Part shown: positions 1-64,000 of the stretch, one piece after another
Numbering within the stretch: the stretch's first letter is position 1
How the letters are laid out: each line of letters starts with the position of its first letter
Source of the DNA: Gemmatimonas sp.
Lineage (GTDB): Bacteria; Gemmatimonadota; Gemmatimonadetes; Gemmatimonadales; Gemmatimonadaceae
Reading direction: 5' to 3'
NCBI RefSeq assembly: GCF_027531815.1
Contig: NZ_JAPZSK010000007.1
Span: 1-64,000, forward strand
Length of the DNA stretch: 64,000 bases
The notes under the pieces: generated by a model
The model's database searches: none
The model's input: the letters and a program-made list of their open reading frames with translations, nothing else
What the model was told of the DNA's origin: nothing
Position numbers and translations under genes: made by a program

Positions 1-14
1 TCTCCGGCGCCACG

Positions 15-146
15 CCCCACACCCAAACATCCACCCCCAACACCCCCACACACACCCACACCACCACCACCACACCCCACCCCAACCCCACCAACAACCC
101 AACCACCAACCAAACCAAACCCACAACCGCCACCCCAACCCCACGT
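15..146. repeat. A/C-only low-complexity tract
   Basis: Positions 31-128 contain only A and C, and the wider tract has just a few other bases, so the minus strand is pure G/T. It is not a fixed-unit tandem repeat. The minus strand has many runs of three to five G and could form G-quadruplexes. No gene is supported here: an A/C-only strand cannot contain a stop codon, so open frames mean nothing. It lies downstream of the minus-strand V4R gene. It could be a real strand-skewed intergenic tract or a low-quality contig end; the sequence alone cannot decide. Confidence 0.7.
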
Positions 147-183
147 ACACCGTTCACATCCCCCCGCCATTCTTGTATGGGGG

Positions 184-214
184 GTGGGGGGGGGCGCCTG
201 GCGCCCCCCCCCAC
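184..214 (-). terminator. strong G/C hairpin downstream of the V4R gene
   Basis: A perfect 14-bp inverted repeat (184-197 with 201-214) closes a 3-nt loop. The stem contains a run of nine G:C pairs. It lies 7 nt past the stop of the minus-strand V4R gene, the normal place for an intrinsic terminator, but there is no T run on the minus strand after it. It may act through stability alone or protect the 3' end. Confidence 0.6.
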
Positions 215-220
215 GACCGG

Positions 221-772
221 CTAGGCGCTCACCGCCGCCCGGTCGTATGGGATGCCCCGCTCCATGGCTTCCCACACATAGCCCATTACGTCAATGGAGC
301 CAAGCAGGAAACGGGCACGTCCGGCACTGGCCGTTGGACTCTCCACCTCGAGGACGCTGATCGGCGATCCCGCCAGCCGCCCAAAGAACCCGGCGAACAG
401 CCCGGTGGTGACCAGGCACCCGCCGGCGCTCTCCGGCGCCTCGCCCCAGTCGGATACATCGAGCGCCATGACGGCCTCACTCAGCGTCTGCAGCTCCACC
501 AGACCCCAGCCGATGCCGTGGAAGTAGGCCTCCAGGAGCCATGGGAACCGCTCATCGGCCAGCCGGTCGGGGTGTGACTCCCCCTGCTCGGCCAGCCAGG
601 TGGCAAAGTGATCGTAGAGCGCCTTGCCGGCGGCATACCCGGCATCACGAATGGCGTCGACCGGAAGCACCGTCCCGTCGCCGTACGCGGCCAGGGCGGA
701 GTGGCGCAGGCCGGCGAAAAACTCCACCGGTAGCGAAACGGTGCGGGGCTGGAAGCTGGAGACTGGGCTCAT
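221..772 (-). CDS. V4R-domain protein
   Basis: A protein of 183 aa. The second half fits the V4R (4-vinyl reductase) small-molecule-binding domain: a conserved Cys in GGCLVTTGLFAG, then FFGRLAGSPISVLEVE and a terminal strand ending ARFLL. V4R domains occur in bacteriochlorophyll-related proteins and as hydrocarbon sensors in regulators; here the domain stands alone with no DNA-binding partner. ATG at 772 is chosen because the open frame upstream is only a shadow of ligA. It lies 29 nt downstream of ligA on the same strand, so co-transcription is likely. The ligand is unknown. Confidence 0.75.
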   Translation of the reverse strand: MSPVSSFQPRTVSLPVEFFAGLRHSALAAYGDGTVLPVDAIRDAGYAAGKALYDHFATWLAEQGESHPDRLADERFPWLLEAYFHGIGWGLVELQTLSEAVMALDVSDWGEAPESAGGCLVTTGLFAGFFGRLAGSPISVLEVESPTASAGRARFLLGSIDVMGYVWEAMERGIPYDRAAVSA

Positions 773-801
773 GTTCCCGTGACGCTCGCTGACTCGGTTC
801 G

Positions 802-2871
<2,070 letters not shown>

Positions 2872-2949
2872 CTACCGCTGGCGGCGGCGTCACCCGAGGG
2901 GCATGATGCCTACGTTCGCTGGTTTGTGGGTCCACACGCGGAGGGAGAG

Positions 2950-3306
2950 ATGGTCCATCGAATCGAGACGCACGACGTCGACCAGGAACCACAGGACGAC
3001 GTGGACGTGCGTGAGGTGCTGCTCACTGCGCCTGATGCCGGGCGCACCGACGGCCGCGCTTTCGGGCTGGGGCTGCTGCTCGGGGCGGCGCTCGGAGCCG
3101 GCATGGCGCTGCTCATGGCACCGGCCAGCGGCGAGGATACGCGGCGCCAACTGCGCCGTGGTGCGCGGCGGCTGTACGTGCGTGGCAGCGAGGCGGTCAC
3201 CGATCTGCGCGACGATGCCGATCGCATGGCGCGTCGGCTGGCCCGTCGTGGCGCGCGGCGCAGCCGCGACATGGCGCAGGAGCTTCAGGATCGGGTGCGC
3301 GGGTAA
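2950..3306 (+). CDS. YtxH-like small membrane protein
   Basis: A protein of 118 aa. A hydrophobic segment rich in Gly/Ala (FGLGLLLGAALGAGMALLMA, about residues 40-60) followed by SGEDTRRQLRRGARRL is the YtxH pattern. An Arg-rich amphipathic tail follows. YtxH proteins are small envelope proteins with suspected stress roles. ATG at 2950 is preferred over 2926 because a purine-rich ribosome site (GGAGGGAGAG) stands just before it. Divergent from ligA, so both promoters must lie within 2863-2949. Function beyond the family name is not known. Confidence 0.7.
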   Translation: MVHRIETHDVDQEPQDDVDVREVLLTAPDAGRTDGRAFGLGLLLGAALGAGMALLMAPASGEDTRRQLRRGARRLYVRGSEAVTDLRDDADRMARRLARRGARRSRDMAQELQDRVRG

Positions 3307-3342
3307 CGGCTGGGGAGTAGGGGGGGAGCCCCCTTCTCCCCG

Positions 3343-4107
3343 TTACTTGAGCCGACGCAGTTCTTCGGTGGCCTGCTGCCGATACACCCGGTCATTCGGG
3401 TCAAAATCGGCACTGGCGACCGCGGCCCGATACGCGGCGCGCGCGTCTTCCGTGCGCTCGAGGTCGCGATAGATGCGCGCGAGGTCGAGCCGGTGCACAA
3501 GCCGCTCCGGCTCCACCTGCACCGCCAGTTCGAGATAGCGTACGGCTTCGCTCCAGGACGCGGTCGAGAAGATCTGTCCACCGAGGAAGGCCTTGGCCAC
3601 CGTACGGGCAATCCCGTTGAGGCGCATGATTTCGGCGTTCCACACGCCCATGACGTGCAGCGCGCCCGGGTGACGCGGTGACAGTTTGAGTGCCGCCAGC
3701 GCCTGCTCCCGCACCTCGATGCCCAGCTTCACCCGTTCGCGAGGACCAAGCGCCAGCGCCGTGCGCCCCACGGCTCGCGACAGGTGGAAATGGCCTTCGG
3801 CATCACCGGGGTTGAGCGCCACGGCACGGCGCGCATACGCGGTGGCCTTGGCGTACAGCGCGGTGCGCACGGCGTCATTGCGTTCGAACTCCCCCTGGTC
3901 CACCGCCACGGCGGCCGCCTGCCACAGCTCCGTGTAGGTGGCGGGCTCACGCGCCGCTGCCGCCGCTGCCGCCGGCAGCTGGGCCGCAACCGAGCGCCAC
4001 GGAAGCAGCGCCACCGCGCTGCCCGCCACCAGCGCGCCAATGCAGAGTGCGCCCGACAGGGTGCGCGGCCGTCGTGCGGGAGCGGACAGGCTGGTGTAGG
4101 TTGGCAT
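3343..4107 (-). CDS. secreted TPR-repeat protein
   Basis: A protein of 254 aa. The N-terminus is a signal peptide (Arg-rich start, then LSGALCIGALVAGSAVALL and an Ala-rich cleavage region ending VAAQ), so the protein should be periplasmic or surface-bound. The rest is helical with tetratricopeptide-like repeats (ATAYARRAVALNPGDAEGHF, KLSPRHPGALHVMG, RYLELAVQVEPERLVHRLDL, DLERTEDARAAY). TPRs are protein-interaction scaffolds; the partner is unknown. ATG 4107 is preferred over the upstream GTG at 4122, which would overlap the divergent deoA gene. Even so, the two start codons are only 5 bp apart. Confidence 0.75.
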   Translation of the reverse strand: MPTYTSLSAPARRPRTLSGALCIGALVAGSAVALLPWRSVAAQLPAAAAAAAREPATYTELWQAAAVAVDQGEFERNDAVRTALYAKATAYARRAVALNPGDAEGHFHLSRAVGRTALALGPRERVKLGIEVREQALAALKLSPRHPGALHVMGVWNAEIMRLNGIARTVAKAFLGGQIFSTASWSEAVRYLELAVQVEPERLVHRLDLARIYRDLERTEDARAAYRAAVASADFDPNDRVYRQQATEELRRLK

Positions 4108-4112
4108 GACGT

Positions 4113-5459
4113 ATGGAAGCACGAACTCTGATCGAGCGGAAGCGGAATGGCGGACGCATTGATGCGGCCGAGTGGCGCTCCCTCATGAAACACTACGCGG
4201 CGGGCGAAGTGCCCGACTACCAGATGGCCGCCCTGGCCATGGCCATCTACTTCGTCGGGCTCGATCGCACCGAGATCGGGGCCCTGACCGACGCCATGCT
4301 CGAGAGTGGCGCCATGCTGCAGCTGGACCACCTCGCGGTCGGACGGGTGGACAAGCATTCCACCGGCGGCGTGGGCGACAAGGTGTCGCTGGTCCTCGCC
4401 CCGCTCGTGGCCGCCTGCGGCGTGGCCGTGCCCATGATGTCCGGCCGCGGGCTCGGGCATACCGGTGGTACCCTCGACAAGCTCGAAGCGATCCCCGGGT
4501 TTCGCACGGATCTGTCGCTCGAGCGCGCCACGCGGCAGCTGGAGGCCATCGGGTGCGCCCTCATCGGCCAGACCCGGGAGATCGCGCCGGCCGATCGCAA
4601 GCTCTATGCGCTGCGGGATGCCACGGCCACCGTGGAGAGCATTCCCCTCATTTCAGCCAGCATCATGTCCAAGAAGCTCGCCGAAGGGCTCACCGGGCTC
4701 GTGCTGGATGTGAAGTACGGGTCGGGGGCGTTTCTTCCCGAGCTCGAGCGTGGGCTGACACTGGCGCGCACGATGATCGAGCTCGGCGCAGATCACGGCT
4801 GCCCGGTCGTGGCGTTGCTCACGGCCATGGACCGCCCGCTGGGACGCGCCTGCGGCAACGCGCTGGAAGTGGAGGAGTCCATTGCCGCGCTGCGTGGCGA
4901 CGGACCGGCGGATCTCATGGACGTCACCTATGCCCTCGGCGCCGAGATGCTGGTGCTGGGCGGTGCGGCGTCGAGCCGCAACGAGGCCCGCCGGCGCATG
5001 GAGGTGGCGATTTCGAGTGGCCGCGCCGCTCGCAAGTTCCAGGAGATCATCGAAGCGCAGGGGGGGAACCCGGCCGTGGTCGACGACCCCGGGCTGCTGC
5101 CGCAGGCCGCCGAATGCGAGCTGTATCTGGCGCAGCGCGACGGCGTCGTGGCCCAGGTGGAGCCCCGCGCGATAGGTCGGGGCATCACGGCGCTGGGGGG
5201 AGGACGGACTCGGGTGGACGATCAGGTGGACCCGTCCGTGGGGTTCGTGATTACGGCGCGCCCCGGCGATGTGGTGCGCGCCGGGGAGCCACTGGCCACC
5301 ATCTTCGCCCGCGATGCCGCTGGGGTTGCCGCCGGCCGCCGGGCACTCGGCGAGTCCATCCGCCTGGCGGACGAGGCGGACCCGCCGCTGCCCCTCATTT
5401 CGCACCGGGTTACGCCGGCCGGCGTCGCGGTCTGGGCCTCTGAGGACGAGGAACCGTAG
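4113..5459 (+). CDS. deoA: pyrimidine-nucleoside / thymidine phosphorylase
   Basis: A protein of 448 aa, normal for the family. It cleaves thymidine or uridine with phosphate to the base and (deoxy)ribose-1-phosphate in nucleoside salvage. The family signature is intact: DKHSTGGVGDKVSL (phosphate binding) and the MSGRGLGHTGGTLDKLE stretch at about residues 109-126. The C-terminal barrel-sandwich domain is present (GFVITARPGDVVRAGEPLATI). The start MEARTLIERKRNG aligns with the usual N-terminus. TAGGTT at 4097-4102 is a candidate -10 box only 10 nt before the start. Whether it prefers thymidine (DeoA) or all pyrimidine nucleosides (Pdp) cannot be read from the sequence. Confidence 0.93.
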   Translation: MEARTLIERKRNGGRIDAAEWRSLMKHYAAGEVPDYQMAALAMAIYFVGLDRTEIGALTDAMLESGAMLQLDHLAVGRVDKHSTGGVGDKVSLVLAPLVAACGVAVPMMSGRGLGHTGGTLDKLEAIPGFRTDLSLERATRQLEAIGCALIGQTREIAPADRKLYALRDATATVESIPLISASIMSKKLAEGLTGLVLDVKYGSGAFLPELERGLTLARTMIELGADHGCPVVALLTAMDRPLGRACGNALEVEESIAALRGDGPADLMDVTYALGAEMLVLGGAASSRNEARRRMEVAISSGRAARKFQEIIEAQGGNPAVVDDPGLLPQAAECELYLAQRDGVVAQVEPRAIGRGITALGGGRTRVDDQVDPSVGFVITARPGDVVRAGEPLATIFARDAAGVAAGRRALGESIRLADEADPPLPLISHRVTPAGVAVWASEDEEP

Positions 5460-5490
5460 GCCCCCACTCCCCGTTCGCCTCCGGATCGTC

Positions 5491-5496
5491 TAGCTT
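5491..5496 (+). promoter_or_regulatory. candidate -10 box TAGCTT
   Basis: TAGCTTTG at 5491-5498 matches the TANNTT motif that recurs before many genes here. It lies 67 nt before the ATG of the small membrane protein gene at 5564. No convincing -35 box is seen. Confidence 0.4.
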
Positions 5497-5563
5497 TGCC
5501 ACGTCGGCGGCCCTCCGGCCCCTCCCTGCTCACCGGTGCCTCGCACCCCTGTCCGATCTCGTG

Positions 5564-5818
5564 ATGCCTGCGAAAGTCGCTCCGTCCACGAACAAGCTGC
5601 TCAGCCTGGTGGCCGCGGCCGCGGTCCTGCCGCTGCTGGGCCTGTACGGGTTGCTCATGTACATCTCCACGCCCAGCCCCACGGGCGGCATGGAGCCGAC
5701 GGTCACGACGGTCTGCTACATCGCCTTCACGTTCCTGTTCGGTGCGCTCATCACCGTGGCACTCAACTTCTCCAGCCAGTTGAGCCGTGAGGCCAAGGGG
5801 CAGTACACCACGCCGTAA
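5564..5818 (+). CDS. small two-helix membrane protein
   Basis: A protein of 84 aa with two predicted transmembrane segments (LLSLVAAAAVLPLLGLYGLL and VCYIAFTFLFGALITVAL) joined by a short loop, with a polar tail SSQLSREAKGQYTTP. No family is recognised. GTG at 5561 immediately precedes the ATG used here. It has its own downstream terminator and a TANNTT-type promoter, so it is probably a monocistronic gene. The function is unknown. Confidence 0.65.
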   Translation: MPAKVAPSTNKLLSLVAAAAVLPLLGLYGLLMYISTPSPTGGMEPTVTTVCYIAFTFLFGALITVALNFSSQLSREAKGQYTTP

Positions 5819-5844
5819 CGCCGTCTCGGCGACGCAGTCGCAAG

Positions 5845-5870
5845 AGGCCGCCGGGATCTCCTGGCGGCCT
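5845..5870 (+). terminator. intrinsic terminator
   Basis: An 8-bp G/C stem (5845-5852 with 5863-5870), extended by a G:T and two G:C pairs, is followed by TTTGT. It lies 27 nt past the small membrane protein gene and before the convergent hydrolase gene. Confidence 0.75.
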
Positions 5871-5921
5871 TTGTCGTCTCGCGTGCGCCCGCCTCGCCTC
5901 ATGGGCGCCGGCCGCCGGCGT

Positions 5922-6746
5922 TCACCCGGCCAGTTCGAGCAGCAACGTCGTGAGCCGGACGGGCTCACTGATCATCACGTCGTGCCCGCCGCCGAAGAGG
6001 GTGCGCGTGGGATACCCGAGCCGGGCCGCGCGAGCGGCGGCCTCAGCGAACCAGGCATCGGTCGTGCACTGGATGTACGCGCGAGGCAGGTTGGCGGGCA
6101 CGTCGGGCGCTGTGGGGAGCGGCTGCCCGAACGTCTTGCCGGACTGGCTGCCAAGTCTCGCCTGCACCCAGTCCACGTCCGCGCGCTCCCGGACCCCGAA
6201 CTCCTCCGCGGTCGACCGGGGCGGCACACGCCAGTCACGCGCGGGCGCCGCGGCTGACGAGGTCGTCGTCGACGGTGGCGCCGGCGACGTTACCGCACCA
6301 GCGGGTCGCGTGTAATCGGCAAGCGATCGCCCCGGGTCAGGCATGAACGCGTCGAGATAGATCAGTTGCGCGAGGCGTTGCGGAGCACGCTGGGCAACGC
6401 CGGTGATGACCATGCCGCCGTAGCTGTGTCCCACCAGGACGACGTCGCGCAGATCCTCGACCTCGAGCATGGCCACCACATCCTGAATGTGGGTGTCGAG
6501 CCCGACGTCCGCCGTAAGCAGGTGCGCGCGCTCACCGAGCCCCGTGAGGGTCGGCGTGTACACCTCGTGTCCCGCGGCCATCAGCCGCGGTCGGATCTTC
6601 TTCCAGCACCAGCCGCCGTGCCACGCGCCGTGCACCAGCACGAAGCAGCGCCCTGAGGCACCAAACGCACGCGGCGCCGCGGACGAGGCGGCGAACGGGA
6701 GGGCGGCGAGTCCGGCAACGGCCTGACGGCGGGAAACGGGAGACAT
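5922..6746 (-). CDS. Tat-exported alpha/beta hydrolase (esterase)
   Basis: A protein of 274 aa. An N-terminal twin-arginine-like signal (SRRQAVAGLAALPFAASSAA) suggests export in folded form. The mature part is an alpha/beta hydrolase of the EstC / plant methylesterase-like group: oxyanion region LVHGAWHGGWCW, TPTLTGLGERAHL, nucleophile elbow GHSYGGM and a catalytic His in GGGHDVM near the C-terminus. A Pro/Ser/Thr/Ala-rich insert (about residues 160-185) interrupts the cap region. The substrate is unknown. Divergent from the Kef-type antiporter gene. Confidence 0.8.
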   Translation of the reverse strand: MSPVSRRQAVAGLAALPFAASSAAPRAFGASGRCFVLVHGAWHGGWCWKKIRPRLMAAGHEVYTPTLTGLGERAHLLTADVGLDTHIQDVVAMLEVEDLRDVVLVGHSYGGMVITGVAQRAPQRLAQLIYLDAFMPDPGRSLADYTRPAGAVTSPAPPSTTTSSAAAPARDWRVPPRSTAEEFGVRERADVDWVQARLGSQSGKTFGQPLPTAPDVPANLPRAYIQCTTDAWFAEAAARAARLGYPTRTLFGGGHDVMISEPVRLTTLLLELAG

Positions 6747-6863
6747 GCGAAACACGTTCGGGAAGGGAAGGGAATGCCGCTGGGGCAAATTGCACGCCCA
6801 TGCGATGAGGCGCAGCCCCGACGCTGCCTTGGTGCAGAGACGCTCCCCCGCTTCTATTCGAGT

Positions 6864-8999
6864 ATGGCGGACGCCCACGCATTTCTGGCCAACCTGACCC
6901 TCGTGCTGTGCGTGGCGGCGCTGACGACCTTCGTCTTCCAGCGCATCCGCCAGCCGGTCGTGTTCGGTTACCTCGTGGCCGGCATGATTCTCGGGCCGTA
7001 CCTCGGGGTACCGCTCTTCGCCGACCGCAGCATGGTCACCACGCTCTCCGAGCTGGGCGTGATCCTGCTCATGTTCGGCCTCGGGCTCGAGTTCAGCCTG
7101 CGCAAGCTGGCCGAGGTCGCGCCCACCGTGGGACTCATCGCCCTCGTGGACACCAGCGCGATGTTCGGCTTCGGGTATCTCACCGGCCAGCTGCTGGGGT
7201 GGACCACGCTCGAAAGCGTGTTCGGCGGCGCCATCGTGGCCATCTCCTCTACCACGATCATCGTGAAGGCGTTCGCCGAGCAGGGCGTGCGCGGGCGTTT
7301 CACCGAACTGGTGTACGGCATCCTCATCATCGAGGACCTCATCGCGATCTTTCTCATCGCGATGCTCACCACGGTCGCTTCGGGAGCCACCGTTTCGGCT
7401 GGTGCGGTGGGCGAGACCGCGGCCACGCTGCTGCTCTTTCTCGCGCTCTTCGTGGGGCTCGGCCTGGTCGTGGTGCCGCGTATCGTGCGCGCGGTGGTCA
7501 AGCTCGACCGTCCGGAGACGACGCTCGTGGTGAGTCTCGGGCTCTGCTTCGGCGGCGCGCTGCTGGCGCTTGATGCCGGCTATTCCGTGGCGCTCGGGGC
7601 CTTCATCGCGGGTTCTCTGGTGGCCGAGTCGGGGGAAGGCAAGCGCGTCGAACACCTCGTCGTGGGCGTGCGCGACATGTTCGGCGCGGTGTTCTTCGTG
7701 TCGGTCGGCATGATGATCGACCCACGGCTCGTGGCGGAGCACTGGGTGGCCGTCGTCGTGCTCTCCGCGGTGGTGGTGGCCGGGAAGCTGCTCGCGGTGA
7801 GCGTGGGCGCGTTCCTGTCCGGCAACGACGTGCGTACCAGCACGCAGGCGGGGATGAGTCTCACGCAGATCGGCGAGTTCGCCTTCATCATCGCTGCCGT
7901 CGGCACCACGGCCGGGGTGGTGGGTGACTTCCTCTACCCCGTGGCCGTGGCGGTGTCGGCGGTCACCACGCTCACCACGCCCATCGCCATCCGTGCGTCG
8001 GGCGCCTTCGCCGCCTTCGTCGACCGCCGGTTGCCGCGTCCCCTGCAAACCTTCGTGGGCCTCTACGGCACGTGGATCGCCTCGTTGCGCACGACGCCTG
8101 ACTCGGCGGGTACGGCCCCGCTGGTCCGTCGGAAGATTCGACTGCTGGTGCTCGATACCGCGTTGCTCGCCGTGGTGGTCATCGGTACCGTGTTCGCGCG
8201 GCCGCATCTGCTGGCGAAGTTCACGCCGGTGGTGCTCTCCCCCGCGTGGGCCAGTGTCGCTCTGTACATCGTCGCCGCGTTGTTGGCCGCACCGCTGATC
8301 TTCGGCGTGGTCCGGGTGTCGGGGGCCCTGTCGTCGCTGCTGGCCTATCGGGCGCTACCGCAGGGCGCGGCCAACCGGCTCGACTACGCCGAGTCGCCGC
8401 GACGGGTCCTCATGGCCACGCTGCAGCTCGGGTTGGTGACCATGAGTGGTCTGGTGGTAGTCGTGGTCACGGAGCCGTTCGTGCCGGTGGGACGCGGTGT
8501 GGCGGTGCTGGCCCTGTTCGTGGGGTGGCTGACGGTGGTGTTCTGGCGGCGGACGTCGGATCTCTACGGGCACACGCGGGCCGGGGCGCAGGTGTTGCTC
8601 TCAGCGCTGTCGAAGAGCATCGCCACCCCGCCGTCGGCGATCGGGGCCCCGTCTTCGTCGCCCGCACCCGCCTCGTCGCCCCGCGACCTGTCTACCGTGC
8701 ACCGGGTGCTGCCCGGGCTGGGCGACCCCGTGCCGTACGTCATGCGTGCGGGAGATGCCGCCGCGGGCCGGACGCTGGGCGACCTGCAGATGCGCTCGCA
8801 GACGGGCGCGGTGGTGCTGGCCATCACCCGCGGCGACGACCACGTGCTGCTGCCGGTGGGGGCGGAGCGGTTGGCGGTGGGTGACGTGCTCGCGCTGGCT
8901 GGCACCGCCCAGGCGCTCGCCGACGCGATGCGCCTGCTGCACGGCGAGACCGTGGCCTCGGCCGACGCCGCGGGTGCCGTGGACGCGATCGCCACGTAG
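6864..8999 (+). CDS. Kef-type cation:proton antiporter with RCK_C domain
   Basis: A protein of 711 aa. The first ~390 residues are a CPA2-family exchanger (QRIRQPVVFGYLVAGMILGP, ISSTTIIVKAFAEQGVRGR, LIIEDLIAIFLIAML), which swaps K+ or Na+ for H+. A second block of about four membrane helices follows (residues ~420-580). A C-terminal TrkA_C/RCK_C ligand domain (GRTLGDLQMRSQTGAVVLAI ... LAVGDVLALAGT) ends the protein. The NAD-binding RCK_N domain usual in KefB/C is absent. ATG 6864 starts directly before the first helix; the frame upstream is not conserved-looking. Confidence 0.88.
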   Translation: MADAHAFLANLTLVLCVAALTTFVFQRIRQPVVFGYLVAGMILGPYLGVPLFADRSMVTTLSELGVILLMFGLGLEFSLRKLAEVAPTVGLIALVDTSAMFGFGYLTGQLLGWTTLESVFGGAIVAISSTTIIVKAFAEQGVRGRFTELVYGILIIEDLIAIFLIAMLTTVASGATVSAGAVGETAATLLLFLALFVGLGLVVVPRIVRAVVKLDRPETTLVVSLGLCFGGALLALDAGYSVALGAFIAGSLVAESGEGKRVEHLVVGVRDMFGAVFFVSVGMMIDPRLVAEHWVAVVVLSAVVVAGKLLAVSVGAFLSGNDVRTSTQAGMSLTQIGEFAFIIAAVGTTAGVVGDFLYPVAVAVSAVTTLTTPIAIRASGAFAAFVDRRLPRPLQTFVGLYGTWIASLRTTPDSAGTAPLVRRKIRLLVLDTALLAVVVIGTVFARPHLLAKFTPVVLSPAWASVALYIVAALLAAPLIFGVVRVSGALSSLLAYRALPQGAANRLDYAESPRRVLMATLQLGLVTMSGLVVVVVTEPFVPVGRGVAVLALFVGWLTVVFWRRTSDLYGHTRAGAQVLLSALSKSIATPPSAIGAPSSSPAPASSPRDLSTVHRVLPGLGDPVPYVMRAGDAAAGRTLGDLQMRSQTGAVVLAITRGDDHVLLPVGAERLAVGDVLALAGTAQALADAMRLLHGETVASADAAGAVDAIAT

Positions 9000-9050
9000 G
9001 GACTCCTGGCGCGGATCGGCGGTCGGCGCGCCCGGTGGACCGGAAACGCA

Positions 9051-9080
9051 AGGGGCCCCGGTCGGCTGACCGGGGCCCTT
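9051..9080. terminator. bidirectional terminator between antiporter and gyrB
   Basis: A 13-bp stem with one G:T pair (9051-9063 with 9068-9080) has a GGCT loop and ends in TT or AA on either strand. It sits between the 3' ends of the convergent antiporter and gyrB genes and can serve both. Confidence 0.75.
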
Positions 9081-9099
9081 CGTGCGGCGTGCAAACGAC

Positions 9100-11605
<2,506 letters not shown>

Positions 11606-11624
11606 GCGTCGCTCCGGAGGGGCG

Positions 11625-12752
11625 TCATGTGAGCACGCCGTCGTGCATCGTGCGCCGCTCAAGCCGGGTGAAGGCCGCCGGAATGTCCTCGTCCCGCGGC
11701 ACGGCCAGCAGCACCTGCGTCGCCCCGGCGTCCTCCAGCAGCTCCAGGACACGCCCCGCACGACGCAGGTCGAGCTCGGCGAAGGGATCGTCGAGCAGCA
11801 ACAGCGGGGCATGGCCCAGCGCCGCGCGCAACGTGGAGAGTTCCAGCAGGCGCAGCGCAATGGCCGCGCTCCGCTGCTGCCCGGCCGATCCGAAGGTGCG
11901 CAGGTCGCGCGCCCCCAGTTGCAGCAGCAGCTCGTCGCGGTGCGGACCCGCCAGCGTTACGCCACGCCGCAGTTCGCTGGCGCGCTGTTGCGCAAAGGCG
12001 CGCGTGAGCGCGGCCGACTGCGCGTGGCTGCTGGTGCACAGCGCGTCGGTGTTGTCGCCGCCTGCCGCCACGCAGCGCAACAGCGCCGGCTCCCGCTCAC
12101 CGATGGCCGCGCACAGCTGGGCATAGCGCGCGCCCTGTTCCTGCACGAACCGGTGACGCGCCGCGGCAATGACTCCCCCGTATTCCGCGAGCGCCGGCTC
12201 CCAGAGCTGCACCTGCGCCGCGTAGTCGCCACGCCCGCCATCCCGCTGCGCCGTACGCAACGTGGCATTGCGTCGCAGCAGCGCGGCCCGATACTGCTGC
12301 AGCGCCTGCAGGTACGCCGGTGAGGACAGGGCGAGCATCACGTCGAGGTAGCGCCGGCGGTCACTCGGGGCGCCGGTCACCAGCGTCACGTCATCGGGCG
12401 AGAAGGCCACCGACGGCAACGCTCCCAGCGCATTGGTGAGCCGCGACTGCTCCACGCCGTCGAGGGTGGCGCGCTTGCGCTTGGTGGAACGTTCGTAGCC
12501 CACGCTCACGGTGGTCCACGCCGCCGGGGCCGCTAGCGTGGCCCGCACGTGAAACGCGGCTGCGCCGAAGCGCACCACATCGGCATCCCGCGCGCCACGG
12601 AAGGAGCGGAGCGACCCCAGAAACGCCGCGGCTTCCAGCAGGTTGGTCTTGCCGTGCCCGTTCTCCCCCACGATCACCACACCGGCGGGGGGCACCGCCA
12701 CGTCGAGGCGCGCGAAGTTGCGATAGTCGCGCGCGGTCAGGTGCTGGAGCAC
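11625..12752 (-). CDS. recF: DNA replication/repair protein RecF
   Basis: A protein of 375 aa. RecF binds gapped DNA and, with RecO and RecR, helps load RecA. The N-terminus LTARDYRNF is typical. The Walker A motif GENGHGKT is at residues 29-36, the ABC signature region is near SAGQQRSAAIALRLLEL and Walker B is LLLLDDPFAELD. It starts with GTG at 12752, 28 nt after the enoyl-CoA hydratase stop, so it is probably read from that upstream transcript. No dnaA or dnaN gene adjoins it. Confidence 0.95.
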   Translation of the reverse strand: MLQHLTARDYRNFARLDVAVPPAGVVIVGENGHGKTNLLEAAAFLGSLRSFRGARDADVVRFGAAAFHVRATLAAPAAWTTVSVGYERSTKRKRATLDGVEQSRLTNALGALPSVAFSPDDVTLVTGAPSDRRRYLDVMLALSSPAYLQALQQYRAALLRRNATLRTAQRDGGRGDYAAQVQLWEPALAEYGGVIAAARHRFVQEQGARYAQLCAAIGEREPALLRCVAAGGDNTDALCTSSHAQSAALTRAFAQQRASELRRGVTLAGPHRDELLLQLGARDLRTFGSAGQQRSAAIALRLLELSTLRAALGHAPLLLLDDPFAELDLRRAGRVLELLEDAGATQVLLAVPRDEDIPAAFTRLERRTMHDGVLT

Positions 12753-12780
12753 GGGGTGAGGACCGGCGCGCGGTGGTCGG

Positions 12781-13557
12781 TCAGCGGCCGGTGAAGGTGG
12801 CCGCGCGCTTCTCGAGGAACGCCCGCATCCCTTCCTTCATGTCGGCGGTCGCCGAGAGCAGGCCGAAGAAATCGCTCTCGATGGTGCACCCTTCCTCGAG
12901 CGGGACGTCCTGCCCGCGGTTCACCGCCTCGATGCACCCGGCCAGGGCGAGCGGGGCATTGGCCGCCATGGTGGTGAGCAGGGTGCGCGCGGTGTCCAGC
13001 AACGCCTCCGGCGCGACCACCTGATCCACGAGTCCGAGGCGCAGCGCCTCGGCGGCGTCGATCATGTCACCGGTGAGCAGCAACCGGAGCGCGGCGCCAC
13101 GACCCACGAGGCGTGGCAGCCGCTGCGTGCCGCCGTAGCCCGGTACGATCCCGAGCTTCACCTCCGGCTGGCCAAGCTTCGCCTTGTCACTCGCGAGGCG
13201 CACGTGGCACGCCATGGCGAGTTCGCAGCCCCCGCCCAGCGCGAACCCGTTGATGGCCGCCACCGTCGGCTTGGGGCTGGTTTCGAAACGGCGGAAGATC
13301 GCCTGCCCCACACGCGCGCGGCGCTGCGCCTCGAGCGGCGACTGACTCTCCAGCTCCGAAATGTCGGCGCCGGCAATGAACGACCGGCCCGCTCCGGTGA
13401 GCAGCACCGCCGCCACGTCGGCGCGGGCATTCGCCTCGTCGATCGCGCGACCGAGTTCGGCAATGGTGGCGTCGTTGAGCGCGTTCAGCTTGTCCGGCCG
13501 GTTCACCGTGATGGTGGCAATGCGGTCGGCAACGTCGAAGGTGAGGAACTCGTACAT
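12781..13557 (-). CDS. enoyl-CoA hydratase / crotonase family
   Basis: A protein of 258 aa, full length for a crotonase. Motifs: NRPDKLNALN, oxyanion-hole residues in AGRSFIAGADISEL, the second oxyanion stretch INGFALGGGCELAMACH, and the catalytic glutamates in LGQPEVKLGIVPGYGGTQRL. It therefore likely hydrates enoyl-CoA in fatty acid or butanoate metabolism, though crotonases are diverse. It is the first gene of a minus-strand unit continuing into recF and dciA. A TAGCTT box on the minus strand (13602-13597) lies 39 nt upstream. Confidence 0.9.
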   Translation of the reverse strand: MYEFLTFDVADRIATITVNRPDKLNALNDATIAELGRAIDEANARADVAAVLLTGAGRSFIAGADISELESQSPLEAQRRARVGQAIFRRFETSPKPTVAAINGFALGGGCELAMACHVRLASDKAKLGQPEVKLGIVPGYGGTQRLPRLVGRGAALRLLLTGDMIDAAEALRLGLVDQVVAPEALLDTARTLLTTMAANAPLALAGCIEAVNRGQDVPLEEGCTIESDFFGLLSATADMKEGMRAFLEKRAATFTGR

Positions 13558-13627
13558 GGGCGCGCGGGCTCGGGGCAGGGAAGTGGGAGCGGGATAAAGC
13601 TAGCGACGCGCCGGTCGCCGCCGGCAT

Positions 13628-13633
13628 TACCTT
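13628..13633 (+). promoter_or_regulatory. TACCTT box 8 nt before the mtnA start
   Basis: TACCTT lies exactly 8 nt before the mtnA ATG, the same geometry as gyrB, mutY and sdaAB. It is a candidate -10 element for a leaderless mtnA-glpK transcript. Confidence 0.45.
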
Positions 13634-13641
13634 ACCCTCCA

Positions 13642-14634
13642 ATGCATATCCCCTCCGTGGGCTGGTCCCCCGACACCGGCGCGCTCCGCATCCTCGACCA
13701 GCGCTTCCTCCCCGAGCGCGAGCTGGTGCGCGACCTCGTCGCGCTCTCCGAGACGATCGACGCCATCCGGACGCTGGCGGTGCGTGGTGCCCCCGCCATC
13801 GGGGTGGCCGCCGCCATTGGCCTGGCGGTCTCGCTGGCCGCTGACAGCGGGGGGCAGGGGAGTACCGCCCGTGCCCTGCTTCCGGAATACGCGTCGCGTC
13901 TCGTCGACGCCCGTCCCACGGCGGTGAATCTCGCCTGGGCCGTGCACCGGTTACTCCGGTTGGCTGCCGACACCGACGATGAGCGGCTGCTGGAGGCGCT
14001 GCGCGTGGAGGCCGAGGTGATCCGCCAGGAAGACGTGCAGATGTGCGCCGCCATGGGGCGGCATGGGCTGCCACTGGTGCCGGACGGGGCTCGCATTCTC
14101 ACCCACTGCAACGCGGGGGCGCTGGCCACCGCGGGAACCGGGACGGCGCTCGCGCCGATCTACGCGGCCCATGCGGCCGGTCGCCTGGTGACGGTGTATG
14201 CCAACGAAACCCGTCCCCTCCGCCAGGGTGCGCGGCTCACGGCCTGGGAGCTGTCCCGTGCTGGCATTCACGTCACGGTGTTGCCCGACGGCGCGGCCGC
14301 GTCGCTCCTGGCGCAGCGGCAGGTGGATCTGGTGATCGTCGGCGCCGATCGCATCACGGCCAATGGGGATGTGGCGAACAAGGTGGGCACGTACGGGGTG
14401 GCCCTCGCGGCACGCGCCCATGCGGTACCGTTCTACGTGGCGGCGCCGTGGAGTACGATCGATCCGGCCACGGCAACGGGAGCCGACATCGTCATCGAAC
14501 ACCGCAGCAGCGATGAACTGGGCGAGCTGCCGCCCGGCGTGCCGGCGTGGAATCCCGCCTTCGACGTCACGCCGCACAAGCTCGTGACGGGCTATCTCAC
14601 CGACCGCGGTCTCGTCACTCCTCCCTTCGCCTGA
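13642..14634 (+). CDS. mtnA: methylthioribose-1-phosphate isomerase
   Basis: A protein of 330 aa. It converts 5-methylthioribose-1-phosphate to the ribulose form in methionine salvage. Family motifs: LAVRGAPAIGVAAAIGL near residue 50, TAVNLAWAV, the catalytic Cys in LTHCNAGALATAGTGTAL, ANETRPLRQGARLTAWEL, and the catalytic Asp in IVGADRITANGDVANKVGT. The end FDVTPHKLVTGYLTDRGLV is typical. The frame is open further upstream but family similarity starts at this ATG. Followed 7 nt later by glpK, so the two form an operon. No other salvage gene is present. Confidence 0.95.
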   Translation: MHIPSVGWSPDTGALRILDQRFLPERELVRDLVALSETIDAIRTLAVRGAPAIGVAAAIGLAVSLAADSGGQGSTARALLPEYASRLVDARPTAVNLAWAVHRLLRLAADTDDERLLEALRVEAEVIRQEDVQMCAAMGRHGLPLVPDGARILTHCNAGALATAGTGTALAPIYAAHAAGRLVTVYANETRPLRQGARLTAWELSRAGIHVTVLPDGAAASLLAQRQVDLVIVGADRITANGDVANKVGTYGVALAARAHAVPFYVAAPWSTIDPATATGADIVIEHRSSDELGELPPGVPAWNPAFDVTPHKLVTGYLTDRGLVTPPFA

Positions 14635-14641
14635 GCGACCC

Positions 14642-16129
<1,488 letters not shown>

Positions 16130-16222
16130 TATTCCGATTAAGCCTGTCGGGAATAGTGCCCTTTCCCGGCCGTCGTAGTATCTTCCAGCCCTACCCTCCC
16201 GACCTAACAGGACGGCGACCCC

Positions 16223-16678
16223 GTGAAAGCTCGCAACAAGTTCCTGCTCGGCGGCGTGCTGGTGCTCGGCACTGCCTCCTATCTCATGGCCAGCTCAATC
16301 GACGAGACGGCCACCTATTATCTCACGCCGGGTGAACTGGCGGCGAAGGTGGCCGTCAACCCGCGCTTCTCCAAGAACGGCGTGAAGATCGGAGCCCGAG
16401 TGGTGGACGGCACGATCAAACGTGACCCGGGCGGCCGCGAGCTGACGTTCATCATGACCGACGGTACGAAGACGTACCCGGTGCACTATCGCGGCGTCGC
16501 TCCCGACACCTTCACCGACGGCGTGGATATCGTGGTGGAGGGGCGTCTCGACGCCAACGGGGTGTTCCAGGCCACCACGCTCCTGGCCAAGTGCGCCTCG
16601 CGCTATGAGAACGCGCCGGGGCAGCCGGGGCAGTACCCGCCGGGTGCCAAGCACCCCGACAACGTCCCCAAGGCGTAA
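16223..16678 (+). CDS. ccmE: cytochrome c maturation heme chaperone CcmE, CxxxY variant
   Basis: A protein of 151 aa. It has an N-terminal membrane anchor (FLLGGVLVLGTASYLM) and a periplasmic OB fold (GVKIGARVVDGTIKRDPGG, LTFIMTDGTKTYPVHYRGVAPDTF, VVEGRLDANGVFQATTLLAKC). CcmE carries heme to CcmF. In classical CcmE the heme-linking residue is His in HxxxY; here it is Cys, C124-A-S-R-Y128. A CxxxY CcmE is known from a variant System I in archaea and some bacteria. Start is GTG at 16223. ccmF follows after 111 bp. Confidence 0.92.
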   Translation: MKARNKFLLGGVLVLGTASYLMASSIDETATYYLTPGELAAKVAVNPRFSKNGVKIGARVVDGTIKRDPGGRELTFIMTDGTKTYPVHYRGVAPDTFTDGVDIVVEGRLDANGVFQATTLLAKCASRYENAPGQPGQYPPGAKHPDNVPKA

Positions 16679-16789
16679 CTCGGCGTTCGTCGTGCGCGGC
16701 CGTCCGTGCCGCGACCCGTCACACCGTAGTGGCAACTCACGCGCCGGGCGCGAGTCGGCGCCCGGCCTCCGCGCACCGCGCGAGGCGTC

Positions 16790-18826
16790 ATGATTCTTGT
16801 TGGTGAGCTGTCGCTCTGGATCGCCCTGCTGATGGCGGCCTGGACGACCACGGTCTCCTTTGCGGGCGGCATGCAGGCGCGCCCCGATCTGATCAAGAGT
16901 GGCGAACGGGCCATGTACGCCACGTTCGGCTTCGTCGTCCTGGCCTCGATCGGCCTGTGGACGGCGCTCTTCACACACGATTTCTCGCTCAAGTTCGTCG
17001 CGTCGTTCACCAGCGCGAATCTGCCCAAGGTGTACCTGTTCACGGCATTCTGGGCCGGGCAGGAGGGGTCGCTGCTGTTCTGGACGCTCATCATGACGAT
17101 GTACGCGGCCATCGCGGTGTTCACCAACCGCGACAAGAACCGGGCCATGATGCCGTTCGTGACGGGGACGCTGGGCGTCGTGGCGCTCTTCTTCCTCATG
17201 ACCATGGCGTTCGCGGAGAATCCGTTCGAGCGCCTCGACTGGGTGCCGGCCGACGGCCGCGGCATGAACCCGCAGCTGCAGAACCCCGGCATGGCGGCGC
17301 ACCCTCCCATGCTCTATCTCGGGTACGTCGGCACCGCGGTTCCCTTTGCCTTCGCCATTGGCGCGCTCGTCACGCGGCAGCTCGATGCGCAGTGGCTGGG
17401 GGCGGTGCGTCGCTGGGCCCTCGTGTCCTGGTTCTTCCTCACCATCGGCATCGTGCTGGGCATGTGGTGGGCTTACGTGGAGCTGGGCTGGGCCGGCTAC
17501 TGGGCATGGGATGCGGTGGAGAACTCGTCGTTCCTGCCGTGGCTCACGGTGACGGCGTTCCTGCACAGCATCATGATCCAGGAAAAGCGCGGCATGCTGC
17601 GCAAGTGGAACGTGACGCTGGTGGTGCTGAGCTTCCTGCTCACCATTCTGGGCACGTTCATCACCCGTTCGGGTGTCATCGAAAGCGTGCACGCCTTCGC
17701 GCGCTCCCCGATCGGCAACTGGTTCCTCGGTTTCCTCATCGCGGCCACGGCGGTCACCGTGTACCTCGTGAGCACGCGCCTCAATGACATGCAGGCCAAG
17801 GCCGAGCTGGAAAGCATGGTGAGTCGCGAGGCCGCCTTCCTGTACAACAACCTGGTGCTGGTGGGCATCTGCTTCGCCACGCTCTGGGGCACGCTCTTCC
17901 CCATTCTTTCCGAGTGGGTGAAGGGCGACAAGATCACGGTGGGGCCGCCGTTCTTCAACGCGGTCAACGGCCCCCTCGGCTTGTTGCTGCTCGCGCTGAC
18001 CGGCATCGGTCCGCTCATTGCCTGGCGCCGGGCCTCCGTGGCCAACCTGCAGCGGCAGTTCACGGCGCCGCTCATTGCGGGTGTGGTGGTCTTCGCGGCC
18101 CTGCTCGCACTGGGAATGCGTGACCCGTATGCCTTGGCGTCCTACCTGTTGGCCGGGTTCGTGTTCGGCACCATCATCCAGGAGTTCGTGAAGGGGGTGG
18201 GGGCACGGCGCCGCATGTACAGCGAAGGCCTCTTGGCGGCCTTCTTCCGCCTCATCGGTCGCAATCGCCGCCGCTACGGTGGCTACATCGTGCACTTCGG
18301 TGTGGTGGTGCTCTTCTGTGCCTTCGCCGGCCTCATGTTCAAGAAGGACATCACGGCCACGCTCAAGACCGGCGAGTCGGTGAAGATGACCGACGCCTAC
18401 GGTCACGACTGGGTGTTCACCAGTCAGGGCATCTCGTTCTTCGAGCAGCTCAACCGGCGCGTGACGGCCGTGACGTTCGATGTCACCCGCGATGGCAAGC
18501 GCATGGGGCTGCTCTCCAGTGAGAAGCGCCAGCACGTGAATTCGCGCGGCGAGCCCACGTTCGAGCCGTCCACCGAGGTGGGCATTCTCGAGTCGCCCAA
18601 GCAGGACGTGTACTTGGTGTTCACAGGCGCCGTGGATCGGGACACCGCCGCGGTGCACATCAACTTCAACCCGCTCGTGTGGTGGGTCTGGTTTGGCGGC
18701 ATCGTGATGGCCTTCGGGGGACTCATCGTGATGTGGCCGCAGGCGCAGAAGGCGGAACGCGAAGGCGGGTACGTGGCGCAGATCCCCATGGGGCGCGAAC
18801 TCGAACCGGTGGGTGCGGGCGCGTGA
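16790..18826 (+). CDS. ccmF: cytochrome c heme lyase CcmF
   Basis: A protein of 678 aa with many membrane helices, the usual size. CcmF with CcmH attaches heme to apocytochrome c at the periplasmic face. The WWD heme-handling motif is clear: GMWWAYVELGWAGYWAWDAVENSSFLPWL, around residues 227-255. Also present are FTAFWAGQEGSLLFW, HPPMLYLGYVG with a likely heme-ligand His, and LGTFITRSGVIESVHAFA. It ends TGA overlapping the ATG of the next gene by one base, indicating translational coupling. Confidence 0.95.
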   Translation: MILVGELSLWIALLMAAWTTTVSFAGGMQARPDLIKSGERAMYATFGFVVLASIGLWTALFTHDFSLKFVASFTSANLPKVYLFTAFWAGQEGSLLFWTLIMTMYAAIAVFTNRDKNRAMMPFVTGTLGVVALFFLMTMAFAENPFERLDWVPADGRGMNPQLQNPGMAAHPPMLYLGYVGTAVPFAFAIGALVTRQLDAQWLGAVRRWALVSWFFLTIGIVLGMWWAYVELGWAGYWAWDAVENSSFLPWLTVTAFLHSIMIQEKRGMLRKWNVTLVVLSFLLTILGTFITRSGVIESVHAFARSPIGNWFLGFLIAATAVTVYLVSTRLNDMQAKAELESMVSREAAFLYNNLVLVGICFATLWGTLFPILSEWVKGDKITVGPPFFNAVNGPLGLLLLALTGIGPLIAWRRASVANLQRQFTAPLIAGVVVFAALLALGMRDPYALASYLLAGFVFGTIIQEFVKGVGARRRMYSEGLLAAFFRLIGRNRRRYGGYIVHFGVVVLFCAFAGLMFKKDITATLKTGESVKMTDAYGHDWVFTSQGISFFEQLNRRVTAVTFDVTRDGKRMGLLSSEKRQHVNSRGEPTFEPSTEVGILESPKQDVYLVFTGAVDRDTAAVHINFNPLVWWVWFGGIVMAFGGLIVMWPQAQKAEREGGYVAQIPMGRELEPVGAGA

Positions 18827-19473
18827 TGGAGTCCCGTAATCCGCTCACCTCCCGCAGCGGGCAGTCGCGGCGGGCGTTCCTCCTGCGGGCGGGTGCGCTG
18901 ACTGCCGGAACGGCGCTCGTGTCCCGTCGCGCGTTGGCGCAGCAGCCCGCTGCGGCGGCCCCGGGTGGCGAGGAGATGACATCGGACAGCTACAAGCCGG
19001 TGTCGCGCCCACCCAAGCCCGGCGCGAAGCCGACCATGGACGCGAAGCAGCTCGAAGCCTTCGAGCGTGAACTGGCCTGTCCGTGTCCGTGCACGCTCGA
19101 CATTTACACGTGCCGGACCACCGACTTCTCCTGCGGCATTTCGCCGGCGGTGCACGGTGACATTCAGCGTCTGGTGGACGGTGGCTACAGCGGCGCCGAG
19201 ATCATGGAGGCGCTCACCGGTACCTACGGCGACTTCATCCTCAACGCGCCGCGCAAGGAAGGGTTCAGCCTCGTGGCGTGGTTTGCCCCGTTTGCGGCGG
19301 TGGCCATAGGGGGGGTCGGCATTGGTGTGCTGCTGCGCAGCTGGCGCATGAATGCGAAGCGCACGGAGTCTGCACGTCCGTCGCGCACGGCAGCAACCAC
19401 CGGCGAGACCACTCTCGATGCCACCCCCGAGGAACTGGCCAAGTTGCAGGCGGCCTTACGGGAGGAGCGGTAA
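18826..19473 (+). CDS. CcmH-like protein with CPCPC motif and Tat signal
   Basis: A protein of 215 aa. It starts with a Tat signal (SRRAFLLRAGALTAGTALV). The domain at residues ~75-145 resembles CcmH: a Cys motif, then HGDIQRLVDGGYSGAEIMEALTGTYGDFILNAPRKEGFSLVAW, matching the CcmH pattern of helix, YGDFVL and a membrane segment. Instead of the canonical LRCxxC it has C85-P-C-P-C89, plus C96 and C103. A C-terminal helix (about 148-170) anchors it. Coupled to ccmF by a one-base overlap. It likely reduces or hands over apocytochrome thiols; the extra Cys residues may bind metal. Confidence 0.75.
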   Translation: MESRNPLTSRSGQSRRAFLLRAGALTAGTALVSRRALAQQPAAAAPGGEEMTSDSYKPVSRPPKPGAKPTMDAKQLEAFERELACPCPCTLDIYTCRTTDFSCGISPAVHGDIQRLVDGGYSGAEIMEALTGTYGDFILNAPRKEGFSLVAWFAPFAAVAIGGVGIGVLLRSWRMNAKRTESARPSRTAATTGETTLDATPEELAKLQAALREER

Positions 19474-20027
19474 TGGCCCTGCCCGAAGGCGCCCTGCCGC
19501 TGGTGGTGGGGACCGGCCTGGCGCTCGCCGCCCTCACCCTCGTGCTGTCGCCGCTGCTTGGGGCCATGGATGCGTCGGAGAGCGTGAAGCCGGCGCGCAA
19601 GCGGCGCCGCGACGAGGACGAAGCGGTCAATACCGCCGTCGATGCCCTCCGCGAAATCGAATTCGATCGCGAAACCGGGAAGCTGAGCGAGAGCGATTAC
19701 GCCGATATGAAGCAGCGCTACACCCGCGAAGCACTGGCGGAGCTGCGGGCGGCGGAGGCGGCGGCGGGTGGTGGCACCGTCGCAGCGCCCGCGCCGGCGC
19801 GGGCCGTACTCGATGGCGCGCTCGATCCGGTGGAAGCGGCCATTGCCCGTGCCCGCGCCGACGTGCGCAGCTGCGGGGTGTGCGGACCGCGGCCGGAGCC
19901 GGATGCCACGTATTGCTCCAGCTGCGGGCGCTATCTGCCGGAAAAGTGTGGTGCGTGCGGCACGGCAATCGATCTGGTCGGCTCGCGCTTCTGCAGCGGC
20001 TGCGGCACGCAACTCGCCGCAGCCTGA
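19473..20027 (+). CDS. CcmI-like membrane protein with C-terminal zinc ribbons
   Basis: A protein of 184 aa. One N-terminal membrane helix (LVVGTGLALAALTLVLSPLL) is followed by a cytoplasmic helical region (TAVDALREIEFDRETGKLSESDYADMKQRY), which resembles the short helix after the membrane segment of CcmI-type proteins. The last ~55 residues hold CxxC pairs (CGVC, CSSC, CGAC, CSGC) forming one or two zinc ribbons. The start overlaps the CcmH-like stop by one base, so it belongs to the same operon. Exact role unknown; assembly of the cytochrome c machinery is the likely setting. Confidence 0.7.
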   Translation: MALPEGALPLVVGTGLALAALTLVLSPLLGAMDASESVKPARKRRRDEDEAVNTAVDALREIEFDRETGKLSESDYADMKQRYTREALAELRAAEAAAGGGTVAAPAPARAVLDGALDPVEAAIARARADVRSCGVCGPRPEPDATYCSSCGRYLPEKCGACGTAIDLVGSRFCSGCGTQLAAA

Positions 20028-20051
20028 CCGCTGACCGCTGACGGCTGACGG

Positions 20052-20645
20052 TTACCAGTCGGGCAGATCGGGCAATTCGTACAAGTCGTAGCCATCCACG
20101 CGCGCGTCGCCCGTGCCAATCAGCACACCGCCGGCGCGCGTGGCAATTTTGCTCCCCGCCTCGGTGGCCGCAGCGAGCAGCAGGTGAATGGTCAACCCGC
20201 GGGCTCGCCATTCGGCCAGCAGGGCGCGTCGACAGCCGCGCAGGGCCTGCGCGGCGGCACGACCGTGCGGTGTACCGGGGTGCGTCACGCACATGCCCGC
20301 GAGGTACAGGGTCACCGCACTGCCTGCCGGCAGCTGCGCCACGGCTTCATCGCCCAGCACATCGTGCTTGGTGAATTGGGCTTCGTCGATTTGGCCGGCG
20401 CGCAACGCGGCGGCCGTGCCCGGCGCGAGGAACAGCTGATCGGCGTAGCCGAGGAACTCGCCTGTTTCCGGGGATTCGGCCACGAAGAGGATGTTGGCGC
20501 AGCGCGCGGCCCAGGCGTCGAAGCACGACTCGCTGAAGTTGGGGCCGAACCACGCCTGCCCCAGCGCTTCGGCGCTGGCGTGTGCGGCGCGGTCGTGCAG
20601 TGGCGCGGTGCGCGCACGTACCCCGTCAACCTCACAGAAGATCAT
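20052..20645 (-). CDS. GNAT-fold-like hypothetical protein
   Basis: A protein of 197 aa with no clear family. The middle (AGSAVTLYLAGMCVTHPGTPHGRAAAQALRGCRRALLAEWRARGLTIH, read in parts) is arranged like the acetyl-CoA-binding beta strand and helix of GNAT acetyltransferases, with a Gly-rich turn after VTHPGTPHG. Catalytic details cannot be seen. It lies just downstream of mutY on the same strand (78 bp gap) and convergent to the Ccm cluster. Confidence 0.5.
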   Translation of the reverse strand: MIFCEVDGVRARTAPLHDRAAHASAEALGQAWFGPNFSESCFDAWAARCANILFVAESPETGEFLGYADQLFLAPGTAAALRAGQIDEAQFTKHDVLGDEAVAQLPAGSAVTLYLAGMCVTHPGTPHGRAAAQALRGCRRALLAEWRARGLTIHLLLAAATEAGSKIATRAGGVLIGTGDARVDGYDLYELPDLPDW

Positions 20646-20723
20646 CGAAGGATCATCGAAGGATCGTCGAAGGATCGTCTCACGCGATCGAGCGGAGCTG
20701 CCGGCCGGTGGCGTCGCGTGGCA

Positions 20724-21449
20724 TTACGTGCCGGTGGCGCGCTTTGGCACCGATCGCGGTATGCGATCGACGCTGGCACACAGGCCACGCACGGGGCACA
20801 CGCCGCACTTGGGGGCACGCGCCGAACAGACGAGGGCCCCCAGCTCCATGAGTGCCTGATTGTGTGTCCAGCACTGCTTTCCGCTGCGCGGGAGCAGCTG
20901 TTCGGCCAAATGCCAGAGGCGCTTGAGCCCGGCCCCACTCTTGGGGTTGAGCTCAGGGGCGAAGACCCGGTGCAGGACACGCGCGACATTCGTGTCCACG
21001 AGCGCCGCACGCTTCTCGTACGCGAACGAGGCCACGGCCCCCGCCGTGTAAGCGCCCACACCGGGCAACGCGCGCAGCTGCTCGGGCTCACTGGGAATGA
21101 CGCCATCACGTGTGGCCGTCACGTGGCGCGCGAGCTGGTGGAGATTGCGCGCCCGAGCGTAGTATCCGAGCCCCGCCCAGTACTCCATGACCGAGTGCGA
21201 ACGGGCCCGCGCGAGCGTGGGCAGATCGGGAAAGCGTTCGAGAAAACGCCGGTAGAAGTCCAGCACCCGTGACACCTGCGTTTGCTGGAGCATGAGCTCC
21301 GAAATCAGGATGCGGTACGGGTCGCGGGTCTGCCGCCAGGGCAGGTCACGCGAGTGCTTGCGGAACCAGGCATGCAAGCGCCGCCGAAAGGCGGTGGCCG
21401 TTTCAGGGGGCGGGGCAACGAACGACGGGGCGGCGACGCGCGGAGACAT
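20724..21449 (-). CDS. mutY: A/G-specific adenine glycosylase MutY (catalytic domain only)
   Basis: A protein of 241 aa. MutY removes adenine mispaired with 8-oxoguanine. The HhH-GPD domain is complete: LPWRQTRDPYRILISELMLQQTQV with the catalytic Glu, the hairpin LPGVGAYTAGAVASFAY, the catalytic Asp in VDTNVARVLHRVF, and the 4Fe-4S cluster C-x6-C-x2-C-x5-C (CSARAPKCGVCPVRGLC). It stops soon after, so the NUDIX-like 8-oxoG recognition domain of E. coli MutY (350 aa) is missing. ATG 21449 is preferred over TTG 21458. Confidence 0.88.
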   Translation of the reverse strand: MSPRVAAPSFVAPPPETATAFRRRLHAWFRKHSRDLPWRQTRDPYRILISELMLQQTQVSRVLDFYRRFLERFPDLPTLARARSHSVMEYWAGLGYYARARNLHQLARHVTATRDGVIPSEPEQLRALPGVGAYTAGAVASFAYEKRAALVDTNVARVLHRVFAPELNPKSGAGLKRLWHLAEQLLPRSGKQCWTHNQALMELGALVCSARAPKCGVCPVRGLCASVDRIPRSVPKRATGT

Positions 21450-21457
21450 GAGGCGCA

Positions 21458-21463
21458 AAGCTA
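21458..21463 (-). promoter_or_regulatory. TAGCTT box 8 nt before the mutY start
   Basis: On the minus strand TAGCTTTG sits with its TAGCTT hexamer exactly 8 nt before the mutY ATG, the same geometry as for gyrB. It is a candidate -10 box for a leaderless message. Confidence 0.45.
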
Positions 21464-21503
21464 AAGGATCGCCGGCGCCCCTTCACCCCCTGGGCACCGC
21501 GGG

Positions 21504-23222
21504 TCATCCCCGTTCGAGCGCGTCGAGGCGCTGCCGCGCCAGCAGCAACGGCACCGCGGTCGCCGCCGCGCACACCAGTACCCCCATGGCAAACGGCACC
21601 GCCAGGTCCAGCGGATCACGCACGCGCCCGAAATGCTCGGCCACCACCCAGCGGGCCGCCGGACGTCCAGCGAGGTACGCCACCACGCCAATGAGGCCGA
21701 TGGCGGTGATCATGAACAGGAGGCCGCCGAAGGAGGTGGGAATCTGGGCGGCATTTTCGGAATCGAAGCGCGGATAGAAGGTGCCGTACCCCAGCGCCAG
21801 CGCGGTCAGCGGGAACACCAGCGCCGTGATGGACACCAGCGACACCAGATGCACGAACGGCGTGACGCGCAGCATGACGTTGGTGGCTCCCACGAGTACC
21901 AGCGCCAGCACCAGCAGCGGCACGGCGCCCACCCAGAACTTGGCCCACAACAGCTCGCCCATGGGGAGCGGACTCGAACGCAGCAGCCACAGCGCGCGCC
22001 CCTCAAGTGAGACGCTCGGAAAGACGAAGCGCGCGGCGATCGACGCCAGTACGAAGCCGGCCAGCGCCAGATTGAGGAAGGGAATGAGGTTGCGCAGCAG
22101 AACCGTTACGCCTTCGCCATTGAGTGGCAGGTAACGCACGTTGGCCACGTAGACCACCAGCAGGACCGCCAGCAGCACGAGCTGTGACCACTGGGTGCTG
22201 TCGCGGGCGAAGACCCGCATTTCCTTGAGGACCAGCTCACGACGCCGCGGGCCAAGGAAGGTGAGTGCACGATCGAGCCACGGCCGGGCACTGCGTGCCG
22301 TGCCGCGCTTGGTGGCTCCTTCCTGCGCCATGCTGTAGGCGCGGCGCCACCCGCGCGCGTACAGCACATGTCCCACTCCCACCAGCACGGCGGCCGCCGC
22401 CCAGAGGCGCAGCAGCGGTTGCCACGCGGCCTTCCCTTCGAGGTACTTCACCACCGCCGCGCTCACCCACTCGCTGGGAAGCCACGGCGAACTCGGGGTG
22501 TCGAGGGCGGCCACGAACTGCATGAAGTTGGCGAAGCCTTCGGGACGCGCGAGCTGCTCGGGGCGCGCCGCGCGGAAGAGCAGCACGAGTCCCGCCACCG
22601 CCAGAGCCGCGATCACGCTCAACAGGTCCCGTGTGCGGCGCGCGGGAAAGATGTTCACCAGCAGCAACGTCACCGCCGAACCGAGGGCGGCGGGAATGAG
22701 CAGGAACGGAACGAATACCGCGAGCGCGAAGAGCACGAAGTCGAGCCCTCCGCGATAGGCCACGCCGTAGGCACCCACCAGCGGGACCAGCAGCAGCGCC
22801 ACCATCCAGCTCGAGTGCAACGCGGTCTCAGCCAGGCGCGCCCGGTACAACGAACCACTGCGCACCGGCGCGGCCGCCAGCTGGTCGAGGTCGCGGGCCA
22901 GGAAGAAGTTCGAGAGCGCCGCGATGGTGTTCGAGAGCAGGAGGATGGAGCCGAAGGAGAGCAGGATCATGGCCAGGAGCTTGGCCGCCAGCAGCGCGCC
23001 AATGTCCTCGGCGCTGCGGAAATAGCGAAGCAGGCGCAGCGCGAGCGCGAAGGTCGCACTCCAGAAGAGCAGCGCGACGGACCCCACCACGACGACGCGC
23101 CGCAGGTCACCCTGCTGGTGGTGGCGGGTTCGATTGCGTGCCATCTGCCACTTGGGGCGCAGCAGCGACCACGCGCCGCCATCCATGGTGCCAGGCACGG
23201 GGGGCATCCCCGCCTCAGGCAT
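21504..23222 (-). CDS. ABC-2-type exporter membrane subunit
   Basis: A protein of 572 aa with about twelve hydrophobic segments in two sets, separated by a cytoplasmic stretch around residues 290-340 (GPRRRELVLKEMRVFARDSTQWSQL). It resembles the large putative ABC exporter permeases that pair with a single ATPase. The start overlaps the end of the ATPase gene by 8 bp, which ties the two together as one transporter. Substrate not predictable. It ends shortly before mutY, all on the minus strand. Confidence 0.8.
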   Translation of the reverse strand: MPEAGMPPVPGTMDGGAWSLLRPKWQMARNRTRHHQQGDLRRVVVVGSVALLFWSATFALALRLLRYFRSAEDIGALLAAKLLAMILLSFGSILLLSNTIAALSNFFLARDLDQLAAAPVRSGSLYRARLAETALHSSWMVALLLVPLVGAYGVAYRGGLDFVLFALAVFVPFLLIPAALGSAVTLLLVNIFPARRTRDLLSVIAALAVAGLVLLFRAARPEQLARPEGFANFMQFVAALDTPSSPWLPSEWVSAAVVKYLEGKAAWQPLLRLWAAAAVLVGVGHVLYARGWRRAYSMAQEGATKRGTARSARPWLDRALTFLGPRRRELVLKEMRVFARDSTQWSQLVLLAVLLVVYVANVRYLPLNGEGVTVLLRNLIPFLNLALAGFVLASIAARFVFPSVSLEGRALWLLRSSPLPMGELLWAKFWVGAVPLLVLALVLVGATNVMLRVTPFVHLVSLVSITALVFPLTALALGYGTFYPRFDSENAAQIPTSFGGLLFMITAIGLIGVVAYLAGRPAARWVVAEHFGRVRDPLDLAVPFAMGVLVCAAATAVPLLLARQRLDALERG

Positions 23223-23970
23223 CCAGCACCTCCACCAGTTCCCGCGCCACGAGGTCGCCCGTGAGTCGCAGGAAGATGTCCTCCAGGGCGTCGTCCTGTC
23301 CCGACGAGGCGCGCAGCTCGTCCATGGTCCCGCACGCCACCAACTCCCCCTTCTGCATGATGCCGATGCGATCGCACATGCCTTCGGCGATCTCCAGGGT
23401 GTGCGTACTCATCATCACCGTGTGGCCACGGCGAGTGTACTCGCGGAACAGGTCCTTGAGGATCTTCGACGACTTCGGGTCGAGACCGACCATCGGTTCG
23501 TCCACGACGATCACGGCCGGACGGTGCACGAAGGCGCTGGCGATGATCAGCTTCTGCCGCATGCCGTGGCTGTAGCTCTCCACCAACTCGTCCCGCCACG
23601 GCTCCAGGTCGAACAGGGCGAGGAGCTCGTGGCCGCGACGATCCACGTCGGGACCCGCCTCGCCATAGAGCCCGGCGCTGAAACGCAGGAACTCGATGCC
23701 GGTGAGCTTCTCGTAAATGAACGGCCGGTCCGGAATGAACCCCAGCGCGCGCTTGGCCTGCATGGGGGCGGCCAGCAGATCATGACCGGCGATCCGAATG
23801 GCACCGGCGCTGGGCTGCAGGATGCCGGCAATCATGCGCATGGTGGTCGTCTTGCCGGCGCCGTTGGGCCCCAGAAAGCCGAACAGCTCGCCGGCGGGGA
23901 CCACGAGGTCGAGGGAGCGTACGGCGGTGAAGGTGCCGTACTGCTTGGAAAGCGAAGAGATCTCGATCAT
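23215..23970 (-). CDS. ABC transporter ATP-binding protein
   Basis: A protein of 251 aa, a complete ABC ATPase. Walker [11 protein letters not shown]-loop region [15 protein letters not shown], signature YSHGMRQKL (a common variant of LSGGQ in this subgroup), Walker [14 protein letters not shown] and the H-loop in [11 protein letters not shown]. It powers the neighbouring permease. ATG 23970 gives [14 protein letters not shown]. Divergent from uvrA with 84 bp between start codons. Confidence 0.93.
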
Positions 23971-24040
23971 GCGCAATAGACGACCGAGAGCCGTCGGGCG
24001 GCACGGACCCGGCGGGGTTGTGTCGCTCCGGGGCTTCTCG

Positions 24041-24046
24041 CAGCTT
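24041..24046 (+). promoter_or_regulatory. CAGCTT box 8 nt before the uvrA start
   Basis: CAGCTT lies exactly 8 nt before the uvrA ATG. It differs from the TANNTT motif of gyrB, mtnA, mutY and sdaAB only in its first base. No SOS (LexA) box was recognised here. Confidence 0.3.
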
Positions 24047-24054
24047 CCACGACT

Positions 24055-26970
<2,916 letters not shown>

Positions 26971-27013
26971 GGCGCGGACGCGGCGGCGGCGTCGCGACAT
27001 CGCCCTCGGTCGC

Positions 27014-27019
27014 TACATT
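27014..27019 (+). promoter_or_regulatory. TACATT box 8 nt before the sdaAB start
   Basis: TACATT stands exactly 8 nt before the sdaAB ATG, matching the recurrent TANNTT geometry. Candidate -10 element giving a leaderless or nearly leaderless transcript. Confidence 0.4.
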
Positions 27020-27027
27020 GCCCATCT

Positions 27028-27696
27028 ATGGTTTCCCTTCTCGACATCATCGGCCCCGTCATGGTCGGGCCAAGCTCCAGTCACACCGCCGGCGCCTGTC
27101 GCCTGGGGCTGCTCGCGCGCTGCCTTGTGGGGGGCACGCCCGACACGGCGCACATCGAGTTGCACGGCAGCTTTGCCCGTACCGGTGAGGGGCACGGTAC
27201 CGACAAGGCGCTGGTGGGTGGACTCATGGGCTTTCGCCCCGACGACGAGCGGCTGCGCACGGCGCTCGAGATCATGGAGCGCGAGGGACTCCAGTACACC
27301 TTCGAAAAGACGTCGCTCGGCGACGAAGCGCACCCCAACACCGTGCGCATCTCGCTGGAGCGCGGGGGGCGGCGGTCGGTCATGGTTGGCGCATCGCTCG
27401 GCGCGGGCCGTGTACTCGTCACGGAGATCGACGGGTACCCGGTGGAGGTATCGGGCAACTTGCACACGATCGTCCTGGTGGCACACGACGTGAAGGGTTC
27501 GGTGGCTCGCATCGCCGGCATTCTCGCGGAGGCCGATGTGAACATCGCCACGCTCAAGCTGTCGCGGAAACAGCGGGGAGGCGACGCGTTCATGGTCATC
27601 GAGGTGGATGACCAACCTCGTGAGGCCGTGCGCGACGCCATTCGGGCGCTTCCGTGGGTAACGTGGGCCTTCCGCCTCGACAAGGTGAGTGCATGA
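27028..27696 (+). CDS. sdaAB: L-serine dehydratase, beta subunit
   Basis: A protein of 222 aa. With the alpha subunit it forms the iron-sulfur L-serine deaminase that yields pyruvate and ammonia. The N-terminal SDH_beta region begins SLLDIIGPVMVGPSSSHTAGACRLG and contains HGSFARTGEGHGTDKALVGG. A C-terminal ACT domain (LHTIVLVAHDVKGSVARIAGILAEADVNIATLKLSR) may sense serine. It is followed 28 bp later by the alpha subunit gene, so the enzyme is of the split (Bacillus-like) type. Confidence 0.95.
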   Translation: MVSLLDIIGPVMVGPSSSHTAGACRLGLLARCLVGGTPDTAHIELHGSFARTGEGHGTDKALVGGLMGFRPDDERLRTALEIMEREGLQYTFEKTSLGDEAHPNTVRISLERGGRRSVMVGASLGAGRVLVTEIDGYPVEVSGNLHTIVLVAHDVKGSVARIAGILAEADVNIATLKLSRKQRGGDAFMVIEVDDQPREAVRDAIRALPWVTWAFRLDKVSA

Positions 27697-27724
27697 CCGC
27701 GCCGCTGCGCGCAGGAGCACGCTG

Positions 27725-28609
27725 ATGTTCAAGAGTCTGGCGGACGCGATCCGCGAAGCGGAAGCGCGGCAGACCACCCTTGCCACCGTCGCGCTCGAGG
27801 CCGAAGCGCAGGACCAGGGGCGCCCCGTGGAGGAGATCCGTGATGCGCTGCGGCGCGCGCTGCAGGTGATGCGTGGCGCCGTCGATCGCGGTCTGGTGGG
27901 CGACCTGCGCAGTGCGTCGGAGCTCGTGGGTGGCGATGCGGCCAAGCTGCGTACGGGGCCGGCCGGCCCACTGGCGGGTACGGCCTTCCGCGATGTGCTG
28001 GCGCGGGCGCTGGCGGTGCAGGAGGTGAACGCAGCCATGGGCGTGATCGTGGCGGCGCCCACTGCGGGCGGTGCCGGTGTCCTCCCCGCCGTGCTCACGG
28101 GACTGGCGGCCGCCCAGGGGATCGATGACGAACGCGTGGTCGATGCGCTGGCCACGGCCGGTCTCATTGGCGCCGTGGTGGCGGAGCGGGCTTCGCTGTC
28201 GGGGGCGGAAGGCGGATGTCAGGCCGAGACCGGTGCCGCGGCCGGTATGGCCGCCGGCGCGGCCGTGGAAATGCTCGGCGGCTCCCCGCGCCAGGTGGGG
28301 CACGCCACGGCGCTGGCGCAGCAGGGCACGCTCGGGCTGGTCTGTGATCCGCTCGGCGGTTTGGTGGAATTGCCCTGCGTCTTCCGCAACGCCACCGGCG
28401 CTGCGATTGCGCTCGCGGCCATCGAAATGGCCATGGCGGGCGTCGAATTCGCGATCCCGGCCGACGAAGTGATCGACACGATGGGGGAGATCGGCGCGAG
28501 CATGGACGTGCGCTACCGCGAGACCGCCGGCGGCGGTCTCGCGGCCACGCCGACCGGACGCCGACTTGCGCGAGAGCGCCTGTACGAGCTGAAGCGCACC
28601 GGTGGGTGA
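27725..28609 (+). CDS. sdaAA: L-serine dehydratase, alpha subunit
   Basis: A protein of 294 aa, the catalytic subunit. Family motifs: VIVAAPTAGGAGVLPAVL, SGAEGGCQAETGAAAGMAAGAAVEMLGG and GLVCDPLGGLVELPCVFRNA, which carry the Cys ligands of the oxygen-sensitive 4Fe-4S cluster. ATG 27725 is chosen over the longer frame at 27689 because it starts at the family N-terminus (MFKSLADAIREAE). Its last 8 bases overlap the start of the next gene. Confidence 0.95.
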   Translation: MFKSLADAIREAEARQTTLATVALEAEAQDQGRPVEEIRDALRRALQVMRGAVDRGLVGDLRSASELVGGDAAKLRTGPAGPLAGTAFRDVLARALAVQEVNAAMGVIVAAPTAGGAGVLPAVLTGLAAAQGIDDERVVDALATAGLIGAVVAERASLSGAEGGCQAETGAAAGMAAGAAVEMLGGSPRQVGHATALAQQGTLGLVCDPLGGLVELPCVFRNATGAAIALAAIEMAMAGVEFAIPADEVIDTMGEIGASMDVRYRETAGGGLAATPTGRRLARERLYELKRTGG

Positions 28610-29582
28610 GCGGGGGGGCGCGGGAGGCGGGGGCACCGCTGGGGCGGCTGCTGCCGCCCTTGCGTGGCGCGCCGGTCTGCTGCTGACCGGCCTGCTCGTG
28701 GCGGGGTGCGATCGCGTGGGAGGCAGCCAGCTGCGGTGGGTGCGCCAGGGCGACGTGGTGCTGCGCGAGACCCACCGCAGTGGGCGCTTCGCCGACGACG
28801 CGCTGGAAGAAGCGTCGGGCGCCGTGGTGTCGGTAGGGGAGCCCGGCGTGATCTGGAGTCAGAACGACAGCGGGAACGACGAAACGCTGTTTGCCTTCGA
28901 CAGCACGGGGCGCGCCCTCGGGCGGGTCGACGTGAAAGGGGCGAAGAACCGGGACTGGGAAGCGCTGGCCACCGGTCCTTGCAATGAGGGACAGTGCCTC
29001 ACCATTGGCGACGTCGGTGACAACGCGGCCTATCGCGGAACGCTCACGTTGTACCAGCTCGCGGAGCCGCGCGCCGCCATGGGCACGGTGCGGGTGCTGC
29101 GGTCGCTCGATGTGCGCTATGCCGATGGATCGCACGACGTGGAGGCGATGTACGCCGGCGCCGATGGCGGCCTGTGGCTGGTGACCAAGCGCCCCGCGCG
29201 AGGTGCCGGCGGTGCGTGGCGCCCGGTGCGCGTGTACCATGTGCCCCGGGCGGCGTGGGGACAGGGGGCCGAGTATACGGCGGCGGTGGTGGACTCGCTG
29301 CCGCTCATCCCCGAACGTGGCACGGCGCACAACTGGGTAACCGACGCCAGCCTGTCGGCACCGCTGGTCGACGGCCGGCGACGCCTGGCCCTGCTCTCGT
29401 ATGGCGCGGTGCATGTGTTCGATGCCGATCCGGCCACCGGACGTCCCGGTGCCCTGGTGGCCCGATGTGCCCTCCCCATTCGCGAGGATACCGCCGAGGG
29501 GCTCACCTGGCTCGCCGACGGTCGCCTGCTGCTCGTCACCGAGGGGCGGCAGGGCGCGATCTATGTCGGCCGCTGTCCCTGA
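28602..29582 (+). CDS. lipoprotein with beta-propeller-like domain
   Basis: A protein of 326 aa from a GTG start overlapping the sdaAA end by 8 bp. A lipoprotein signal ends LLLTGLLVAGC (lipid-bearing Cys about residue 36). The mature part resembles six-bladed propellers of the esterase-like / phytase-like sort: EASGAVVSVGEPGVIWSQNDSGNDETLFAFD, KNRDWEALATGPC, CLTIGDVGDNAAYR, DVEAMYAGADGGLWLVTKR, EGLTWLADGRLLLVTEG. No catalytic site can be assigned. Its link to serine catabolism may be only transcriptional. Confidence 0.7.
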   Translation: MGERGGAGGGGTAGAAAAALAWRAGLLLTGLLVAGCDRVGGSQLRWVRQGDVVLRETHRSGRFADDALEEASGAVVSVGEPGVIWSQNDSGNDETLFAFDSTGRALGRVDVKGAKNRDWEALATGPCNEGQCLTIGDVGDNAAYRGTLTLYQLAEPRAAMGTVRVLRSLDVRYADGSHDVEAMYAGADGGLWLVTKRPARGAGGAWRPVRVYHVPRAAWGQGAEYTAAVVDSLPLIPERGTAHNWVTDASLSAPLVDGRRRLALLSYGAVHVFDADPATGRPGALVARCALPIREDTAEGLTWLADGRLLLVTEGRQGAIYVGRCP

Positions 29583-29683
29583 CCCGTTTGCGGCGTATCT
29601 TCCGCGGTGGGCGTGGGTCGTGTCGAAACGAAACCGCGCCCGCTCCCGTACGGCTCAGCAACCGAACCTCAAGGGAATCGAAC

Positions 29684-30088
29684 ATGGTCACGCGTGAAGA
29701 CATCGAGGCCTTCCTCGACCGGCTCAATGCCGACGGCGCCACGTATCAGGAAGTCGAACCCGGACTCTGGGTGGTGAAGCCGGGGGGCGCACTCGATTTC
29801 GATGTCGTCGTCACCCACAACCCGCCGGTGGTGCTGTTGCGCGTGAAGGTGATGCCCCTGCCGGCAGACGCCGCCGAATCGGCCGCGCTCAACCGTCGCC
29901 TCCTGGAGCTGAACGCCACCGACCTGTTGCATGGCGCGTACGGAATCGATGGCGATGCCGTGGTGCTCACCGAGGCGCTCGAACTCGCGCACCTTGACTT
30001 CGAAGAGTTCCTGGCGTCGTTCGAAAGCATGACACTTTCGCTCACCGGACATTTGCGTGAGCTGGCCGCCTTCCGCGAGGCTCGCTGA
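29684..30088 (+). CDS. YbjN / CesT-like domain protein
   Basis: A protein of 134 aa with the alpha-beta pattern of YbjN and type III secretion chaperone-like folds (TREDIEAFLDRLNADGATYQEVEPGLWVV, read in parts, then FDVVVTHNPPVVLLRVKVM and LLELNATDLLHGAYGIDGDAVVLTEALE). The fold often acts as a chaperone or regulator. It stands directly before pspA (3 bp gap), so the two are probably made together, which suggests an envelope stress role. A GGGA ribosome site precedes ATG 29684. Confidence 0.7.
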   Translation: MVTREDIEAFLDRLNADGATYQEVEPGLWVVKPGGALDFDVVVTHNPPVVLLRVKVMPLPADAAESAALNRRLLELNATDLLHGAYGIDGDAVVLTEALELAHLDFEEFLASFESMTLSLTGHLRELAAFREAR

Positions 30089-30091
30089 TCC

Positions 30092-30958
30092 ATGGGTATC
30101 TTCGATCGTCTTTCGACGCTGATCAAGTCGAACCTGAACGACCTCATCTCCTCGGCGGAAAACCCCGAGAAGATGCTGAACCAGATCATCGTCGACATGC
30201 GCAATCAGTTGGCGAAGGCCAAGCAGCAGGTCGCTGCCGCCATCGCCGACGAGAAGCGCCTCAAGGATCAGGCGGAAGCCGAGTTCAAGCTGGCCGACGA
30301 CTGGGAGAAGCGCGCCATGCTCGCGGTGCAGGAAGGGCGCGACGACCTGGCCAAGCAGGCGCTCATGCGTGGGCAGGAGCATCTCGAGCACGGGCAGCAG
30401 CTGGCGGCCACGTGGGAGGCACACAAGCAGGAGACCGAGAAGCTCAAGCAGTCGCTGCGCGATCTCAACGACAAGATCGAGGAAGCGAAGCGCAAGAAGA
30501 ACCTGCTGCTGGCGCGCCAGCGGCGTGCCGAGGCCCAGGCGCGTATCTCGCAAACGATGTCGGGGCTATCGGAGAACTCGGCGTTCGAAGCGTTTGCGCG
30601 CATGGAGGAGAAGATCACCGCCAACGAGCGTCAGCTGCAGGCCGCGCAGGAGATCGACGAGGAGTTCAGCGGCGATCGGCTGGCCGGCGAGTTCAAGCAG
30701 CTCGAGCGTGCGTCCGGTGGCGTGTCGGCCGACTTGCAGCTGTCGGCGCTCAAGCAGCGTATGGGCATGCTGAGCGCTGGTGCCCCGGCACCGTCGCGTC
30801 AGCTTGGCGCAGGGCCCACGGAGGCGGCCGCTCCGTCCGCCCCACCGGCGCAGCTGCCGGCCTCGACGTCTCCCGCGGCGGCATCTGACGCGAAGACCGC
30901 CGAAGCCGATCTGATCGCCGAAATCGAGCGGCTCGGGCAGACGAATCCCGGGCGCTGA
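30092..30958 (+). CDS. pspA: PspA / IM30 family protein
   Basis: A protein of 288 aa. PspA proteins bind stressed inner membranes through an N-terminal amphipathic helix and form ESCRT-III-like polymers. Seen: MGIFDRLSTLIKSNLNDLISSAENPEKMLNQII, then long coiled-coil helices (AKQQVAAAIADEKRLKDQAE, KQETEKLKQSLRDLNDKIEEAKRKKN) and SGDRLAGEFKQLE. A low-complexity Ala/Pro tail ends with a short helix (DLIAEIERLGQ). No pspF or pspBC genes lie nearby. Confidence 0.93.
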   Translation: MGIFDRLSTLIKSNLNDLISSAENPEKMLNQIIVDMRNQLAKAKQQVAAAIADEKRLKDQAEAEFKLADDWEKRAMLAVQEGRDDLAKQALMRGQEHLEHGQQLAATWEAHKQETEKLKQSLRDLNDKIEEAKRKKNLLLARQRRAEAQARISQTMSGLSENSAFEAFARMEEKITANERQLQAAQEIDEEFSGDRLAGEFKQLERASGGVSADLQLSALKQRMGMLSAGAPAPSRQLGAGPTEAAAPSAPPAQLPASTSPAAASDAKTAEADLIAEIERLGQTNPGR

Positions 30959-30986
30959 ATCGGCGGGTTGATCCTGCCCCAGGGTC

Positions 30987-31026
30987 GCAACGCGGCGTCT
31001 CCGTAGGCACGGGGACGCCGCGTTGC
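30987..31026. terminator. 17-bp hairpin after pspA
   Basis: A 13-bp perfect stem (30987-30999 with 31014-31026) is extended inward by one G:T and three G:C pairs around a 6-nt loop. It lies 28 bp past the pspA stop. There is no T run after it, so it may be a stability-type terminator. Confidence 0.55.
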
Positions 31027-31116
31027 CATGGCACCGTGGTGTGGCGCCGCGTGGCAAAGGTAGGGTGTGCACGATTTCGATGACACACGCCACGCGTGCA
31101 TCGTGCATCGTGACGC

Positions 31117-31740
31117 ATGACCTCTGCATCGCGTCCGCTGCTGTCGCTGGTGAACGCCTCCGCCGAATGGCAGGCGGGGCTTCCCCCGCTGTGCCGTGCA
31201 AGCGTGCGGCTCCTCGATCGGGTGCACTTCAGCGTGCGGCAGGGCGACTGCATCGTGGTGCACCATCGCGACCCGTCCAGCGCCACGGTGCTGCTGGCCG
31301 CGCTGCGTGGTCACGGCGCACTGACCGTGGGCGCGCACCTCACTGGTGAACGTCTCGTTCGCACGGGGGTGCGTATCCGGCGCTGCAGCATCAGTCTCGA
31401 GGCAATGCAGGCGGTGCAGGAGGGATGGGGCAGCGCGCCTGAGGAGGCGGCGTCATCACCGGGCCGCGCCGTGGTGTATCTGCTGCGCGCCACACGGCGG
31501 CGCCCCGAGGTCGCCGGTACGCGTCAGCAGTGGCGGCAGTGGGCGCAGCGCGCACGCACAGCCGGAGACGCCCTGGTGCTGGTAACCCAGCACGTCGCGC
31601 ACGGCGACGATCCTGCGGTCGCACGGCCTCGCGCCGCGCTGCACGAACCGGCACCGCACGGGTATTCCCTGTCCCGGGAGGGGAGCCGGGTGATGCGTCT
31701 GCACCACGGACGCCTGTTCGACATGCCACTGAGGGAATGA
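31117..31740 (+). CDS. degenerate ABC-ATPase-like protein
   Basis: A protein of 207 aa. The first part follows the layout of an ABC ATPase (LLDRVHFSVRQGDCIVV, then a loop and TVLLAALRG), but the Walker A loop reads HHRDPSSAT and lacks the GK(S/T). A late strand DALVLVTQH sits where the H-loop should be. No signature or Walker B motif is clear. Probably an ATPase fold that has lost nucleotide hydrolysis, or chance resemblance; no transporter partner lies nearby. Strong G/C preference at third positions supports real coding. Confidence 0.5.
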   Translation: MTSASRPLLSLVNASAEWQAGLPPLCRASVRLLDRVHFSVRQGDCIVVHHRDPSSATVLLAALRGHGALTVGAHLTGERLVRTGVRIRRCSISLEAMQAVQEGWGSAPEEAASSPGRAVVYLLRATRRRPEVAGTRQQWRQWAQRARTAGDALVLVTQHVAHGDDPAVARPRAALHEPAPHGYSLSREGSRVMRLHHGRLFDMPLRE

Positions 31741-31830
31741 TGGGTCGCCAGCGGTGGTGGCAACGCCGCGCGCCCGAGGCCGAAGCCCCGGGCGCGCCGG
31801 TCGAACGAACGGTGGCGAGGCCGCTCGGAC

Positions 31831-32451
31831 CTACTGCCCCAGCTGATTGGCCGGGGTGCTGGCCGGGTAGTAGCGGTGGCGCACAGCGCTGCGCTTGGCG
31901 TCGATGTCCCACAGCGTGCTCTGCACCATCATGCCACGCATGCGGCGCTGGTTGGTGATGGGAGCCGGCGTGTAGCTGGTGCCCACCACGGGCGGCAGCG
32001 GCGCAAGCGCTTCGTGCGCGATCACGTCAGCGACGTTGGGGTACTTCACCGTCCCGTCGGTCTTCTGCATGATGAAGACGCGGCCCACGACCGGGCGCCC
32101 GTTGATGAGCGTCTGCCCCGTCACGGGGTCCACCGGCCAGGCGGCGGGCGCGGCCGGCGCCGGAGCCGCGGCGGCAAGGGCGGCGGGCTGAAGGGCAGCG
32201 GTCATCGCGGGCGCCAGCGCATCCTGCACCGCCAGCGAGTCGGTCGCGGTGCTGTCCGGCGCGGAGTTCTGCCCGGTCGACGAGTCGGTGGCCGGTGCGG
32301 CGGGTGCCGCCGGCTGGGAGGGGGGCGGCATGAGCACGACCTGAGCGGCCCGACCGCTGCGCGCCGTGATGCCCACGGCGATCAGGGCCGCCACGACGGC
32401 GGCGTAGCGGGCGCGGGATGAACGCGGTGACGAGAACGACGCTGCACGCAT
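31831..32451 (-). CDS. secreted hypothetical protein
   Basis: A protein of 206 aa. An N-terminal export signal (RYAAVVAALIAVGITARSGRAAQ) is followed by a Pro/Ala/Ser/Thr-rich linker and a conserved-looking C-terminal block with WPVDPVTGQTLINGRPVVGRVFIMQKTDGT and VVGTSYTPAPITN. No family is recognised. It diverges from cysS with 118 bp between start codons. Confidence 0.55.
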   Translation of the reverse strand: MRAASFSSPRSSRARYAAVVAALIAVGITARSGRAAQVVLMPPPSQPAAPAAPATDSSTGQNSAPDSTATDSLAVQDALAPAMTAALQPAALAAAAPAPAAPAAWPVDPVTGQTLINGRPVVGRVFIMQKTDGTVKYPNVADVIAHEALAPLPPVVGTSYTPAPITNQRRMRGMMVQSTLWDIDAKRSAVRHRYYPASTPANQLGQ

Positions 32452-32569
32452 GGTCGGTACCGGACGAGGGTGGGGAGCCGAGGGGGGTGACAGGCCCCCT
32501 ACATTCAACGCGTTACTTTGCGTGGAGATCCCGCGCGTTTCAAGGTTTCTGCCTCCGCCACCTGCGCCA

Positions 32570-33976
32570 ATGCCCGAGTTCCGCCTGTACAACACGCTCA
32601 CGCGCCGCGTCGAGCCGTTCGCGCCCGCCGATGGACAGACGGTGCGCATGTACACGTGTGGACCCACGGTCTACAACGCGGCCCACCTCGGCAATTTCCG
32701 CACGTTTCTCTTCGAGGACCTGCTGCGGCGGGTGTTCCGGTTGGCCGGCTGGCAGGTGGAGCAGGTCATGAACCTCACCGACGTGGATGACAAGATCATC
32801 CGCAAGGCGCAGGCGAATGGCCAGCACATCCTTGAGGTCACCGAACCCTATACCGAACTCTTCCACACCGACCGCCGATACCTGCGGATCGAGGACGCCG
32901 AGCGGTACCCCAAGGCCACAGAGCACATCCCGGAAATGATCGCGCTGGTCGAGCGGCTGGTGGCCAACGGCGTGGCCTACGTGGCCGACGACGGGTCGGT
33001 GTATTTCGCGATCGACCAGTTCGCCGATTACGGGAAGCTCTCGCAGCTCGACAAGCGCGAGGTGAAGAGCGGGGCGCGGGTGGCGCAAGACGAGTACGCC
33101 AAGGAAAACGCCCAGGACTTTGCGCTCTGGAAGGCGGCCAAGCCCGAGGACGAGGCCACCGGGGCCGCTTGGGACTCGCCCTGGGGGCGCGGTCGTCCCG
33201 GCTGGCACCTGGAGTGCTCGGCGATGGCCATGAAGTACCTCGGCGAGACGTTCGACCTCCACGCCGGGGGCATCGACCTCATTTTCCCGCATCACGAGGA
33301 CGAAATCGCCCAGAGCGAAGCGGCCACCGGCAAGCAGTTCGCGCGCTGCTGGTGCCACGGGGAGTTCCTGCTCACCGATGGCGCCAAGATGGCCAAGCGG
33401 GTCGGCAACGTGGCCAACGTGGTGGAGTTGCGGGAGCAGGGGATCAGCGGGACCGCCTACCGGCACTTCGTGTTCAGCGCACACTACCGCAAGCAGCTCA
33501 ATCTGGGCGAGGACTCGCTCGAGCAGTCGCGGGCGGCGGTGAACCGCATTGGGGCCTTTGCCAGGCGTCTGGCCGAGGCGACCGGTGCCACCCCGCCACT
33601 CGCCGCTGCGGCCACACGGGCGGAGAAGGCGTTTCTCGACGCCCTCTTCGACGACCTCAACGCCCCCGAGGCCATGGCGGCGCTGTTCACCTTCATCACC
33701 GAGGCCAACCGGGAGCTCGACGCCGGGGGAACGGACGGGGCCGCGCTGGAACGGGCGCGGGCGGCGTTCCGCCTCATGGATTCGGTGCTCGATCTCGTCC
33801 CTGAGCAGGATACGGAAAGCGAGCTGGCGGCCTGGGTGGAGGAGCGCCTGGCCGCCCGTCGCGCGGCCCGGGAGCGTCGGGATTTTGCTGCCGCCGACCA
33901 GGTGCGCGCCGAGCTCACGGCGCGGGGCATCCTCATCGAGGATGGCCCGGGCGGGACGCGCTGGCGACGCGGCTGA
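32570..33976 (+). CDS. cysS: cysteinyl-tRNA synthetase
   Basis: A protein of 468 aa, standard length. It charges tRNA-Cys. Motifs: zinc/Cys-binding [23 protein letters not shown] (C30; HLGN is the HIGH signature at residues 39-42), the tRNA-contacting [14 protein letters not shown]-type region ([11 protein letters not shown]), [21 protein letters not shown] and KMAKRVGN (KMSKS signature). ATG 32570 starts the family's [10 protein letters not shown]-terminus. TTACTTTG near 32512-32519 is a possible -10 region. Confidence 0.97.
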
Positions 33977-34061
33977 CGGTCGCGGCGACTGGGGCGGGGG
34001 AGCTACCGCGCGGCACCTCGCCCCATTAGCATTGGGGTCTCTGGGAGTTCGGGTCCTTTCT

Positions 34062-34134
34062 GCTGACGTAGCTCAGTTGGTAGAGCAGCTGATTTGTAAT
34101 CAGCAGGTCAGGGGTTCGAGCCCCCTCGTCAGCT
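34062..34134 (+). tRNA. tRNA-Thr(TGT)
   Basis: 73 nt. Acceptor GCTGACG pairs with CGTCAGC. D arm GCTC/GAGC. Anticodon stem GCTGA/TCAGC with loop TTTGTAA, anticodon TGT. T loop TTCGAGC. The 3' CCA is not encoded. First of four tRNA genes in the same order as E. coli thrU-tyrU-glyT-thrT. Confidence 0.97.
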
Positions 34135-34168
34135 TTCGCGGTACTCGCGCGGCGGCCGGCGGAACTTG

Positions 34169-34251
34169 GGTGGGGTACTCAAGTGGCCAACGAGATCAGA
34201 CTGTAAATCTGACGGCGCAAGCCTTCGAAGGTTCGAATCCTTCCCCCACCA
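34169..34251 (+). tRNA. tRNA-Tyr(GTA)
   Basis: 83 nt, class II with a long variable arm. Acceptor GGTGGGG pairs with CCCCACC. Anticodon stem TCAGA/TCTGA with loop CTGTAAA, anticodon GTA. T stem GAAGG/CCTTC with loop TTCGAAT. CCA not encoded in full. Confidence 0.96.
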
Positions 34252-34293
34252 TGGCAGGACCGCCGGCGCAGTGGCGGGTAGCACCGTAAGCAC

Positions 34294-34366
34294 GCGGGAG
34301 TAGCTCAGCTGGTAGAGCGCAAGCCTTCCAAGCTTGATGTCGCGGGTTCGAGCCCCGTCTCCCGCT
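34294..34366 (+). tRNA. tRNA-Gly(TCC)
   Basis: 73 nt. Acceptor GCGGGAG pairs with CTCCCGC. Anticodon stem CAAGC/GCTTG with loop CTTCCAA, anticodon TCC. T loop TTCGAGC. CCA not encoded. Confidence 0.97.
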
Positions 34367-34387
34367 CTGTTGGTGAAGGTGCAGGAC

Positions 34388-34460
34388 GCTCACGTAGCTC
34401 AGTCGGCAGAGCACATCCTTGGTAAGGATGAGGTCACCGGTTCGATCCCGGTCGTGAGCT
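34388..34460 (+). tRNA. tRNA-Thr(GGT)
   Basis: 73 nt. Acceptor GCTCACG pairs with CGTGAGC. Anticodon stem CATCC/GGATG with loop TTGGTAA, anticodon GGT. T loop TTCGATC. In E. coli the gene after this tRNA is tufB; here a terminator hairpin follows. Confidence 0.97.
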
Positions 34461-34477
34461 CTTTTCAGAGGCCATCA

Positions 34478-34510
34478 GTGCCCCCGTCGCCAGGAGCGCG
34501 ACGGGGGCAC
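34478..34510 (+). terminator. terminator hairpin of the tRNA cluster
   Basis: A perfect 13-bp stem (34478-34490 with 34498-34510) with a 7-nt loop lies 17 nt after the last tRNA. There is no strong T run behind it. Confidence 0.7.
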
Positions 34511-34929
34511 TGGCGTTTGCGCCGGCCGTGACAAACGCGTCCGTGCGAATGGGCTTGGGGCGGCTCATGGCGTCGCGCGTGCTGAGCGGCCGCCACCTCT
34601 GCCGGTGAGTCATGGTGCACGTGGCCCGCGAGACTCCTGCGCGTGTGGCGGTCGTCGATGACGAGACAGGTGGTGCCGGTGGTCCCCGCGCCGGGGGTTG
34701 GTCGCTATTGACTGTCTGTTCGGGAGCGATTCGGGTGGGGCTGCAGACCGGTAAGGTGCTGCTCTACCGACACTTGCATACTTGGACCGCTCGGTGTGGA
34801 TAGCTTGGGCGCGTGACTTGCGGGGGGCGTCCGGCGCTACTACGTTGCAAGGCTCACCCCACTTCGGTGAAAGCCGGAGGTGGGTCCGAACTATCGGGAA
34901 TTTTCGAAGAGCTGTGACGGAGCCGGGAT
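34511..34929 (+). other. gene-free interval before rpmG
   Basis: No convincing gene is seen in these 419 bp, where tuf would be expected. TAGCTTGG at 34801-34808 is a possible -10 element for the rpmG-secE-nusG unit, with TTGCAT (34774-34779) 21 bp upstream. At about 34854-34886 an imperfect stem-loop (ACCCCAC...TTCGG pairing with CCGG...GTGGGT) would form in the mRNA leader, 45 nt before rpmG. Confidence 0.4.
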
Positions 34930-35082
34930 ATGCCGCGCGAGAAGATCATCCTCGGGTGCACCGAGTGTAAGAACCGCAACTACTTCACGATGAAGAACAA
35001 GCGTCTTCATCCGGAACGCGTGGAGTGGAAGAAGTACTGCCCGCGCTGCAACAAGCATCAGCTCCACAAGGAAACCAAGTAA
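34930..35082 (+). CDS. rpmG: 50S ribosomal protein L33
   Basis: A protein of 50 aa, the normal size. It begins [18 protein letters not shown] and contains two CxxC pairs (CTEC and CPRC), so it is the zinc-binding C+ form. It ends [10 protein letters not shown]. The stop codon lies 3 bp before secE, the usual rpmG-secE-nusG order. Confidence 0.96.
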
Positions 35083-35085
35083 GCC

Positions 35086-35319
35086 ATGACGGCACCCGTC
35101 GAGGTTTCCCGTCCGGGGCTCGGCACGCGGCTGGTCACGTTCTACCATGACGTGATCGCCGAGATGAAGAAGGTGACGTGGCCGGATCGCCCGCAGCTGC
35201 AGTCGGCGACCGTCCAGATCATCATCTTCGTGCTGATTCTTGGAGCGCTCATCGGCCTGGTGGACGTGGCGCTGCAGTTTGCGCTCGTCCGCCTGCCGTC
35301 CATGCTTTTCGGTCGCTGA
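35086..35319 (+). CDS. secE: preprotein translocase subunit SecE
   Basis: A protein of 77 aa, the short single-helix SecE. It clamps SecY in the export channel. The signature FYHDVIAEMKKVTWPDRPQL is followed by one membrane helix (VQIIIFVLILGALIGLVDVAL). Four bases separate its stop from the nusG ATG. Confidence 0.96.
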   Translation: MTAPVEVSRPGLGTRLVTFYHDVIAEMKKVTWPDRPQLQSATVQIIIFVLILGALIGLVDVALQFALVRLPSMLFGR

Positions 35320-35323
35320 CGTG

Positions 35324-35887
35324 ATGCCCATGTCCGTGTCGATGCTCGAGCACCGCTGGTACGCCATTCAGACGACGTCCGGCCACGAGAACAAGGTGCA
35401 GCGTCTGATCCAGCGCAAGATCGACATGGATCCGGCGCAGCCCGAGGATCGCCTGATTCGTCAGGCGCTCGTGCCGACGCAGGAAGTCGTGGAAATCAAG
35501 AACGGCAAGAAGGTGGCGGTGGAGCGGAAGATCTTCCCGGGGTACGTGCTCGTGGAGATGGTGGCGTCGCAGGATACGCTGCACGAGATCAACGCTATTC
35601 AGGGTGTCATCAAGTTCGTGGGCAAGGATCGCGATCCCATGCCGCTGCGCGACGACGAAGTGCGTCGGTTGCTGGGGCAGGCGGATCCGGCCGACGAGGG
35701 CCCGGTGCGCGAGGAGATTCCGTTCCTCGTGGGGCAGGCAGTGGCCATCACGGAAGGTCCGTTCGCGGACTTCAACGGGACGGTCGAGGAGATCCTGCCG
35801 GACAAGGGCAAGGTGCGGGTGTCGGTGAGCCTGTTCGGTCGGCCGACGAGCGTGGAGCTGGATTACCTGCAGCTGCGCGGGTACTGA
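35324..35887 (+). CDS. nusG: transcription termination/antitermination factor NusG
   Basis: A protein of 187 aa. NusG binds RNA polymerase, promotes processivity and links to Rho or ribosomal protein S10. NGN domain: HRWYAIQTTSGHENKVQRLI and IFPGYVLVEM. KOW domain: GQAVAITEGPFADFNGTVEEI. ATG 35324 is used; GTG 35321 and ATG 35330 are alternatives. rplK follows after 165 bp with a structured leader. Confidence 0.96.
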   Translation: MPMSVSMLEHRWYAIQTTSGHENKVQRLIQRKIDMDPAQPEDRLIRQALVPTQEVVEIKNGKKVAVERKIFPGYVLVEMVASQDTLHEINAIQGVIKFVGKDRDPMPLRDDEVRRLLGQADPADEGPVREEIPFLVGQAVAITEGPFADFNGTVEEILPDKGKVRVSVSLFGRPTSVELDYLQLRGY

Positions 35888-35891
35888 GAAG

Positions 35892-35956
35892 CAGTCTCGA
35901 GTTGTGAGTTCCAAGTCATTGAGTACTGAAAACTCATCACTCGGAACTTCGGACTG
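35892..35956 (+). promoter_or_regulatory. structured leader before rplK
   Basis: CAGTC (35892-35896) pairs with GACTG at the far end. Inside, AGTTCC pairs with GGAACT and TGAGT with ACTCA around ACTGAAA, giving one long interrupted stem-loop. It lies between nusG and rplK, where ribosomal protein L1 autoregulates its own operon in other bacteria. The L1-site sequence itself was not identified. Confidence 0.4.
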
Positions 35957-36052
35957 TTGTTGCCGGACGCCGCCACCACTCGGCGCAAAACAACGTGGCA
36001 GCTAGACCGTTGCGGGATGGTCCCGCGGCGGAACTCGCGATGAGGAAGTCGC

Positions 36053-36475
36053 ATGGCCAAGAAGGTCACTGGATTCGTCAAGCTGCAGATTCCGAGCGGC
36101 AAGGCGAACCCGGCGCCCCCGGTAGGTACGGCCCTCGGTCCCCAGGGTATCAACATCATGGGGTTCTGCAAGGAGTTCAACGCTCGCACGCAGGGCGGGG
36201 ATATGATCATTCCCGTCGAGGTCACGATCTACGCGGACAAGTCGTTCACCTTCATTCTGAAGACTCCGCCGGCGGCGGAGCTCATCAAGAAGGAGATCGG
36301 CGTGGACAAGGGCTCGGGTCAGCCGAACAAGGTAAAGGTGGGAACGATCACGCGGGCGCAGCTCGAGAAGATTGCGACCACGAAGATGCCCGACCTCAAT
36401 TGTGAGAGCATGGAGAGCGCCGTGGCGATGATCGCCGGGGCCGCGCGGTCCATGGGCATCACGGTCAAGGACTGA
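36053..36475 (+). CDS. rplK: 50S ribosomal protein L11
   Basis: A protein of 140 aa. L11 forms the GTPase-associated centre with 23S rRNA. Clear motifs: [23 protein letters not shown] (split), [14 protein letters not shown] and the C-terminal AARSMGITV. Five bases separate it from rplA. Confidence 0.98.
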
Positions 36476-36480
36476 GTCGC

Positions 36481-37170
36481 ATGAACACGCATGGAAAGAA
36501 GTACCGCGCGGCGAGTGAGCGGCGCGACCAGGCCAAGGCGTACGACTCGAAGCAGGCGATCGCGCTGGTGAAGGGCATGGCGTTCGCCAAGTTCGACGAG
36601 ACCGTCGAAGTGGCGATCCGCCTCGGCGTCGATCCGCGTCATGCCGACCAGGTGGTCCGTGGCACCGTCGTGTTGCCGGCTGGTACGGGCAAGACGATGC
36701 GCGTGCTTGTCATCGCCGCTGGGGCCAAGGTGCAGGAAGCGCAGGACGCCGGCGCCGACTTCGTGGGCACCGAGTTCCTGCAGAAGATCAAGGACGGCTG
36801 GCTCGACTTTGACGTGCTGATCGCGACCCCCGACCAGATGGGCCAGTTGGGCCAGCTCGGTCGCGTGCTCGGTCCGCGTGGCCTCATGCCGAATCCGAAG
36901 GCCGGCACGGTCACGTTCGACGTGGCGAAGGCGGTGCGCGAGTCGAAGGGCGGCAAGATCGAGTTCCGCGTCGACAAGGGCGGCAATGTGCACGCGCCCA
37001 TCGGCAAGGTGTCGTTCACCCCCGAGCAGCTCGAGTCCAACTTCACTGCGCTGCTGGACACCATCGTGCGCGCCAAGCCGGCGGCTGCGAAGGGTGTGTA
37101 CATCCGCAACGTCGCGATCTCCAGCTCCATGGGTCCTGGCGTCACCATCGACACCACGCCGTTCCGGTAA
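36481..37170 (+). CDS. rplA: 50S ribosomal protein L1
   Basis: A protein of 229 aa. L1 builds the L1 stalk at the E site and often represses its own operon. Motifs: [48 protein letters not shown] and [12 protein letters not shown]. Only 15 bp separate it from rplJ, so the long L10 leader of E. coli is absent at this point. Confidence 0.98.
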
Positions 37171-37185
37171 GAGGGAGACGCAACC

Positions 37186-37689
37186 ATGAAAGCCAAGCCG
37201 AAGGCCAAGAAGGCCGACAAGCAGATCCTGGTGGACAGCCTGAAGGCGTCGATGGAAGGCGCGCAGGCGCTCTACTATACCGACTTCACGGGGCTGAACG
37301 TGAAGCGCATGACGGAGCTCCGTCGCCGGTTCCGCAAGGCCGGTGTCGAGTACGTCGTGATCAAGAACACGCTGGCGCTCCGGGCCGTGAACGAAAGCGG
37401 ACTGGTGGCGCAGCGCCTGAAGGGCCCGACGGGGGTGGTGGTGGCGAAGGATGCCATCACGGCAGCCAAGGTTCTCTCCGACTTTGCGAAGGAGAACGAC
37501 CAGAAGCCCGCCGTGAAGGGTGGCATCTACGAGGGCAATGCGGTCGACGAGGCGATGGTCAAGAAGCTGGCCTCGCTGCCGAACCGCGAAGAGGCGCTCT
37601 CGATCTTCGCCGGCTACCTCAACAGCATCCCGATGATGTTCGCCCTCGCCCTCGACGCCCGTAAGGCGCAGCTCGAAGGCTCCAACTGA
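37186..37689 (+). CDS. rplJ: 50S ribosomal protein L10
   Basis: A protein of 167 aa. It anchors L7/L12 dimers on the ribosome. Seen: [36 protein letters not shown] and the C-terminal helix ([22 protein letters not shown]) that binds L7/L12. A GAGGGAG ribosome site precedes the ATG. Confidence 0.97.
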
Positions 37690-37695
37690 GTTCCC

Positions 37696-37736
37696 CAGGC
37701 GTACGCCTGATTACACGCCCCAGGACCCCTGGGGGA
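37696..37736 (+). promoter_or_regulatory. hairpins between rplJ and rplL
   Basis: A 14-bp perfect palindrome (37696-37709, CAGGCGTACGCCTG) and a 7-bp stem (37718-37724 with 37728-37734). The first CCCCAGG (37693-37699) could pair with the same downstream CCTGGGG instead, so two mutually exclusive folds are possible. It sits where L10 and L7/L12 output must be set at about 1:4. Confidence 0.4.
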
Positions 37737-37758
37737 CATTCACGGAGAACGTTTTACC

Positions 37759-38145
37759 ATGGCTAACACGACCCTGAGCAAGGACGAGATCCTCGACGCG
37801 ATCGGCGCGATGAGCGTCATCGAGCTCTCCGATCTCATCGAAGCGTTCAAGACGAAGTTCAACGTCACCATCGCCGCCGTGGCGGCGGGCGGCGGCGGCG
37901 GCGCGGCGGCGGCGGCTCCGGCGGCTGAAGAGCAGACCGAATTCACCGTCATCCTCAAGGAAGCCGGCGCGAAGAAGATCCAGGTCATCAAGGTGGTGCG
38001 CGAGCTCACCGGCCTGGGCCTGAAGGAAGCGAAGGACCTGGTCGACGGCGCGCCCAAGACGCTGAAGGAAAATGTGTCGAAGGACGAAGCCGCGCAGATC
38101 AAGGCCAAGCTCGAGGCCGAAGGCGCTGGCGTCGAAGTCAAGTAA
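37759..38145 (+). CDS. rplL: 50S ribosomal protein L7/L12
   Basis: A protein of 128 aa. N-terminal dimer domain ([20 protein letters not shown]), Ala/Gly-rich hinge, and the factor-binding C-terminal domain ([39 protein letters not shown]). Followed by a large hairpin before rpoB. Confidence 0.98.
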
Positions 38146-38202
38146 TCCGTCGGCCCTCCAGCCACCGGCTTACGTCGACACCCTGTAGTTCCGCCGTTGT
38201 AA

Positions 38203-38261
38203 CGCTCCGCCCCGGGGGCTCCGGTCACGAAAAAGTGACCGGAGCCGTCGGGGACGGAGCG
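38203..38261 (+). promoter_or_regulatory. two-tier hairpin between rplL and rpoB
   Basis: Inner stem of 12 perfect bp (38217-38228 with 38235-38246) with loop GAAAAA. Outer stem CGCTCCG (38203-38209) with CGGAGCG (38255-38261), joined by four more G:C pairs and a bulged A. CTTT follows. In E. coli this interval holds a partial terminator and an RNase III site that lower rpoBC output, and this structure could do the same. Confidence 0.6.
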
Positions 38262-38337
38262 CTTTGCGCCCCCGGGCGGCCGAACGGCCTCCCCGGGACC
38301 GCGCGCCCCGCCAGAGGGTGAGCCCCTTAAGGATATG

Positions 38338-42906
<4,569 letters not shown>

Positions 42907-42909
42907 CGC

Positions 42910-45900
42910 ATGATCGATTTCCGCAGCTCGCGCGAAGCCCGCGCGTCGGCGTTCGACTACATGTCGGTCCGCATCGCTTCTCCGGAAGAGATCCGCGGCC
43001 CGAAGGACCCCAAGGAGCGCGAGCGGTTGGAGATGGCCGGCTTGCGCACCTGGTGGTCGTGGGGCGAAGTCACGAAGCCCGAAACCATCAATTACCGCTC
43101 CTTCAAGCCCGAGAAGGACGGCCTGTTCTGCGAGCGCATCTTCGGTCCCGTAAAGGACTGGGAATGCCATTGCGGCAAGTACAAGCGCATCCGCTACCGC
43201 GGCGTGATCTGCGACCGCTGCGGCGTGGAAGTCACGCTCAGCAAGGTGCGGCGCGAGCGCATGGGTCATATCGAACTGGCCGTGCCGGTTGCGCACATCT
43301 GGTTCTTCAAGACCCTGCCGAGCCCCATGGGCAACCTGCTCGACGTCACGCTGCGTGACCTCGAGAAGGTGATCTACTACAGCAACTACATCGTCATTGA
43401 GCCGGGCAATCAGGAGGTGCGTGAGCGCCAACTGCTCGACGAAGACGAGTACCTCACGCTGCGCCAGAAGGCCAAGGCCGAGGGTGACACGGCGTTCCAG
43501 TGCGACATCGGCGCGCCGGCCGTGCGTGAACTGCTCAAGCGCCTCGACGTCGACAAGACGGCCGAGGAGCTGCGGGGCTCCGTGGTGGGCGAGACGAGCC
43601 AGCATCGCAAGAAGCAGATGCTCAAGCGTCTCAAGATCGTCGATGCCTTCCGCACGTCGGGCGAGGGCGGCGAAATCCGCAACCGTCCGGAGTGGATGAT
43701 CCTCGACGTCATCCCGGTCATCCCGCCCGACCTCCGTCCGCTCGTGCCGCTCGATGGCGGCCGCTTCGCGACGTCGGACCTGAACGACCTGTACCGCCGC
43801 GTCATCAATCGCAACAACCGCCTGCAGAAGCTCATCTCGCACCGTGCGCCGGAAGTCATCCTGCGCAACGAGAAGCGCATGCTGCAGGAAGCGGTCGACG
43901 CGCTGTTCGACAACGGGCGCCGCTCGAAGGCCATCCGTGGCCGCGGCAAGCGCCCGCTCAAGTCGCTCTCCGACATGCTCAAGGGCAAGCAGGGCCGGTT
44001 CCGTCAGAACCTGCTCGGCAAGCGCGTGGACTACTCGGGCCGTTCGGTCATCGTCGTGGGACCGGAGCTCAAGCTGCACCAGTGCGGCCTGCCCAAGGCC
44101 ATGGCGCTCGAGCTCTTCAAGCCGTTCATCATCCACAAGCTGGTGGAGAGCGGCGAGGCGGAGACGGTGAAGCGCGCCAAGAAGATCGTGGAGCGCGAGA
44201 ACGCGATGGTCTACGAGGTGCTGGAAGGCATCATCAAGGACCACCCCGTGCTGCTCAACCGCGCCCCCACGCTCCACCGTCTGGGCATTCAGGCGTTCGA
44301 GCCGGTGCTGGTGGAAGGCAAGGCCATTCGTATTCACCCGCTCGTAACGACGGCGTTCAACGCCGACTTCGACGGTGACCAGATGGCCGTGCACGTGCCG
44401 CTGTCGTTCGAGGCGCAGATCGAGGCGCGCGTGCTCATGCTCTCCTCGAACAACATCCTCAAGCCCTCGGACGGCCGTCCGGTGGCCGAGCCGTCGCAGG
44501 ACATCGTGCTTGGCTGCTACGTCGCCACCAAGGCGCCGTCGGCCGACTTCGACAAGAAGAAGGAAGATCCCAATTTCGTGAAGACGCTGCCGGCCTACGC
44601 CAGCTCGTCGGAAGTGGAAATGGCGATCGCCAACGGTCGGGCCAACTACCAGACGCCGATCCGCTGGCGCCTGGAAACCGAGTCGGGCTCGGAGTGGATT
44701 GGCACCACCGCCGGGCGTGTCATGTTCAACGGCATCGTCCCGAAGGCGCTGCCGTTCCTGAACAAGGACATGAAGAAGAAGGCGCTCGGGGAACTCGTGT
44801 TCGAGAGCTACCGCTCGGCGGGGCTCGCGGAAACGGTGGCCATGCTTGACCGTCTCAAGGAGTTCGGCTTCCGCAACGCGACGCGCGGCGGCGTCTCCAT
44901 CGGCATCGAAGACCTGCACATTCCCAAGGAGAAGCAGGTCCTGCTCACCGAGGCGTCGGAGCGCGTAGAGCGCTTCCAGCGCGCCTACGCGACGGGCAAC
45001 ATCACGAACGGTGAACGCTACAACAAGGTCATCGACACGTGGACGCACGCGAACACCGACATTGCCGACGCCATGGTGAAGACCATGCGCGAGTCGCAGG
45101 GCGGGTTCAACCCGGTGTTCATGATGTTCGACTCCGGTTCTCGTGGTAGCCGCGACCAGATCCGTCAGCTGGCGGGTATGCGCGGCCTCATGGCGAAGCC
45201 GCAGAAGAAGCTCACGGGTGGTATCGGCGAAATCATCGAAAACCCGATCAAGTCGAACTTCCGTGAAGGGCTGTCGGTGCTCGAGTACTTCTCGTCCACA
45301 CACGGTGCGCGTAAGGGTCTCGCGGACACGGCGCTCAAGACGGCCGACGCCGGGTACCTCACGCGTCGTCTGGTGGACGTGGCCCAGGACATGACGATTG
45401 CCGAGGAGGATTGCGGCACGATCCTGGGCATCGATACGGCAGCGCTGAAGGAAGGCGAAGACGTGATCGAGCCGCTCGCCGAGCGTCTCGTCGGCAACGT
45501 GGCGGCCGAGGATGTGTACGATCCGATGGAACGCGATGAGGCGGGGCGTCCGCGCCTGCTCGTCGAGGCGGGCTCGCTCATTTCGGAGGAAACGGCGCAG
45601 GGCATCGAGGACGCGGGCATCGAAACGGTGAAGATCCGTTCCGTGCTCACCTGCGAAGCCAAGCGCGGCCTCTGCCGCATGTGCTACGGCCGCAACCTGG
45701 CCACCATGCAGATGGTGGATCTGGGCGAGGCGGTGGGCATCATTGCCGCGCAGTCGATCGGCGAACCGGGAACGCAGCTGACGCTCCGCACCTTCCACGT
45801 GGGTGGAACGGCAGCGCGTATCGCCGAGCAGACGGCGCGCAAGACCAAGAAGGCCGGTGTCATCGAGTTCGGCGACCGTCTCGTGACCGTCGTCAACCCG

Positions 45901-47226
45901 GACGGCCAGAAGGTCGTGACGTCGTACGAGGGCGAGCTCATCATCAAGGCGTCGGCCGACAAGAACGCGGCGATCGAGGCGCGCCTGCAGGTGCCGCTCG
46001 GCGCGTACCTCATGGTCGAGGACGGCCAGGCCGTGAAGAAGGAAGACACGGTGTTCACGTGGGACCCGTACTCGAATCCGATCATCGCGGACGTCGAGGG
46101 AACCGTGCGCTTCGTGGACCTCGTGGAAGACGAATCGCTGGCCGAGGAGCTCGACGAACTCACGGGTCTCCGTCAGCGCGTCGTGATCGAAGACCGCGAA
46201 AAGAAGCTGCACCCGCACATCGAGATCTGGCAGAACAAGGGCGGCAAGGAGAAGCGCGTGCGCGACTTCATCCTGCCCGTGGGCGCCGTGATCACGATCG
46301 AGGACGGCGAGGAGATCAAGGCGGGCACCATTCTGGCCAAGATCAGCCGCGAGGCGTACAAGACTCGCGACATCACGGGTGGTCTGCCGCGCGTGGCCGA
46401 GCTCTTCGAGGCGCGCCGGCCGAAGGACCCGGCGACGATCTCCGAGGTGGACGGGTTCGTGCGGTTCGGCGAGATCAAGCGCGGCAAGCGCGAGGTGTTC
46501 GTGCGCCCGGCGGTCATCGACCGCGGCGTGTGGCAGGTGGACGAAAGCCAGGCGGAGCAGGTGTACGAAGTGCCGTCCGGCAAGCACCTGCGCGTGCACG
46601 AGGGCGACCGCGTGCGCGCCGGCGACCGCATCAGCGAGGGCCCGGTCAACCCGCACGACATTCTCCGCATCAAGGGGCCGCGCGCCGTGCAGGAATACCT
46701 CCTGAACGAAGTGCAGGAGGTCTACCGCCTGCAGGGCGTGAAGATCAACGACAAGCACATCGGCGTGATCGTCAAGCAGATGTTGCAGAAGGTGCGTATC
46801 GTGGAGTCGGGCGACACCGAGATGCTCGAGGGCGAGCATGTCGATCGCGCGGTCTTCCGCGAGACGAACGAGGACGCCAAGAAGCGGAAGATCACGCCGG
46901 CCACGGCGGAGCCCCTGCTGCTCGGTATCACGAAGGCCTCGCTCACCACGCAGTCGTTCGTGTCGGCGGCCTCCTTCCAGGAGACCACGCGCGTCCTCAC
47001 CGACGCGGCCATTCGTGGCTCGCGCGACGACCTGCTGGGGCTCAAGGAGAACATCATCATCGGTCACCTCATCCCGGCCGGTACGGGCATGTACCGCTAC
47101 CAGGAAGTGGACGTTGAGAGCGATGCGCTCCCCGAGCCGGAGCCGCTGCCGGACGCGATCGAGCCCAATTTCGATGCGCTGCTGCCGAGCTTCGAACCGT
47201 CGGCGTTCACGATGCCGGACGAGTAA
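42910..47226 (+). CDS. rpoC: RNA polymerase subunit beta'
   Basis: A protein of 1438 aa. N-terminal zinc site [20 protein letters not shown], lid/rudder region [25 protein letters not shown], the catalytic Mg-binding [12 protein letters not shown], bridge helix and trigger loop regions ([25 protein letters not shown]), and the second zinc site [14 protein letters not shown]. It begins 3 bp after rpoB. A very strong terminator follows. Confidence 0.98.
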
Positions 47227-47230
47227 ACAG

Positions 47231-47280
47231 AGCAACGAAACGCGGGGCGGGCCTTCTGGCCCGCCCCGCGTTTCGTTGCT
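47231..47280 (+). terminator. rpoC terminator, 23-bp perfect stem
   Basis: 47231-47253 pairs without mismatch with 47258-47280 around a TTCT loop. It starts 4 bp after the rpoC stop codon. The T run is weak, but the stem (23 bp, mostly G:C in the middle) is exceptionally long. Confidence 0.85.
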
Positions 47281-47327
47281 GCCTCTGGCGACGTGAGACC
47301 CGAGACGGGAGCGAGAGATTTGCGACC

Positions 47328-47389
47328 TGAGAGGGAGAGGTGAGCCCGGATCGCGGTGAGAGTTGAGTGTCCCCGCGGTGAGAATTGAG
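47328..47389 (+). repeat. left inverted-repeat arm
   Basis: Purine-rich 62-bp arm. Identical blocks shared with the right arm are the first 13 bp (TGAGAGGGAGAGG) and the stretch GGATCGCGGTGAGAG. The repeated core GGTGAGA occurs twice. Further GAGA-rich sequence lies upstream (47292-47327). Confidence 0.8.
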
Positions 47390-47458
47390 TGCGTAGGATT
47401 GGCACGAGGCGTGGGATTCGGATGACGCACCTTCGGGGCTGCTCGCCTATCGTGGCGC

Positions 47459-47845
47459 ATGGCACACAACCCTCATGCGCTTCAGGTAGTGCAGCGCGCC
47501 TTCGCGCTCTCCGTAGATGTGCATCGACTCGCGGACCGATGCCACGAGTCGATGGCGCGAGTGTCACCCGGCATGCGCAACCAGCTGCTGAGGGCGGTCA
47601 ACTCCATTGCGCTCAACCTGGCGGAAGGTGCCGGGTATCAGTCGCCCTCGAGAACGGCATCGTTCTGTACGACGGCAATAGGTTCGTGCAACGAGGTCGA
47701 GCTTCAACTGCGCCTCGCGCGTGCACTCAACGCGATCCCGGACGACTACGATGTGCTGATCGACGAAGTGGTCGAGATCAGAAAGATGTCGTACGGCTTC
47801 CGGAAGCATGTCATGGGCAGGCGAGACAAGGCCGCACCCCCCTGA
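47459..47845 (+). CDS. four-helix-bundle protein (S23 / IVP family)
   Basis: A protein of 128 aa. The family core is clear: MRNQLLRAVNSIALNLAEGAG, then SFCTTAIGSCNEVELQLRLA. These proteins were first found inside intervening sequences of 23S rRNA, and the related Avd fold serves diversity-generating retroelements; no rRNA or reverse transcriptase is near here. The codons include AGA, AGG, ATA, CTT and GTA, which are rare in the neighbours and suggest transfer. The stop codon lies inside the right inverted-repeat arm. The function of stand-alone copies is unknown. Confidence 0.85.
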   Translation: MAHNPHALQVVQRAFALSVDVHRLADRCHESMARVSPGMRNQLLRAVNSIALNLAEGAGYQSPSRTASFCTTAIGSCNEVELQLRLARALNAIPDDYDVLIDEVVEIRKMSYGFRKHVMGRRDKAAPP

Positions 47846-47903
47846 GCTCTCACCGCTGGCCCGCTGACCTCTCACCGCGATCCAGGCTGCCCTCTCCCTC
47901 TCA
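47842..47903 (-). repeat. right inverted-repeat arm
   Basis: Inverted copy of 47328-47389, pyrimidine-rich on the + strand. It begins one base before the stop codon of the enclosed gene. Related CTCACC-type sequence continues to about 47955 and into the 3' end of the kinase gene. Confidence 0.8.
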
Positions 47904-47935
47904 CCCATTCTGCTCTCCTGCTCACCGCTCCGATC

Positions 47936-49834
47936 TCACCGTCTCACCGTCTCCGCGGTGCGTCGGCGCGCGGCGATGGTTGCCGCCGTGTCCAGCCACA
48001 CGCTCATCTGCTTGCGGGCCTGCTCCATGCTGGTCGCGTCGGCGGTGGTCACGGTTTCCAGCGCGCGCGTGAAGCGACCACTGCGCACGTCGGTCAGCAT
48101 CGTCACCATCGCCACCGAATCGCCGCGGGCAATGAGCCACCCGCTGACGACATAATCGGCGCGCAGCGCCCAGCCCACCGACATCTTGTCGGGGAGCGTG
48201 CGGGTGGCCCGTTCGGTCAGGTCAGCCGGTACCACCTCGAACCGATCCGCCGGGATGGCCTCGCGCAGTTCGCTGGCCGCGCTCCGTGCCAGCGCGCTCA
48301 CTTCACGCTTGCCCGTGGCATTGGTGAAGGCGGCCACCACGACGCGCAGGCGGCCATCGGCAGGTGGCGCCATGAGCGGCGCGACGGGCATGTTCGGGCG
48401 CGAGGCGCTGCGGGCGTCGAACACCAACGACCGTCCGCCACTCCCCGCATCGGCCGGCGGCATCTCCGGACGCACGAAGCGCGGCGCGCTGGCCAGCGTG
48501 ACCTCCATCTCCCTGATCGCACGGGTCATGGAGTCGGCGAAGATGCGGCCCACCTCAGCGAGCAGCAGCGCGCGATCGATCCGGGTGCTGTCGCCGGCTG
48601 GCGCCGTTGGCGCCGCCCCGCGGGGCTCGGCGCTGCGCTGGCGCTTGGTCACGGCTGCCGCAATCGCCAGCGATTCGGCACGGGTGATCACGAACGGCGT
48701 CACCGCCTCCATCGCCGCCTCATCGGCAAGGCGAAGCGCCGCGCTGGAGTCGGTCTGCACGCCGCCTGTCGGCTCGGTCGGTGCGGTGAGGGGCGTCCCG
48801 GTGCGGCCGCCCGGTCCGGCGTCACGCGCCTCCAGCGCGTCCGCCACGCCACGTGGAGGCGTGCGGTCGGGCACGACGGCCCAGAGCAGGGCGCCAAGCA
48901 AGGCCACGGCGCCCGCCGCGCCAAGGGCGCGGGCACGCCGGGCTCTGGCAAATACGCTGGAGGGCCCGCGCACGCCGAGCGTCTGTCCCGGCATGGGTGG
49001 GAGCGCCTCGAGGGTGGCAAGGAGCGCCTGCGCCGTCTGGGGGCGCTTGGCGGCGTCCTTGGCGAGACAGTGCATGATGAGCCGAGACAGCGGCTCGGGG
49101 ATGTCGCTCACCGTGCGATGCGGTGGCTCCGGCATGACCGTCAGTTGGGCCGCCAAGGTGGCCTGCGGTGAGGAACCGCTGAACGGGCCCTTGCCGGTGA
49201 GCAGCTCGTAGGCCAACAGCCCCACGGCGTAGAGGTCCACGCGATGGTCGGCGGCCGGGTCGGCCGCCAGCTGCTCAGGCGCCATGTAGGCTGGGGTGCC
49301 GATCGCCAGGCCGGTGCTCGTGCCGCTGTGCCCCGGCCCCGAGGCGCTCAGCGCCTTGGCGACCCCGAAATCGGTGACCAGTGCGTGCATACCCGACGTG
49401 AGGATGTTGTCGGGCTTGATATCCCGGTGCACCACGCCCCGTCCGTGGGCGTAGGCGAGGGCGTCGACCACATCGTGCAGGATGCGCACCACGTCGCGTG
49501 GCGAGAGCCGCCCGTGGCGGGCAAGGGTGCCACGAAGCGACTCCCCCTCGATGTAGGGCATGGAAAACCAGAGCAGCCCGTGGTCATCGCCCGCGGCAAT
49601 GAGTGGCACGATATGCGGGTGCTGCAACTGCGCCGCCAGCTGGATCTCGCGGCGGAAGCGTTCCACATTCACGCCCGCCGCGAGCTCCGGCGGCAGCACC
49701 TTCACGACCACCGTCCGGTTGAGGGCCCGTTCGGTCGCCACGAATACCCGCGACATGCCGGCGCCGCCGAGTTCCCGGTCGATGTGGAACCCGGGGGCCA
49801 AGGCGCGCTGCAGGCGCTCCAGAAAATCAGTCAC
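47936..49834 (-). CDS. membrane Ser/Thr protein kinase with TolB-N/FlgO-like C-terminus
   Basis: A protein of 632 aa from GTG 49834. Hanks-type kinase domain, residues ~15-275: Gly loop ELGGAGMSRVFVA, K45, catalytic HRDIKPDN (D138), DFG 155-157, GTPAYMAPEQ. One membrane helix at about 303-321. The outer part is low-complexity, then a folded domain (LRVVVAAFTNATGKREVSAL ... ADYVVSGWLIARGDSVAMVTMLTD), similar to the TolB N-terminal / FlgO type found on such kinases. The last codons (ETVRR, stop) lie in GGTGAGA repeat sequence linked to the adjacent inverted-repeat cassette. Confidence 0.9.
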   Translation of the reverse strand: MTDFLERLQRALAPGFHIDRELGGAGMSRVFVATERALNRTVVVKVLPPELAAGVNVERFRREIQLAAQLQHPHIVPLIAAGDDHGLLWFSMPYIEGESLRGTLARHGRLSPRDVVRILHDVVDALAYAHGRGVVHRDIKPDNILTSGMHALVTDFGVAKALSASGPGHSGTSTGLAIGTPAYMAPEQLAADPAADHRVDLYAVGLLAYELLTGKGPFSGSSPQATLAAQLTVMPEPPHRTVSDIPEPLSRLIMHCLAKDAAKRPQTAQALLATLEALPPMPGQTLGVRGPSSVFARARRARALGAAGAVALLGALLWAVVPDRTPPRGVADALEARDAGPGGRTGTPLTAPTEPTGGVQTDSSAALRLADEAAMEAVTPFVITRAESLAIAAAVTKRQRSAEPRGAAPTAPAGDSTRIDRALLLAEVGRIFADSMTRAIREMEVTLASAPRFVRPEMPPADAGSGGRSLVFDARSASRPNMPVAPLMAPPADGRLRVVVAAFTNATGKREVSALARSAASELREAIPADRFEVVPADLTERATRTLPDKMSVGWALRADYVVSGWLIARGDSVAMVTMLTDVRSGRFTRALETVTTADATSMEQARKQMSVWLDTAATIAARRRTAETVRR

Positions 49835-50006
49835 GGCGGTCGTTTCCCGATGGATGCGGCGTCATCATGGTCACCTCCAGTCTACGCTCGTCAGCCCCGT
49901 TGGTTACGACACCGCCGGGGTGGTCGTGGTGCCATGGGGCGCCGGGGAGCAAGGATCGCGGCCGGAAACGCCCGCCACGATGCCCGGAGCCATGTGTGGT
50001 GCGCGG

Positions 50007-50864
50007 CTACGGGATTCCGCGAGAGACCCGCGACGGCAGCGCCTCCAGGCGCCGTGTGCCCTTGCGCAGCGGCATCGTGAGCAGGGCCCGGGCGGTGGTG
50101 TGCTCGCGCTCGTCAAAATGGGTATCGATGCCGTAGACGAGGCGCGACCGGTCGATCGTCATGAACGTGCCGAAGAGCCGGTCCCACACCGCGAAGACGT
50201 TACCGTAGTTGGAGTCCGTGTGCGGCAGCACGTAGTGATGATGAACCTTGTGCATGTCGGGAGACACGACGACCCACGACAGGGCCCGGTCGAGCGCGGC
50301 AGGGAGCGCGATGTTCGCGTGGTTGAACTGGCTGAGCACCACGCTCAGGCTCTGATACAGGAACACGAGCCACATCGGGGCGCCGGTGATCGCCACCGCG
50401 ACCAGCGTGAACACGAAGCGGACAACGCTCTCGCCGGGGTGGTGGCGGTTGGCGGTCGTCGTGTCAACGTGGCGGTCCGAGTGGTGGACGAGATGGAGAC
50501 GCCAGAGCAGCGGCGTCTTGTGCTCGACGAAATGCGGCAGCCACGCCCCCACGAGATCGAGGACGAGGAGCCCGATGAGAGCCTGCATGGCGAGTGGCAG
50601 GGCGGCGAGCCACGGCAGCAGCCCCACCCCGGCCGCTTCTGCCCACGCCGACGTGCGCAGCAGCAGAAACGCGAGCGCGAAGTTGACGACGATTGTCGTG
50701 CCGGTGAAGAAGATGTTCACCAGCGCGTGACGCCCCTTGGCGTAGGGCCGCCGGTCGAGCGGGGCCGCCAGTTCCCAGAGCCAGAAGAACGCGATGCCGC
50801 CCGCGAGAATAAGTGAGCGGTGGCTGCTGGGAATGGTGGTGAAGTAGGCGACGAGTCCGTCCAT
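50007..50864 (-). CDS. fatty acid hydroxylase / sterol desaturase family protein
   Basis: A protein of 285 aa from ATG 50864 (ATG 50876 and a longer form from 50954 are possible). A membrane di-iron enzyme. The His clusters HLVHHSD, HVDTTTANRHHP and HKVHHHY, which bind the iron pair, lie between membrane helices. Such enzymes hydroxylate or desaturate lipids, sterols or carotenoids; the substrate cannot be told. It stands alone between the kinase and a divergent esterase gene. Confidence 0.88.
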   Translation of the reverse strand: MDGLVAYFTTIPSSHRSLILAGGIAFFWLWELAAPLDRRPYAKGRHALVNIFFTGTTIVVNFALAFLLLRTSAWAEAAGVGLLPWLAALPLAMQALIGLLVLDLVGAWLPHFVEHKTPLLWRLHLVHHSDRHVDTTTANRHHPGESVVRFVFTLVAVAITGAPMWLVFLYQSLSVVLSQFNHANIALPAALDRALSWVVVSPDMHKVHHHYVLPHTDSNYGNVFAVWDRLFGTFMTIDRSRLVYGIDTHFDEREHTTARALLTMPLRKGTRRLEALPSRVSRGIP

Positions 50865-51067
50865 GCCCCGGAACATTCCCCGGGTGCTTCGCGCTGTCCA
50901 GAGCTCGGCCCCTCCGCGTCCCATTGATCCGATCATGCCGTACGAGGCACGCATGAGAAAATCGCCCGGACCTCGTGCCGTTCGACGATCCCCCTAACAA
51001 CTCCACCAGTCGGTCGTCTTACGGAGCGATACCCGCACGCCGCGACGTCCCTCGTCTCTTTCCGCCA

Positions 51068-52075
51068 ATGCGACCGATCCTTGCCGCCCTCCTCCTCGGC
51101 ACCATCCTGTCCGCCTGCTCCAGTGCGGCCACCGAGCCCGACGCAACCCGCCCCACGCCATCAACGCCGCCGTATCCTGTGGGGCAAATGACCGACCAGA
51201 CCCTCGTGGTCGGTGGGGTGACGCGCCAGTATCGCGTGCATGTGCCGGCGGGGCTCACGACCCCGAAGGCGGTCGTGTTCGTCCTGCATGGCGGCGGGGG
51301 CGAAGGGCTCGATGTGGCGATCCTCGGCCGGCACCCGCTCTCGGTCTTCCGCACCGTGGCGGACCGTGAAGGATTCGTGGTGGTGTACCCCGGGGGCCTG
51401 CCCGCGAACGATGCCCAGCGCCTGCCGGGGTGGGTCGACTGCCGGGCCGACAACACGGTCGAGAGCAATGCCGACGACATCGGCTTCCTGGCGGCGCTCG
51501 TGGAACGGGTGCGCGGCGAGTACGGGCTGACCACATCACGCATGTTCATGAGCGGCGGATCGAACGGCGCCCAGATGACGCACGCGTTCGCGTTCCAGCG
51601 TGCCGATCTCGTGGGTGCCGTCGCCACCGGCGCCGGCAGTCTGCCCGTGACCCCGAAGCCGGGCCGCTGCACCTCCGGCCCCACGCGCCCCCTCCCCATC
51701 CTGCTGCTGCACGGGAGCGGTGACCCGCAGATGCCGTGGAATGGCGGCTGCGTGGCCGATATTGGCGGCGCCTGCAATCGGGGACGCGTGATCTCCGCGC
51801 TCGCCACGCGCGACCGCTGGCTCGCCATCAACGGGCTCGCCGCCGCCACGCCCACGACCGCCGTGATCGACTCAAGCACCGCCGACACCGGCCCCGCCAA
51901 TCGGTTCGATTATGCCGGCGCGACCCCCGTGCAGTGGTGGCGCCTCGATGGGGCAGGGCACGCGGTACCCAGTCGTACCGTGTTCTCGGCCAGCAACCCG
52001 GCCACCGGCACGCAGAATCGGGATGTGGAGTTCGCCGAGGTGGTGTGGGCGTTCTTCAAGGCGCGGCTGCCGTAG
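51068..52075 (+). CDS. LpqC-like / PHB-depolymerase-type esterase lipoprotein
   Basis: A protein of 335 aa. Lipoprotein signal MRPILAALLLGTILSAC (lipid Cys 17). The mature part is an esterase of the polyhydroxybutyrate depolymerase / feruloyl esterase group: VVFVLHGGGGEG, FVVVYPGGLP, nucleophile MSGGSNGAQM, ILLLHGSGDPQMPWNGG with the likely Asp, and His in WRLDGAGHAVPS. It should sit on the outer surface or in the periplasm. The longer frame from 50975 would lose the clean lipoprotein signal. Confidence 0.85.
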   Translation: MRPILAALLLGTILSACSSAATEPDATRPTPSTPPYPVGQMTDQTLVVGGVTRQYRVHVPAGLTTPKAVVFVLHGGGGEGLDVAILGRHPLSVFRTVADREGFVVVYPGGLPANDAQRLPGWVDCRADNTVESNADDIGFLAALVERVRGEYGLTTSRMFMSGGSNGAQMTHAFAFQRADLVGAVATGAGSLPVTPKPGRCTSGPTRPLPILLLHGSGDPQMPWNGGCVADIGGACNRGRVISALATRDRWLAINGLAAATPTTAVIDSSTADTGPANRFDYAGATPVQWWRLDGAGHAVPSRTVFSASNPATGTQNRDVEFAEVVWAFFKARLP

Positions 52076-52086
52076 GGTCCGCGCGC

Positions 52087-52689
52087 CTATCGTCGCAGGA
52101 TCCCCCACGAGAACTCCCGCCCGAGGGTCGCGCTGGCGGTGATCCACACGAGCGCCGCCGGCTCCTGAAAACGCGCCCGGGCCAGCGGCCCGAGGCGCAC
52201 CGGCTCGAAGCCGATGCTCGTCGCCAGCTCGGCCACCTGTGCGCACGCGTCCGCATCATCTCCGCTCATCCAGAGCACCGATCGGCCGTTGGCAAAGACG
52301 GGGTTCGCCATCACCTCCATGCCGATGGCGTTGAACGCCTTCACGACCCGTGCGCCCGGCACCCACCGCGCCACCTGCTCCGCGCCGGAGTCGGTGGTGC
52401 CGTGCGTGAGCACCATCCCTGGTCCGATGGGATTGGTGGCATCCACGAGGACCTTGCCCGTGAGATCGCCGGCGCCCTCGAGCGCCTCCTGCGCCCCAGC
52501 CCACGGCGTGGTGAGCACGACGACGTCCGCCGCCGCCGCCGCGTCGCTGATGGTGGCCACGGTGCCGATCCCGGCGTACTTGGGACTATCCGGCGTGCGC
52601 GCACCGTAGACGACGTGGTGACCGGCGCGCTGGAACTGCGTGCCGAGTGTGGTGCCCACGCGGCCGGCACCGATGATCGCGATCTTCAT
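52087..52689 (-). CDS. NADP-binding oxidoreductase, F420-dependent reductase-like
   Basis: A protein of 200 aa, a single Rossmann domain with MKIAIIGAGRVGTTLGTQF as the dinucleotide fold, DVVVLTTPW, VDATNPIGPGM and VKAFNAIGMEVM. This is the NADP_oxidoreductase / F420-dependent reductase-like family, often annotated as a predicted dinucleotide-binding enzyme. A GAGGGA ribosome site stands before the ATG. No F420 genes are near, so F420 use is not implied. Confidence 0.85.
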   Translation of the reverse strand: MKIAIIGAGRVGTTLGTQFQRAGHHVVYGARTPDSPKYAGIGTVATISDAAAAADVVVLTTPWAGAQEALEGAGDLTGKVLVDATNPIGPGMVLTHGTTDSGAEQVARWVPGARVVKAFNAIGMEVMANPVFANGRSVLWMSGDDADACAQVAELATSIGFEPVRLGPLARARFQEPAALVWITASATLGREFSWGILRR

Positions 52690-52929
52690 GAGTCCCTCGT
52701 GCTGGGTACGCGCCAGGCCCGCGAGTGTCCGACCGGGCGCCTCGATGGCTCGCCGCGCCGCGGTCGCTCCGGACCTCGGCTGCTGTCATGGCAAGCCTAC
52801 GCCAATTGGATTTCCCGCGACAGTACGCACCTTTTCGACATAGACTTCCCGGCAGGTAAGTCGCGCGTCGGAGGACCAGCGCCGGCGTTCACGCGTGACC
52901 GCCACCCTCCCGGGATCCTTCGGGGAGGT

Positions 52930-53406
52930 ATGCATGCCGGAAGTCCTCTGACGCACACCATGCGCTCCCCGCAGCTCGGCGAACTCGACGGGGCGGAGCT
53001 CATCACCCGTAGCGTGCACGCGGCTGTTCCGCCGCGCGAGGACTACGCCAGCACCATGCTCGGCCAATCGGCACTCCCGCCCATCAACGGGCTCCGGAGC
53101 TGGGACGCCGCGTATGGCACGGCACGCGATCCCGGCCGGCAGCCCACGCTCGATGGCCCCACGCTGCACGTGCGCCCACTCGCGGCGTCCGATTTCGAGG
53201 CGTGTGGCAGCGCGACCCATGGGGAACTCAAGGCGCTGATGCTGGCGCACGCCGACACGCAGGTGGATGTGGTGTGGTTCCACATCGGGCGCGACCATCA
53301 CCGGTCATGCACGGCGGCCGAGAAGACCTGCGCGGTGCTCGATCACGAGGGGCAGCGGGACCAGCATCCGTACTGCTGGTCCCGCATCGATCGGCCACCC
53401 GCGTGA
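52930..53406 (+). CDS. hypothetical protein with Cys/His-rich tail
   Basis: A protein of 158 aa with no recognised family. Third positions are strongly G/C, which supports coding. The C-terminal 45 residues are rich in His and Cys (WFHIGRDHHRSC, KTCAVLDHEG, HPYCW) and could bind a metal. GGGGAGG ends 2 bp before ATG 52930, which is closer than usual; ATG 52960 is an alternative. Convergent with the hydrolase gene. Confidence 0.5.
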   Translation: MHAGSPLTHTMRSPQLGELDGAELITRSVHAAVPPREDYASTMLGQSALPPINGLRSWDAAYGTARDPGRQPTLDGPTLHVRPLAASDFEACGSATHGELKALMLAHADTQVDVVWFHIGRDHHRSCTAAEKTCAVLDHEGQRDQHPYCWSRIDRPPA

Positions 53407-53430
53407 CGCGAGCGTGCCGGTCACCTGTCC

Positions 53431-54327
53431 TTATGGACGTGTGACAGCGGACGTCGCGTCCGTGCCGAGGCCGCGCAGCCACGCCAGCGTGTCCACCCAC
53501 AGTGCCAAGGCCTGCGGACGGAAGTAGCCCATGTGGCCGATGTTGCGGAGGCCGAGCTTGCGCGGATCGAGCGTGACCGCGTCGACCGGAGCATTCCGGT
53601 ACTGGGCCATGAAGGCATCCCGTGAGGCGGGGGGTGCCCAGTGGTCGTCGAGGGCGTTCACCGCGCGAATGGGCATGCGGACCTCCGCGAACTGCTCGGC
53701 CAGTCCGGGGAGCTCCGGGTCCTCGAAGAAGTAGCGCGGCCACCGGCACCATCGGCGCCACTGGTGGAAGAGATCGCGTGGCAGATCTTCGCCGAGCCCC
53801 AGCCGACTCCACGCCAGATACCCGGTGGCGCTCACCAGCAATGGTCCCATCACGCGCCACAGGAACTGCACGCGCAGTCGCTCCAGTGGCGGCATCCAGC
53901 CGTGCCACCCTGCGCCGGTGGCGAACGTGACCACCCGCTGGATCCGCTCGTGCCCGGGCAGCAGCCCGATCGCGTGGCCGCCGAAGGAATGCCCCACCAA
54001 CCAGAGTGGACCATCACCGCGCCCGTCGACATGGTCCAGCAGGGCCGCCAGATCGAGACGGGCCCAATCGAGGTAGTTCATGCGGAAGTCGCGCAGCGAC
54101 GCGGGGCGCGAGGCGCCGACGCCACGATAGTCCAACATCCACACCGCGATCCCCTGCGCGGCGGCGAACCGGGCGAAGCGCGCGTAGAAGCGCTGCGGCA
54201 CACCCGTCGCGCCGGCGACGATCAGACGCCCCTGTGCCGGCCCGGACGGGGCGACGTGGGTCACCCCGAGCGGATAGCCGTCGGCAGCGGGCACTACGAG
54301 TTCGGAGGCGATCAGGTCGGAGGCCAT
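53431..54327 (-). CDS. alpha/beta hydrolase
   Basis: A protein of 298 aa. The fold is shown by RLIVAGATGVPQRFYARFARFAAAQG (in parts), LDYRGVGASRP, nucleophile elbow LVGHSFGGHA, acid region in AVNALDDHWAPP and the catalytic His in NIGHMGYFRP. It resembles the YheT-unrelated group of predicted hydrolases annotated as alpha/beta hydrolase family protein YbbA-like or serine aminopeptidase-like; no substrate can be named. Starts at ATG 54327, 104 bp after the MFS gene on the same strand. Confidence 0.82.
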   Translation of the reverse strand: MASDLIASELVVPAADGYPLGVTHVAPSGPAQGRLIVAGATGVPQRFYARFARFAAAQGIAVWMLDYRGVGASRPASLRDFRMNYLDWARLDLAALLDHVDGRGDGPLWLVGHSFGGHAIGLLPGHERIQRVVTFATGAGWHGWMPPLERLRVQFLWRVMGPLLVSATGYLAWSRLGLGEDLPRDLFHQWRRWCRWPRYFFEDPELPGLAEQFAEVRMPIRAVNALDDHWAPPASRDAFMAQYRNAPVDAVTLDPRKLGLRNIGHMGYFRPQALALWVDTLAWLRGLGTDATSAVTRP

Positions 54328-54431
54328 GGGGAGCGAGGTACGCCGAAGTCCGTCGAAGCGGCACGACGAGGAGGCGCGCAGCGCATTCGGCGCGCTGGCG
54401 CCGCGTTCGATCGCTGGTGCGGTGGGTCCGG

Positions 54432-55676
54432 TCAGTCGAACTGCCGCTCGCCGGATCCCATGAGGACGTAGACCACGGCCCCCCCCACCGAGATGGCCGC
54501 CGTGACGAGGAAGGGGGCCGTATAGGCACCGGTCTGCTCCACCAGCCATCCGGTGACATACACGCCGACGATTCCGGGGATCGTCCCCGCCGTGTTGCTG
54601 ATCCCCCAGATCACGTCGGCGTAGCGCGGGGCGATGTCCAGGCCATTGGCACCGAACCCCGCCATGCAGCAGGCCAACGCCCCCGCGGCGCCGCACATGA
54701 GCACCGTGGCGATCGCCGCCGATGGAGCCAGCGGAATGAGCGACAGGAAGGTGGCACCGCCGAGCAAACCAAGGCACTGGAGGCGCCGGCGCACGCGAGT
54801 GGCGGACATCCCGGCGGTGAGCATGCGGTCGGCCCACGCCCCGGCCGCATTGGCCATCGCGAACGAGCAGAGCCAGGGTGCCGCCGACAGCAGTCCGGCG
54901 CTGGCCAGCGACACATCGAACGTGGACTTGAAGTACGACGGCAGCCACGCCAGCAGCACGTACAGCGACCAGTTGTGGCAGAAGTGATTGATGATGATGG
55001 CCCACACGGCCGGGGCGCGCAGGAGGCGCCCCCAGGGAACGGTACGGGGGGCCGCGTCGGCGGGGTCCGTCATGGCCGGGTCGCGCCCCTCGCGGACGAG
55101 CGGGTACCACCCCATGGCCCACAGAAAGCCGAGCGCGCCGAAGGCATAGAACGCCATGGGCCATCCGAAGTCCCGAATGATCCACCCGGTTACCGGGAGT
55201 GCAATGACCGTTCCCATGGCCACGCCGCTGCTGACGAGCGCCACGGCGCGGGTCCGATGCTCGAGGCGAACCCACCGCGCCAGCATGTTGAAGGAACCCG
55301 GAAACACCGCGGCCTCGCCGATGCCCAGGGCAATGCGCGCGGCCAGCAGCGCGGGGAGCGAGTAGCGCGCCGCCAGCGGGGTCAGCAGGGTGAAGAGCGA
55401 CCACCAGAGCACCGCCGCTCCCAGCACGCGCCGTCCGCCGTACCGGTTGGTGAGCCAGCCGCTTCCGACCTGCAGCAGCAGGTAGCCGACGAAGAACGAT
55501 GACAACACCAGCCCCTTCACCGACTCGGTCCATCCCAACTCCTGCTGCATGGGGATGGCCGCCACCGACAGGTTGCTGCGGTCGAGGTAGGAGATGAAGA
55601 CCGCCGCGAAACAGAGCAGAACCACCGTCCGGGATACCGGCCAGCGAGTGGTGGGGGCGGCAGTCCTGTCCGTCAT
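54432..55676 (-). CDS. MFS transporter, ACS-like
   Basis: A protein of 414 aa with twelve predicted membrane helices. Motifs of the anion:cation symporter (ACS) group: FISYLDRSNLSVAAIPMQQELGW at helix 1, GYLLLQVGSGWLTNRYGGRRVLG, and ARIALGIGEAAVFPGSFNMLARW. ACS members move organic acids such as sugar acids or phthalate; the substrate is not predictable. It precedes the hydrolase on the same strand and may share a transcript. Confidence 0.87.
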   Translation of the reverse strand: MTDRTAAPTTRWPVSRTVVLLCFAAVFISYLDRSNLSVAAIPMQQELGWTESVKGLVLSSFFVGYLLLQVGSGWLTNRYGGRRVLGAAVLWWSLFTLLTPLAARYSLPALLAARIALGIGEAAVFPGSFNMLARWVRLEHRTRAVALVSSGVAMGTVIALPVTGWIIRDFGWPMAFYAFGALGFLWAMGWYPLVREGRDPAMTDPADAAPRTVPWGRLLRAPAVWAIIINHFCHNWSLYVLLAWLPSYFKSTFDVSLASAGLLSAAPWLCSFAMANAAGAWADRMLTAGMSATRVRRRLQCLGLLGGATFLSLIPLAPSAAIATVLMCGAAGALACCMAGFGANGLDIAPRYADVIWGISNTAGTIPGIVGVYVTGWLVEQTGAYTAPFLVTAAISVGGAVVYVLMGSGERQFD

Positions 55677-56039
55677 CTCGGGCGCAAGCGGCGCGGGGGG
55701 GATGGTGGTCGTCGGTTCATCCGACTCAGCACCGTGATCGAGTCCAGATCTGTCGGTAAGTGTACCGCACGAATCGCGATGGCGATACGCGGCGGTGTCC
55801 GCAGCCGATCGCCGGGCCGGCCATCACGAGGGTGCGCGCCGCCACCAGCAGCGGCAATGCGCTGTCGATCCGGCGCTCGAACCGGTGGGGATGCGCCGCC
55901 CGACCACACCGGCCTGTCGGGGAGCCGCCCAGGACTGGCGACCAGGGCGGCGGCGTGCCTCAGGGCCGTGGGTGGTCCACGGGAGAGTGGGGTGGGGGCG
56001 TTGGGGCTGTTGCCACGCGTGATGGACCGTCCATGGATG
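55677..56039. other. gene-free interval
   Basis: No gene is supported in these 363 bp; the open frames present lack ribosome sites and family features. Presumably holds the promoter of the minus-strand MFS gene; no clear -35/-10 pair was found. Confidence 0.5.
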
Positions 56040-56849
56040 CTATCCCTCCACGCCAGGGGAGAGAAATGCCTCCACCTCCGCGAGGAACCGGTCCGGCAAT
56101 TCGGCGAACGGCGCATGGCCGCAGGGGAGTGCCACAAACCTGGCCCCGGGAACCGTGCGCGCCGCGACGGCGCCGTCGCGCGCGGCCGGAATCGTTGGAT
56201 CGCGCGTGCCGAAGAGCAGCAGCGTCGGGGTCGAGCATGCACGCGCCGCCTCGCGCAGGTCGCTCTCGGGGAGCACGAAGCGCCGCCAGAGGGCGCGGTT
56301 GAGCGCGCGGCGCGTGGGCGTCGACTGGATGGTGGCGGCCCGGTCCAGCATCGCCCGCACGGTAGGGGTACGACGATGCAGATACAGGCGCGCGAAGAGC
56401 GCCGGGGGTAACGACCAGCGACTCCCCTGCCACGCGCAGAAACGCCGCGTCAGCCACGTGTGCGGCGTGAACCCGCCAGGCGCCACGAGCACCAGCGCCT
56501 GCACCCGTTCGGGGGACGCGAGCGCGAGTCGCGCCGCGACGGTGCCACCGATGGAGTTGCCCACGAGAATCACGGACGAGAGCGCCAGCGCATCGAGGAA
56601 CTCCCGGAGCACCTCCACCAGCCATGGGATGGAGACCGCCTCCACGTCTGCCGGCGCCATCGACTCCCCATACCCCGGCCAATCCAGCGCCATCACGCGG
56701 AACCGCGCGGCCAGCGTCGGGATCACCGCGTCATAGTCGCGGCGGTCGCCGGGGTTGGCGTGCAGCAGCACGAGCGGGGGGCCCGCCCCCTGCTCCACGT
56801 AGGCAAGGGGGCCGGTCGACAGGGCGACCGTGCGCATCGTCCGTTCCAT
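56040..56849 (-). CDS. alpha/beta hydrolase
   Basis: A protein of 269 aa. Typical of small soluble hydrolases: [26 protein letters not shown], nucleophile elbow [30 protein letters not shown] with the acid, and His in [13 protein letters not shown]. The cap region lies at about residues 135-200. Substrate unknown. Divergent from rpsL. Confidence 0.85.
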
Positions 56850-56963
56850 GGGTCGGCATTTGGGGTGATCGTGGTGATCTGGAACAGGAACCGTACTGGC
56901 CGCCACGGCAAGTTGCACACCGAAGGGCGTGGACGTGTTGCGCCGAATCGCCGCCGTCGCCAC

Positions 56964-56992
56964 TTGCTCCACTGCCCCTGCCAGCTTAAGCT
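56964..56992 (+). promoter_or_regulatory. candidate promoter of rpsL-rpsG
   Basis: TTGCTC (-35, 56964-56969), 17-bp spacer, TAAGCT (-10, 56987-56992). It would give a leader of about 105 nt before rpsL. Confidence 0.5.
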
Positions 56993-57104
56993 CAAGATTC
57001 CGTTCCGTGCCGTCGTCCGTAGCTGCACCTCGGGCAACGATCCACGTAGAAGTCGGAGTACGAACTCCCCGTCGGCCGACCAGCCGTCGGGCCACCAACA
57101 TCTG

Positions 57105-57511
<407 letters not shown>

Positions 57512-57515
<4 letters not shown>

Positions 57516-57982
57516 GCCGTCGCAAGAGTGCCGTGAAGCGTACCGTGCTGCCTGATGCACGCTACGACAGCCAGACCGTCTCGAAGTTCATCAACAACTT
57601 GATGATCCAGGGCAAGAAGAGCACTGCCGAAGGCATCTTCTACTCGGCCATGGACATCGTCGAGGCGAAGACCAGCCAGCCGGGGGTCGGGGTGTTCAAG
57701 CAGGCGCTGAACAACCTCAAGCCGGTGGTCGAGGTGAAGAGCCGCCGCGTCGGTGGTGCCACCTACCAGGTGCCGGTCGAAGTCCGTCAGGACCGGCGGA
57801 CTGCGCTCGCCATGCGCTGGCTCATCTCGTATTCGCGTGATCGCAACGAGAAGAGCATGCCCGAAAAGCTGGCTGCCGAAGTGCTGGCTGCCGCCCGCGG
57901 CGAAGGCAACGCGGTGAAGAAGAAGGAAGACACGCACCGTATGGCCGAAGCCAACAAGGCGTTTGCCCACTACCGCTGGTAA
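57512..57982 (+). CDS. rpsG: 30S ribosomal protein S7
   Basis: A protein of 156 aa. S7 nucleates the 30S head. [51 protein letters not shown] and RKKEDTH-like [21 protein letters not shown] are canonical. Starts with GTG inside the rpsL end. fusA and tuf, which usually follow, are absent; a terminator comes instead. Confidence 0.98.
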
Positions 57983-58027
57983 ACGGTCGCGACACGCGAC
58001 AACCAGCCGGCCGGTCGACCGGTCTGC

Positions 58028-58057
58028 ACGCCCCGGATGCCAACGCATCCGGGGCGT
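58028..58057 (+). terminator. terminator of rpsL-rpsG
   Basis: Perfect 13-bp stem (58028-58040 with 58045-58057), CAAC loop, then TT. It lies 45 bp after rpsG and closes the operon before any fusA gene. Confidence 0.8.
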
Positions 58058-58254
58058 TTGCGTTGGCGGATCGACCAAAGGGCCGTGTCACACCCACGGC
58101 ACCGCCGTAACGCCCCTGACTCGCTTTCCGACGGCGTCCGTGTTTCAATCCCGGCACTCGTTACGGCGCGGGACGGATCGTTTCGGCCGCGGCCTGCGGC
58201 GTTGCGCGCACGACGTGCTCGCGTCACCTTTCTGAGAGTACGCGGCACGCCCTC

Positions 58255-58352
58255 GGGGTGCTCGCGAAAAGGCAAACCCGGCGAAAGTCGGGGACGCAAA
58301 GCTTCAGGGCTTCCATGCACTGCACGTGCATTGCCGGCTGGGCTACCGAACG
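58255..58352 (+). ncRNA. c-di-GMP-I (GEMM) riboswitch
   Basis: The aptamer core matches class I c-di-GMP riboswitches: GGCAAAC (58271-58277), P2 stem CCCGGC/GTCGGG capped by a GAAA tetraloop (58277-58292), the hallmark GGGACGCAAAGC (58291-58302), a P3 hairpin with CATGCAC...GTGCAT, and GGGCTACCGA closing toward P1. It ends about 8 nt before the GAGGAG ribosome site of the next gene, so the output is probably control of translation start. Whether c-di-GMP turns it on or off cannot be read with certainty. Confidence 0.92.
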
Positions 58353-58374
58353 ACCATGAGGAGGCGCGCAGACG

Positions 58375-59193
58375 ATGCGTAGAGCGTGGCGGCAGGTGAT
58401 GAGTCGAGGCAGGCGGCGCATGGGAGTGTCTGCCACTGGCGGTGCCCTGCTGTTGCTCGCCTCCTGTCGGCCCGCCGCCGCGTCACTGGAACTCGCGCCC
58501 GGTGCAGGGGCAGCCTCGACCGCCAACGCGATTCTCGCCACTCCGCCGCGCTCGGATGATGCCAGCCGCGTTCGCCTGCTGCGCACTGCCAACCGGCTGC
58601 CCAAAGTGGCCTTTCCGCGCCTCCGTGCCGACTGTCTGACCCAGGGGGAAGAGTTCGGAGCGTGGACCGTGCGTTTCGATGGGTACGGCTGCGTGACCGT
58701 CACCGGCAACGGCGACCAGGGGGCGCTGGCCATGGGCCCCAAGGCCGCCGCCAAGGACTGGCATACGCACGCACCGCTGGTGCTCGGCCCTACTTACGCC
58801 AGGCATCTGCTGCTGCACGCGCGCGTGGAAACCATGGCGCAGCTGCGAGACGGCGCACCCAACCCCTGGGAAGTGGCCTGGGTGATCTGGCAGTACGAAG
58901 ACGACACCCGCTTCTACTACTTCATCCCCAAGCCCAACGGGTGGGAACTTGGCAAGCGGGACCCATCGTACCCGGGGGGGCAGCGCTTCCTTGCCTCGGG
59001 CACGACCGAGCGGTTTCCCATTGGTAGGGTGCACGATGTGACCATCGTGCAGGACGACGACCGCATCGCCGTGTTCGTGGATGGACGGGAGATCGTGCGT
59101 ACCCGCGACGTCGAGAAGCCCTATCGTCGGGGGCGCATCGGCATCTATGCCGAGGATGCCGCCATCAAGGTGCACGCGGTGCGGGCCCTCTAG
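58375..59193 (+). CDS. riboswitch-controlled lipoprotein with lectin-like fold
   Basis: A protein of 272 aa. Lipoprotein signal ending GALLLLASC. The mature domain looks like a concanavalin-type jelly roll of the DUF1080 / LamG sort: ARHLLLHARVETMAQLRDG, WEVAWVIWQYEDDTRFYYFI, GRVHDVTIVQDDDRIAVFVDGRE and RRGRIGIYAEDAAIKVHAVRA at the end (parts of a continuous run). Such folds bind glycans. ATG 58375 is used because GAGGAG lies 10 nt upstream; ATG 58420 is a shorter option. Its place before an exopolysaccharide operon suggests it binds or processes that polymer. Confidence 0.75.
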   Translation: MRRAWRQVMSRGRRRMGVSATGGALLLLASCRPAAASLELAPGAGAASTANAILATPPRSDDASRVRLLRTANRLPKVAFPRLRADCLTQGEEFGAWTVRFDGYGCVTVTGNGDQGALAMGPKAAAKDWHTHAPLVLGPTYARHLLLHARVETMAQLRDGAPNPWEVAWVIWQYEDDTRFYYFIPKPNGWELGKRDPSYPGGQRFLASGTTERFPIGRVHDVTIVQDDDRIAVFVDGREIVRTRDVEKPYRRGRIGIYAEDAAIKVHAVRAL

Positions 59194-59246
59194 CGCGGGG
59201 CGTGCCGACGGCGCCGCGCCGTTTTCCGTCGAGCGGTCTCGATCAC

Positions 59247-59276
59247 ACGCCACCCGGGCCTCGCCACGGGTGGCGT
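59247..59276 (+). terminator. hairpin after the lipoprotein gene
   Basis: 10-bp stem (59247-59256 with 59267-59276) with a 10-nt loop, then TG. It suggests that the lipoprotein and the following operon are partly separate units. TAAGCT at 59355-59360 is a possible -10 element for the operon. Confidence 0.5.
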
Positions 59277-59445
59277 TGTGCATCCGGTACTCCGCTGGCA
59301 CACCGGTGACCGGGGGCCCCGTCACGGCGTCTATCGCGAGAGTCACACCACCGGTAAGCTTCACTCCGCCAGCGGTTGCTCTCGGGGTCGCCAACAGGAC
59401 GTGAGTGGTGCCCGAGGTCGGCCGACGCTTCCCTCACCCGTCACT

Positions 59446-60762
59446 GTGCTGCTCATCCTTCGTCATCCGCTGCGCCGCCTGTGGTCGCAGCCCTGGTGCG
59501 CGCTTTTCGTGCTGATGGTTGGCCTGCTGCTTCCCGCCGCCGCACGTGCTCAGGGGAACGAGCGGCATGCCAGTGCCATGAATGTGGCGTACGCGGCCAA
59601 GCAACGGGGCGACACCGCGGCGGCCCGCGAGTACTTCCGGCGCGCCATCGATGCCGACAGCGCTGCGCCATCCCCGTACATCGAGTTGGGCTATCTCGAC
59701 CTTGCCGGGGGCAACAAGGCGTCGGCGGCACGCTGGTTCGCGCTGGGGGCAGGGCGCGCACCGCAGAACGCCGACGTGCGACGGCAGTTGGGCTACGTTC
59801 TGATCGACCTGCGCCGCACCGACGAGGCCATTGCCGCCCTGGAGAGCATCGCGACGACGCCGTCGGGCTTCGTGGACCGCGATCGGCTTGCCCTGGCGTA
59901 CTTGTACGATGGCGCCGCGCGCAACCGTGATGCCATGACGGCGTTCCGGGCCGCCGCAGCCAGCCGCGACACCGGGGTGGCCAACCCCGCTCGCCGCGCG
60001 CTGCGCGTGAAGGGCAACGTGGGGACGGTACTCTTCTCCGAAGGCTACCTCGCTCCGTTCTACCAGTCGCGCTTCGAGAACACCATCGGCTTCGGCTTCA
60101 TCAGACAGGGGATCGAGAGCGGAAGCGCCTGGGCGCCGGCGGCCTACACGTCGCTGCGTGTCACCCGCGATTCGCGGTCAAGTGGCGCGCAGTCGCGCGT
60201 CCTTTCCGACAACGCCGCCATTGCGGCCGGCGGTGTGCGTGTCCGCCCGTGGCATGGACCCGTGTGGCTGTACGCGGAAGCCGGCGGCGCCTACTCGTTG
60301 CTTCCCGACGACTCGGTGTCGTGGCGGCGGGACATTCGTACCGGTGCGTATCTCATCGCCCAGGACGACCGGCGGCTCATGCCGACGGCGCGGTGGACGC
60401 TGCTCACCGATGTCGTGGCCGACGTGAGCTGGTACGAGCGGTTTGATCGCAACGTCATCGGGTACGCGCAGCTCCGGGAAGGCATTCGCGTGGGCACCCC
60501 AGGTACGCTGGCCCTTGATCTGTTCGGGCGCGGGTGGTTGGGATACGACAGCCGCGGCGACTTCTTCAACCGCGCCGCAGAAATCGGGGGCGGTGTGGCA
60601 GTACGAGTCGGCCCGAACTTTGTGTTCTTCGGTGAAGGCATCCAGGGGCGCTTCCTGCCCGCGCCGCCCCGGGGCGTCGACCAACAGTATCAGGAGTGGC
60701 GCGTCACCGCCGTGTGGGGGTGGCGTGCGCTCAGGCCCGTGCGGGCGGAGGACCGGCCATGA
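59446..60762 (+). CDS. NfrA-like TPR / beta-barrel outer-membrane protein
   Basis: A protein of 438 aa from GTG 59446; GTG 59401 is possible and the start is uncertain. Signal peptide (RHPLRRLWSQPWCALFVLM ... AAARAQ). Residues ~40-180 are TPR repeats (AREYFRRAIDADSAAPSPYIELG, ASAARWFALGAGRAPQNAD, split here). From ~185 on it is strand-rich with alternating aromatic residues, like the outer-membrane barrel of NfrA (GVRVRPWHGPVWLYAEAGG, WTLLTDVVADVSWYERF). Much shorter than E. coli NfrA. Its ATGA overlap with the glycosyltransferase makes it the likely export partner. Confidence 0.75.
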   Translation: MLLILRHPLRRLWSQPWCALFVLMVGLLLPAAARAQGNERHASAMNVAYAAKQRGDTAAAREYFRRAIDADSAAPSPYIELGYLDLAGGNKASAARWFALGAGRAPQNADVRRQLGYVLIDLRRTDEAIAALESIATTPSGFVDRDRLALAYLYDGAARNRDAMTAFRAAAASRDTGVANPARRALRVKGNVGTVLFSEGYLAPFYQSRFENTIGFGFIRQGIESGSAWAPAAYTSLRVTRDSRSSGAQSRVLSDNAAIAAGGVRVRPWHGPVWLYAEAGGAYSLLPDDSVSWRRDIRTGAYLIAQDDRRLMPTARWTLLTDVVADVSWYERFDRNVIGYAQLREGIRVGTPGTLALDLFGRGWLGYDSRGDFFNRAAEIGGGVAVRVGPNFVFFGEGIQGRFLPAPPRGVDQQYQEWRVTAVWGWRALRPVRAEDRP

Positions 60763-62303
60763 CGACACTCGAGATGGGCGTGGTCGCCATTGCCGCGCTG
60801 TACCTCATCTTTGCCATCGACGACCTGCTCTTCGACGTCACCTTTTGGCTTGGGGCGATCTTCGGCTGGTGGAAGCGCCCGGTCGTGACGCTGCGCGAGT
60901 TGCAGGAGGTGAGCGAGTGGCGCATCGCCATCGTCACGCCGGCGTGGAAGGAAGACGACGTGATTGCGCGCATGCTGCTCTACAACCTGCCGCGTCTCGA
61001 TTACCAGCGATACGACTACTGGATCGGTACCTACCAGAACGATCCGGATACGCGGCGCGAGGTGGACAAGGTGCGCGCGGTGTATCCGAACGTACGCAAG
61101 GTGACCACCGACCACGACGGCCCCACCTCCAAGGCCGACTGCGTGAACACGGTGCTGCGGGCCATCGTGGAGCACGAGCAGCGCGCCGGGCTGCGCTACG
61201 ACCTCATCGTCTTCCACGATGTCGAGGACCTCGTGCATCCCCTGGAGCTGCGGTTGCTGAACTGGTACTTCCGCGGCGACTCCGTGGACTTTGTGCAGTT
61301 GCCGGTCCTCAGTACGCCCCCGTTCTGGTACGACTTCGTGGCCGGCACGTACATCGACGAGTTCGCCGAGCAGTACACGAAGAACATGTTCGTGCGCGAG
61401 AAGATCTGGGGCTTTGTTCCCTCGGCAGGCGTGGCCACCTGCGTGCGGCGGTCGGTCATCGACCAGCTGATGGAAGAGCGGAACGGAACGCCCTTCGCGA
61501 CCAACTCGCTCACCGAGGACTACGACCTGGGGCTTGGCCTCACCGTGCAAGGGCGTCCGACGCGGTACCTGCACCAGTACGTGCAACTCGAGGAGCATGA
61601 CCGCAACAGCGAGGAGCTGGTTGCCACCTGGGCGCCGTTCCCGCAGACGTTTCGCACGGCGGTGCGTCAGCGCACCCGCTGGATGGCCGGCATCGTGTTT
61701 CAGGGATGGGAGCACTGGGGGTGGCCGAAGGGGCTGGCCTGGCTGCTCGCGCACGACCGCCGCGGTCCGCTGGGGTATCTGGTGGTGCTCGCGGGGTACC
61801 TGCTGCTGCTGTACTTCGTGCTCTACGAGTGGGTGCGGGTCTTCTACGATCGCTCGCTGCCGGCCGTGCTCGAGGAGCCCTGGTTCGTGTGGCTCTTCTG
61901 GATTGGCCTGTTCTTCATGGTCAACCGCCTGCTGCAGCGCGCCATCAGCACCGGCAAGCTCTATGGCTTCGGGCAGGCGCTGCTCGCGATCTTCCGGACG
62001 CCGTTCTCCAACCTGGTGAACATGGTGGCCACCTTCCGCGCCGCGAATCAGTACTTCGCGTCACGCCGCGCCGGCATTCCCATGAGCTGGGACAAGACCG
62101 AGCATTCGTTGCCGCCTCAGGTGGGCGCCCAGATGCGTCTGGGTGAACGGCTCATCGAGGAGAAGAAGCTCACTACGCAGCAGCTGGTGCTCGCTCTCAA
62201 GGAACAGCGTGAGAAGGGCGGTCAGCTGGGGGCCATTCTGGTCAAGCAGGGGGCCGTCTCGCGCGATGATGTGGAGACGATCGTGAGGAGTACCGGCGCA
62301 TGA
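60759..62303 (+). CDS. NfrB-like family 2 glycosyltransferase with C-terminal MshEN c-di-GMP domain
   Basis: A protein of 514 aa. One N-terminal helix (10-35), then a GT2 domain: IAIVTPAWKEDDVIARML, GPTSKADCVN, DVED (154-157), SAGVATC, LTEDYDLG (TED 252-254) and QRTRW (304-308), the acceptor and product-binding signature of processive synthases. Helices at ~337-360 and 374-392. Residues ~460-512 form an MshEN domain (RLGERLIEEKKLTTQQLVLALKEQ and LGAILVKQGAV), the c-di-GMP-binding module also found in E. coli NfrB and MshE. GGAGG precedes the ATG, which overlaps the upstream stop. It should make an exopolysaccharide when c-di-GMP is bound. Confidence 0.92.
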   Translation: MTTLEMGVVAIAALYLIFAIDDLLFDVTFWLGAIFGWWKRPVVTLRELQEVSEWRIAIVTPAWKEDDVIARMLLYNLPRLDYQRYDYWIGTYQNDPDTRREVDKVRAVYPNVRKVTTDHDGPTSKADCVNTVLRAIVEHEQRAGLRYDLIVFHDVEDLVHPLELRLLNWYFRGDSVDFVQLPVLSTPPFWYDFVAGTYIDEFAEQYTKNMFVREKIWGFVPSAGVATCVRRSVIDQLMEERNGTPFATNSLTEDYDLGLGLTVQGRPTRYLHQYVQLEEHDRNSEELVATWAPFPQTFRTAVRQRTRWMAGIVFQGWEHWGWPKGLAWLLAHDRRGPLGYLVVLAGYLLLLYFVLYEWVRVFYDRSLPAVLEEPWFVWLFWIGLFFMVNRLLQRAISTGKLYGFGQALLAIFRTPFSNLVNMVATFRAANQYFASRRAGIPMSWDKTEHSLPPQVGAQMRLGERLIEEKKLTTQQLVLALKEQREKGGQLGAILVKQGAVSRDDVETIVRSTGA

Positions 62304-63496
62304 GCCGCCCCCAATGGTTGACGCCACTACGGGGCGTGCCGGTCGTGCCGGGCACACCAAGCGTGGCCGTGGTGGTGGGCACCCGTCCGGAAGTCATCAA
62401 GATGGCGCCAGTGGTGCGTGCCTTGCGGAGCGCCGAGAGCCGCGTGGCGTGTACCGTGGTGAGTACCGGACAGCATCGCGACCTGCTGGCCCGTGCCTTT
62501 CACGATGTGGGGATGGCGCCCGACATCGAGCTGGGGTTGATGACCGACAACCAGTCGCCCAGCGGTTTCGTGGCGCGGTGCATCGCCGCGCTCGACGAGG
62601 TTCTTGCGCAGTGCGGGCCCCAGGCAGTGCTGGTGCAGGGCGATACGAGCAGCGCCTGTGCGGGCGCGATGGCGGCCACCTGGCGCGCGATCCCCGTGGG
62701 GCACGTGGAAGCCGGATTGCGTTCCTTCAACTTCCAGGAACCGTTCCCTGAGGAGTTTCATCGGCGGGTGGTGGGGGTGGCGGCCCAATGGCACTTTGCG
62801 CCAACGCCGGAAAGCCGCGACAACCTGTTGCGCGAGGGAGTGCCGGTGCATCGCATCTTCGTGACGGGCAATACGATCGTGGATGCGGTCCGGCAGATGG
62901 ACGTGTCGCGTGCGTTCGAGAACCCAGCGATCGATCGAATTCCCCCGGGGCGTCTGGCGCTGGTCACGGCCCACCGGCGCGAGAACCAGGGGGAGTCGAT
63001 GCGCGACATTGCGCGCGCGGTGAAACGGCTCGTCGCGGCGGTGGCGGACCTGCAGGTTGTGCTGCCGTTGCATCCGAATCCAAACGTGCGTGGTCTCCTC
63101 GAGCAGGAACTCGTGGGGGTGGAGCGCGTGCACCTGCTGGAGCCGCTGAGCTACCCCGACCTGCTCAAGGTGCTGTGCGCCAGCACGATCATTCTGTCCG
63201 ACAGTGGTGGCCTGCAGGAGGAAGCGCCGAGCGTGGGGCGCCCCATCCTCATCCTGCGGGACCGTACCGAGCGGCCGGAGGTGGTGCAGGTGGGGGCGGG
63301 CATTCTGGTGGGCACAGACCCCGATCTGATCGTGAAGGAGGCGCTGGCCATTCTGTGCGATCCCGTGGTGTACGAGCGCATGGTGACGGTGCCCAACCCC
63401 TTCGGCGATGGTCGGGCGTCGTGGCGGATCGCGGAGATTCTCGCCAGCTCCTTGGTGGACGAGGTGGAGTCGCCGTCGATATCGATGGTGTTGTAG
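62300..63496 (+). CDS. wecB: UDP-N-acetylglucosamine 2-epimerase (non-hydrolysing)
   Basis: A protein of 398 aa. It interconverts UDP-GlcNAc and UDP-ManNAc. Motifs: VAVVVGTRPEVIKMAPVVRAL, TGQHRDLL, VLVQGDTSSACAGAMAATW, GHVEAGLRSFNFQEPFPEEFHRR (read in parts), TGNTIVDAV, TAHRRENQGESM, LPLHPNPNVR, LSDSGGLQEEAPSVGRPILILRDRTERPE (in parts). ATGA overlap with the glycosyltransferase gene puts it in the same coupled operon, implying UDP-ManNAc as the sugar donor, as in the E. coli NfrB pathway. Confidence 0.95.
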   Translation: MSRPQWLTPLRGVPVVPGTPSVAVVVGTRPEVIKMAPVVRALRSAESRVACTVVSTGQHRDLLARAFHDVGMAPDIELGLMTDNQSPSGFVARCIAALDEVLAQCGPQAVLVQGDTSSACAGAMAATWRAIPVGHVEAGLRSFNFQEPFPEEFHRRVVGVAAQWHFAPTPESRDNLLREGVPVHRIFVTGNTIVDAVRQMDVSRAFENPAIDRIPPGRLALVTAHRRENQGESMRDIARAVKRLVAAVADLQVVLPLHPNPNVRGLLEQELVGVERVHLLEPLSYPDLLKVLCASTIILSDSGGLQEEAPSVGRPILILRDRTERPEVVQVGAGILVGTDPDLIVKEALAILCDPVVYERMVTVPNPFGDGRASWRIAEILASSLVDEVESPSISMVL

Positions 63497-63533
63497 CGCT
63501 GGTGCTGTAGCGCTGGTGCTGTAGCGCTGGTGC
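63492..63533 (+). repeat. three tandem copies of a 14-bp unit
   Basis: TGTAGCGCTGGTGC is repeated exactly three times. The first copy contains the TAG stop codon of wecB, so the repeat begins inside the gene end. Each unit carries the palindrome AGCGCT. Confidence 0.9.
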
Positions 63534-63636
63534 CATGATCCGGGTGGTGGCCCGGTTCCCGTCGCTGTTGCATGAATGCAGCACCCTGTTGCATTATGTC
63601 GGTGTCATGTGCCACACAACCTGATTCCTCTGTCCG

Positions 63637-63661
63637 TGCGGGGGCTCTTGCGCCCCGCGCA
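63637..63661 (+). terminator. hairpin after the exopolysaccharide operon
   Basis: Nine-bp G/C stem with one bulged G (63637-63645 with 63652-63661) and loop TCTTGC. It could end the wecB transcript. Confidence 0.5.
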
Positions 63662-63694
63662 GGCCGTGTCGCTCCCATAGGCGCACTGAGCCGT

Positions 63695-63710
63695 TGGCAC
63701 GGCTTGTGCT
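63695..63710 (+). promoter_or_regulatory. sigma-54 (-24/-12) promoter
   Basis: TGGCACGGCTTGTGCT matches the consensus TGGCACG-N4-TTGC(A/T) at 11 of 12 fixed positions, with the essential GG and GC correctly spaced. Transcription would start near 63722, about 34 nt before the next ATG. Confidence 0.7.
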
Positions 63711-63755
63711 GGTGAGAGTGGCAGCAGCAGGGATCACAACTACCCGGAACCGACA

Positions 63756-64000
63756 ATGCTTTCCCCCGTCGCTCGCGCCGCCCTGACCGTAGCCCTGGTT
63801 GGAAGTTCCGCGTCCCTTGCTGGTGCGCAGACCTTTGCGGATCTGGCGTACAACAGCCCGACCAACCCGAGTTTCCCGACGCAGTGGAACTCCCACCTCT
63901 GCCAGTGGGGGGGACAGGCGATCGGGCCGAACTACGCGGGATCGACCTGGACCGGTTTTGCGGCGCTCGACCTCCGCGACTATCTCTTCTCCGGGGGGCA
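63756..64000 (+). CDS. secreted protein, 5' part only
   Basis: Open from ATG 63756 to the window end (81 codons, no stop). Begins with a signal peptide (MLSPVARAALTVALVGSSAS, cleavage near LAGAQ), then TFADLAYNSPTNPSFPTQWN and WTGFAALDLRDYLFSGG. It has no recognised domain in the visible part. The sigma-54 promoter and its position beside an exopolysaccharide operon recall the sigma-54-controlled PEP-CTERM proteins of biofilm matrices, but the C-terminus is not in this window. Confidence 0.7.
   Translation, partial: MLSPVARAALTVALVGSSASLAGAQTFADLAYNSPTNPSFPTQWNSHLCQWGGQAIGPNYAGSTWTGFAALDLRDYLFSGG

Follow-up and report, generated by a model that had tools for sequence, protein, structure and literature searches.

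Stand-alone S23 genes are common, and to our knowledge no role has been assigned to them; we likewise know of no agent for the heptamer arrays of Xanthomonas, Nostoc and others, a type of repeat to which the cyanobacterial STRRs also belong. Dispersed intergenic palindromes that occur as gene-free copies, together with a cognate gene that is itself flanked by the repeats, characterize the REPIN/RAYT (TnpA-REP) systems. Avd is a four-helix bundle with a fold kinship to S23.

S23 proteins, stem-bounded S23 ORFs occurring as rRNA intervening sequences, and heptamer repeats are all known, but separately. In the 23S rRNA intervening sequences of Leptospira and Coxiella, an S23 ORF lies in a terminal inverted-repeat stem; these sequences are sporadically distributed, and a mobile origin has been proposed for them (PMC4990558). 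Heptamer repeats have been described as GGGAATC in Xanthomonas and GGGGA(C/T)T in Nostoc (PMC4692102), and as TAACTGA in Beggiatoaceae (PMC4679880). In Xanthomonas species other than X. arboricola, GGGAATC was described as an unexplained G-rich heptamer that forms many convergent inverted pairs (PMC4692102). Neither study names a partner gene or mentions S23 (PMC4692102, PMC4679880), and in the open journal literature that we searched, no paper connecting S23 with heptamer arrays was found. In a retroelement system that encodes avd, homing requires a hairpin or cruciform, of which the structure and not the stem sequence counts (PMC3240598). Here we analyze an S23 gene and its surroundings in a 64,000-nucleotide stretch of a Gemmatimonas sp. 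genome (G000, contig C7, positions 1-64000; hereafter the window) and compare it with these systems.

Results

Architecture of the window locus

The original prediction had described a four-helix-bundle gene enclosed by two inverted arms downstream of rpoC (Table 1). Its measurements proved exact on recount: the arms are of equal length and match without a difference over two blocks, one of 13 and one of 15 bp, and a repeat finder returned 84% identity over 56 bp. Exactly one gene is bracketed by the arms. It scores 76 bits against the PF05635 profile (23S_rRNA_IVP; cut-off 33.8) over profile positions 3-105 of 106, and is on this profile match a member of the S23/IVP family. The PDB entries 2gsc (XCC0516 of Xanthomonas campestris, E 6e-24) and 2rld (E 6e-17) are sequence relatives of S23 proteins, but were deposited as uncharacterised. 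The proposed atypical codon usage holds, since GC3 is 0.74 in the S23 gene versus 0.86-0.91 in rpoB, rpoC and the kinase gene; the placement between a terminator and an unrelated gene, as well as the absence of a transposase between the arms, could likewise be confirmed. Rfam matches near the element were dismissed, as all of them fall at or close to the rpoC terminator and score well short of the gathering thresholds.

Table 1. Features of the S23 locus and its neighbours (positions in the window)
Feature	Position	Strand	Remarks
rpoC	42910..47226	+	Upstream neighbour marking the site; orthologous site compared across the genus
rpoC intrinsic terminator	47231..47280	+	Perfect 23-bp inverted repeat; upstream boundary, outside the element
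Left arm	47328..47389	+	Reads TGAGAGGGAGAGGTGAGCCCGGATCGCGGTGAGAGTTGAG... toward the gene; two tandem 18-22 bp units; dispersed in the genome
Direct repeat units in left arm, CGCGGTGAGAGTTGAGTG x2	47352..47391	+	22-bp spacing; family D2
S23/IVP four-helix-bundle gene, 128 aa	47459..47845	+	PF05635, E=3e-21; dN/dS 0.13 with the G014 ortholog
Direct repeat units in right arm, CCCCCTGAGCTCTCACCGC / CCCGCTGACCTCTCACCGC	47838..47878	+	22-bp spacing; family D1
Right arm (left arm repeated in inverted orientation)	47842..47903	-	Reverse complement matches left arm at 50/62 positions; shares 4 bases with the end of the S23 ORF, stop codon included
Protein kinase ORF	47936..49834	-	Downstream neighbour, opposite strand to S23

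As in the rRNA intervening sequences, the window S23 ORF lies inside a terminal inverted-repeat stem; however, it is located between rpoC and a kinase gene instead of within 23S rRNA helices, and none of six conserved rRNA motifs was found at the S23 loci screened. Arms of the window type are, moreover, arrays with dispersed gene-free copies, whereas no such link was found for the intervening sequences. REPIN/RAYT is the nearest formal parallel, in that dispersed non-autonomous palindromes share the flanks of a cognate gene, here S23. Yet the partner is a PF05635 four-helix bundle and not an HUH/Y1 transposase (Y1_Tnp is missing from 22 of 30 genomes of the genus), and the S23 arms are arrays of 7-bp or longer units, whereas REPINs are palindromes of 20-40 bp. 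In terms of mechanism, the closest counterpart is the hairpin or cruciform needed for retroelement homing; unlike a diversity-generating retroelement (DGR), however, the window locus has no template or variable repeat, and the window genome has no RVT_1 gene. Nor does the locus match classical MITE or IS elements, with their conserved short terminal inverted repeats and target-site duplications, as the arms are arrays that differ from locus to locus and no duplication was seen by eye at a clean empty site (L127, below).

Inverted arms at S23 loci across bacteria

The window genome carries nine PF05635 genes, and at eight of these loci the upstream flank resembles its own inverted downstream flank (seven clear cases; L006 marginal). 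The arms are locus-specific, flank matches between different loci remaining at background score. PF05635 genes occur in 28 of 30 genus genomes, and the search for further S23 genes with inverted flanks, which had been suggested along with the original prediction, was positive at every phylogenetic depth: 58 of the 70 testable genus loci and 24 of 29 loci in the phylum score above all 1007 control positions, and in a set of 78 named loci that covers about 20 phyla, 64 score above the 99th percentile of 1258 control positions taken from these loci. Sliding positions served as the null for the inverted-repeat score in place of mispaired flanks, because orthologous loci inflated the mispaired-flank controls; the contig profile scan used the phylum alignment (A2).

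The arms are tandem arrays of short units. Their lag-7 autocorrelation is 0.62 versus 0.25 across phyla and 0.39 in the window's genus, where the units are longer and degenerate and the 7-bp periodicity is weaker; in loci from beyond the genus, tandem 7-bp units can be recognized in the arms by eye (CAGGAGT, AGAGTTG, GGTATCA, GGGAATC, GGGGAGT). The S23 arms share the traits of heptamer and STRR arrays, namely tandem units of about 7 bp, an intergenic location and frequent convergent inverted pairs. Read toward the gene, the arms are G-rich, by 53:4, 20:2 and 58:4 loci in three sets, and the same polarity was seen in the five gene-free copies that were measured.

The genus loci without an inverted repeat are mostly one syntenic locus, represented in the set of 70 by L001 (G000:C6:398922-402233), L043, L033, L040, L032 and L064; L036 (outside the tested set) and L047 (score only 18) belong to the same locus, and the arms are absent or weak in all of them. 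The flanks of this locus are conserved and the adjacent gene is presumably ychF. This S23 gene is likely a domesticated one; where S23 genes keep their position, the arms are weak or missing.

Dispersed gene-free copies

Contrary to what the original prediction expected of a cassette, arms are widespread without the gene: the array family of the window locus forms gene-free palindromes at at least eight other sites in the window genome, and the arms of L007, L009 and L002 recur there as many gene-free pairs, often inverted. In total, dispersed gene-free copies exist for four of the eight array families of this genome, few or none being found for those of L003, L005, L006 and L008. The window arms belong to a family of repeats that is dispersed through the genome and whose resident gene is S23. 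No S23 relics were found within the gene-free copies.

The distribution of two families was followed across the 30 genus genomes. The L007 array gave 26 matches in G000, 30 in G014, four in G005, a single weak one in G013 and none in the 26 others, and S23 genes adjoining an L007 array are present in G000, G014 and G005; the L009 array was found only in G000 and G014. Both families are thus essentially restricted to genomes with the matching S23 gene. Since G000, G014 and G005 look closely related, ancestry contributes to this co-occurrence, which is partly confounded by it.

Known heptamers are likewise linked to S23 genes. In Xanthomonas arboricola, an S23 gene (L211) lies between inverted arrays of GGGAATC itself, and (GGGAATC)3 has 499 matches in this genome versus 0 for the reversed pattern. 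In Nostoc, the S23 gene (L207) is flanked by GGGGAGT, a unit closely similar to the heptamer described there.

One gene-free L002-type pair in the window genome (L281; G000:C6:607003-607571) encloses a 211-bp spacer with no S23 relic and may represent an intermediate form. L002-type arrays are also found at the ends of contigs C1, C4, C8 and C12 of G000, and in G014, G015, G021, G022 and G025 many S23 genes are situated close to the end of a contig, which suggests that L002-type arrays break short-read assemblies. For annotators of mobile elements, a PF05635 gene would flag such assembly-breaking repeat families.

Turnover and movement between genomes

Ten gene-free sites of G000 were compared with the sister genome G014, and synteny is kept at every one. 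At one of them (L127) the copy is cleanly absent from G014, and no target-site duplication, which the original prediction had proposed to look for, is evident by eye at this empty site; at two further sites, L010 and L017, G014 lacks the core but keeps short outer arrays. Gene-free copies are thus present or absent between sister species, through either insertion or deletion, and because a short outer array is kept in the sister at two of the three sites, growth or shrinkage of an existing array is as possible as fresh insertion.

Elements with the gene also move. Genome G016 has two S23 genes that encode 100% identical proteins at two sites, with homology limited to the gene and its arms, demonstrating that gene and arms can be copied together. 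A comparison of G020 with G016 shows a single S23 segment in reversed orientation within colinear flanks (L052/L067). The two arms of a locus change in concert: among close orthologs, both arms have acquired the same base at 28 paired positions versus about 3 expected, a comparison in which the pairs are not independent. The S23 gene itself is under purifying selection, with dN/dS values of 0.00-0.18 among close orthologs. Arm k-mers track S23 similarity even where the flanks are unalignable (Mantel r=0.25, 0/2000 permutations), a signal to which residual common descent of the arms may contribute.

Discussion

Since S23 genes lie within inverted arrays whose gene-less copies populate the same genomes, S23 is probably the missing partner protein of this widespread class of repeats. 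We consider it probable that the two form a two-part element, similar to REPIN/RAYT, in which the inverted arrays are copied or rebuilt by their S23 partner and every lineage has its own array. In this model, the arms, as inverted arrays of units of about 7 bp or longer, would fold into a long hairpin (RNA or single-stranded DNA) or a cruciform; S23, encoded between them, would recognize the folded arrays in trans and enable their copying or rebuilding at intergenic sites not occupied before, with a separate array family for every S23 lineage. The gene-free inverted arrays would then be non-autonomous copies, comparable to REPINs in relation to RAYT. Neither a nuclease nor a transferase motif is recognised in S23, and we know of no catalytic site, so that a structural route appears likely. 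We infer that S23 binds the folded arms as an oligomer, in all likelihood along the G-rich strand in steps of about 7 nt, and hands them over to host replication or repair enzymes, which would also explain the likeness of the two arms at each locus. The rRNA intervening sequences may represent the rRNA-resident form of the S23 system.

A broader version, to which we give somewhat less than an even chance, holds that S23 proteins founded a class of mobile repeats that extends across bacteria and needs no transposase, recognizing and propagating inverted heptamer-type arrays through hairpins or cruciforms with a separate array per lineage, from which the rRNA intervening sequences, the cyanobacterial STRRs and the G-rich heptamers of Xanthomonas would derive, perhaps together with the Avd/hairpin module of diversity-generating retroelements. 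Such a single architecture would tie together stand-alone S23 genes, heptamer arrays and the origin of the rRNA intervening sequences and make all of them testable; if it is true, the partner gene would sit within a copy of each genome's own repeat. Movement or maintenance of arrays by S23 without a transposase would be a new way of spreading DNA, and with S23 as the mobility factor the system would be a kind of its own.

The arms might instead act in cis, as an RNA stem controlling S23 expression or processing, with the gene-free copies at gene ends serving as S23-bound RNA stabilisers or terminators in an immobile regulon. In the predicted RNA fold, the window arms do form the outer stem (z = -6.55). 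The paired arm changes among close orthologs, described above, are also in keeping with such a stem, and in the rRNA intervening sequences RNase III cuts the stem that holds the S23 ORF (PMC4990558). However, the arms are wholly different between paralogs and have been replaced at one and the same site, the array families are limited to few genomes, and movement is demonstrated by the dispersed duplicate and the empty site, making a purely regulatory function unlikely.

Alternatively, the arrays could arise by slippage or snap-back replication without any contribution of S23, which would merely persist there on tolerated intergenic ground. An IS256-like transposase ORF, recognized by eye, lies within a TGAGAG palindrome in G014 (L269, ~1950-3400, on contig G014:C73, syntenic with L013), so other genes can land in such places, and palindrome centres may attract other insertions. 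Against passive residence, some 80% or more of the S23 genes in each set have an arm on either side while control positions do not, and the arm motif follows the S23 subtype. Array tracts follow the presence of S23 as well: across the phylum, sampled stretches, none of which holds an S23 gene, contain 21 tracts of 7/8-bp repeats (one of them a poly-C run) in 537 kb from eight S23-rich genomes versus 2 in 549 kb from seven S23-free ones. We therefore judge passive residence to be improbable.

A RAYT/Y1 transposase, or else a reverse transcriptase, might also mobilise the arrays in trans, with S23 as cargo or accessory. In favour of this, avd is a DGR accessory gene that acts with a reverse transcriptase and a target hairpin/cruciform (PMC3240598), and the window genome does contain a single Y1_Tnp gene (G000:C6:700538-700870). 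Most of the genus lacks this gene, though, and RVT_1 is absent from 27 of the 30 genomes, in clear mismatch with the near-universal presence of S23 noted above. Neither enzyme explains the pattern generally, and we consider this route very improbable.

The original prediction itself envisaged a small inverted-repeat cassette that had recently moved into the rpoC-kinase gap. Inverted repeats and atypical GC3 are in keeping with it, as are three genomes (G001, G011 and G012) in which the rpoC and kinase matches lie ~240-350 bp apart and the S23 gene is absent. In contrast, 13 genus genomes, including that of the window, carry S23 at this very site, some in the opposite orientation or as another subtype, all with inverted arms that are unalignable between lineages; in the sister genome, S23 lies in colinear DNA that is 88% identical. 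Given that the arms at these 13 sites differ but are always inverted, there was no recent insertion, and recent arrival at the window site is refuted. The element at this site is old or ancestral: the gene has remained in place, and the two arms around it have turned over together. The same gene in the same place with diverged flanks, like the gene-free arms, had been named in advance as telling against a cassette; these results alter that reading rather than kill it, as inverted bounds are class-wide and gene and arms have been copied in G016. A chance inverted repeat can be dismissed outright, given a score of 33.5 at the window locus versus maxima of 17.0 in 1000 Markov-1 shuffles and 15.5 at 1007 control positions elsewhere in the window, as well as the bacteria-wide pattern.

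Two minor observations concern the form and range of the arms. Long, partly palindromic tandem units occur in L274 (1166-1976, ~120 bp) and in the flanks of L003, L044, L045, L061, L068, L069 and L074, where they give rise to direct and inverted repeats together. An S23 gene with inverted units of the TAGGGAATAGCCAATAGGG type, scoring just under the threshold, was also encountered in an archaeal MAG (L223, Methanophagales contig JACUTR010000046), reflecting either an archaeal occurrence or contamination.

Follow-up and report, generated by a model that had tools for sequence, protein, structure and literature searches.

An Nfr-like gene cassette of Gemmatimonas sp. with a predicted c-di-GMP riboswitch ahead of a lectin-like lipoprotein gene

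Introduction

Does c-di-GMP act twice at a single exopolysaccharide locus of Gemmatimonas sp., once on an RNA leader and once on the synthase itself, and does the RNA element reach the synthase genes at all? The initial annotation of the window analysed here, a stretch of 64,000 nucleotides, had described an NfrA/NfrB/WecB-type locus under such double control. Two 2021 papers describe the N4 glycan receptor pathway of E. coli, formed by NfrB, NfrA and WecB, with c-di-GMP control exerted at the enzyme (PMC8669472, PMC8669469). In the latter, the occurrence of wecB beside nfrB is already on record, and it has been proposed that in E. coli c-di-GMP controls, via PdeL, the precursor as well as the synthase (PMC8669469).

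Results

Flanked by rpsG and fusA, the cassette comprises, all on the forward strand, a riboswitch followed by genes for a lipoprotein, a TPR/barrel nfrA-like protein, a GT2-MshEN nfrB-like synthase and WecB (Table 1). The last three genes are coupled by ATGA overlaps at both junctions, reproducing the gene structure and coordinates first reported.

Table 1. Features of the locus and the basis of each assignment
Feature	Position	Strand	Basis or remark
rpsG (ribosomal protein S7)	57512..57982	+	upstream landmark; name assigned by eye
GC-rich hairpin 3' of rpsG, terminator-like, weak T run	58030..58055	+	inference; isrL-like Rfam match sub-threshold
Promoter-like pair GTTGC[GC]-N15-CGTCA, upstream of riboswitch	58201..58227	+	in 6/9 loci; promoter role inferred
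c-di-GMP-I(-GGC) riboswitch aptamer	58262..58351	+	Rfam RF03167 match, covariation
Shine-Dalgarno-like AGGAGG, between aptamer and lipoprotein start	58359..58364	+	sequence
Lipoprotein, CBM66-like/concanavalin-type beta-sandwich (residues ~76-272)	58375..59193	+	fold model; PF06439 weak
GC hairpin in lipoprotein-nfrA gap, weak T run	59248..59275	+	only G000 and G055 among nine loci
Promoter-like pair CGGTGAC-N17-CGTCTATC, upstream of nfrA	59304..59335	+	sequence conservation; promoter role inferred
nfrA-like exporter, TPR (to ~189) and modelled 12-stranded beta-barrel (195-431)	59446..60762	+	model, fold and profile matches
nfrB-like GT2 synthase, motifs HDxED, TEDYD, QxxRW	60759..62303	+	profile matches, alignment
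MshEN-type c-di-GMP motif domain, residues 460-512, synthase C-terminus	62136..62294	+	NCBIfam profile
wecB, non-hydrolysing UDP-GlcNAc 2-epimerase	62300..63496	+	NCBIfam profile
Sigma54-like GG-N10-GC box TTGGCACGGCTTGTGCT, upstream of PEP-CTERM gene	63694..63710	+	role inferred
PEP-CTERM protein gene, start; continues to contig position 64556	63756..64000	+	TIGR02595
fusA, 3' of cassette	contig position 64955, past window end		

Of 179 Gemmatimonadaceae genomes, 14 have a lipoprotein match; a synthase match is found in 11 of these 14 and in no other (hypergeometric chance 3e-15, a figure that ignores the relatedness of the genomes). The synthase matches include G208, with contig-end fragments only, and G227, where the 41% match contains one stop codon. 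The three genomes with the lipoprotein and no synthase are 57-70% complete, and strong matches to the lipoprotein family occurred only alongside the cassette or in incomplete genomes, with two weak partial matches (E about 8e-4) elsewhere in the phylum. Rfam places a riboswitch ahead of the lipoprotein gene in 13 of the 14 genomes. The neighbourhood survey suggested by the initial annotation found the order riboswitch-lipoprotein-nfrA-nfrB-wecB to recur in relatives (nine loci compared), and these loci, together with the 14 lipoprotein genomes, rule out a single-genome artefact. In G227 the lipoprotein gene lies directly 3' of wecB and has no riboswitch, while nfrA and nfrB are on a separate contig; the lipoprotein thus stays with the system despite rearrangement. 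For the rpsG region, loci were obtained for 30 of 39 matching genomes. Our pattern picked up no rpsG frame in six of the 30, none of them from the genus, and these were left out; G215 provided 370 nt of downstream sequence only. Among 200 genomes of the phylum, five encoded a full-length synthase, and each of the five genes is preceded, 2.3-2.5 kb away on its own strand, by an RF03167 match, four of these exceeding the cut-off. The association of riboswitch and synthase in the phylum is above chance.

The synthase is 36% identical to E. coli NfrB, lacks the C-terminal part of about 200 residues of that protein, and scores 418.2 bits against the NCBIfam NfrB equivalog NF008411, under its cut-off of 1170. 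The catalytic motifs HD[VP]ED (DxD-type), TEDYD (TED) and QRTRW (QxxRW) are kept in nine of nine sequences, and the MshE-related c-di-GMP motif profile NF053729 matched residues 460-508 with 48.8 bits (cut-off 38), so that an NfrB-like GT2 enzyme with a C-terminal MshEN domain was recovered as annotated, short of the NfrB equivalog cut-off. The ligand residues were retained in part. Motif I is nearly complete, with the turn Gly replaced by Lys or Arg in the clade of the window protein and the next hydrophobic position being Lys in all nine loci. Motif II is degenerate: in the window protein and those closest to it, Val, Val (or Ile) and Thr stand in place of Leu, Leu and Gln of the V. cholerae consensus, the later two Leu being Val or Ile throughout the clade, and across the nine loci Arg is replaced by Gln or Pro and Gln by Thr or the end of the chain.

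For the nfrA-like product, the proposed TPR/beta-barrel architecture was borne out by a TPR region and an outer-membrane-type barrel. The model has 12 long strands by DSSP, a count of moderate certainty because the pTM is 0.51, and its best Foldseek match is BcsC (E 5.6e-10). VIA-align rows for the barrel include both autotransporters and OmpG (Z 15.0) and thus leave the strand number unfixed; autotransporters have 12 strands and OmpG has 14. HHalign against 61 proteins at the nfrA position gave a probability of 95.8 (E 6.9e-9, 284 columns), to which shared TPRs contribute. Pfam listed, up to E 0.1, TPR families and two weak chance-level others, and the NCBIfam search of the exporter listed no NfrA family. 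The exporter had been called far smaller than NfrA, and at 438 aa against 990 aa it is; small proteins at this position are nevertheless found elsewhere, with 11 of 61 mechanically picked ORFs at other loci being under 650 aa.

The epimerase scored 402.4 bits against WecB TIGR00236 (equivalog cut-off 210.15), confirming its identity as a UDP-GlcNAc 2-epimerase. Its presence within the cassette, regarded at first as distinctive, is shared with 37 of 74 loci outside the Gemmatimonadaceae. A ManNAc-type polymer is what WecB would predict; the phage-receptor role raised in the initial annotation would be conjecture. Downstream, a further gene carries a PEP-CTERM sorting signal (TIGR02595, 21.4 against a cut-off of 16), preceded by a box that we take to resemble the sigma54 GG-N10-GC consensus.

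The lipoprotein has a lipobox, LASC, read by eye from the translation, with Cys31 as the candidate lipidation site. Pfam gave a sole match, PF06439, weak and under its cut-off, while the top three Foldseek rows for the model were CBM66. The modelled fold is common to CBM66 of Bacillus subtilis (4azz, 4b1m; Z 18.0, rmsd 2.3, 154 aligned residues), to which the protein has 12% identity and from which it differs in its N-terminal lipoprotein signal. Botulinum toxin receptor-binding domains also appeared among the Foldseek matches; they share the common lectin-like beta-sandwich and carry no toxin meaning.

The riboswitch claimed ahead of the lipoprotein gene was upheld by its RF03167 (c-di-GMP-I-GGC) score of 62.5 bits, above the gathering score of 59, and by covarying helices. 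Pairing holds in 96.8% of the cells across 13 orthologous aptamers, and double changes were counted in 24 cells against 7.5 in shuffles, with none of 500 shuffles as high. The best-family score exceeded the gathering cut-off in ten of the 13, reaching 82.2 against 35, and the other three scored 55.8-57.7 for RF03167, slightly under 59. The base that we presume to correspond to Vc2 G20 is G in all 13. The present element shares its conserved core with the RF01051 and RF03167 riboswitches; with c-di-GMP as its predicted ligand, it stands ahead of an exopolysaccharide-linked lectin-like lipoprotein gene. The aptamer ends 23 nt before the lipoprotein start, and its position beside the ribosome site suggests translation control of that gene. 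Folding of the 13 leaders with the aptamer forced lowered exposure of the mechanically picked ribosome site in five, raised it in six and left it unchanged in two, one forced pair being unable to form in three leaders. C-di-GMP-I-type riboswitches of the phylum often adjoin lipoprotein genes: a lipobox was found in 16 of 30 downstream ORFs (including L010, a copy of the present locus type) against 7 of 69 background ORFs, with ORFs and starts picked mechanically.

The lipoprotein gene, said to adjoin the Nfr genes, shares their strand and fixed order but is separated from nfrA by about 250 nt here. Most loci have a gap of about 250-310 nt; that of L084, counted to an author-chosen start, is only 71 nt. 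Promoter-like pairs were sought in nine of the 14 cassette genomes (leaving out G208, G210, G250, G255 and G227), and the pair within the gap was present in six, conserved around a variable spacer of constant 17-nt length, and absent from G144, G254 and G253. A genome-wide search allowing up to two mismatches gave 11 matches, perfect only at this locus; as 13 matches came up with the backwards control pattern, the weaker ones are taken as noise. A sigma-70 scan of the region found no promoter, and a terminator scan called nothing between lipoprotein and nfrA. A second RNA element in the gap was considered and rejected, Rfam finding none up to E 1 and the two boxes with their constant-length variable spacer looking promoter-like.

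Discussion

We consider it about an even prospect that this is a compact Nfr-like exopolysaccharide cassette in which c-di-GMP activates synthesis via MshEN and, by a separate route through RNA, adjusts a polymer-binding lipoprotein. WecB would convert UDP-GlcNAc to UDP-ManNAc, which the membrane GT2 synthase would polymerise once the MshEN domain at its C-terminus has bound c-di-GMP; the TPR/barrel protein would pass the polymer across the outer membrane, and the lectin-like lipoprotein, periplasmic or surface-exposed, may bind or anchor it. C-di-GMP would thereby act at two levels, on synthase activity and, up or down, on lipoprotein synthesis through an aptamer whose end lies beside the ribosome-binding site. 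Control at two levels, as first described, stands in part: riboswitch and MshEN are both present, but the riboswitch abuts the lipoprotein gene and, because the promoter-like pair precedes nfrA in 6/9 loci, control of the synthase genes at the RNA level is no more than putative. To judge from the sequence, the riboswitch most directly concerns the lipoprotein, while the synthase genes probably have a promoter of their own; the RNA switch would therefore tune the accessory lectin and not the synthase. In favour of this reading are the co-occurrence of lipoprotein and synthase, the covarying aptamer, the CBM66 and BcsC fold matches and the retained catalytic motifs; against it weigh the degenerate MshEN motif II, a modelled barrel narrower than that of E. 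coli NfrA, the lack of a YbcH match in five loci, the three loci in which no pair was found before nfrA, the divided outcome of leader folding, and a binding value measured on an NfrB fragment of which a part is missing here.

Were all four genes one transcript, the riboswitch would govern lipoprotein, nfrA, nfrB and wecB jointly and c-di-GMP would gate the synthase in its expression as well as in its activity. The shared strand and fixed order in nine loci, the empty terminator scan, the confinement of the gap hairpin with its weak T run to G000 and G055, and the 71-nt gap of L084 fit such a transcript; given the length of the gap in most loci, the conservation within it of the promoter-like pair CGGTGAC-N17-CGTCTAT in 6/9 and an aptamer adjoining the lipoprotein's own ribosome site, we regard it as unlikely. 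That the MshEN domain no longer senses c-di-GMP, leaving a constitutive synthase and the riboswitch alone to respond, is suggested by the motif II substitutions and the loss of the second Gln in nine loci, yet seems a shade less likely still. The domain exceeds its NCBIfam cut-off, and residues 414-745 of E. coli NfrB, a fragment including a part missing from the present synthase, are reported to bind c-di-GMP with a Kd of 1 uM (PMC8669469), although in the sequence of that protein motif I is itself without Arg, the turn Gly and Gln; for V. cholerae MshEN, L58A is reported to raise the KD only tenfold (PMC5013675).

The riboswitch-lipoprotein pair could also be one of many c-di-GMP-regulated surface lipoproteins that neighbours the Nfr-like genes without joint work, such pairs being common in phylum genomes without a full-length synthase. 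We find this improbable, since the lipoprotein is present in 11/11 synthase genomes, the three lipoprotein-only genomes are incomplete, its profile matches none of 74 other NfrB loci, and in G227 it adjoins wecB. Still further from our expectation, and very improbable, is a Slam-like role in which the TPR/12-strand barrel brings the lipoprotein to the cell surface and is no polysaccharide pore: a TPR protein with a small barrel does sit beside a lipoprotein gene, and TPR_Slam comes up weakly in one of seven homologues (E 0.0087), but the exporter gene overlaps the synthase gene by ATGA, its profile matches the 61 nfrA-position proteins, shared TPRs contributing, and its best fold match is BcsC.

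The reading of an Nfr-like cassette with a separately tuned lectin shares with the E. coli pathway a GT2 synthase with C-terminal MshEN, a TPR/barrel outer-membrane protein, WecB and a proposed UDP-ManNAc polymer. It differs in the order nfrA-nfrB-wecB, in a synthase of 514 aa against 745 aa for NfrB, in the extra lectin-like lipoprotein behind a riboswitch, in the downstream PEP-CTERM gene and in the site between rpsG and fusA; E. coli YbcH gave no match at E 0.01 in five loci of 18-20 kb. The E. coli NfrA barrel is reported as 16-stranded (PMC8669472), so that the 12 modelled strands here would form a narrower barrel. In the wecB-nfrB-nfrA clusters, mostly of Proteobacteria, the epimerase adjoins the synthase in 37/74 loci, as here; unlike here, the lipoprotein profile finds nothing, and a riboswitch-like pattern (our own, not Rfam) occurs in 2/74, both Aeromonas, on the opposite strand and about 4 kb off. 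In the literature searched, covering NfrB together with riboswitches and c-di-GMP riboswitches in Gemmatimonads, no title pointed to such an arrangement.

A wider and decidedly tentative reading is that of a five-gene cassette, gainable or losable within the str ribosomal operon, in which c-di-GMP would coordinate one matrix: a ManNAc-type polymer made under allosteric control, a polymer-tethering lectin-like lipoprotein whose dosage the riboswitch sets and, beside them, a PEP-CTERM matrix protein driven by sigma54. The RNA switch would then decide between retention of the polymer on the cell and its release. A synthase of the E. coli kind is here, in a distant phylum, tied to an RNA element predicted to sense c-di-GMP as well, which stands before a predicted sugar-binding lipoprotein gene (13/14 lipoprotein genomes). 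If confirmed, the locus would clearly exemplify how production and retention of a polymer can both be set by one second messenger, and it would point to a role for one of the numerous c-di-GMP-type riboswitches found ahead of lipoprotein genes in the Gemmatimonadota.

A conserved Nfr-like cassette

The Nfr-like polysaccharide cassette is real and conserved. On the plus strand, a c-di-GMP-I-type riboswitch opens the interval 58262-63496; a lipoprotein gene comes next, followed by the genes for a TPR/beta-barrel protein, for a GT2 synthase that ends in an MshEN domain and for a WecB epimerase. Re-reading the sequence returned the same gene coordinates and both ATGA overlaps as the initial annotation. 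The epimerase scored 402 bits against WecB TIGR00236 (NCBIfam), above the cut-off of 210.

Features of the cassette and of related loci (positions in the window unless a locus is named)
Feature	Location	Remark
Riboswitch	58262-58351	
Lipoprotein gene	58375-59193	
nfrA-like gene	59446-60762	
nfrB-like synthase gene	60759-62303	
wecB	62300-63496	
PEP-CTERM gene with upstream box	63694-64000 and on	
Only other match of the genome in the RF03167 search	L004:5029-5117	RF01051 73.1 bits; before a predicted lipoprotein
NfrB-like loci of Bradyrhizobium, Glycocaulis and a Frankia-titled record	L119, L130, L135, L146, L147, L151, L153, L154, L156, L157	

Among 179 family genomes the lipoprotein was found in 14 (E <=1e-10); eleven of these, and no others, also have the synthase (E <=1e-20). 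Of the synthase genomes, G208 has fragments at contig ends only, and in G227 the match is of 41% and spans one stop codon; the three genomes with the lipoprotein alone are 57-70% complete. In 13 of the 14, Rfam recognised a c-di-GMP-I or GGC match ahead of the lipoprotein gene. The survey of neighbourhoods bore out the gene order initially proposed. The exception was G227, where the lipoprotein directly follows wecB on one contig, nfrA and nfrB lie on another (L205, L206), and the fetched stretches of both contigs contained no riboswitch. In a sample of 200 evenly drawn Gemmatimonadota genomes, five encoded a full-length synthase, each with an RF03167 match 2.3-2.5 kb upstream (above cut-off in four), and the remaining matches of the synthase search, among those listed, were confined to the MshEN end (residues 414-511).

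The comparison was extended to GTDB contigs, where the best 80 of 564 relatives comprised six Gemmatimonadaceae loci, five assigned by title and one by its position in G211, and 74 others, mostly from Proteobacteria. Within these 80, the lipoprotein profile matched all six Gemmatimonadaceae loci and none of the 74 other NfrB loci. A riboswitch-like pattern was found in five of the six, with the sixth (L086) recognised by Rfam at 72.5 bits, and in two of the 74, both from Aeromonas and on the opposite strand. In these Aeromonas nfr loci (L113, L121) the c-di-GMP-I-like pattern lies about 4 kb upstream of nfrB.

Location within the str operon

All nine loci compared lie directly downstream of rpsG on the same strand. 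In the window's genome, where the contig was followed to about 69600, the cassette is succeeded by fusA, tuf and rplC (named by eye), with fusA 1.46 kb past wecB. The str ribosomal operon is thus interrupted by the cassette, which separates rpsG from fusA-tuf-rplC. A PEP-CTERM gene stands between wecB and fusA in all eight loci that reach fusA, and its products are alike among themselves (E from about 1e-175 to 8e-5). The window's copy is preceded by a sigma54-like GG-N10-GC box, a pattern matched in two of the eight loci and similar by eye in most others. Within the genus, the riboswitch pattern occurred at most 1.5 kb downstream of rpsG in 6 of the 24 genomes with a readable rpsG; in G201 (59% complete) the fusA motif starts 398 nt after rpsG, an arrangement without the cassette, and other members have unrelated ORFs at this place.

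The synthase and its MshEN domain

With the NCBIfam NfrB model, residues 4-505 of the synthase scored 418 bits, short of the equivalog cut-off (1170), while its MshE-related c-di-GMP motif scored 48.8 bits, above the cut-off of 38 (NCBIfam), in keeping with an NfrB-like synthase that ends in an MshEN-type domain. Identity to E. coli NfrB is 36% over 525 columns, and the HDxED, TEDYD and QxxRW motifs are kept in all nine loci; in contrast to E. coli NfrB, however, the window synthase is without about 200 C-terminal residues.

The ligand residues were compared with the published MshEN consensus (PMC5013675), with a mixed outcome. Motif I of the window protein is largely kept, retaining the Arg, Leu, Gly, most hydrophobic positions and the Gln, with Lys at the turn Gly and at the next position. 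Motif II retains the Leu, Gly and turn Gly, but the Arg is replaced by Gln, one hydrophobic residue by Ala, two later Leu by Val and the Gln by Thr. In the clade of G144 the turn Gly of motif I is kept, and Leu occupies both of the later hydrophobic positions in motif II. On sequence comparison E. coli NfrB also deviates in motif I, at the Arg, the turn Gly and the Gln, and yet its residues 414-745 are reported to bind c-di-GMP with a Kd of 1 uM (PMC8669469); by this analogy, the MshEN domain of the window synthase is likely to bind c-di-GMP. The synthases of Bradyrhizobium, Glycocaulis and a Frankia-titled record matched only as far as query residue 452-456, and since the match stops there they appear to lack an MshEN domain.

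The exporter and the lipoprotein

A model of the nfrA-like exporter from seven sequences (pLDDT 80.7, pTM 0.51) placed TPR helices up to residue 189, followed by 12 long strands. Its best Foldseek match was E. coli BcsC (E 5.6e-10), and the VIA-align rows for the barrel included the autotransporters BrkA (Z 15.5) and EspP (Z 15.2) as well as OmpG (Z 15.0). When it was aligned by HHalign with 61 proteins picked mechanically from the nfrA position, the probability was 95.8 and the E value 6.9e-9 over 284 columns, including part of the barrel and with a contribution from shared TPRs; against the 11 small proteins of that position alone, the TPR part only was aligned (probability 86.2, 65 columns). 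The predicted architecture is therefore that of an NfrA/BcsC-type exporter, in keeping with the original assignment, but the 12 modelled strands differ from the 16 reported for the E. coli NfrA barrel (PMC8669472). Its small size is less special than had been claimed, given these 11 small counterparts.

The lipoprotein carries, by eye, an LASC lipobox with Cys31 and has a conserved sandwich domain. The best match of its model (pLDDT 74.3) was CBM66 (Z 18.0, rmsd 2.3, 154 aligned), and the sole Pfam match, 3-keto-disaccharide hydrolase, was weak and below cut-off, in five of seven members. Fold and context suggest a polymer-binding role.

Comparison with the published pathway

The epimerase inside the operon, put forward as a special trait, proved ordinary: among the best 80 of 564 relatives, a same-strand wecB lay within 400 nt of the synthase in 37 of the 74 other loci, and 45 had wecB somewhere in the locus. 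A published survey likewise reports wecB beside nfrB and names examples (PMC8669469), and nfrA, nfrB and wecB share one cluster in Achromobacter (PMC8669472). Dual control by c-di-GMP has already been proposed for E. coli, through PdeL on wec transcription and c-di-GMP on NfrB (PMC8669469). The word 'riboswitch' does not occur in the main text of PMC8669469 and PMC8669472. What is new here is the pairing of a riboswitch with a lectin-like lipoprotein, the exporter modelled with 12 strands, the PEP-CTERM gene and the location in a ribosomal operon.

The riboswitch and its reach

The c-di-GMP-type riboswitch of the cassette is genuine. Its aptamer scored 62.5 bits with RF03167 (Rfam gathering score 59), and ends 23 nt upstream of the lipoprotein ATG, with AGGAGG between. 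Thirteen orthologous aptamers were aligned, with 500 shuffles as control. Standard pairs filled 302 of 312 cells of the structure (96.8%), and shifting the partner strand by 1-3 columns lowered pairing to 18-39%. Changes on both sides occurred in 24 cells, compared with a shuffle mean of 7.5 and with none of the 500 shuffles as high. Counted by pairs with a double change (6, matched by 55 of 500 shuffles) or by further pair types (14, matched by 464 of 500), the 13 aptamers displayed no clear excess. The retained pairing and double changes confirmed the riboswitch initially annotated before the lipoprotein gene. The standard c-di-GMP-I model (cut-off 35) was best for six aptamers, at up to 82.2 bits, and the GGC variant (cut-off 59) for seven, of which three fell slightly short with 55.8-57.7 bits (Rfam). 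All 13 aptamers have G at the base that we equate with position 20 of the crystallised aptamer. As a G20A aptamer mutant binds cGAMP (PMC7288161), this G favours c-di-GMP over cGAMP as the predicted ligand.

In most loci about 250-310 nt separate the lipoprotein gene from nfrA; in L084, with the chosen start, the distance is 71 nt. In six of the nine loci (G000, the window's genome, and G055, G039, G211, G202 and G074) the gap between these genes contains CGGTGAC-N17-CGTCTAT with a variable spacer, although in G202 two bases of the first box and one of the second differ. These six loci also have GTTGC-N15-CGTCA ahead of the riboswitch; neither pattern was matched in the other three loci searched (G144, G254, G253). 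Genome-wide, the nfrA-upstream pair is matched perfectly only once, in this gap. We read the two pairs as candidate promoters, separate for a riboswitch-lipoprotein unit and for nfrA-nfrB-wecB, and if they are indeed separate, the riboswitch would act mainly on the lipoprotein. The locus had been described as apparently controlled twice by c-di-GMP; both elements stand, the riboswitch and an MshEN motif above cut-off, but with separate promoters the control by the former would probably not extend to the synthase genes.

Across the 200 Gemmatimonadota genomes, RF03167 matches (E <=0.001) were present in 103, above cut-off in 45, and often end about 20 nt upstream of lipoprotein genes. Mechanically picked ORFs downstream of 30 riboswitch loci (29 from the phylum and the second one of the window's genome) contained a lipobox in 16 cases, one being of the locus type described here, against 7 of 69 window ORFs, a background that includes non-genes; a riboswitch acting mainly on the lipoprotein thus fits the phylum. 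A phylum-wide surface-lipoprotein regulon under c-di-GMP-type riboswitches is possible.

Follow-up and report, generated by a model that had tools for sequence, protein, structure and literature searches.

A class I c-di-GMP riboswitch precedes a lipoprotein gene at an Nfr-type polysaccharide locus in Gemmatimonas

Gene content between rpsG and fusA

The window, by which we mean the whole 64,000-nucleotide stretch of the Gemmatimonas sp. contig that was analysed, contains near its end a gene cluster in which all features lie on the + strand. The site compared among genomes covers positions 57982-64000 and onward to fusA (L006 8956 onward). The order is rpsG, a c-di-GMP class I (GEMM-I) aptamer, a CBM66-like lipoprotein gene, a gene for a TPR/barrel exporter, nfrB, wecB, a PEP-CTERM gene and fusA. 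Because the cluster sits between rpsG and fusA-tuf, the usual str gene order is interrupted. Elsewhere in the window four tRNA genes are clustered at 34062-34460 (+).

The lipoprotein gene (58375-59193, +) encodes a protein with an LLASC lipobox and a predicted concanavalin-like jelly roll. The closest solved fold to the predicted structure is the fructan-binding module CBM66 (4azz), with a Z of 18.0 and an rmsd of 2.3 over 154 aligned residues, though the identity is 12%. Searching the PDB by sequence with a profile of the lipoprotein yielded no more than marginal LamG-like matches (best E 0.044). The fold prediction supports a glycan-binding-like surface protein, which may have a role alongside the polymer. 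The next gene (59440-60762, +) encodes a protein predicted to combine TPRs with a 12-strand outer-membrane barrel, as in an NfrA/BcsC-like exporter. Its top Foldseek match is the cellulose exporter BcsC of E. coli, from which it differs in having a shorter TPR part, with 10% identity and a low TM-score of 0.37; the NfrA family was not among the Pfam and NCBIfam results for this protein.

The gene at 60759-62303 (+) encodes an NfrB-like glycosyltransferase (NF012033, 8.6e-136; NF008411, 4e-125) with a C-terminal MshEN c-di-GMP-binding domain (NF053729, 48.7 bits against a cut-off of 38). The NfrB motifs, QRTRW of the QxxRW type and TED, are invariant columns of the alignment. As the protein scores 418.9 against an NfrB equivalog cut-off of 1170 we refer to it as NfrB-like rather than as an E. 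coli-type NfrB; its nearest named relative is 97% identical. Through its MshEN domain the synthase should itself be switched by c-di-GMP. Overlapping nfrB is wecB (62300-63496, +), encoding a non-hydrolysing UDP-GlcNAc 2-epimerase (TIGR00236, 402 bits, cut-off 210), and with this gene present WecB would be expected to supply UDP-ManNAc to the Nfr system. The last gene before fusA (63756-64000, +, continuing past the window) encodes a PEP-CTERM protein.

The NfrB of E. coli binds c-di-GMP through MshEN with a Kd of ~1 μM and, in a WecB-dependent manner, produces the N4 glycan receptor (PMC8669469, PMC8669472). The Gemmatimonas cluster shares with the E. coli NfrBA-WecB system an NfrB-like glycosyltransferase with MshEN, WecB and a predicted outer-membrane TPR/barrel exporter. 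On the other hand, here wecB lies inside the cluster, along with a riboswitch-headed lipoprotein gene, a PEP-CTERM gene stands at the end, and no ybcH was identified. There is no mention of a riboswitch in the E. coli Nfr paper (PMC8669469).

The aptamer and its conservation

The aptamer (58262-58351, +) scores 69.5 bits with the Rfam model c-di-GMP-I (RF01051, cut-off 35) and 62.5 bits with c-di-GMP-I-GGC (RF03167, cut-off 59, E 2.3e-12). A sequence-only reading of this DNA had named a c-di-GMP-I riboswitch and suggested a covariance-model search with the class I model; both scores bear it out, and the parts it listed are all located in the order given, namely GGCAAAC (from 58271), a P2 with a GAAA cap (58277-58292), GGGACGCAAAGC and P3. 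Over 12 related loci, which represent two genera only, 95% of the cells are paired in P1, 98.6% in P2 and 98.1% in P3. The stems hold 26 two-sided changes in these loci, compared with 9.4 +/- 2.4 in shuffled controls and no more than 10 in slid ones, a count for which P1, being near-invariant, is uninformative. The aptamer is a genuine, ordinary class I c-di-GMP riboswitch, and it would be expected to bind c-di-GMP.

By a profile search, close relatives of NfrB were found in 9 of 395 genomes of the phylum, belonging to two genera. All nine have a class I aptamer on the same strand as nfrB, 2.3-2.6 kb before it, between rpsG and the lipoprotein gene. The linkage of the riboswitch to nfrB is not due to chance. 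Three fragmentary genomes of the same genus (G415, G417 and G419) also carry the aptamer and the lipoprotein gene at this place, and in each of the 12 aptamer-bearing loci the lipoprotein gene follows immediately. A contig scan with strict patterns found close relatives from Gemmatimonadaceae only.

Members of the genus without the lipoprotein gave no class I match at the rpsG locus. The rpsG-fusA interval was inspected in six such genomes: in four (G180, G068, G249 and G269) the two genes are separated by a wecB relative plus several kb of other sequence, in G019 rpsG is followed by a polysaccharide-type cluster and fusA is not reached, and in G416 rpsG and fusA are almost adjacent. Within the genus the gap is variable, being occupied by the Nfr cluster, by other polysaccharide-type clusters or, as in G416, by near nothing.

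The same genome has a second class I riboswitch (G000:C4:439628-439717; L005 9629-9717), which heads the gene of a 710-aa lipoprotein; this protein carries bacterial Ig-like repeats, and its C-terminus weakly resembles polysaccharide lyases. The second riboswitch is accompanied by a promoter element of related type, with a spacer of 17 nt. Similar Ig-repeat lipoproteins are headed by other GEMM-I copies of the genus. In the phylum, genomes of families f6 and f2 differ in their class I riboswitches, some having 8-10 apiece and others lacking them.

Promoter-like elements and probable transcription units

Upstream of the aptamer is the element GTTGC-N16-CGTC (58201-58225, +), which recurs at -57 to -60 in all nine Gemmatimonas loci; the three loci of the sister genus have GTGAC-N16-CGTC, farther upstream of the aptamer. 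A -35 box and a CGTC -10 box at fixed spacing form the layout of an ECF-sigma promoter, and boxes with a fixed spacing of 16-17 nt are what is found here. The element was then sought in 26 other GEMM-I leaders, from the same genus and from other genera, that had not been used for motif discovery. Eleven of these have it with a spacer of 16, whereas it occurs in 0.7% of background windows; the resulting p of ~2e-17 overstates independence because some of the leaders are orthologous. Other spacers from 10 to 24 gave 0-2 matches, and this specificity of spacing is independent of kinship. The upstream GG/GC boxes were also considered as a sigma-54 promoter, an idea rejected because their spacing is 11 and not 10, and no sigma-70 promoters were found in 57900-59500.

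A second ECF-like element, GTGAC-N17-CGTC(TATCGC), is located at 59306-59331 (+), between the lipoprotein and exporter genes, and the block GTGAC-N17-CGTCTATCGC is kept there in 8/9 Gemmatimonas loci. With this promoter-like block before the exporter gene, the exporter-nfrB-wecB operon probably has a promoter of its own and is probably independent of transcripts that cross the riboswitch. Whether the synthase operon is under riboswitch control had been left open in the sequence-only reading, and the second block provides a partial answer. Both elements are candidates for active promoters.

The G+C-rich hairpin after rpsG (58030-58055, +) has a similar counterpart in all 12 orthologous loci and is the probable end of the rpsL-rpsG transcript; it is absent from the list of the strict terminator scan. 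The terminator-like hairpin that had been noted after the lipoprotein gene (59247-59276) does have a perfect 9-bp stem (59248-59275, +), but this is followed by TTGTGC without a T-tract and was not reported by the terminator scan, leaving it a weak terminator candidate. In G417 the exporter gene is mostly lost, nfrB wholly and wecB mostly, with the start of the TPR gene joined to the end of wecB, a deletion that may be an assembly error (the genome is 57% complete). The aptamer, the lipoprotein gene and both promoter elements are intact in that genome, and their retention fits two separate units.

Proposed control by c-di-GMP

The Shine-Dalgarno sequence GAGGAGG (58358-58364, +) lies 10 nt before the ATG at 58375 and 4-6 nt past the aptamer: 4 nt from the end of the P1 strand (58353) or 6 nt from the end of the Rfam match (58351), rather than the 8 nt or so estimated initially. 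Its equivalent lies 3-10 nt past P1 in 12/12 orthologous loci, and the terminator scan found no terminator-like site between the aptamer and the start codon. A Shine-Dalgarno sequence close behind P1 with nothing terminator-like before the start favours translational control of the lipoprotein, which is the most likely reading, though the position of the Shine-Dalgarno sequence fits it without proving it. The proposal that lipoprotein translation is the target is thus supported as regards the lipoprotein, with translation as the probable mode. In Vibrio cholerae the class I riboswitch Vc1 lies upstream of gbpA, a gene for a glycan-binding protein, so that the two loci have in common the aptamer core, the contact bases and a position upstream of a gene whose product is secreted and glycan-binding(-like) (PMC4744006). 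In Vc1, however, the leader up to the start is 244 nt long, whereas here the Shine-Dalgarno sequence is a few nt past P1, the target is in an Nfr locus and the promoter is ECF-like.

Folding predicts a further hairpin, P0 (58241-58266, +), whose 3' arm overlaps the 5' strand of P1 and which is a candidate alternative to P1. P0 hairpins of the same architecture are predicted in 9/9 Gemmatimonas leaders, each weak when compared with shuffles. As an anti-Shine-Dalgarno P0 appeared strong in single folds (G039), but it failed the swap test. No anti-Shine-Dalgarno pairing passed this test, with cross-clade P0/Shine-Dalgarno energies equal to or better than those of self. Enforcing P1 and P2 raised the cost of opening the Shine-Dalgarno sequence and start in 8 of the 12 loci and lowered it in 4; enforcing P1 raised it in 7/9 Gemmatimonas leaders, with a maximum of +8.6 kcal/mol (G039), while two of the three sister-genus loci lean the opposite way. 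An ON/OFF call by thermodynamics was abandoned since the loci disagree, and in Gemmatimonas the folding leans towards OFF. The stability of the leader RNA in the window is not unusual (z -0.24), a value that is uninformative.

It would seem likely that the cluster consists of an ECF-promoted riboswitch mRNA, in which translation of the lipoprotein is switched, and a separately promoted synthase operon controlled through MshEN. In this scheme a short separate mRNA would start at the ECF-sigma-type promoter past the rpsG hairpin, carry the riboswitch at its 5' end and encode the surface lipoprotein with its glycan-binding-like jelly-roll domain. Binding of c-di-GMP would stabilise P1 immediately before the Shine-Dalgarno sequence and so alter translation of the lipoprotein. 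The exporter-nfrB-wecB operon would be transcribed from its own similar promoter, and c-di-GMP would control it at the enzyme, via the MshEN domain of NfrB. One signal, c-di-GMP, therefore appears to be read twice at one cluster, by RNA and by protein. Within this scheme, direct support exists for the aptamer, for its conservation and its link with nfrB, and for the promoter motif and the domain content of the proteins.

The ligand and the reach of the switch could each be read differently. cmscan places the aptamer of the window and those of two near relatives in RF03167 rather than RF01051, and the family name c-di-GMP-I-GGC might point to a variant for another ligand, such as 3',3'-cGAMP. 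We consider this very improbable, as several orthologues are assigned to RF01051 and not RF03167, with the label flipping between the two models at one locus; a label that splits the orthologues of a single locus denotes no separate kind. We take 58271, 58298 and 58346 to be the equivalents of G20, A47 and C92 of Vc2, based on a hand alignment to the Vc2 sequence, and the equivalent of G20 is kept in 12/12 related loci. In Vc2 these three bases contact c-di-GMP (PMC4744006), and the change that has been linked to cGAMP binding is G20A (PMC6274999), whereas the G is kept here; the genome also has 11 GGDEF matches. It is rather unlikely that the riboswitch governs the whole cluster, with read-through past the weak hairpin such that c-di-GMP also sets expression of the exporter, NfrB and WecB. 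A single strand with a gene order constant across two genera would suit this, as would the lack of a T-tract after the hairpin and of an apparent strong terminator after the lipoprotein gene in G074 and G415, but a promoter-like block stands before the exporter gene in nearly all the Gemmatimonas loci, and a switch at the lipoprotein Shine-Dalgarno sequence would leave translation of the later genes uncontrolled.

Similar considerations apply to how the switch acts. Several modes occur among known GEMM-I switches, the mode of Vc1 is unknown (PMC4744006), and the same data would fit control of transcript stability. An effect on transcription, by early termination or Rho access, or on mRNA stability, instead of on the start of translation, is nevertheless distinctly unlikely given the short distance from P1 to the Shine-Dalgarno sequence, here and in the orthologues, and the stretch free of terminator-like sites from aptamer to start codon. 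If translation is what is controlled, the control may be inverse, with c-di-GMP turning the lipoprotein OFF and the synthase ON. This we regard as possible but doubtful, and the same applies to its corollary that the lipoprotein would act at low c-di-GMP, for example in remodelling or release of the polymer. The strand contested by P0 and P1 and the raised opening cost in most Gemmatimonas leaders speak for inverse control; the negative swap test and the opposite lean in the sister genus speak against it, and what the lipoprotein matches in fold is a binding module rather than a tested enzyme.

What is new here is the gene context, an Nfr locus, and the promoter association of a known riboswitch class, both absent from the papers searched. 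A literature search on NfrB and riboswitches returned only incidental co-mentions, and one on Gemmatimonas, riboswitches and c-di-GMP no relevant paper, with subscription journals mostly outside the search, making this weak evidence of novelty. A broader idea, that a single ECF-sigma promoter class drives a regulon of riboswitch-headed lipoproteins in Gemmatimonadaceae and that c-di-GMP has two opposite effects at the Nfr locus, activation of the synthase via MshEN and repression of the lipoprotein via the riboswitch, is speculative and on present evidence unlikely. The preferred reading, a switched lipoprotein mRNA beside an MshEN-controlled synthase operon, would tie an RNA sensor of c-di-GMP to an Nfr-type polysaccharide pathway; in E. 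coli c-di-GMP controls that pathway at the level of the enzyme and, by way of PdeL, at the wec promoter. It would also provide a compact system where the RNA and protein readouts of one second messenger may be set side by side at a single locus. The motif found at many GEMM-I leaders, with its strict spacing, would give a handle on the sigma factor of the regulon, in a phylum that has seen little regulatory work.
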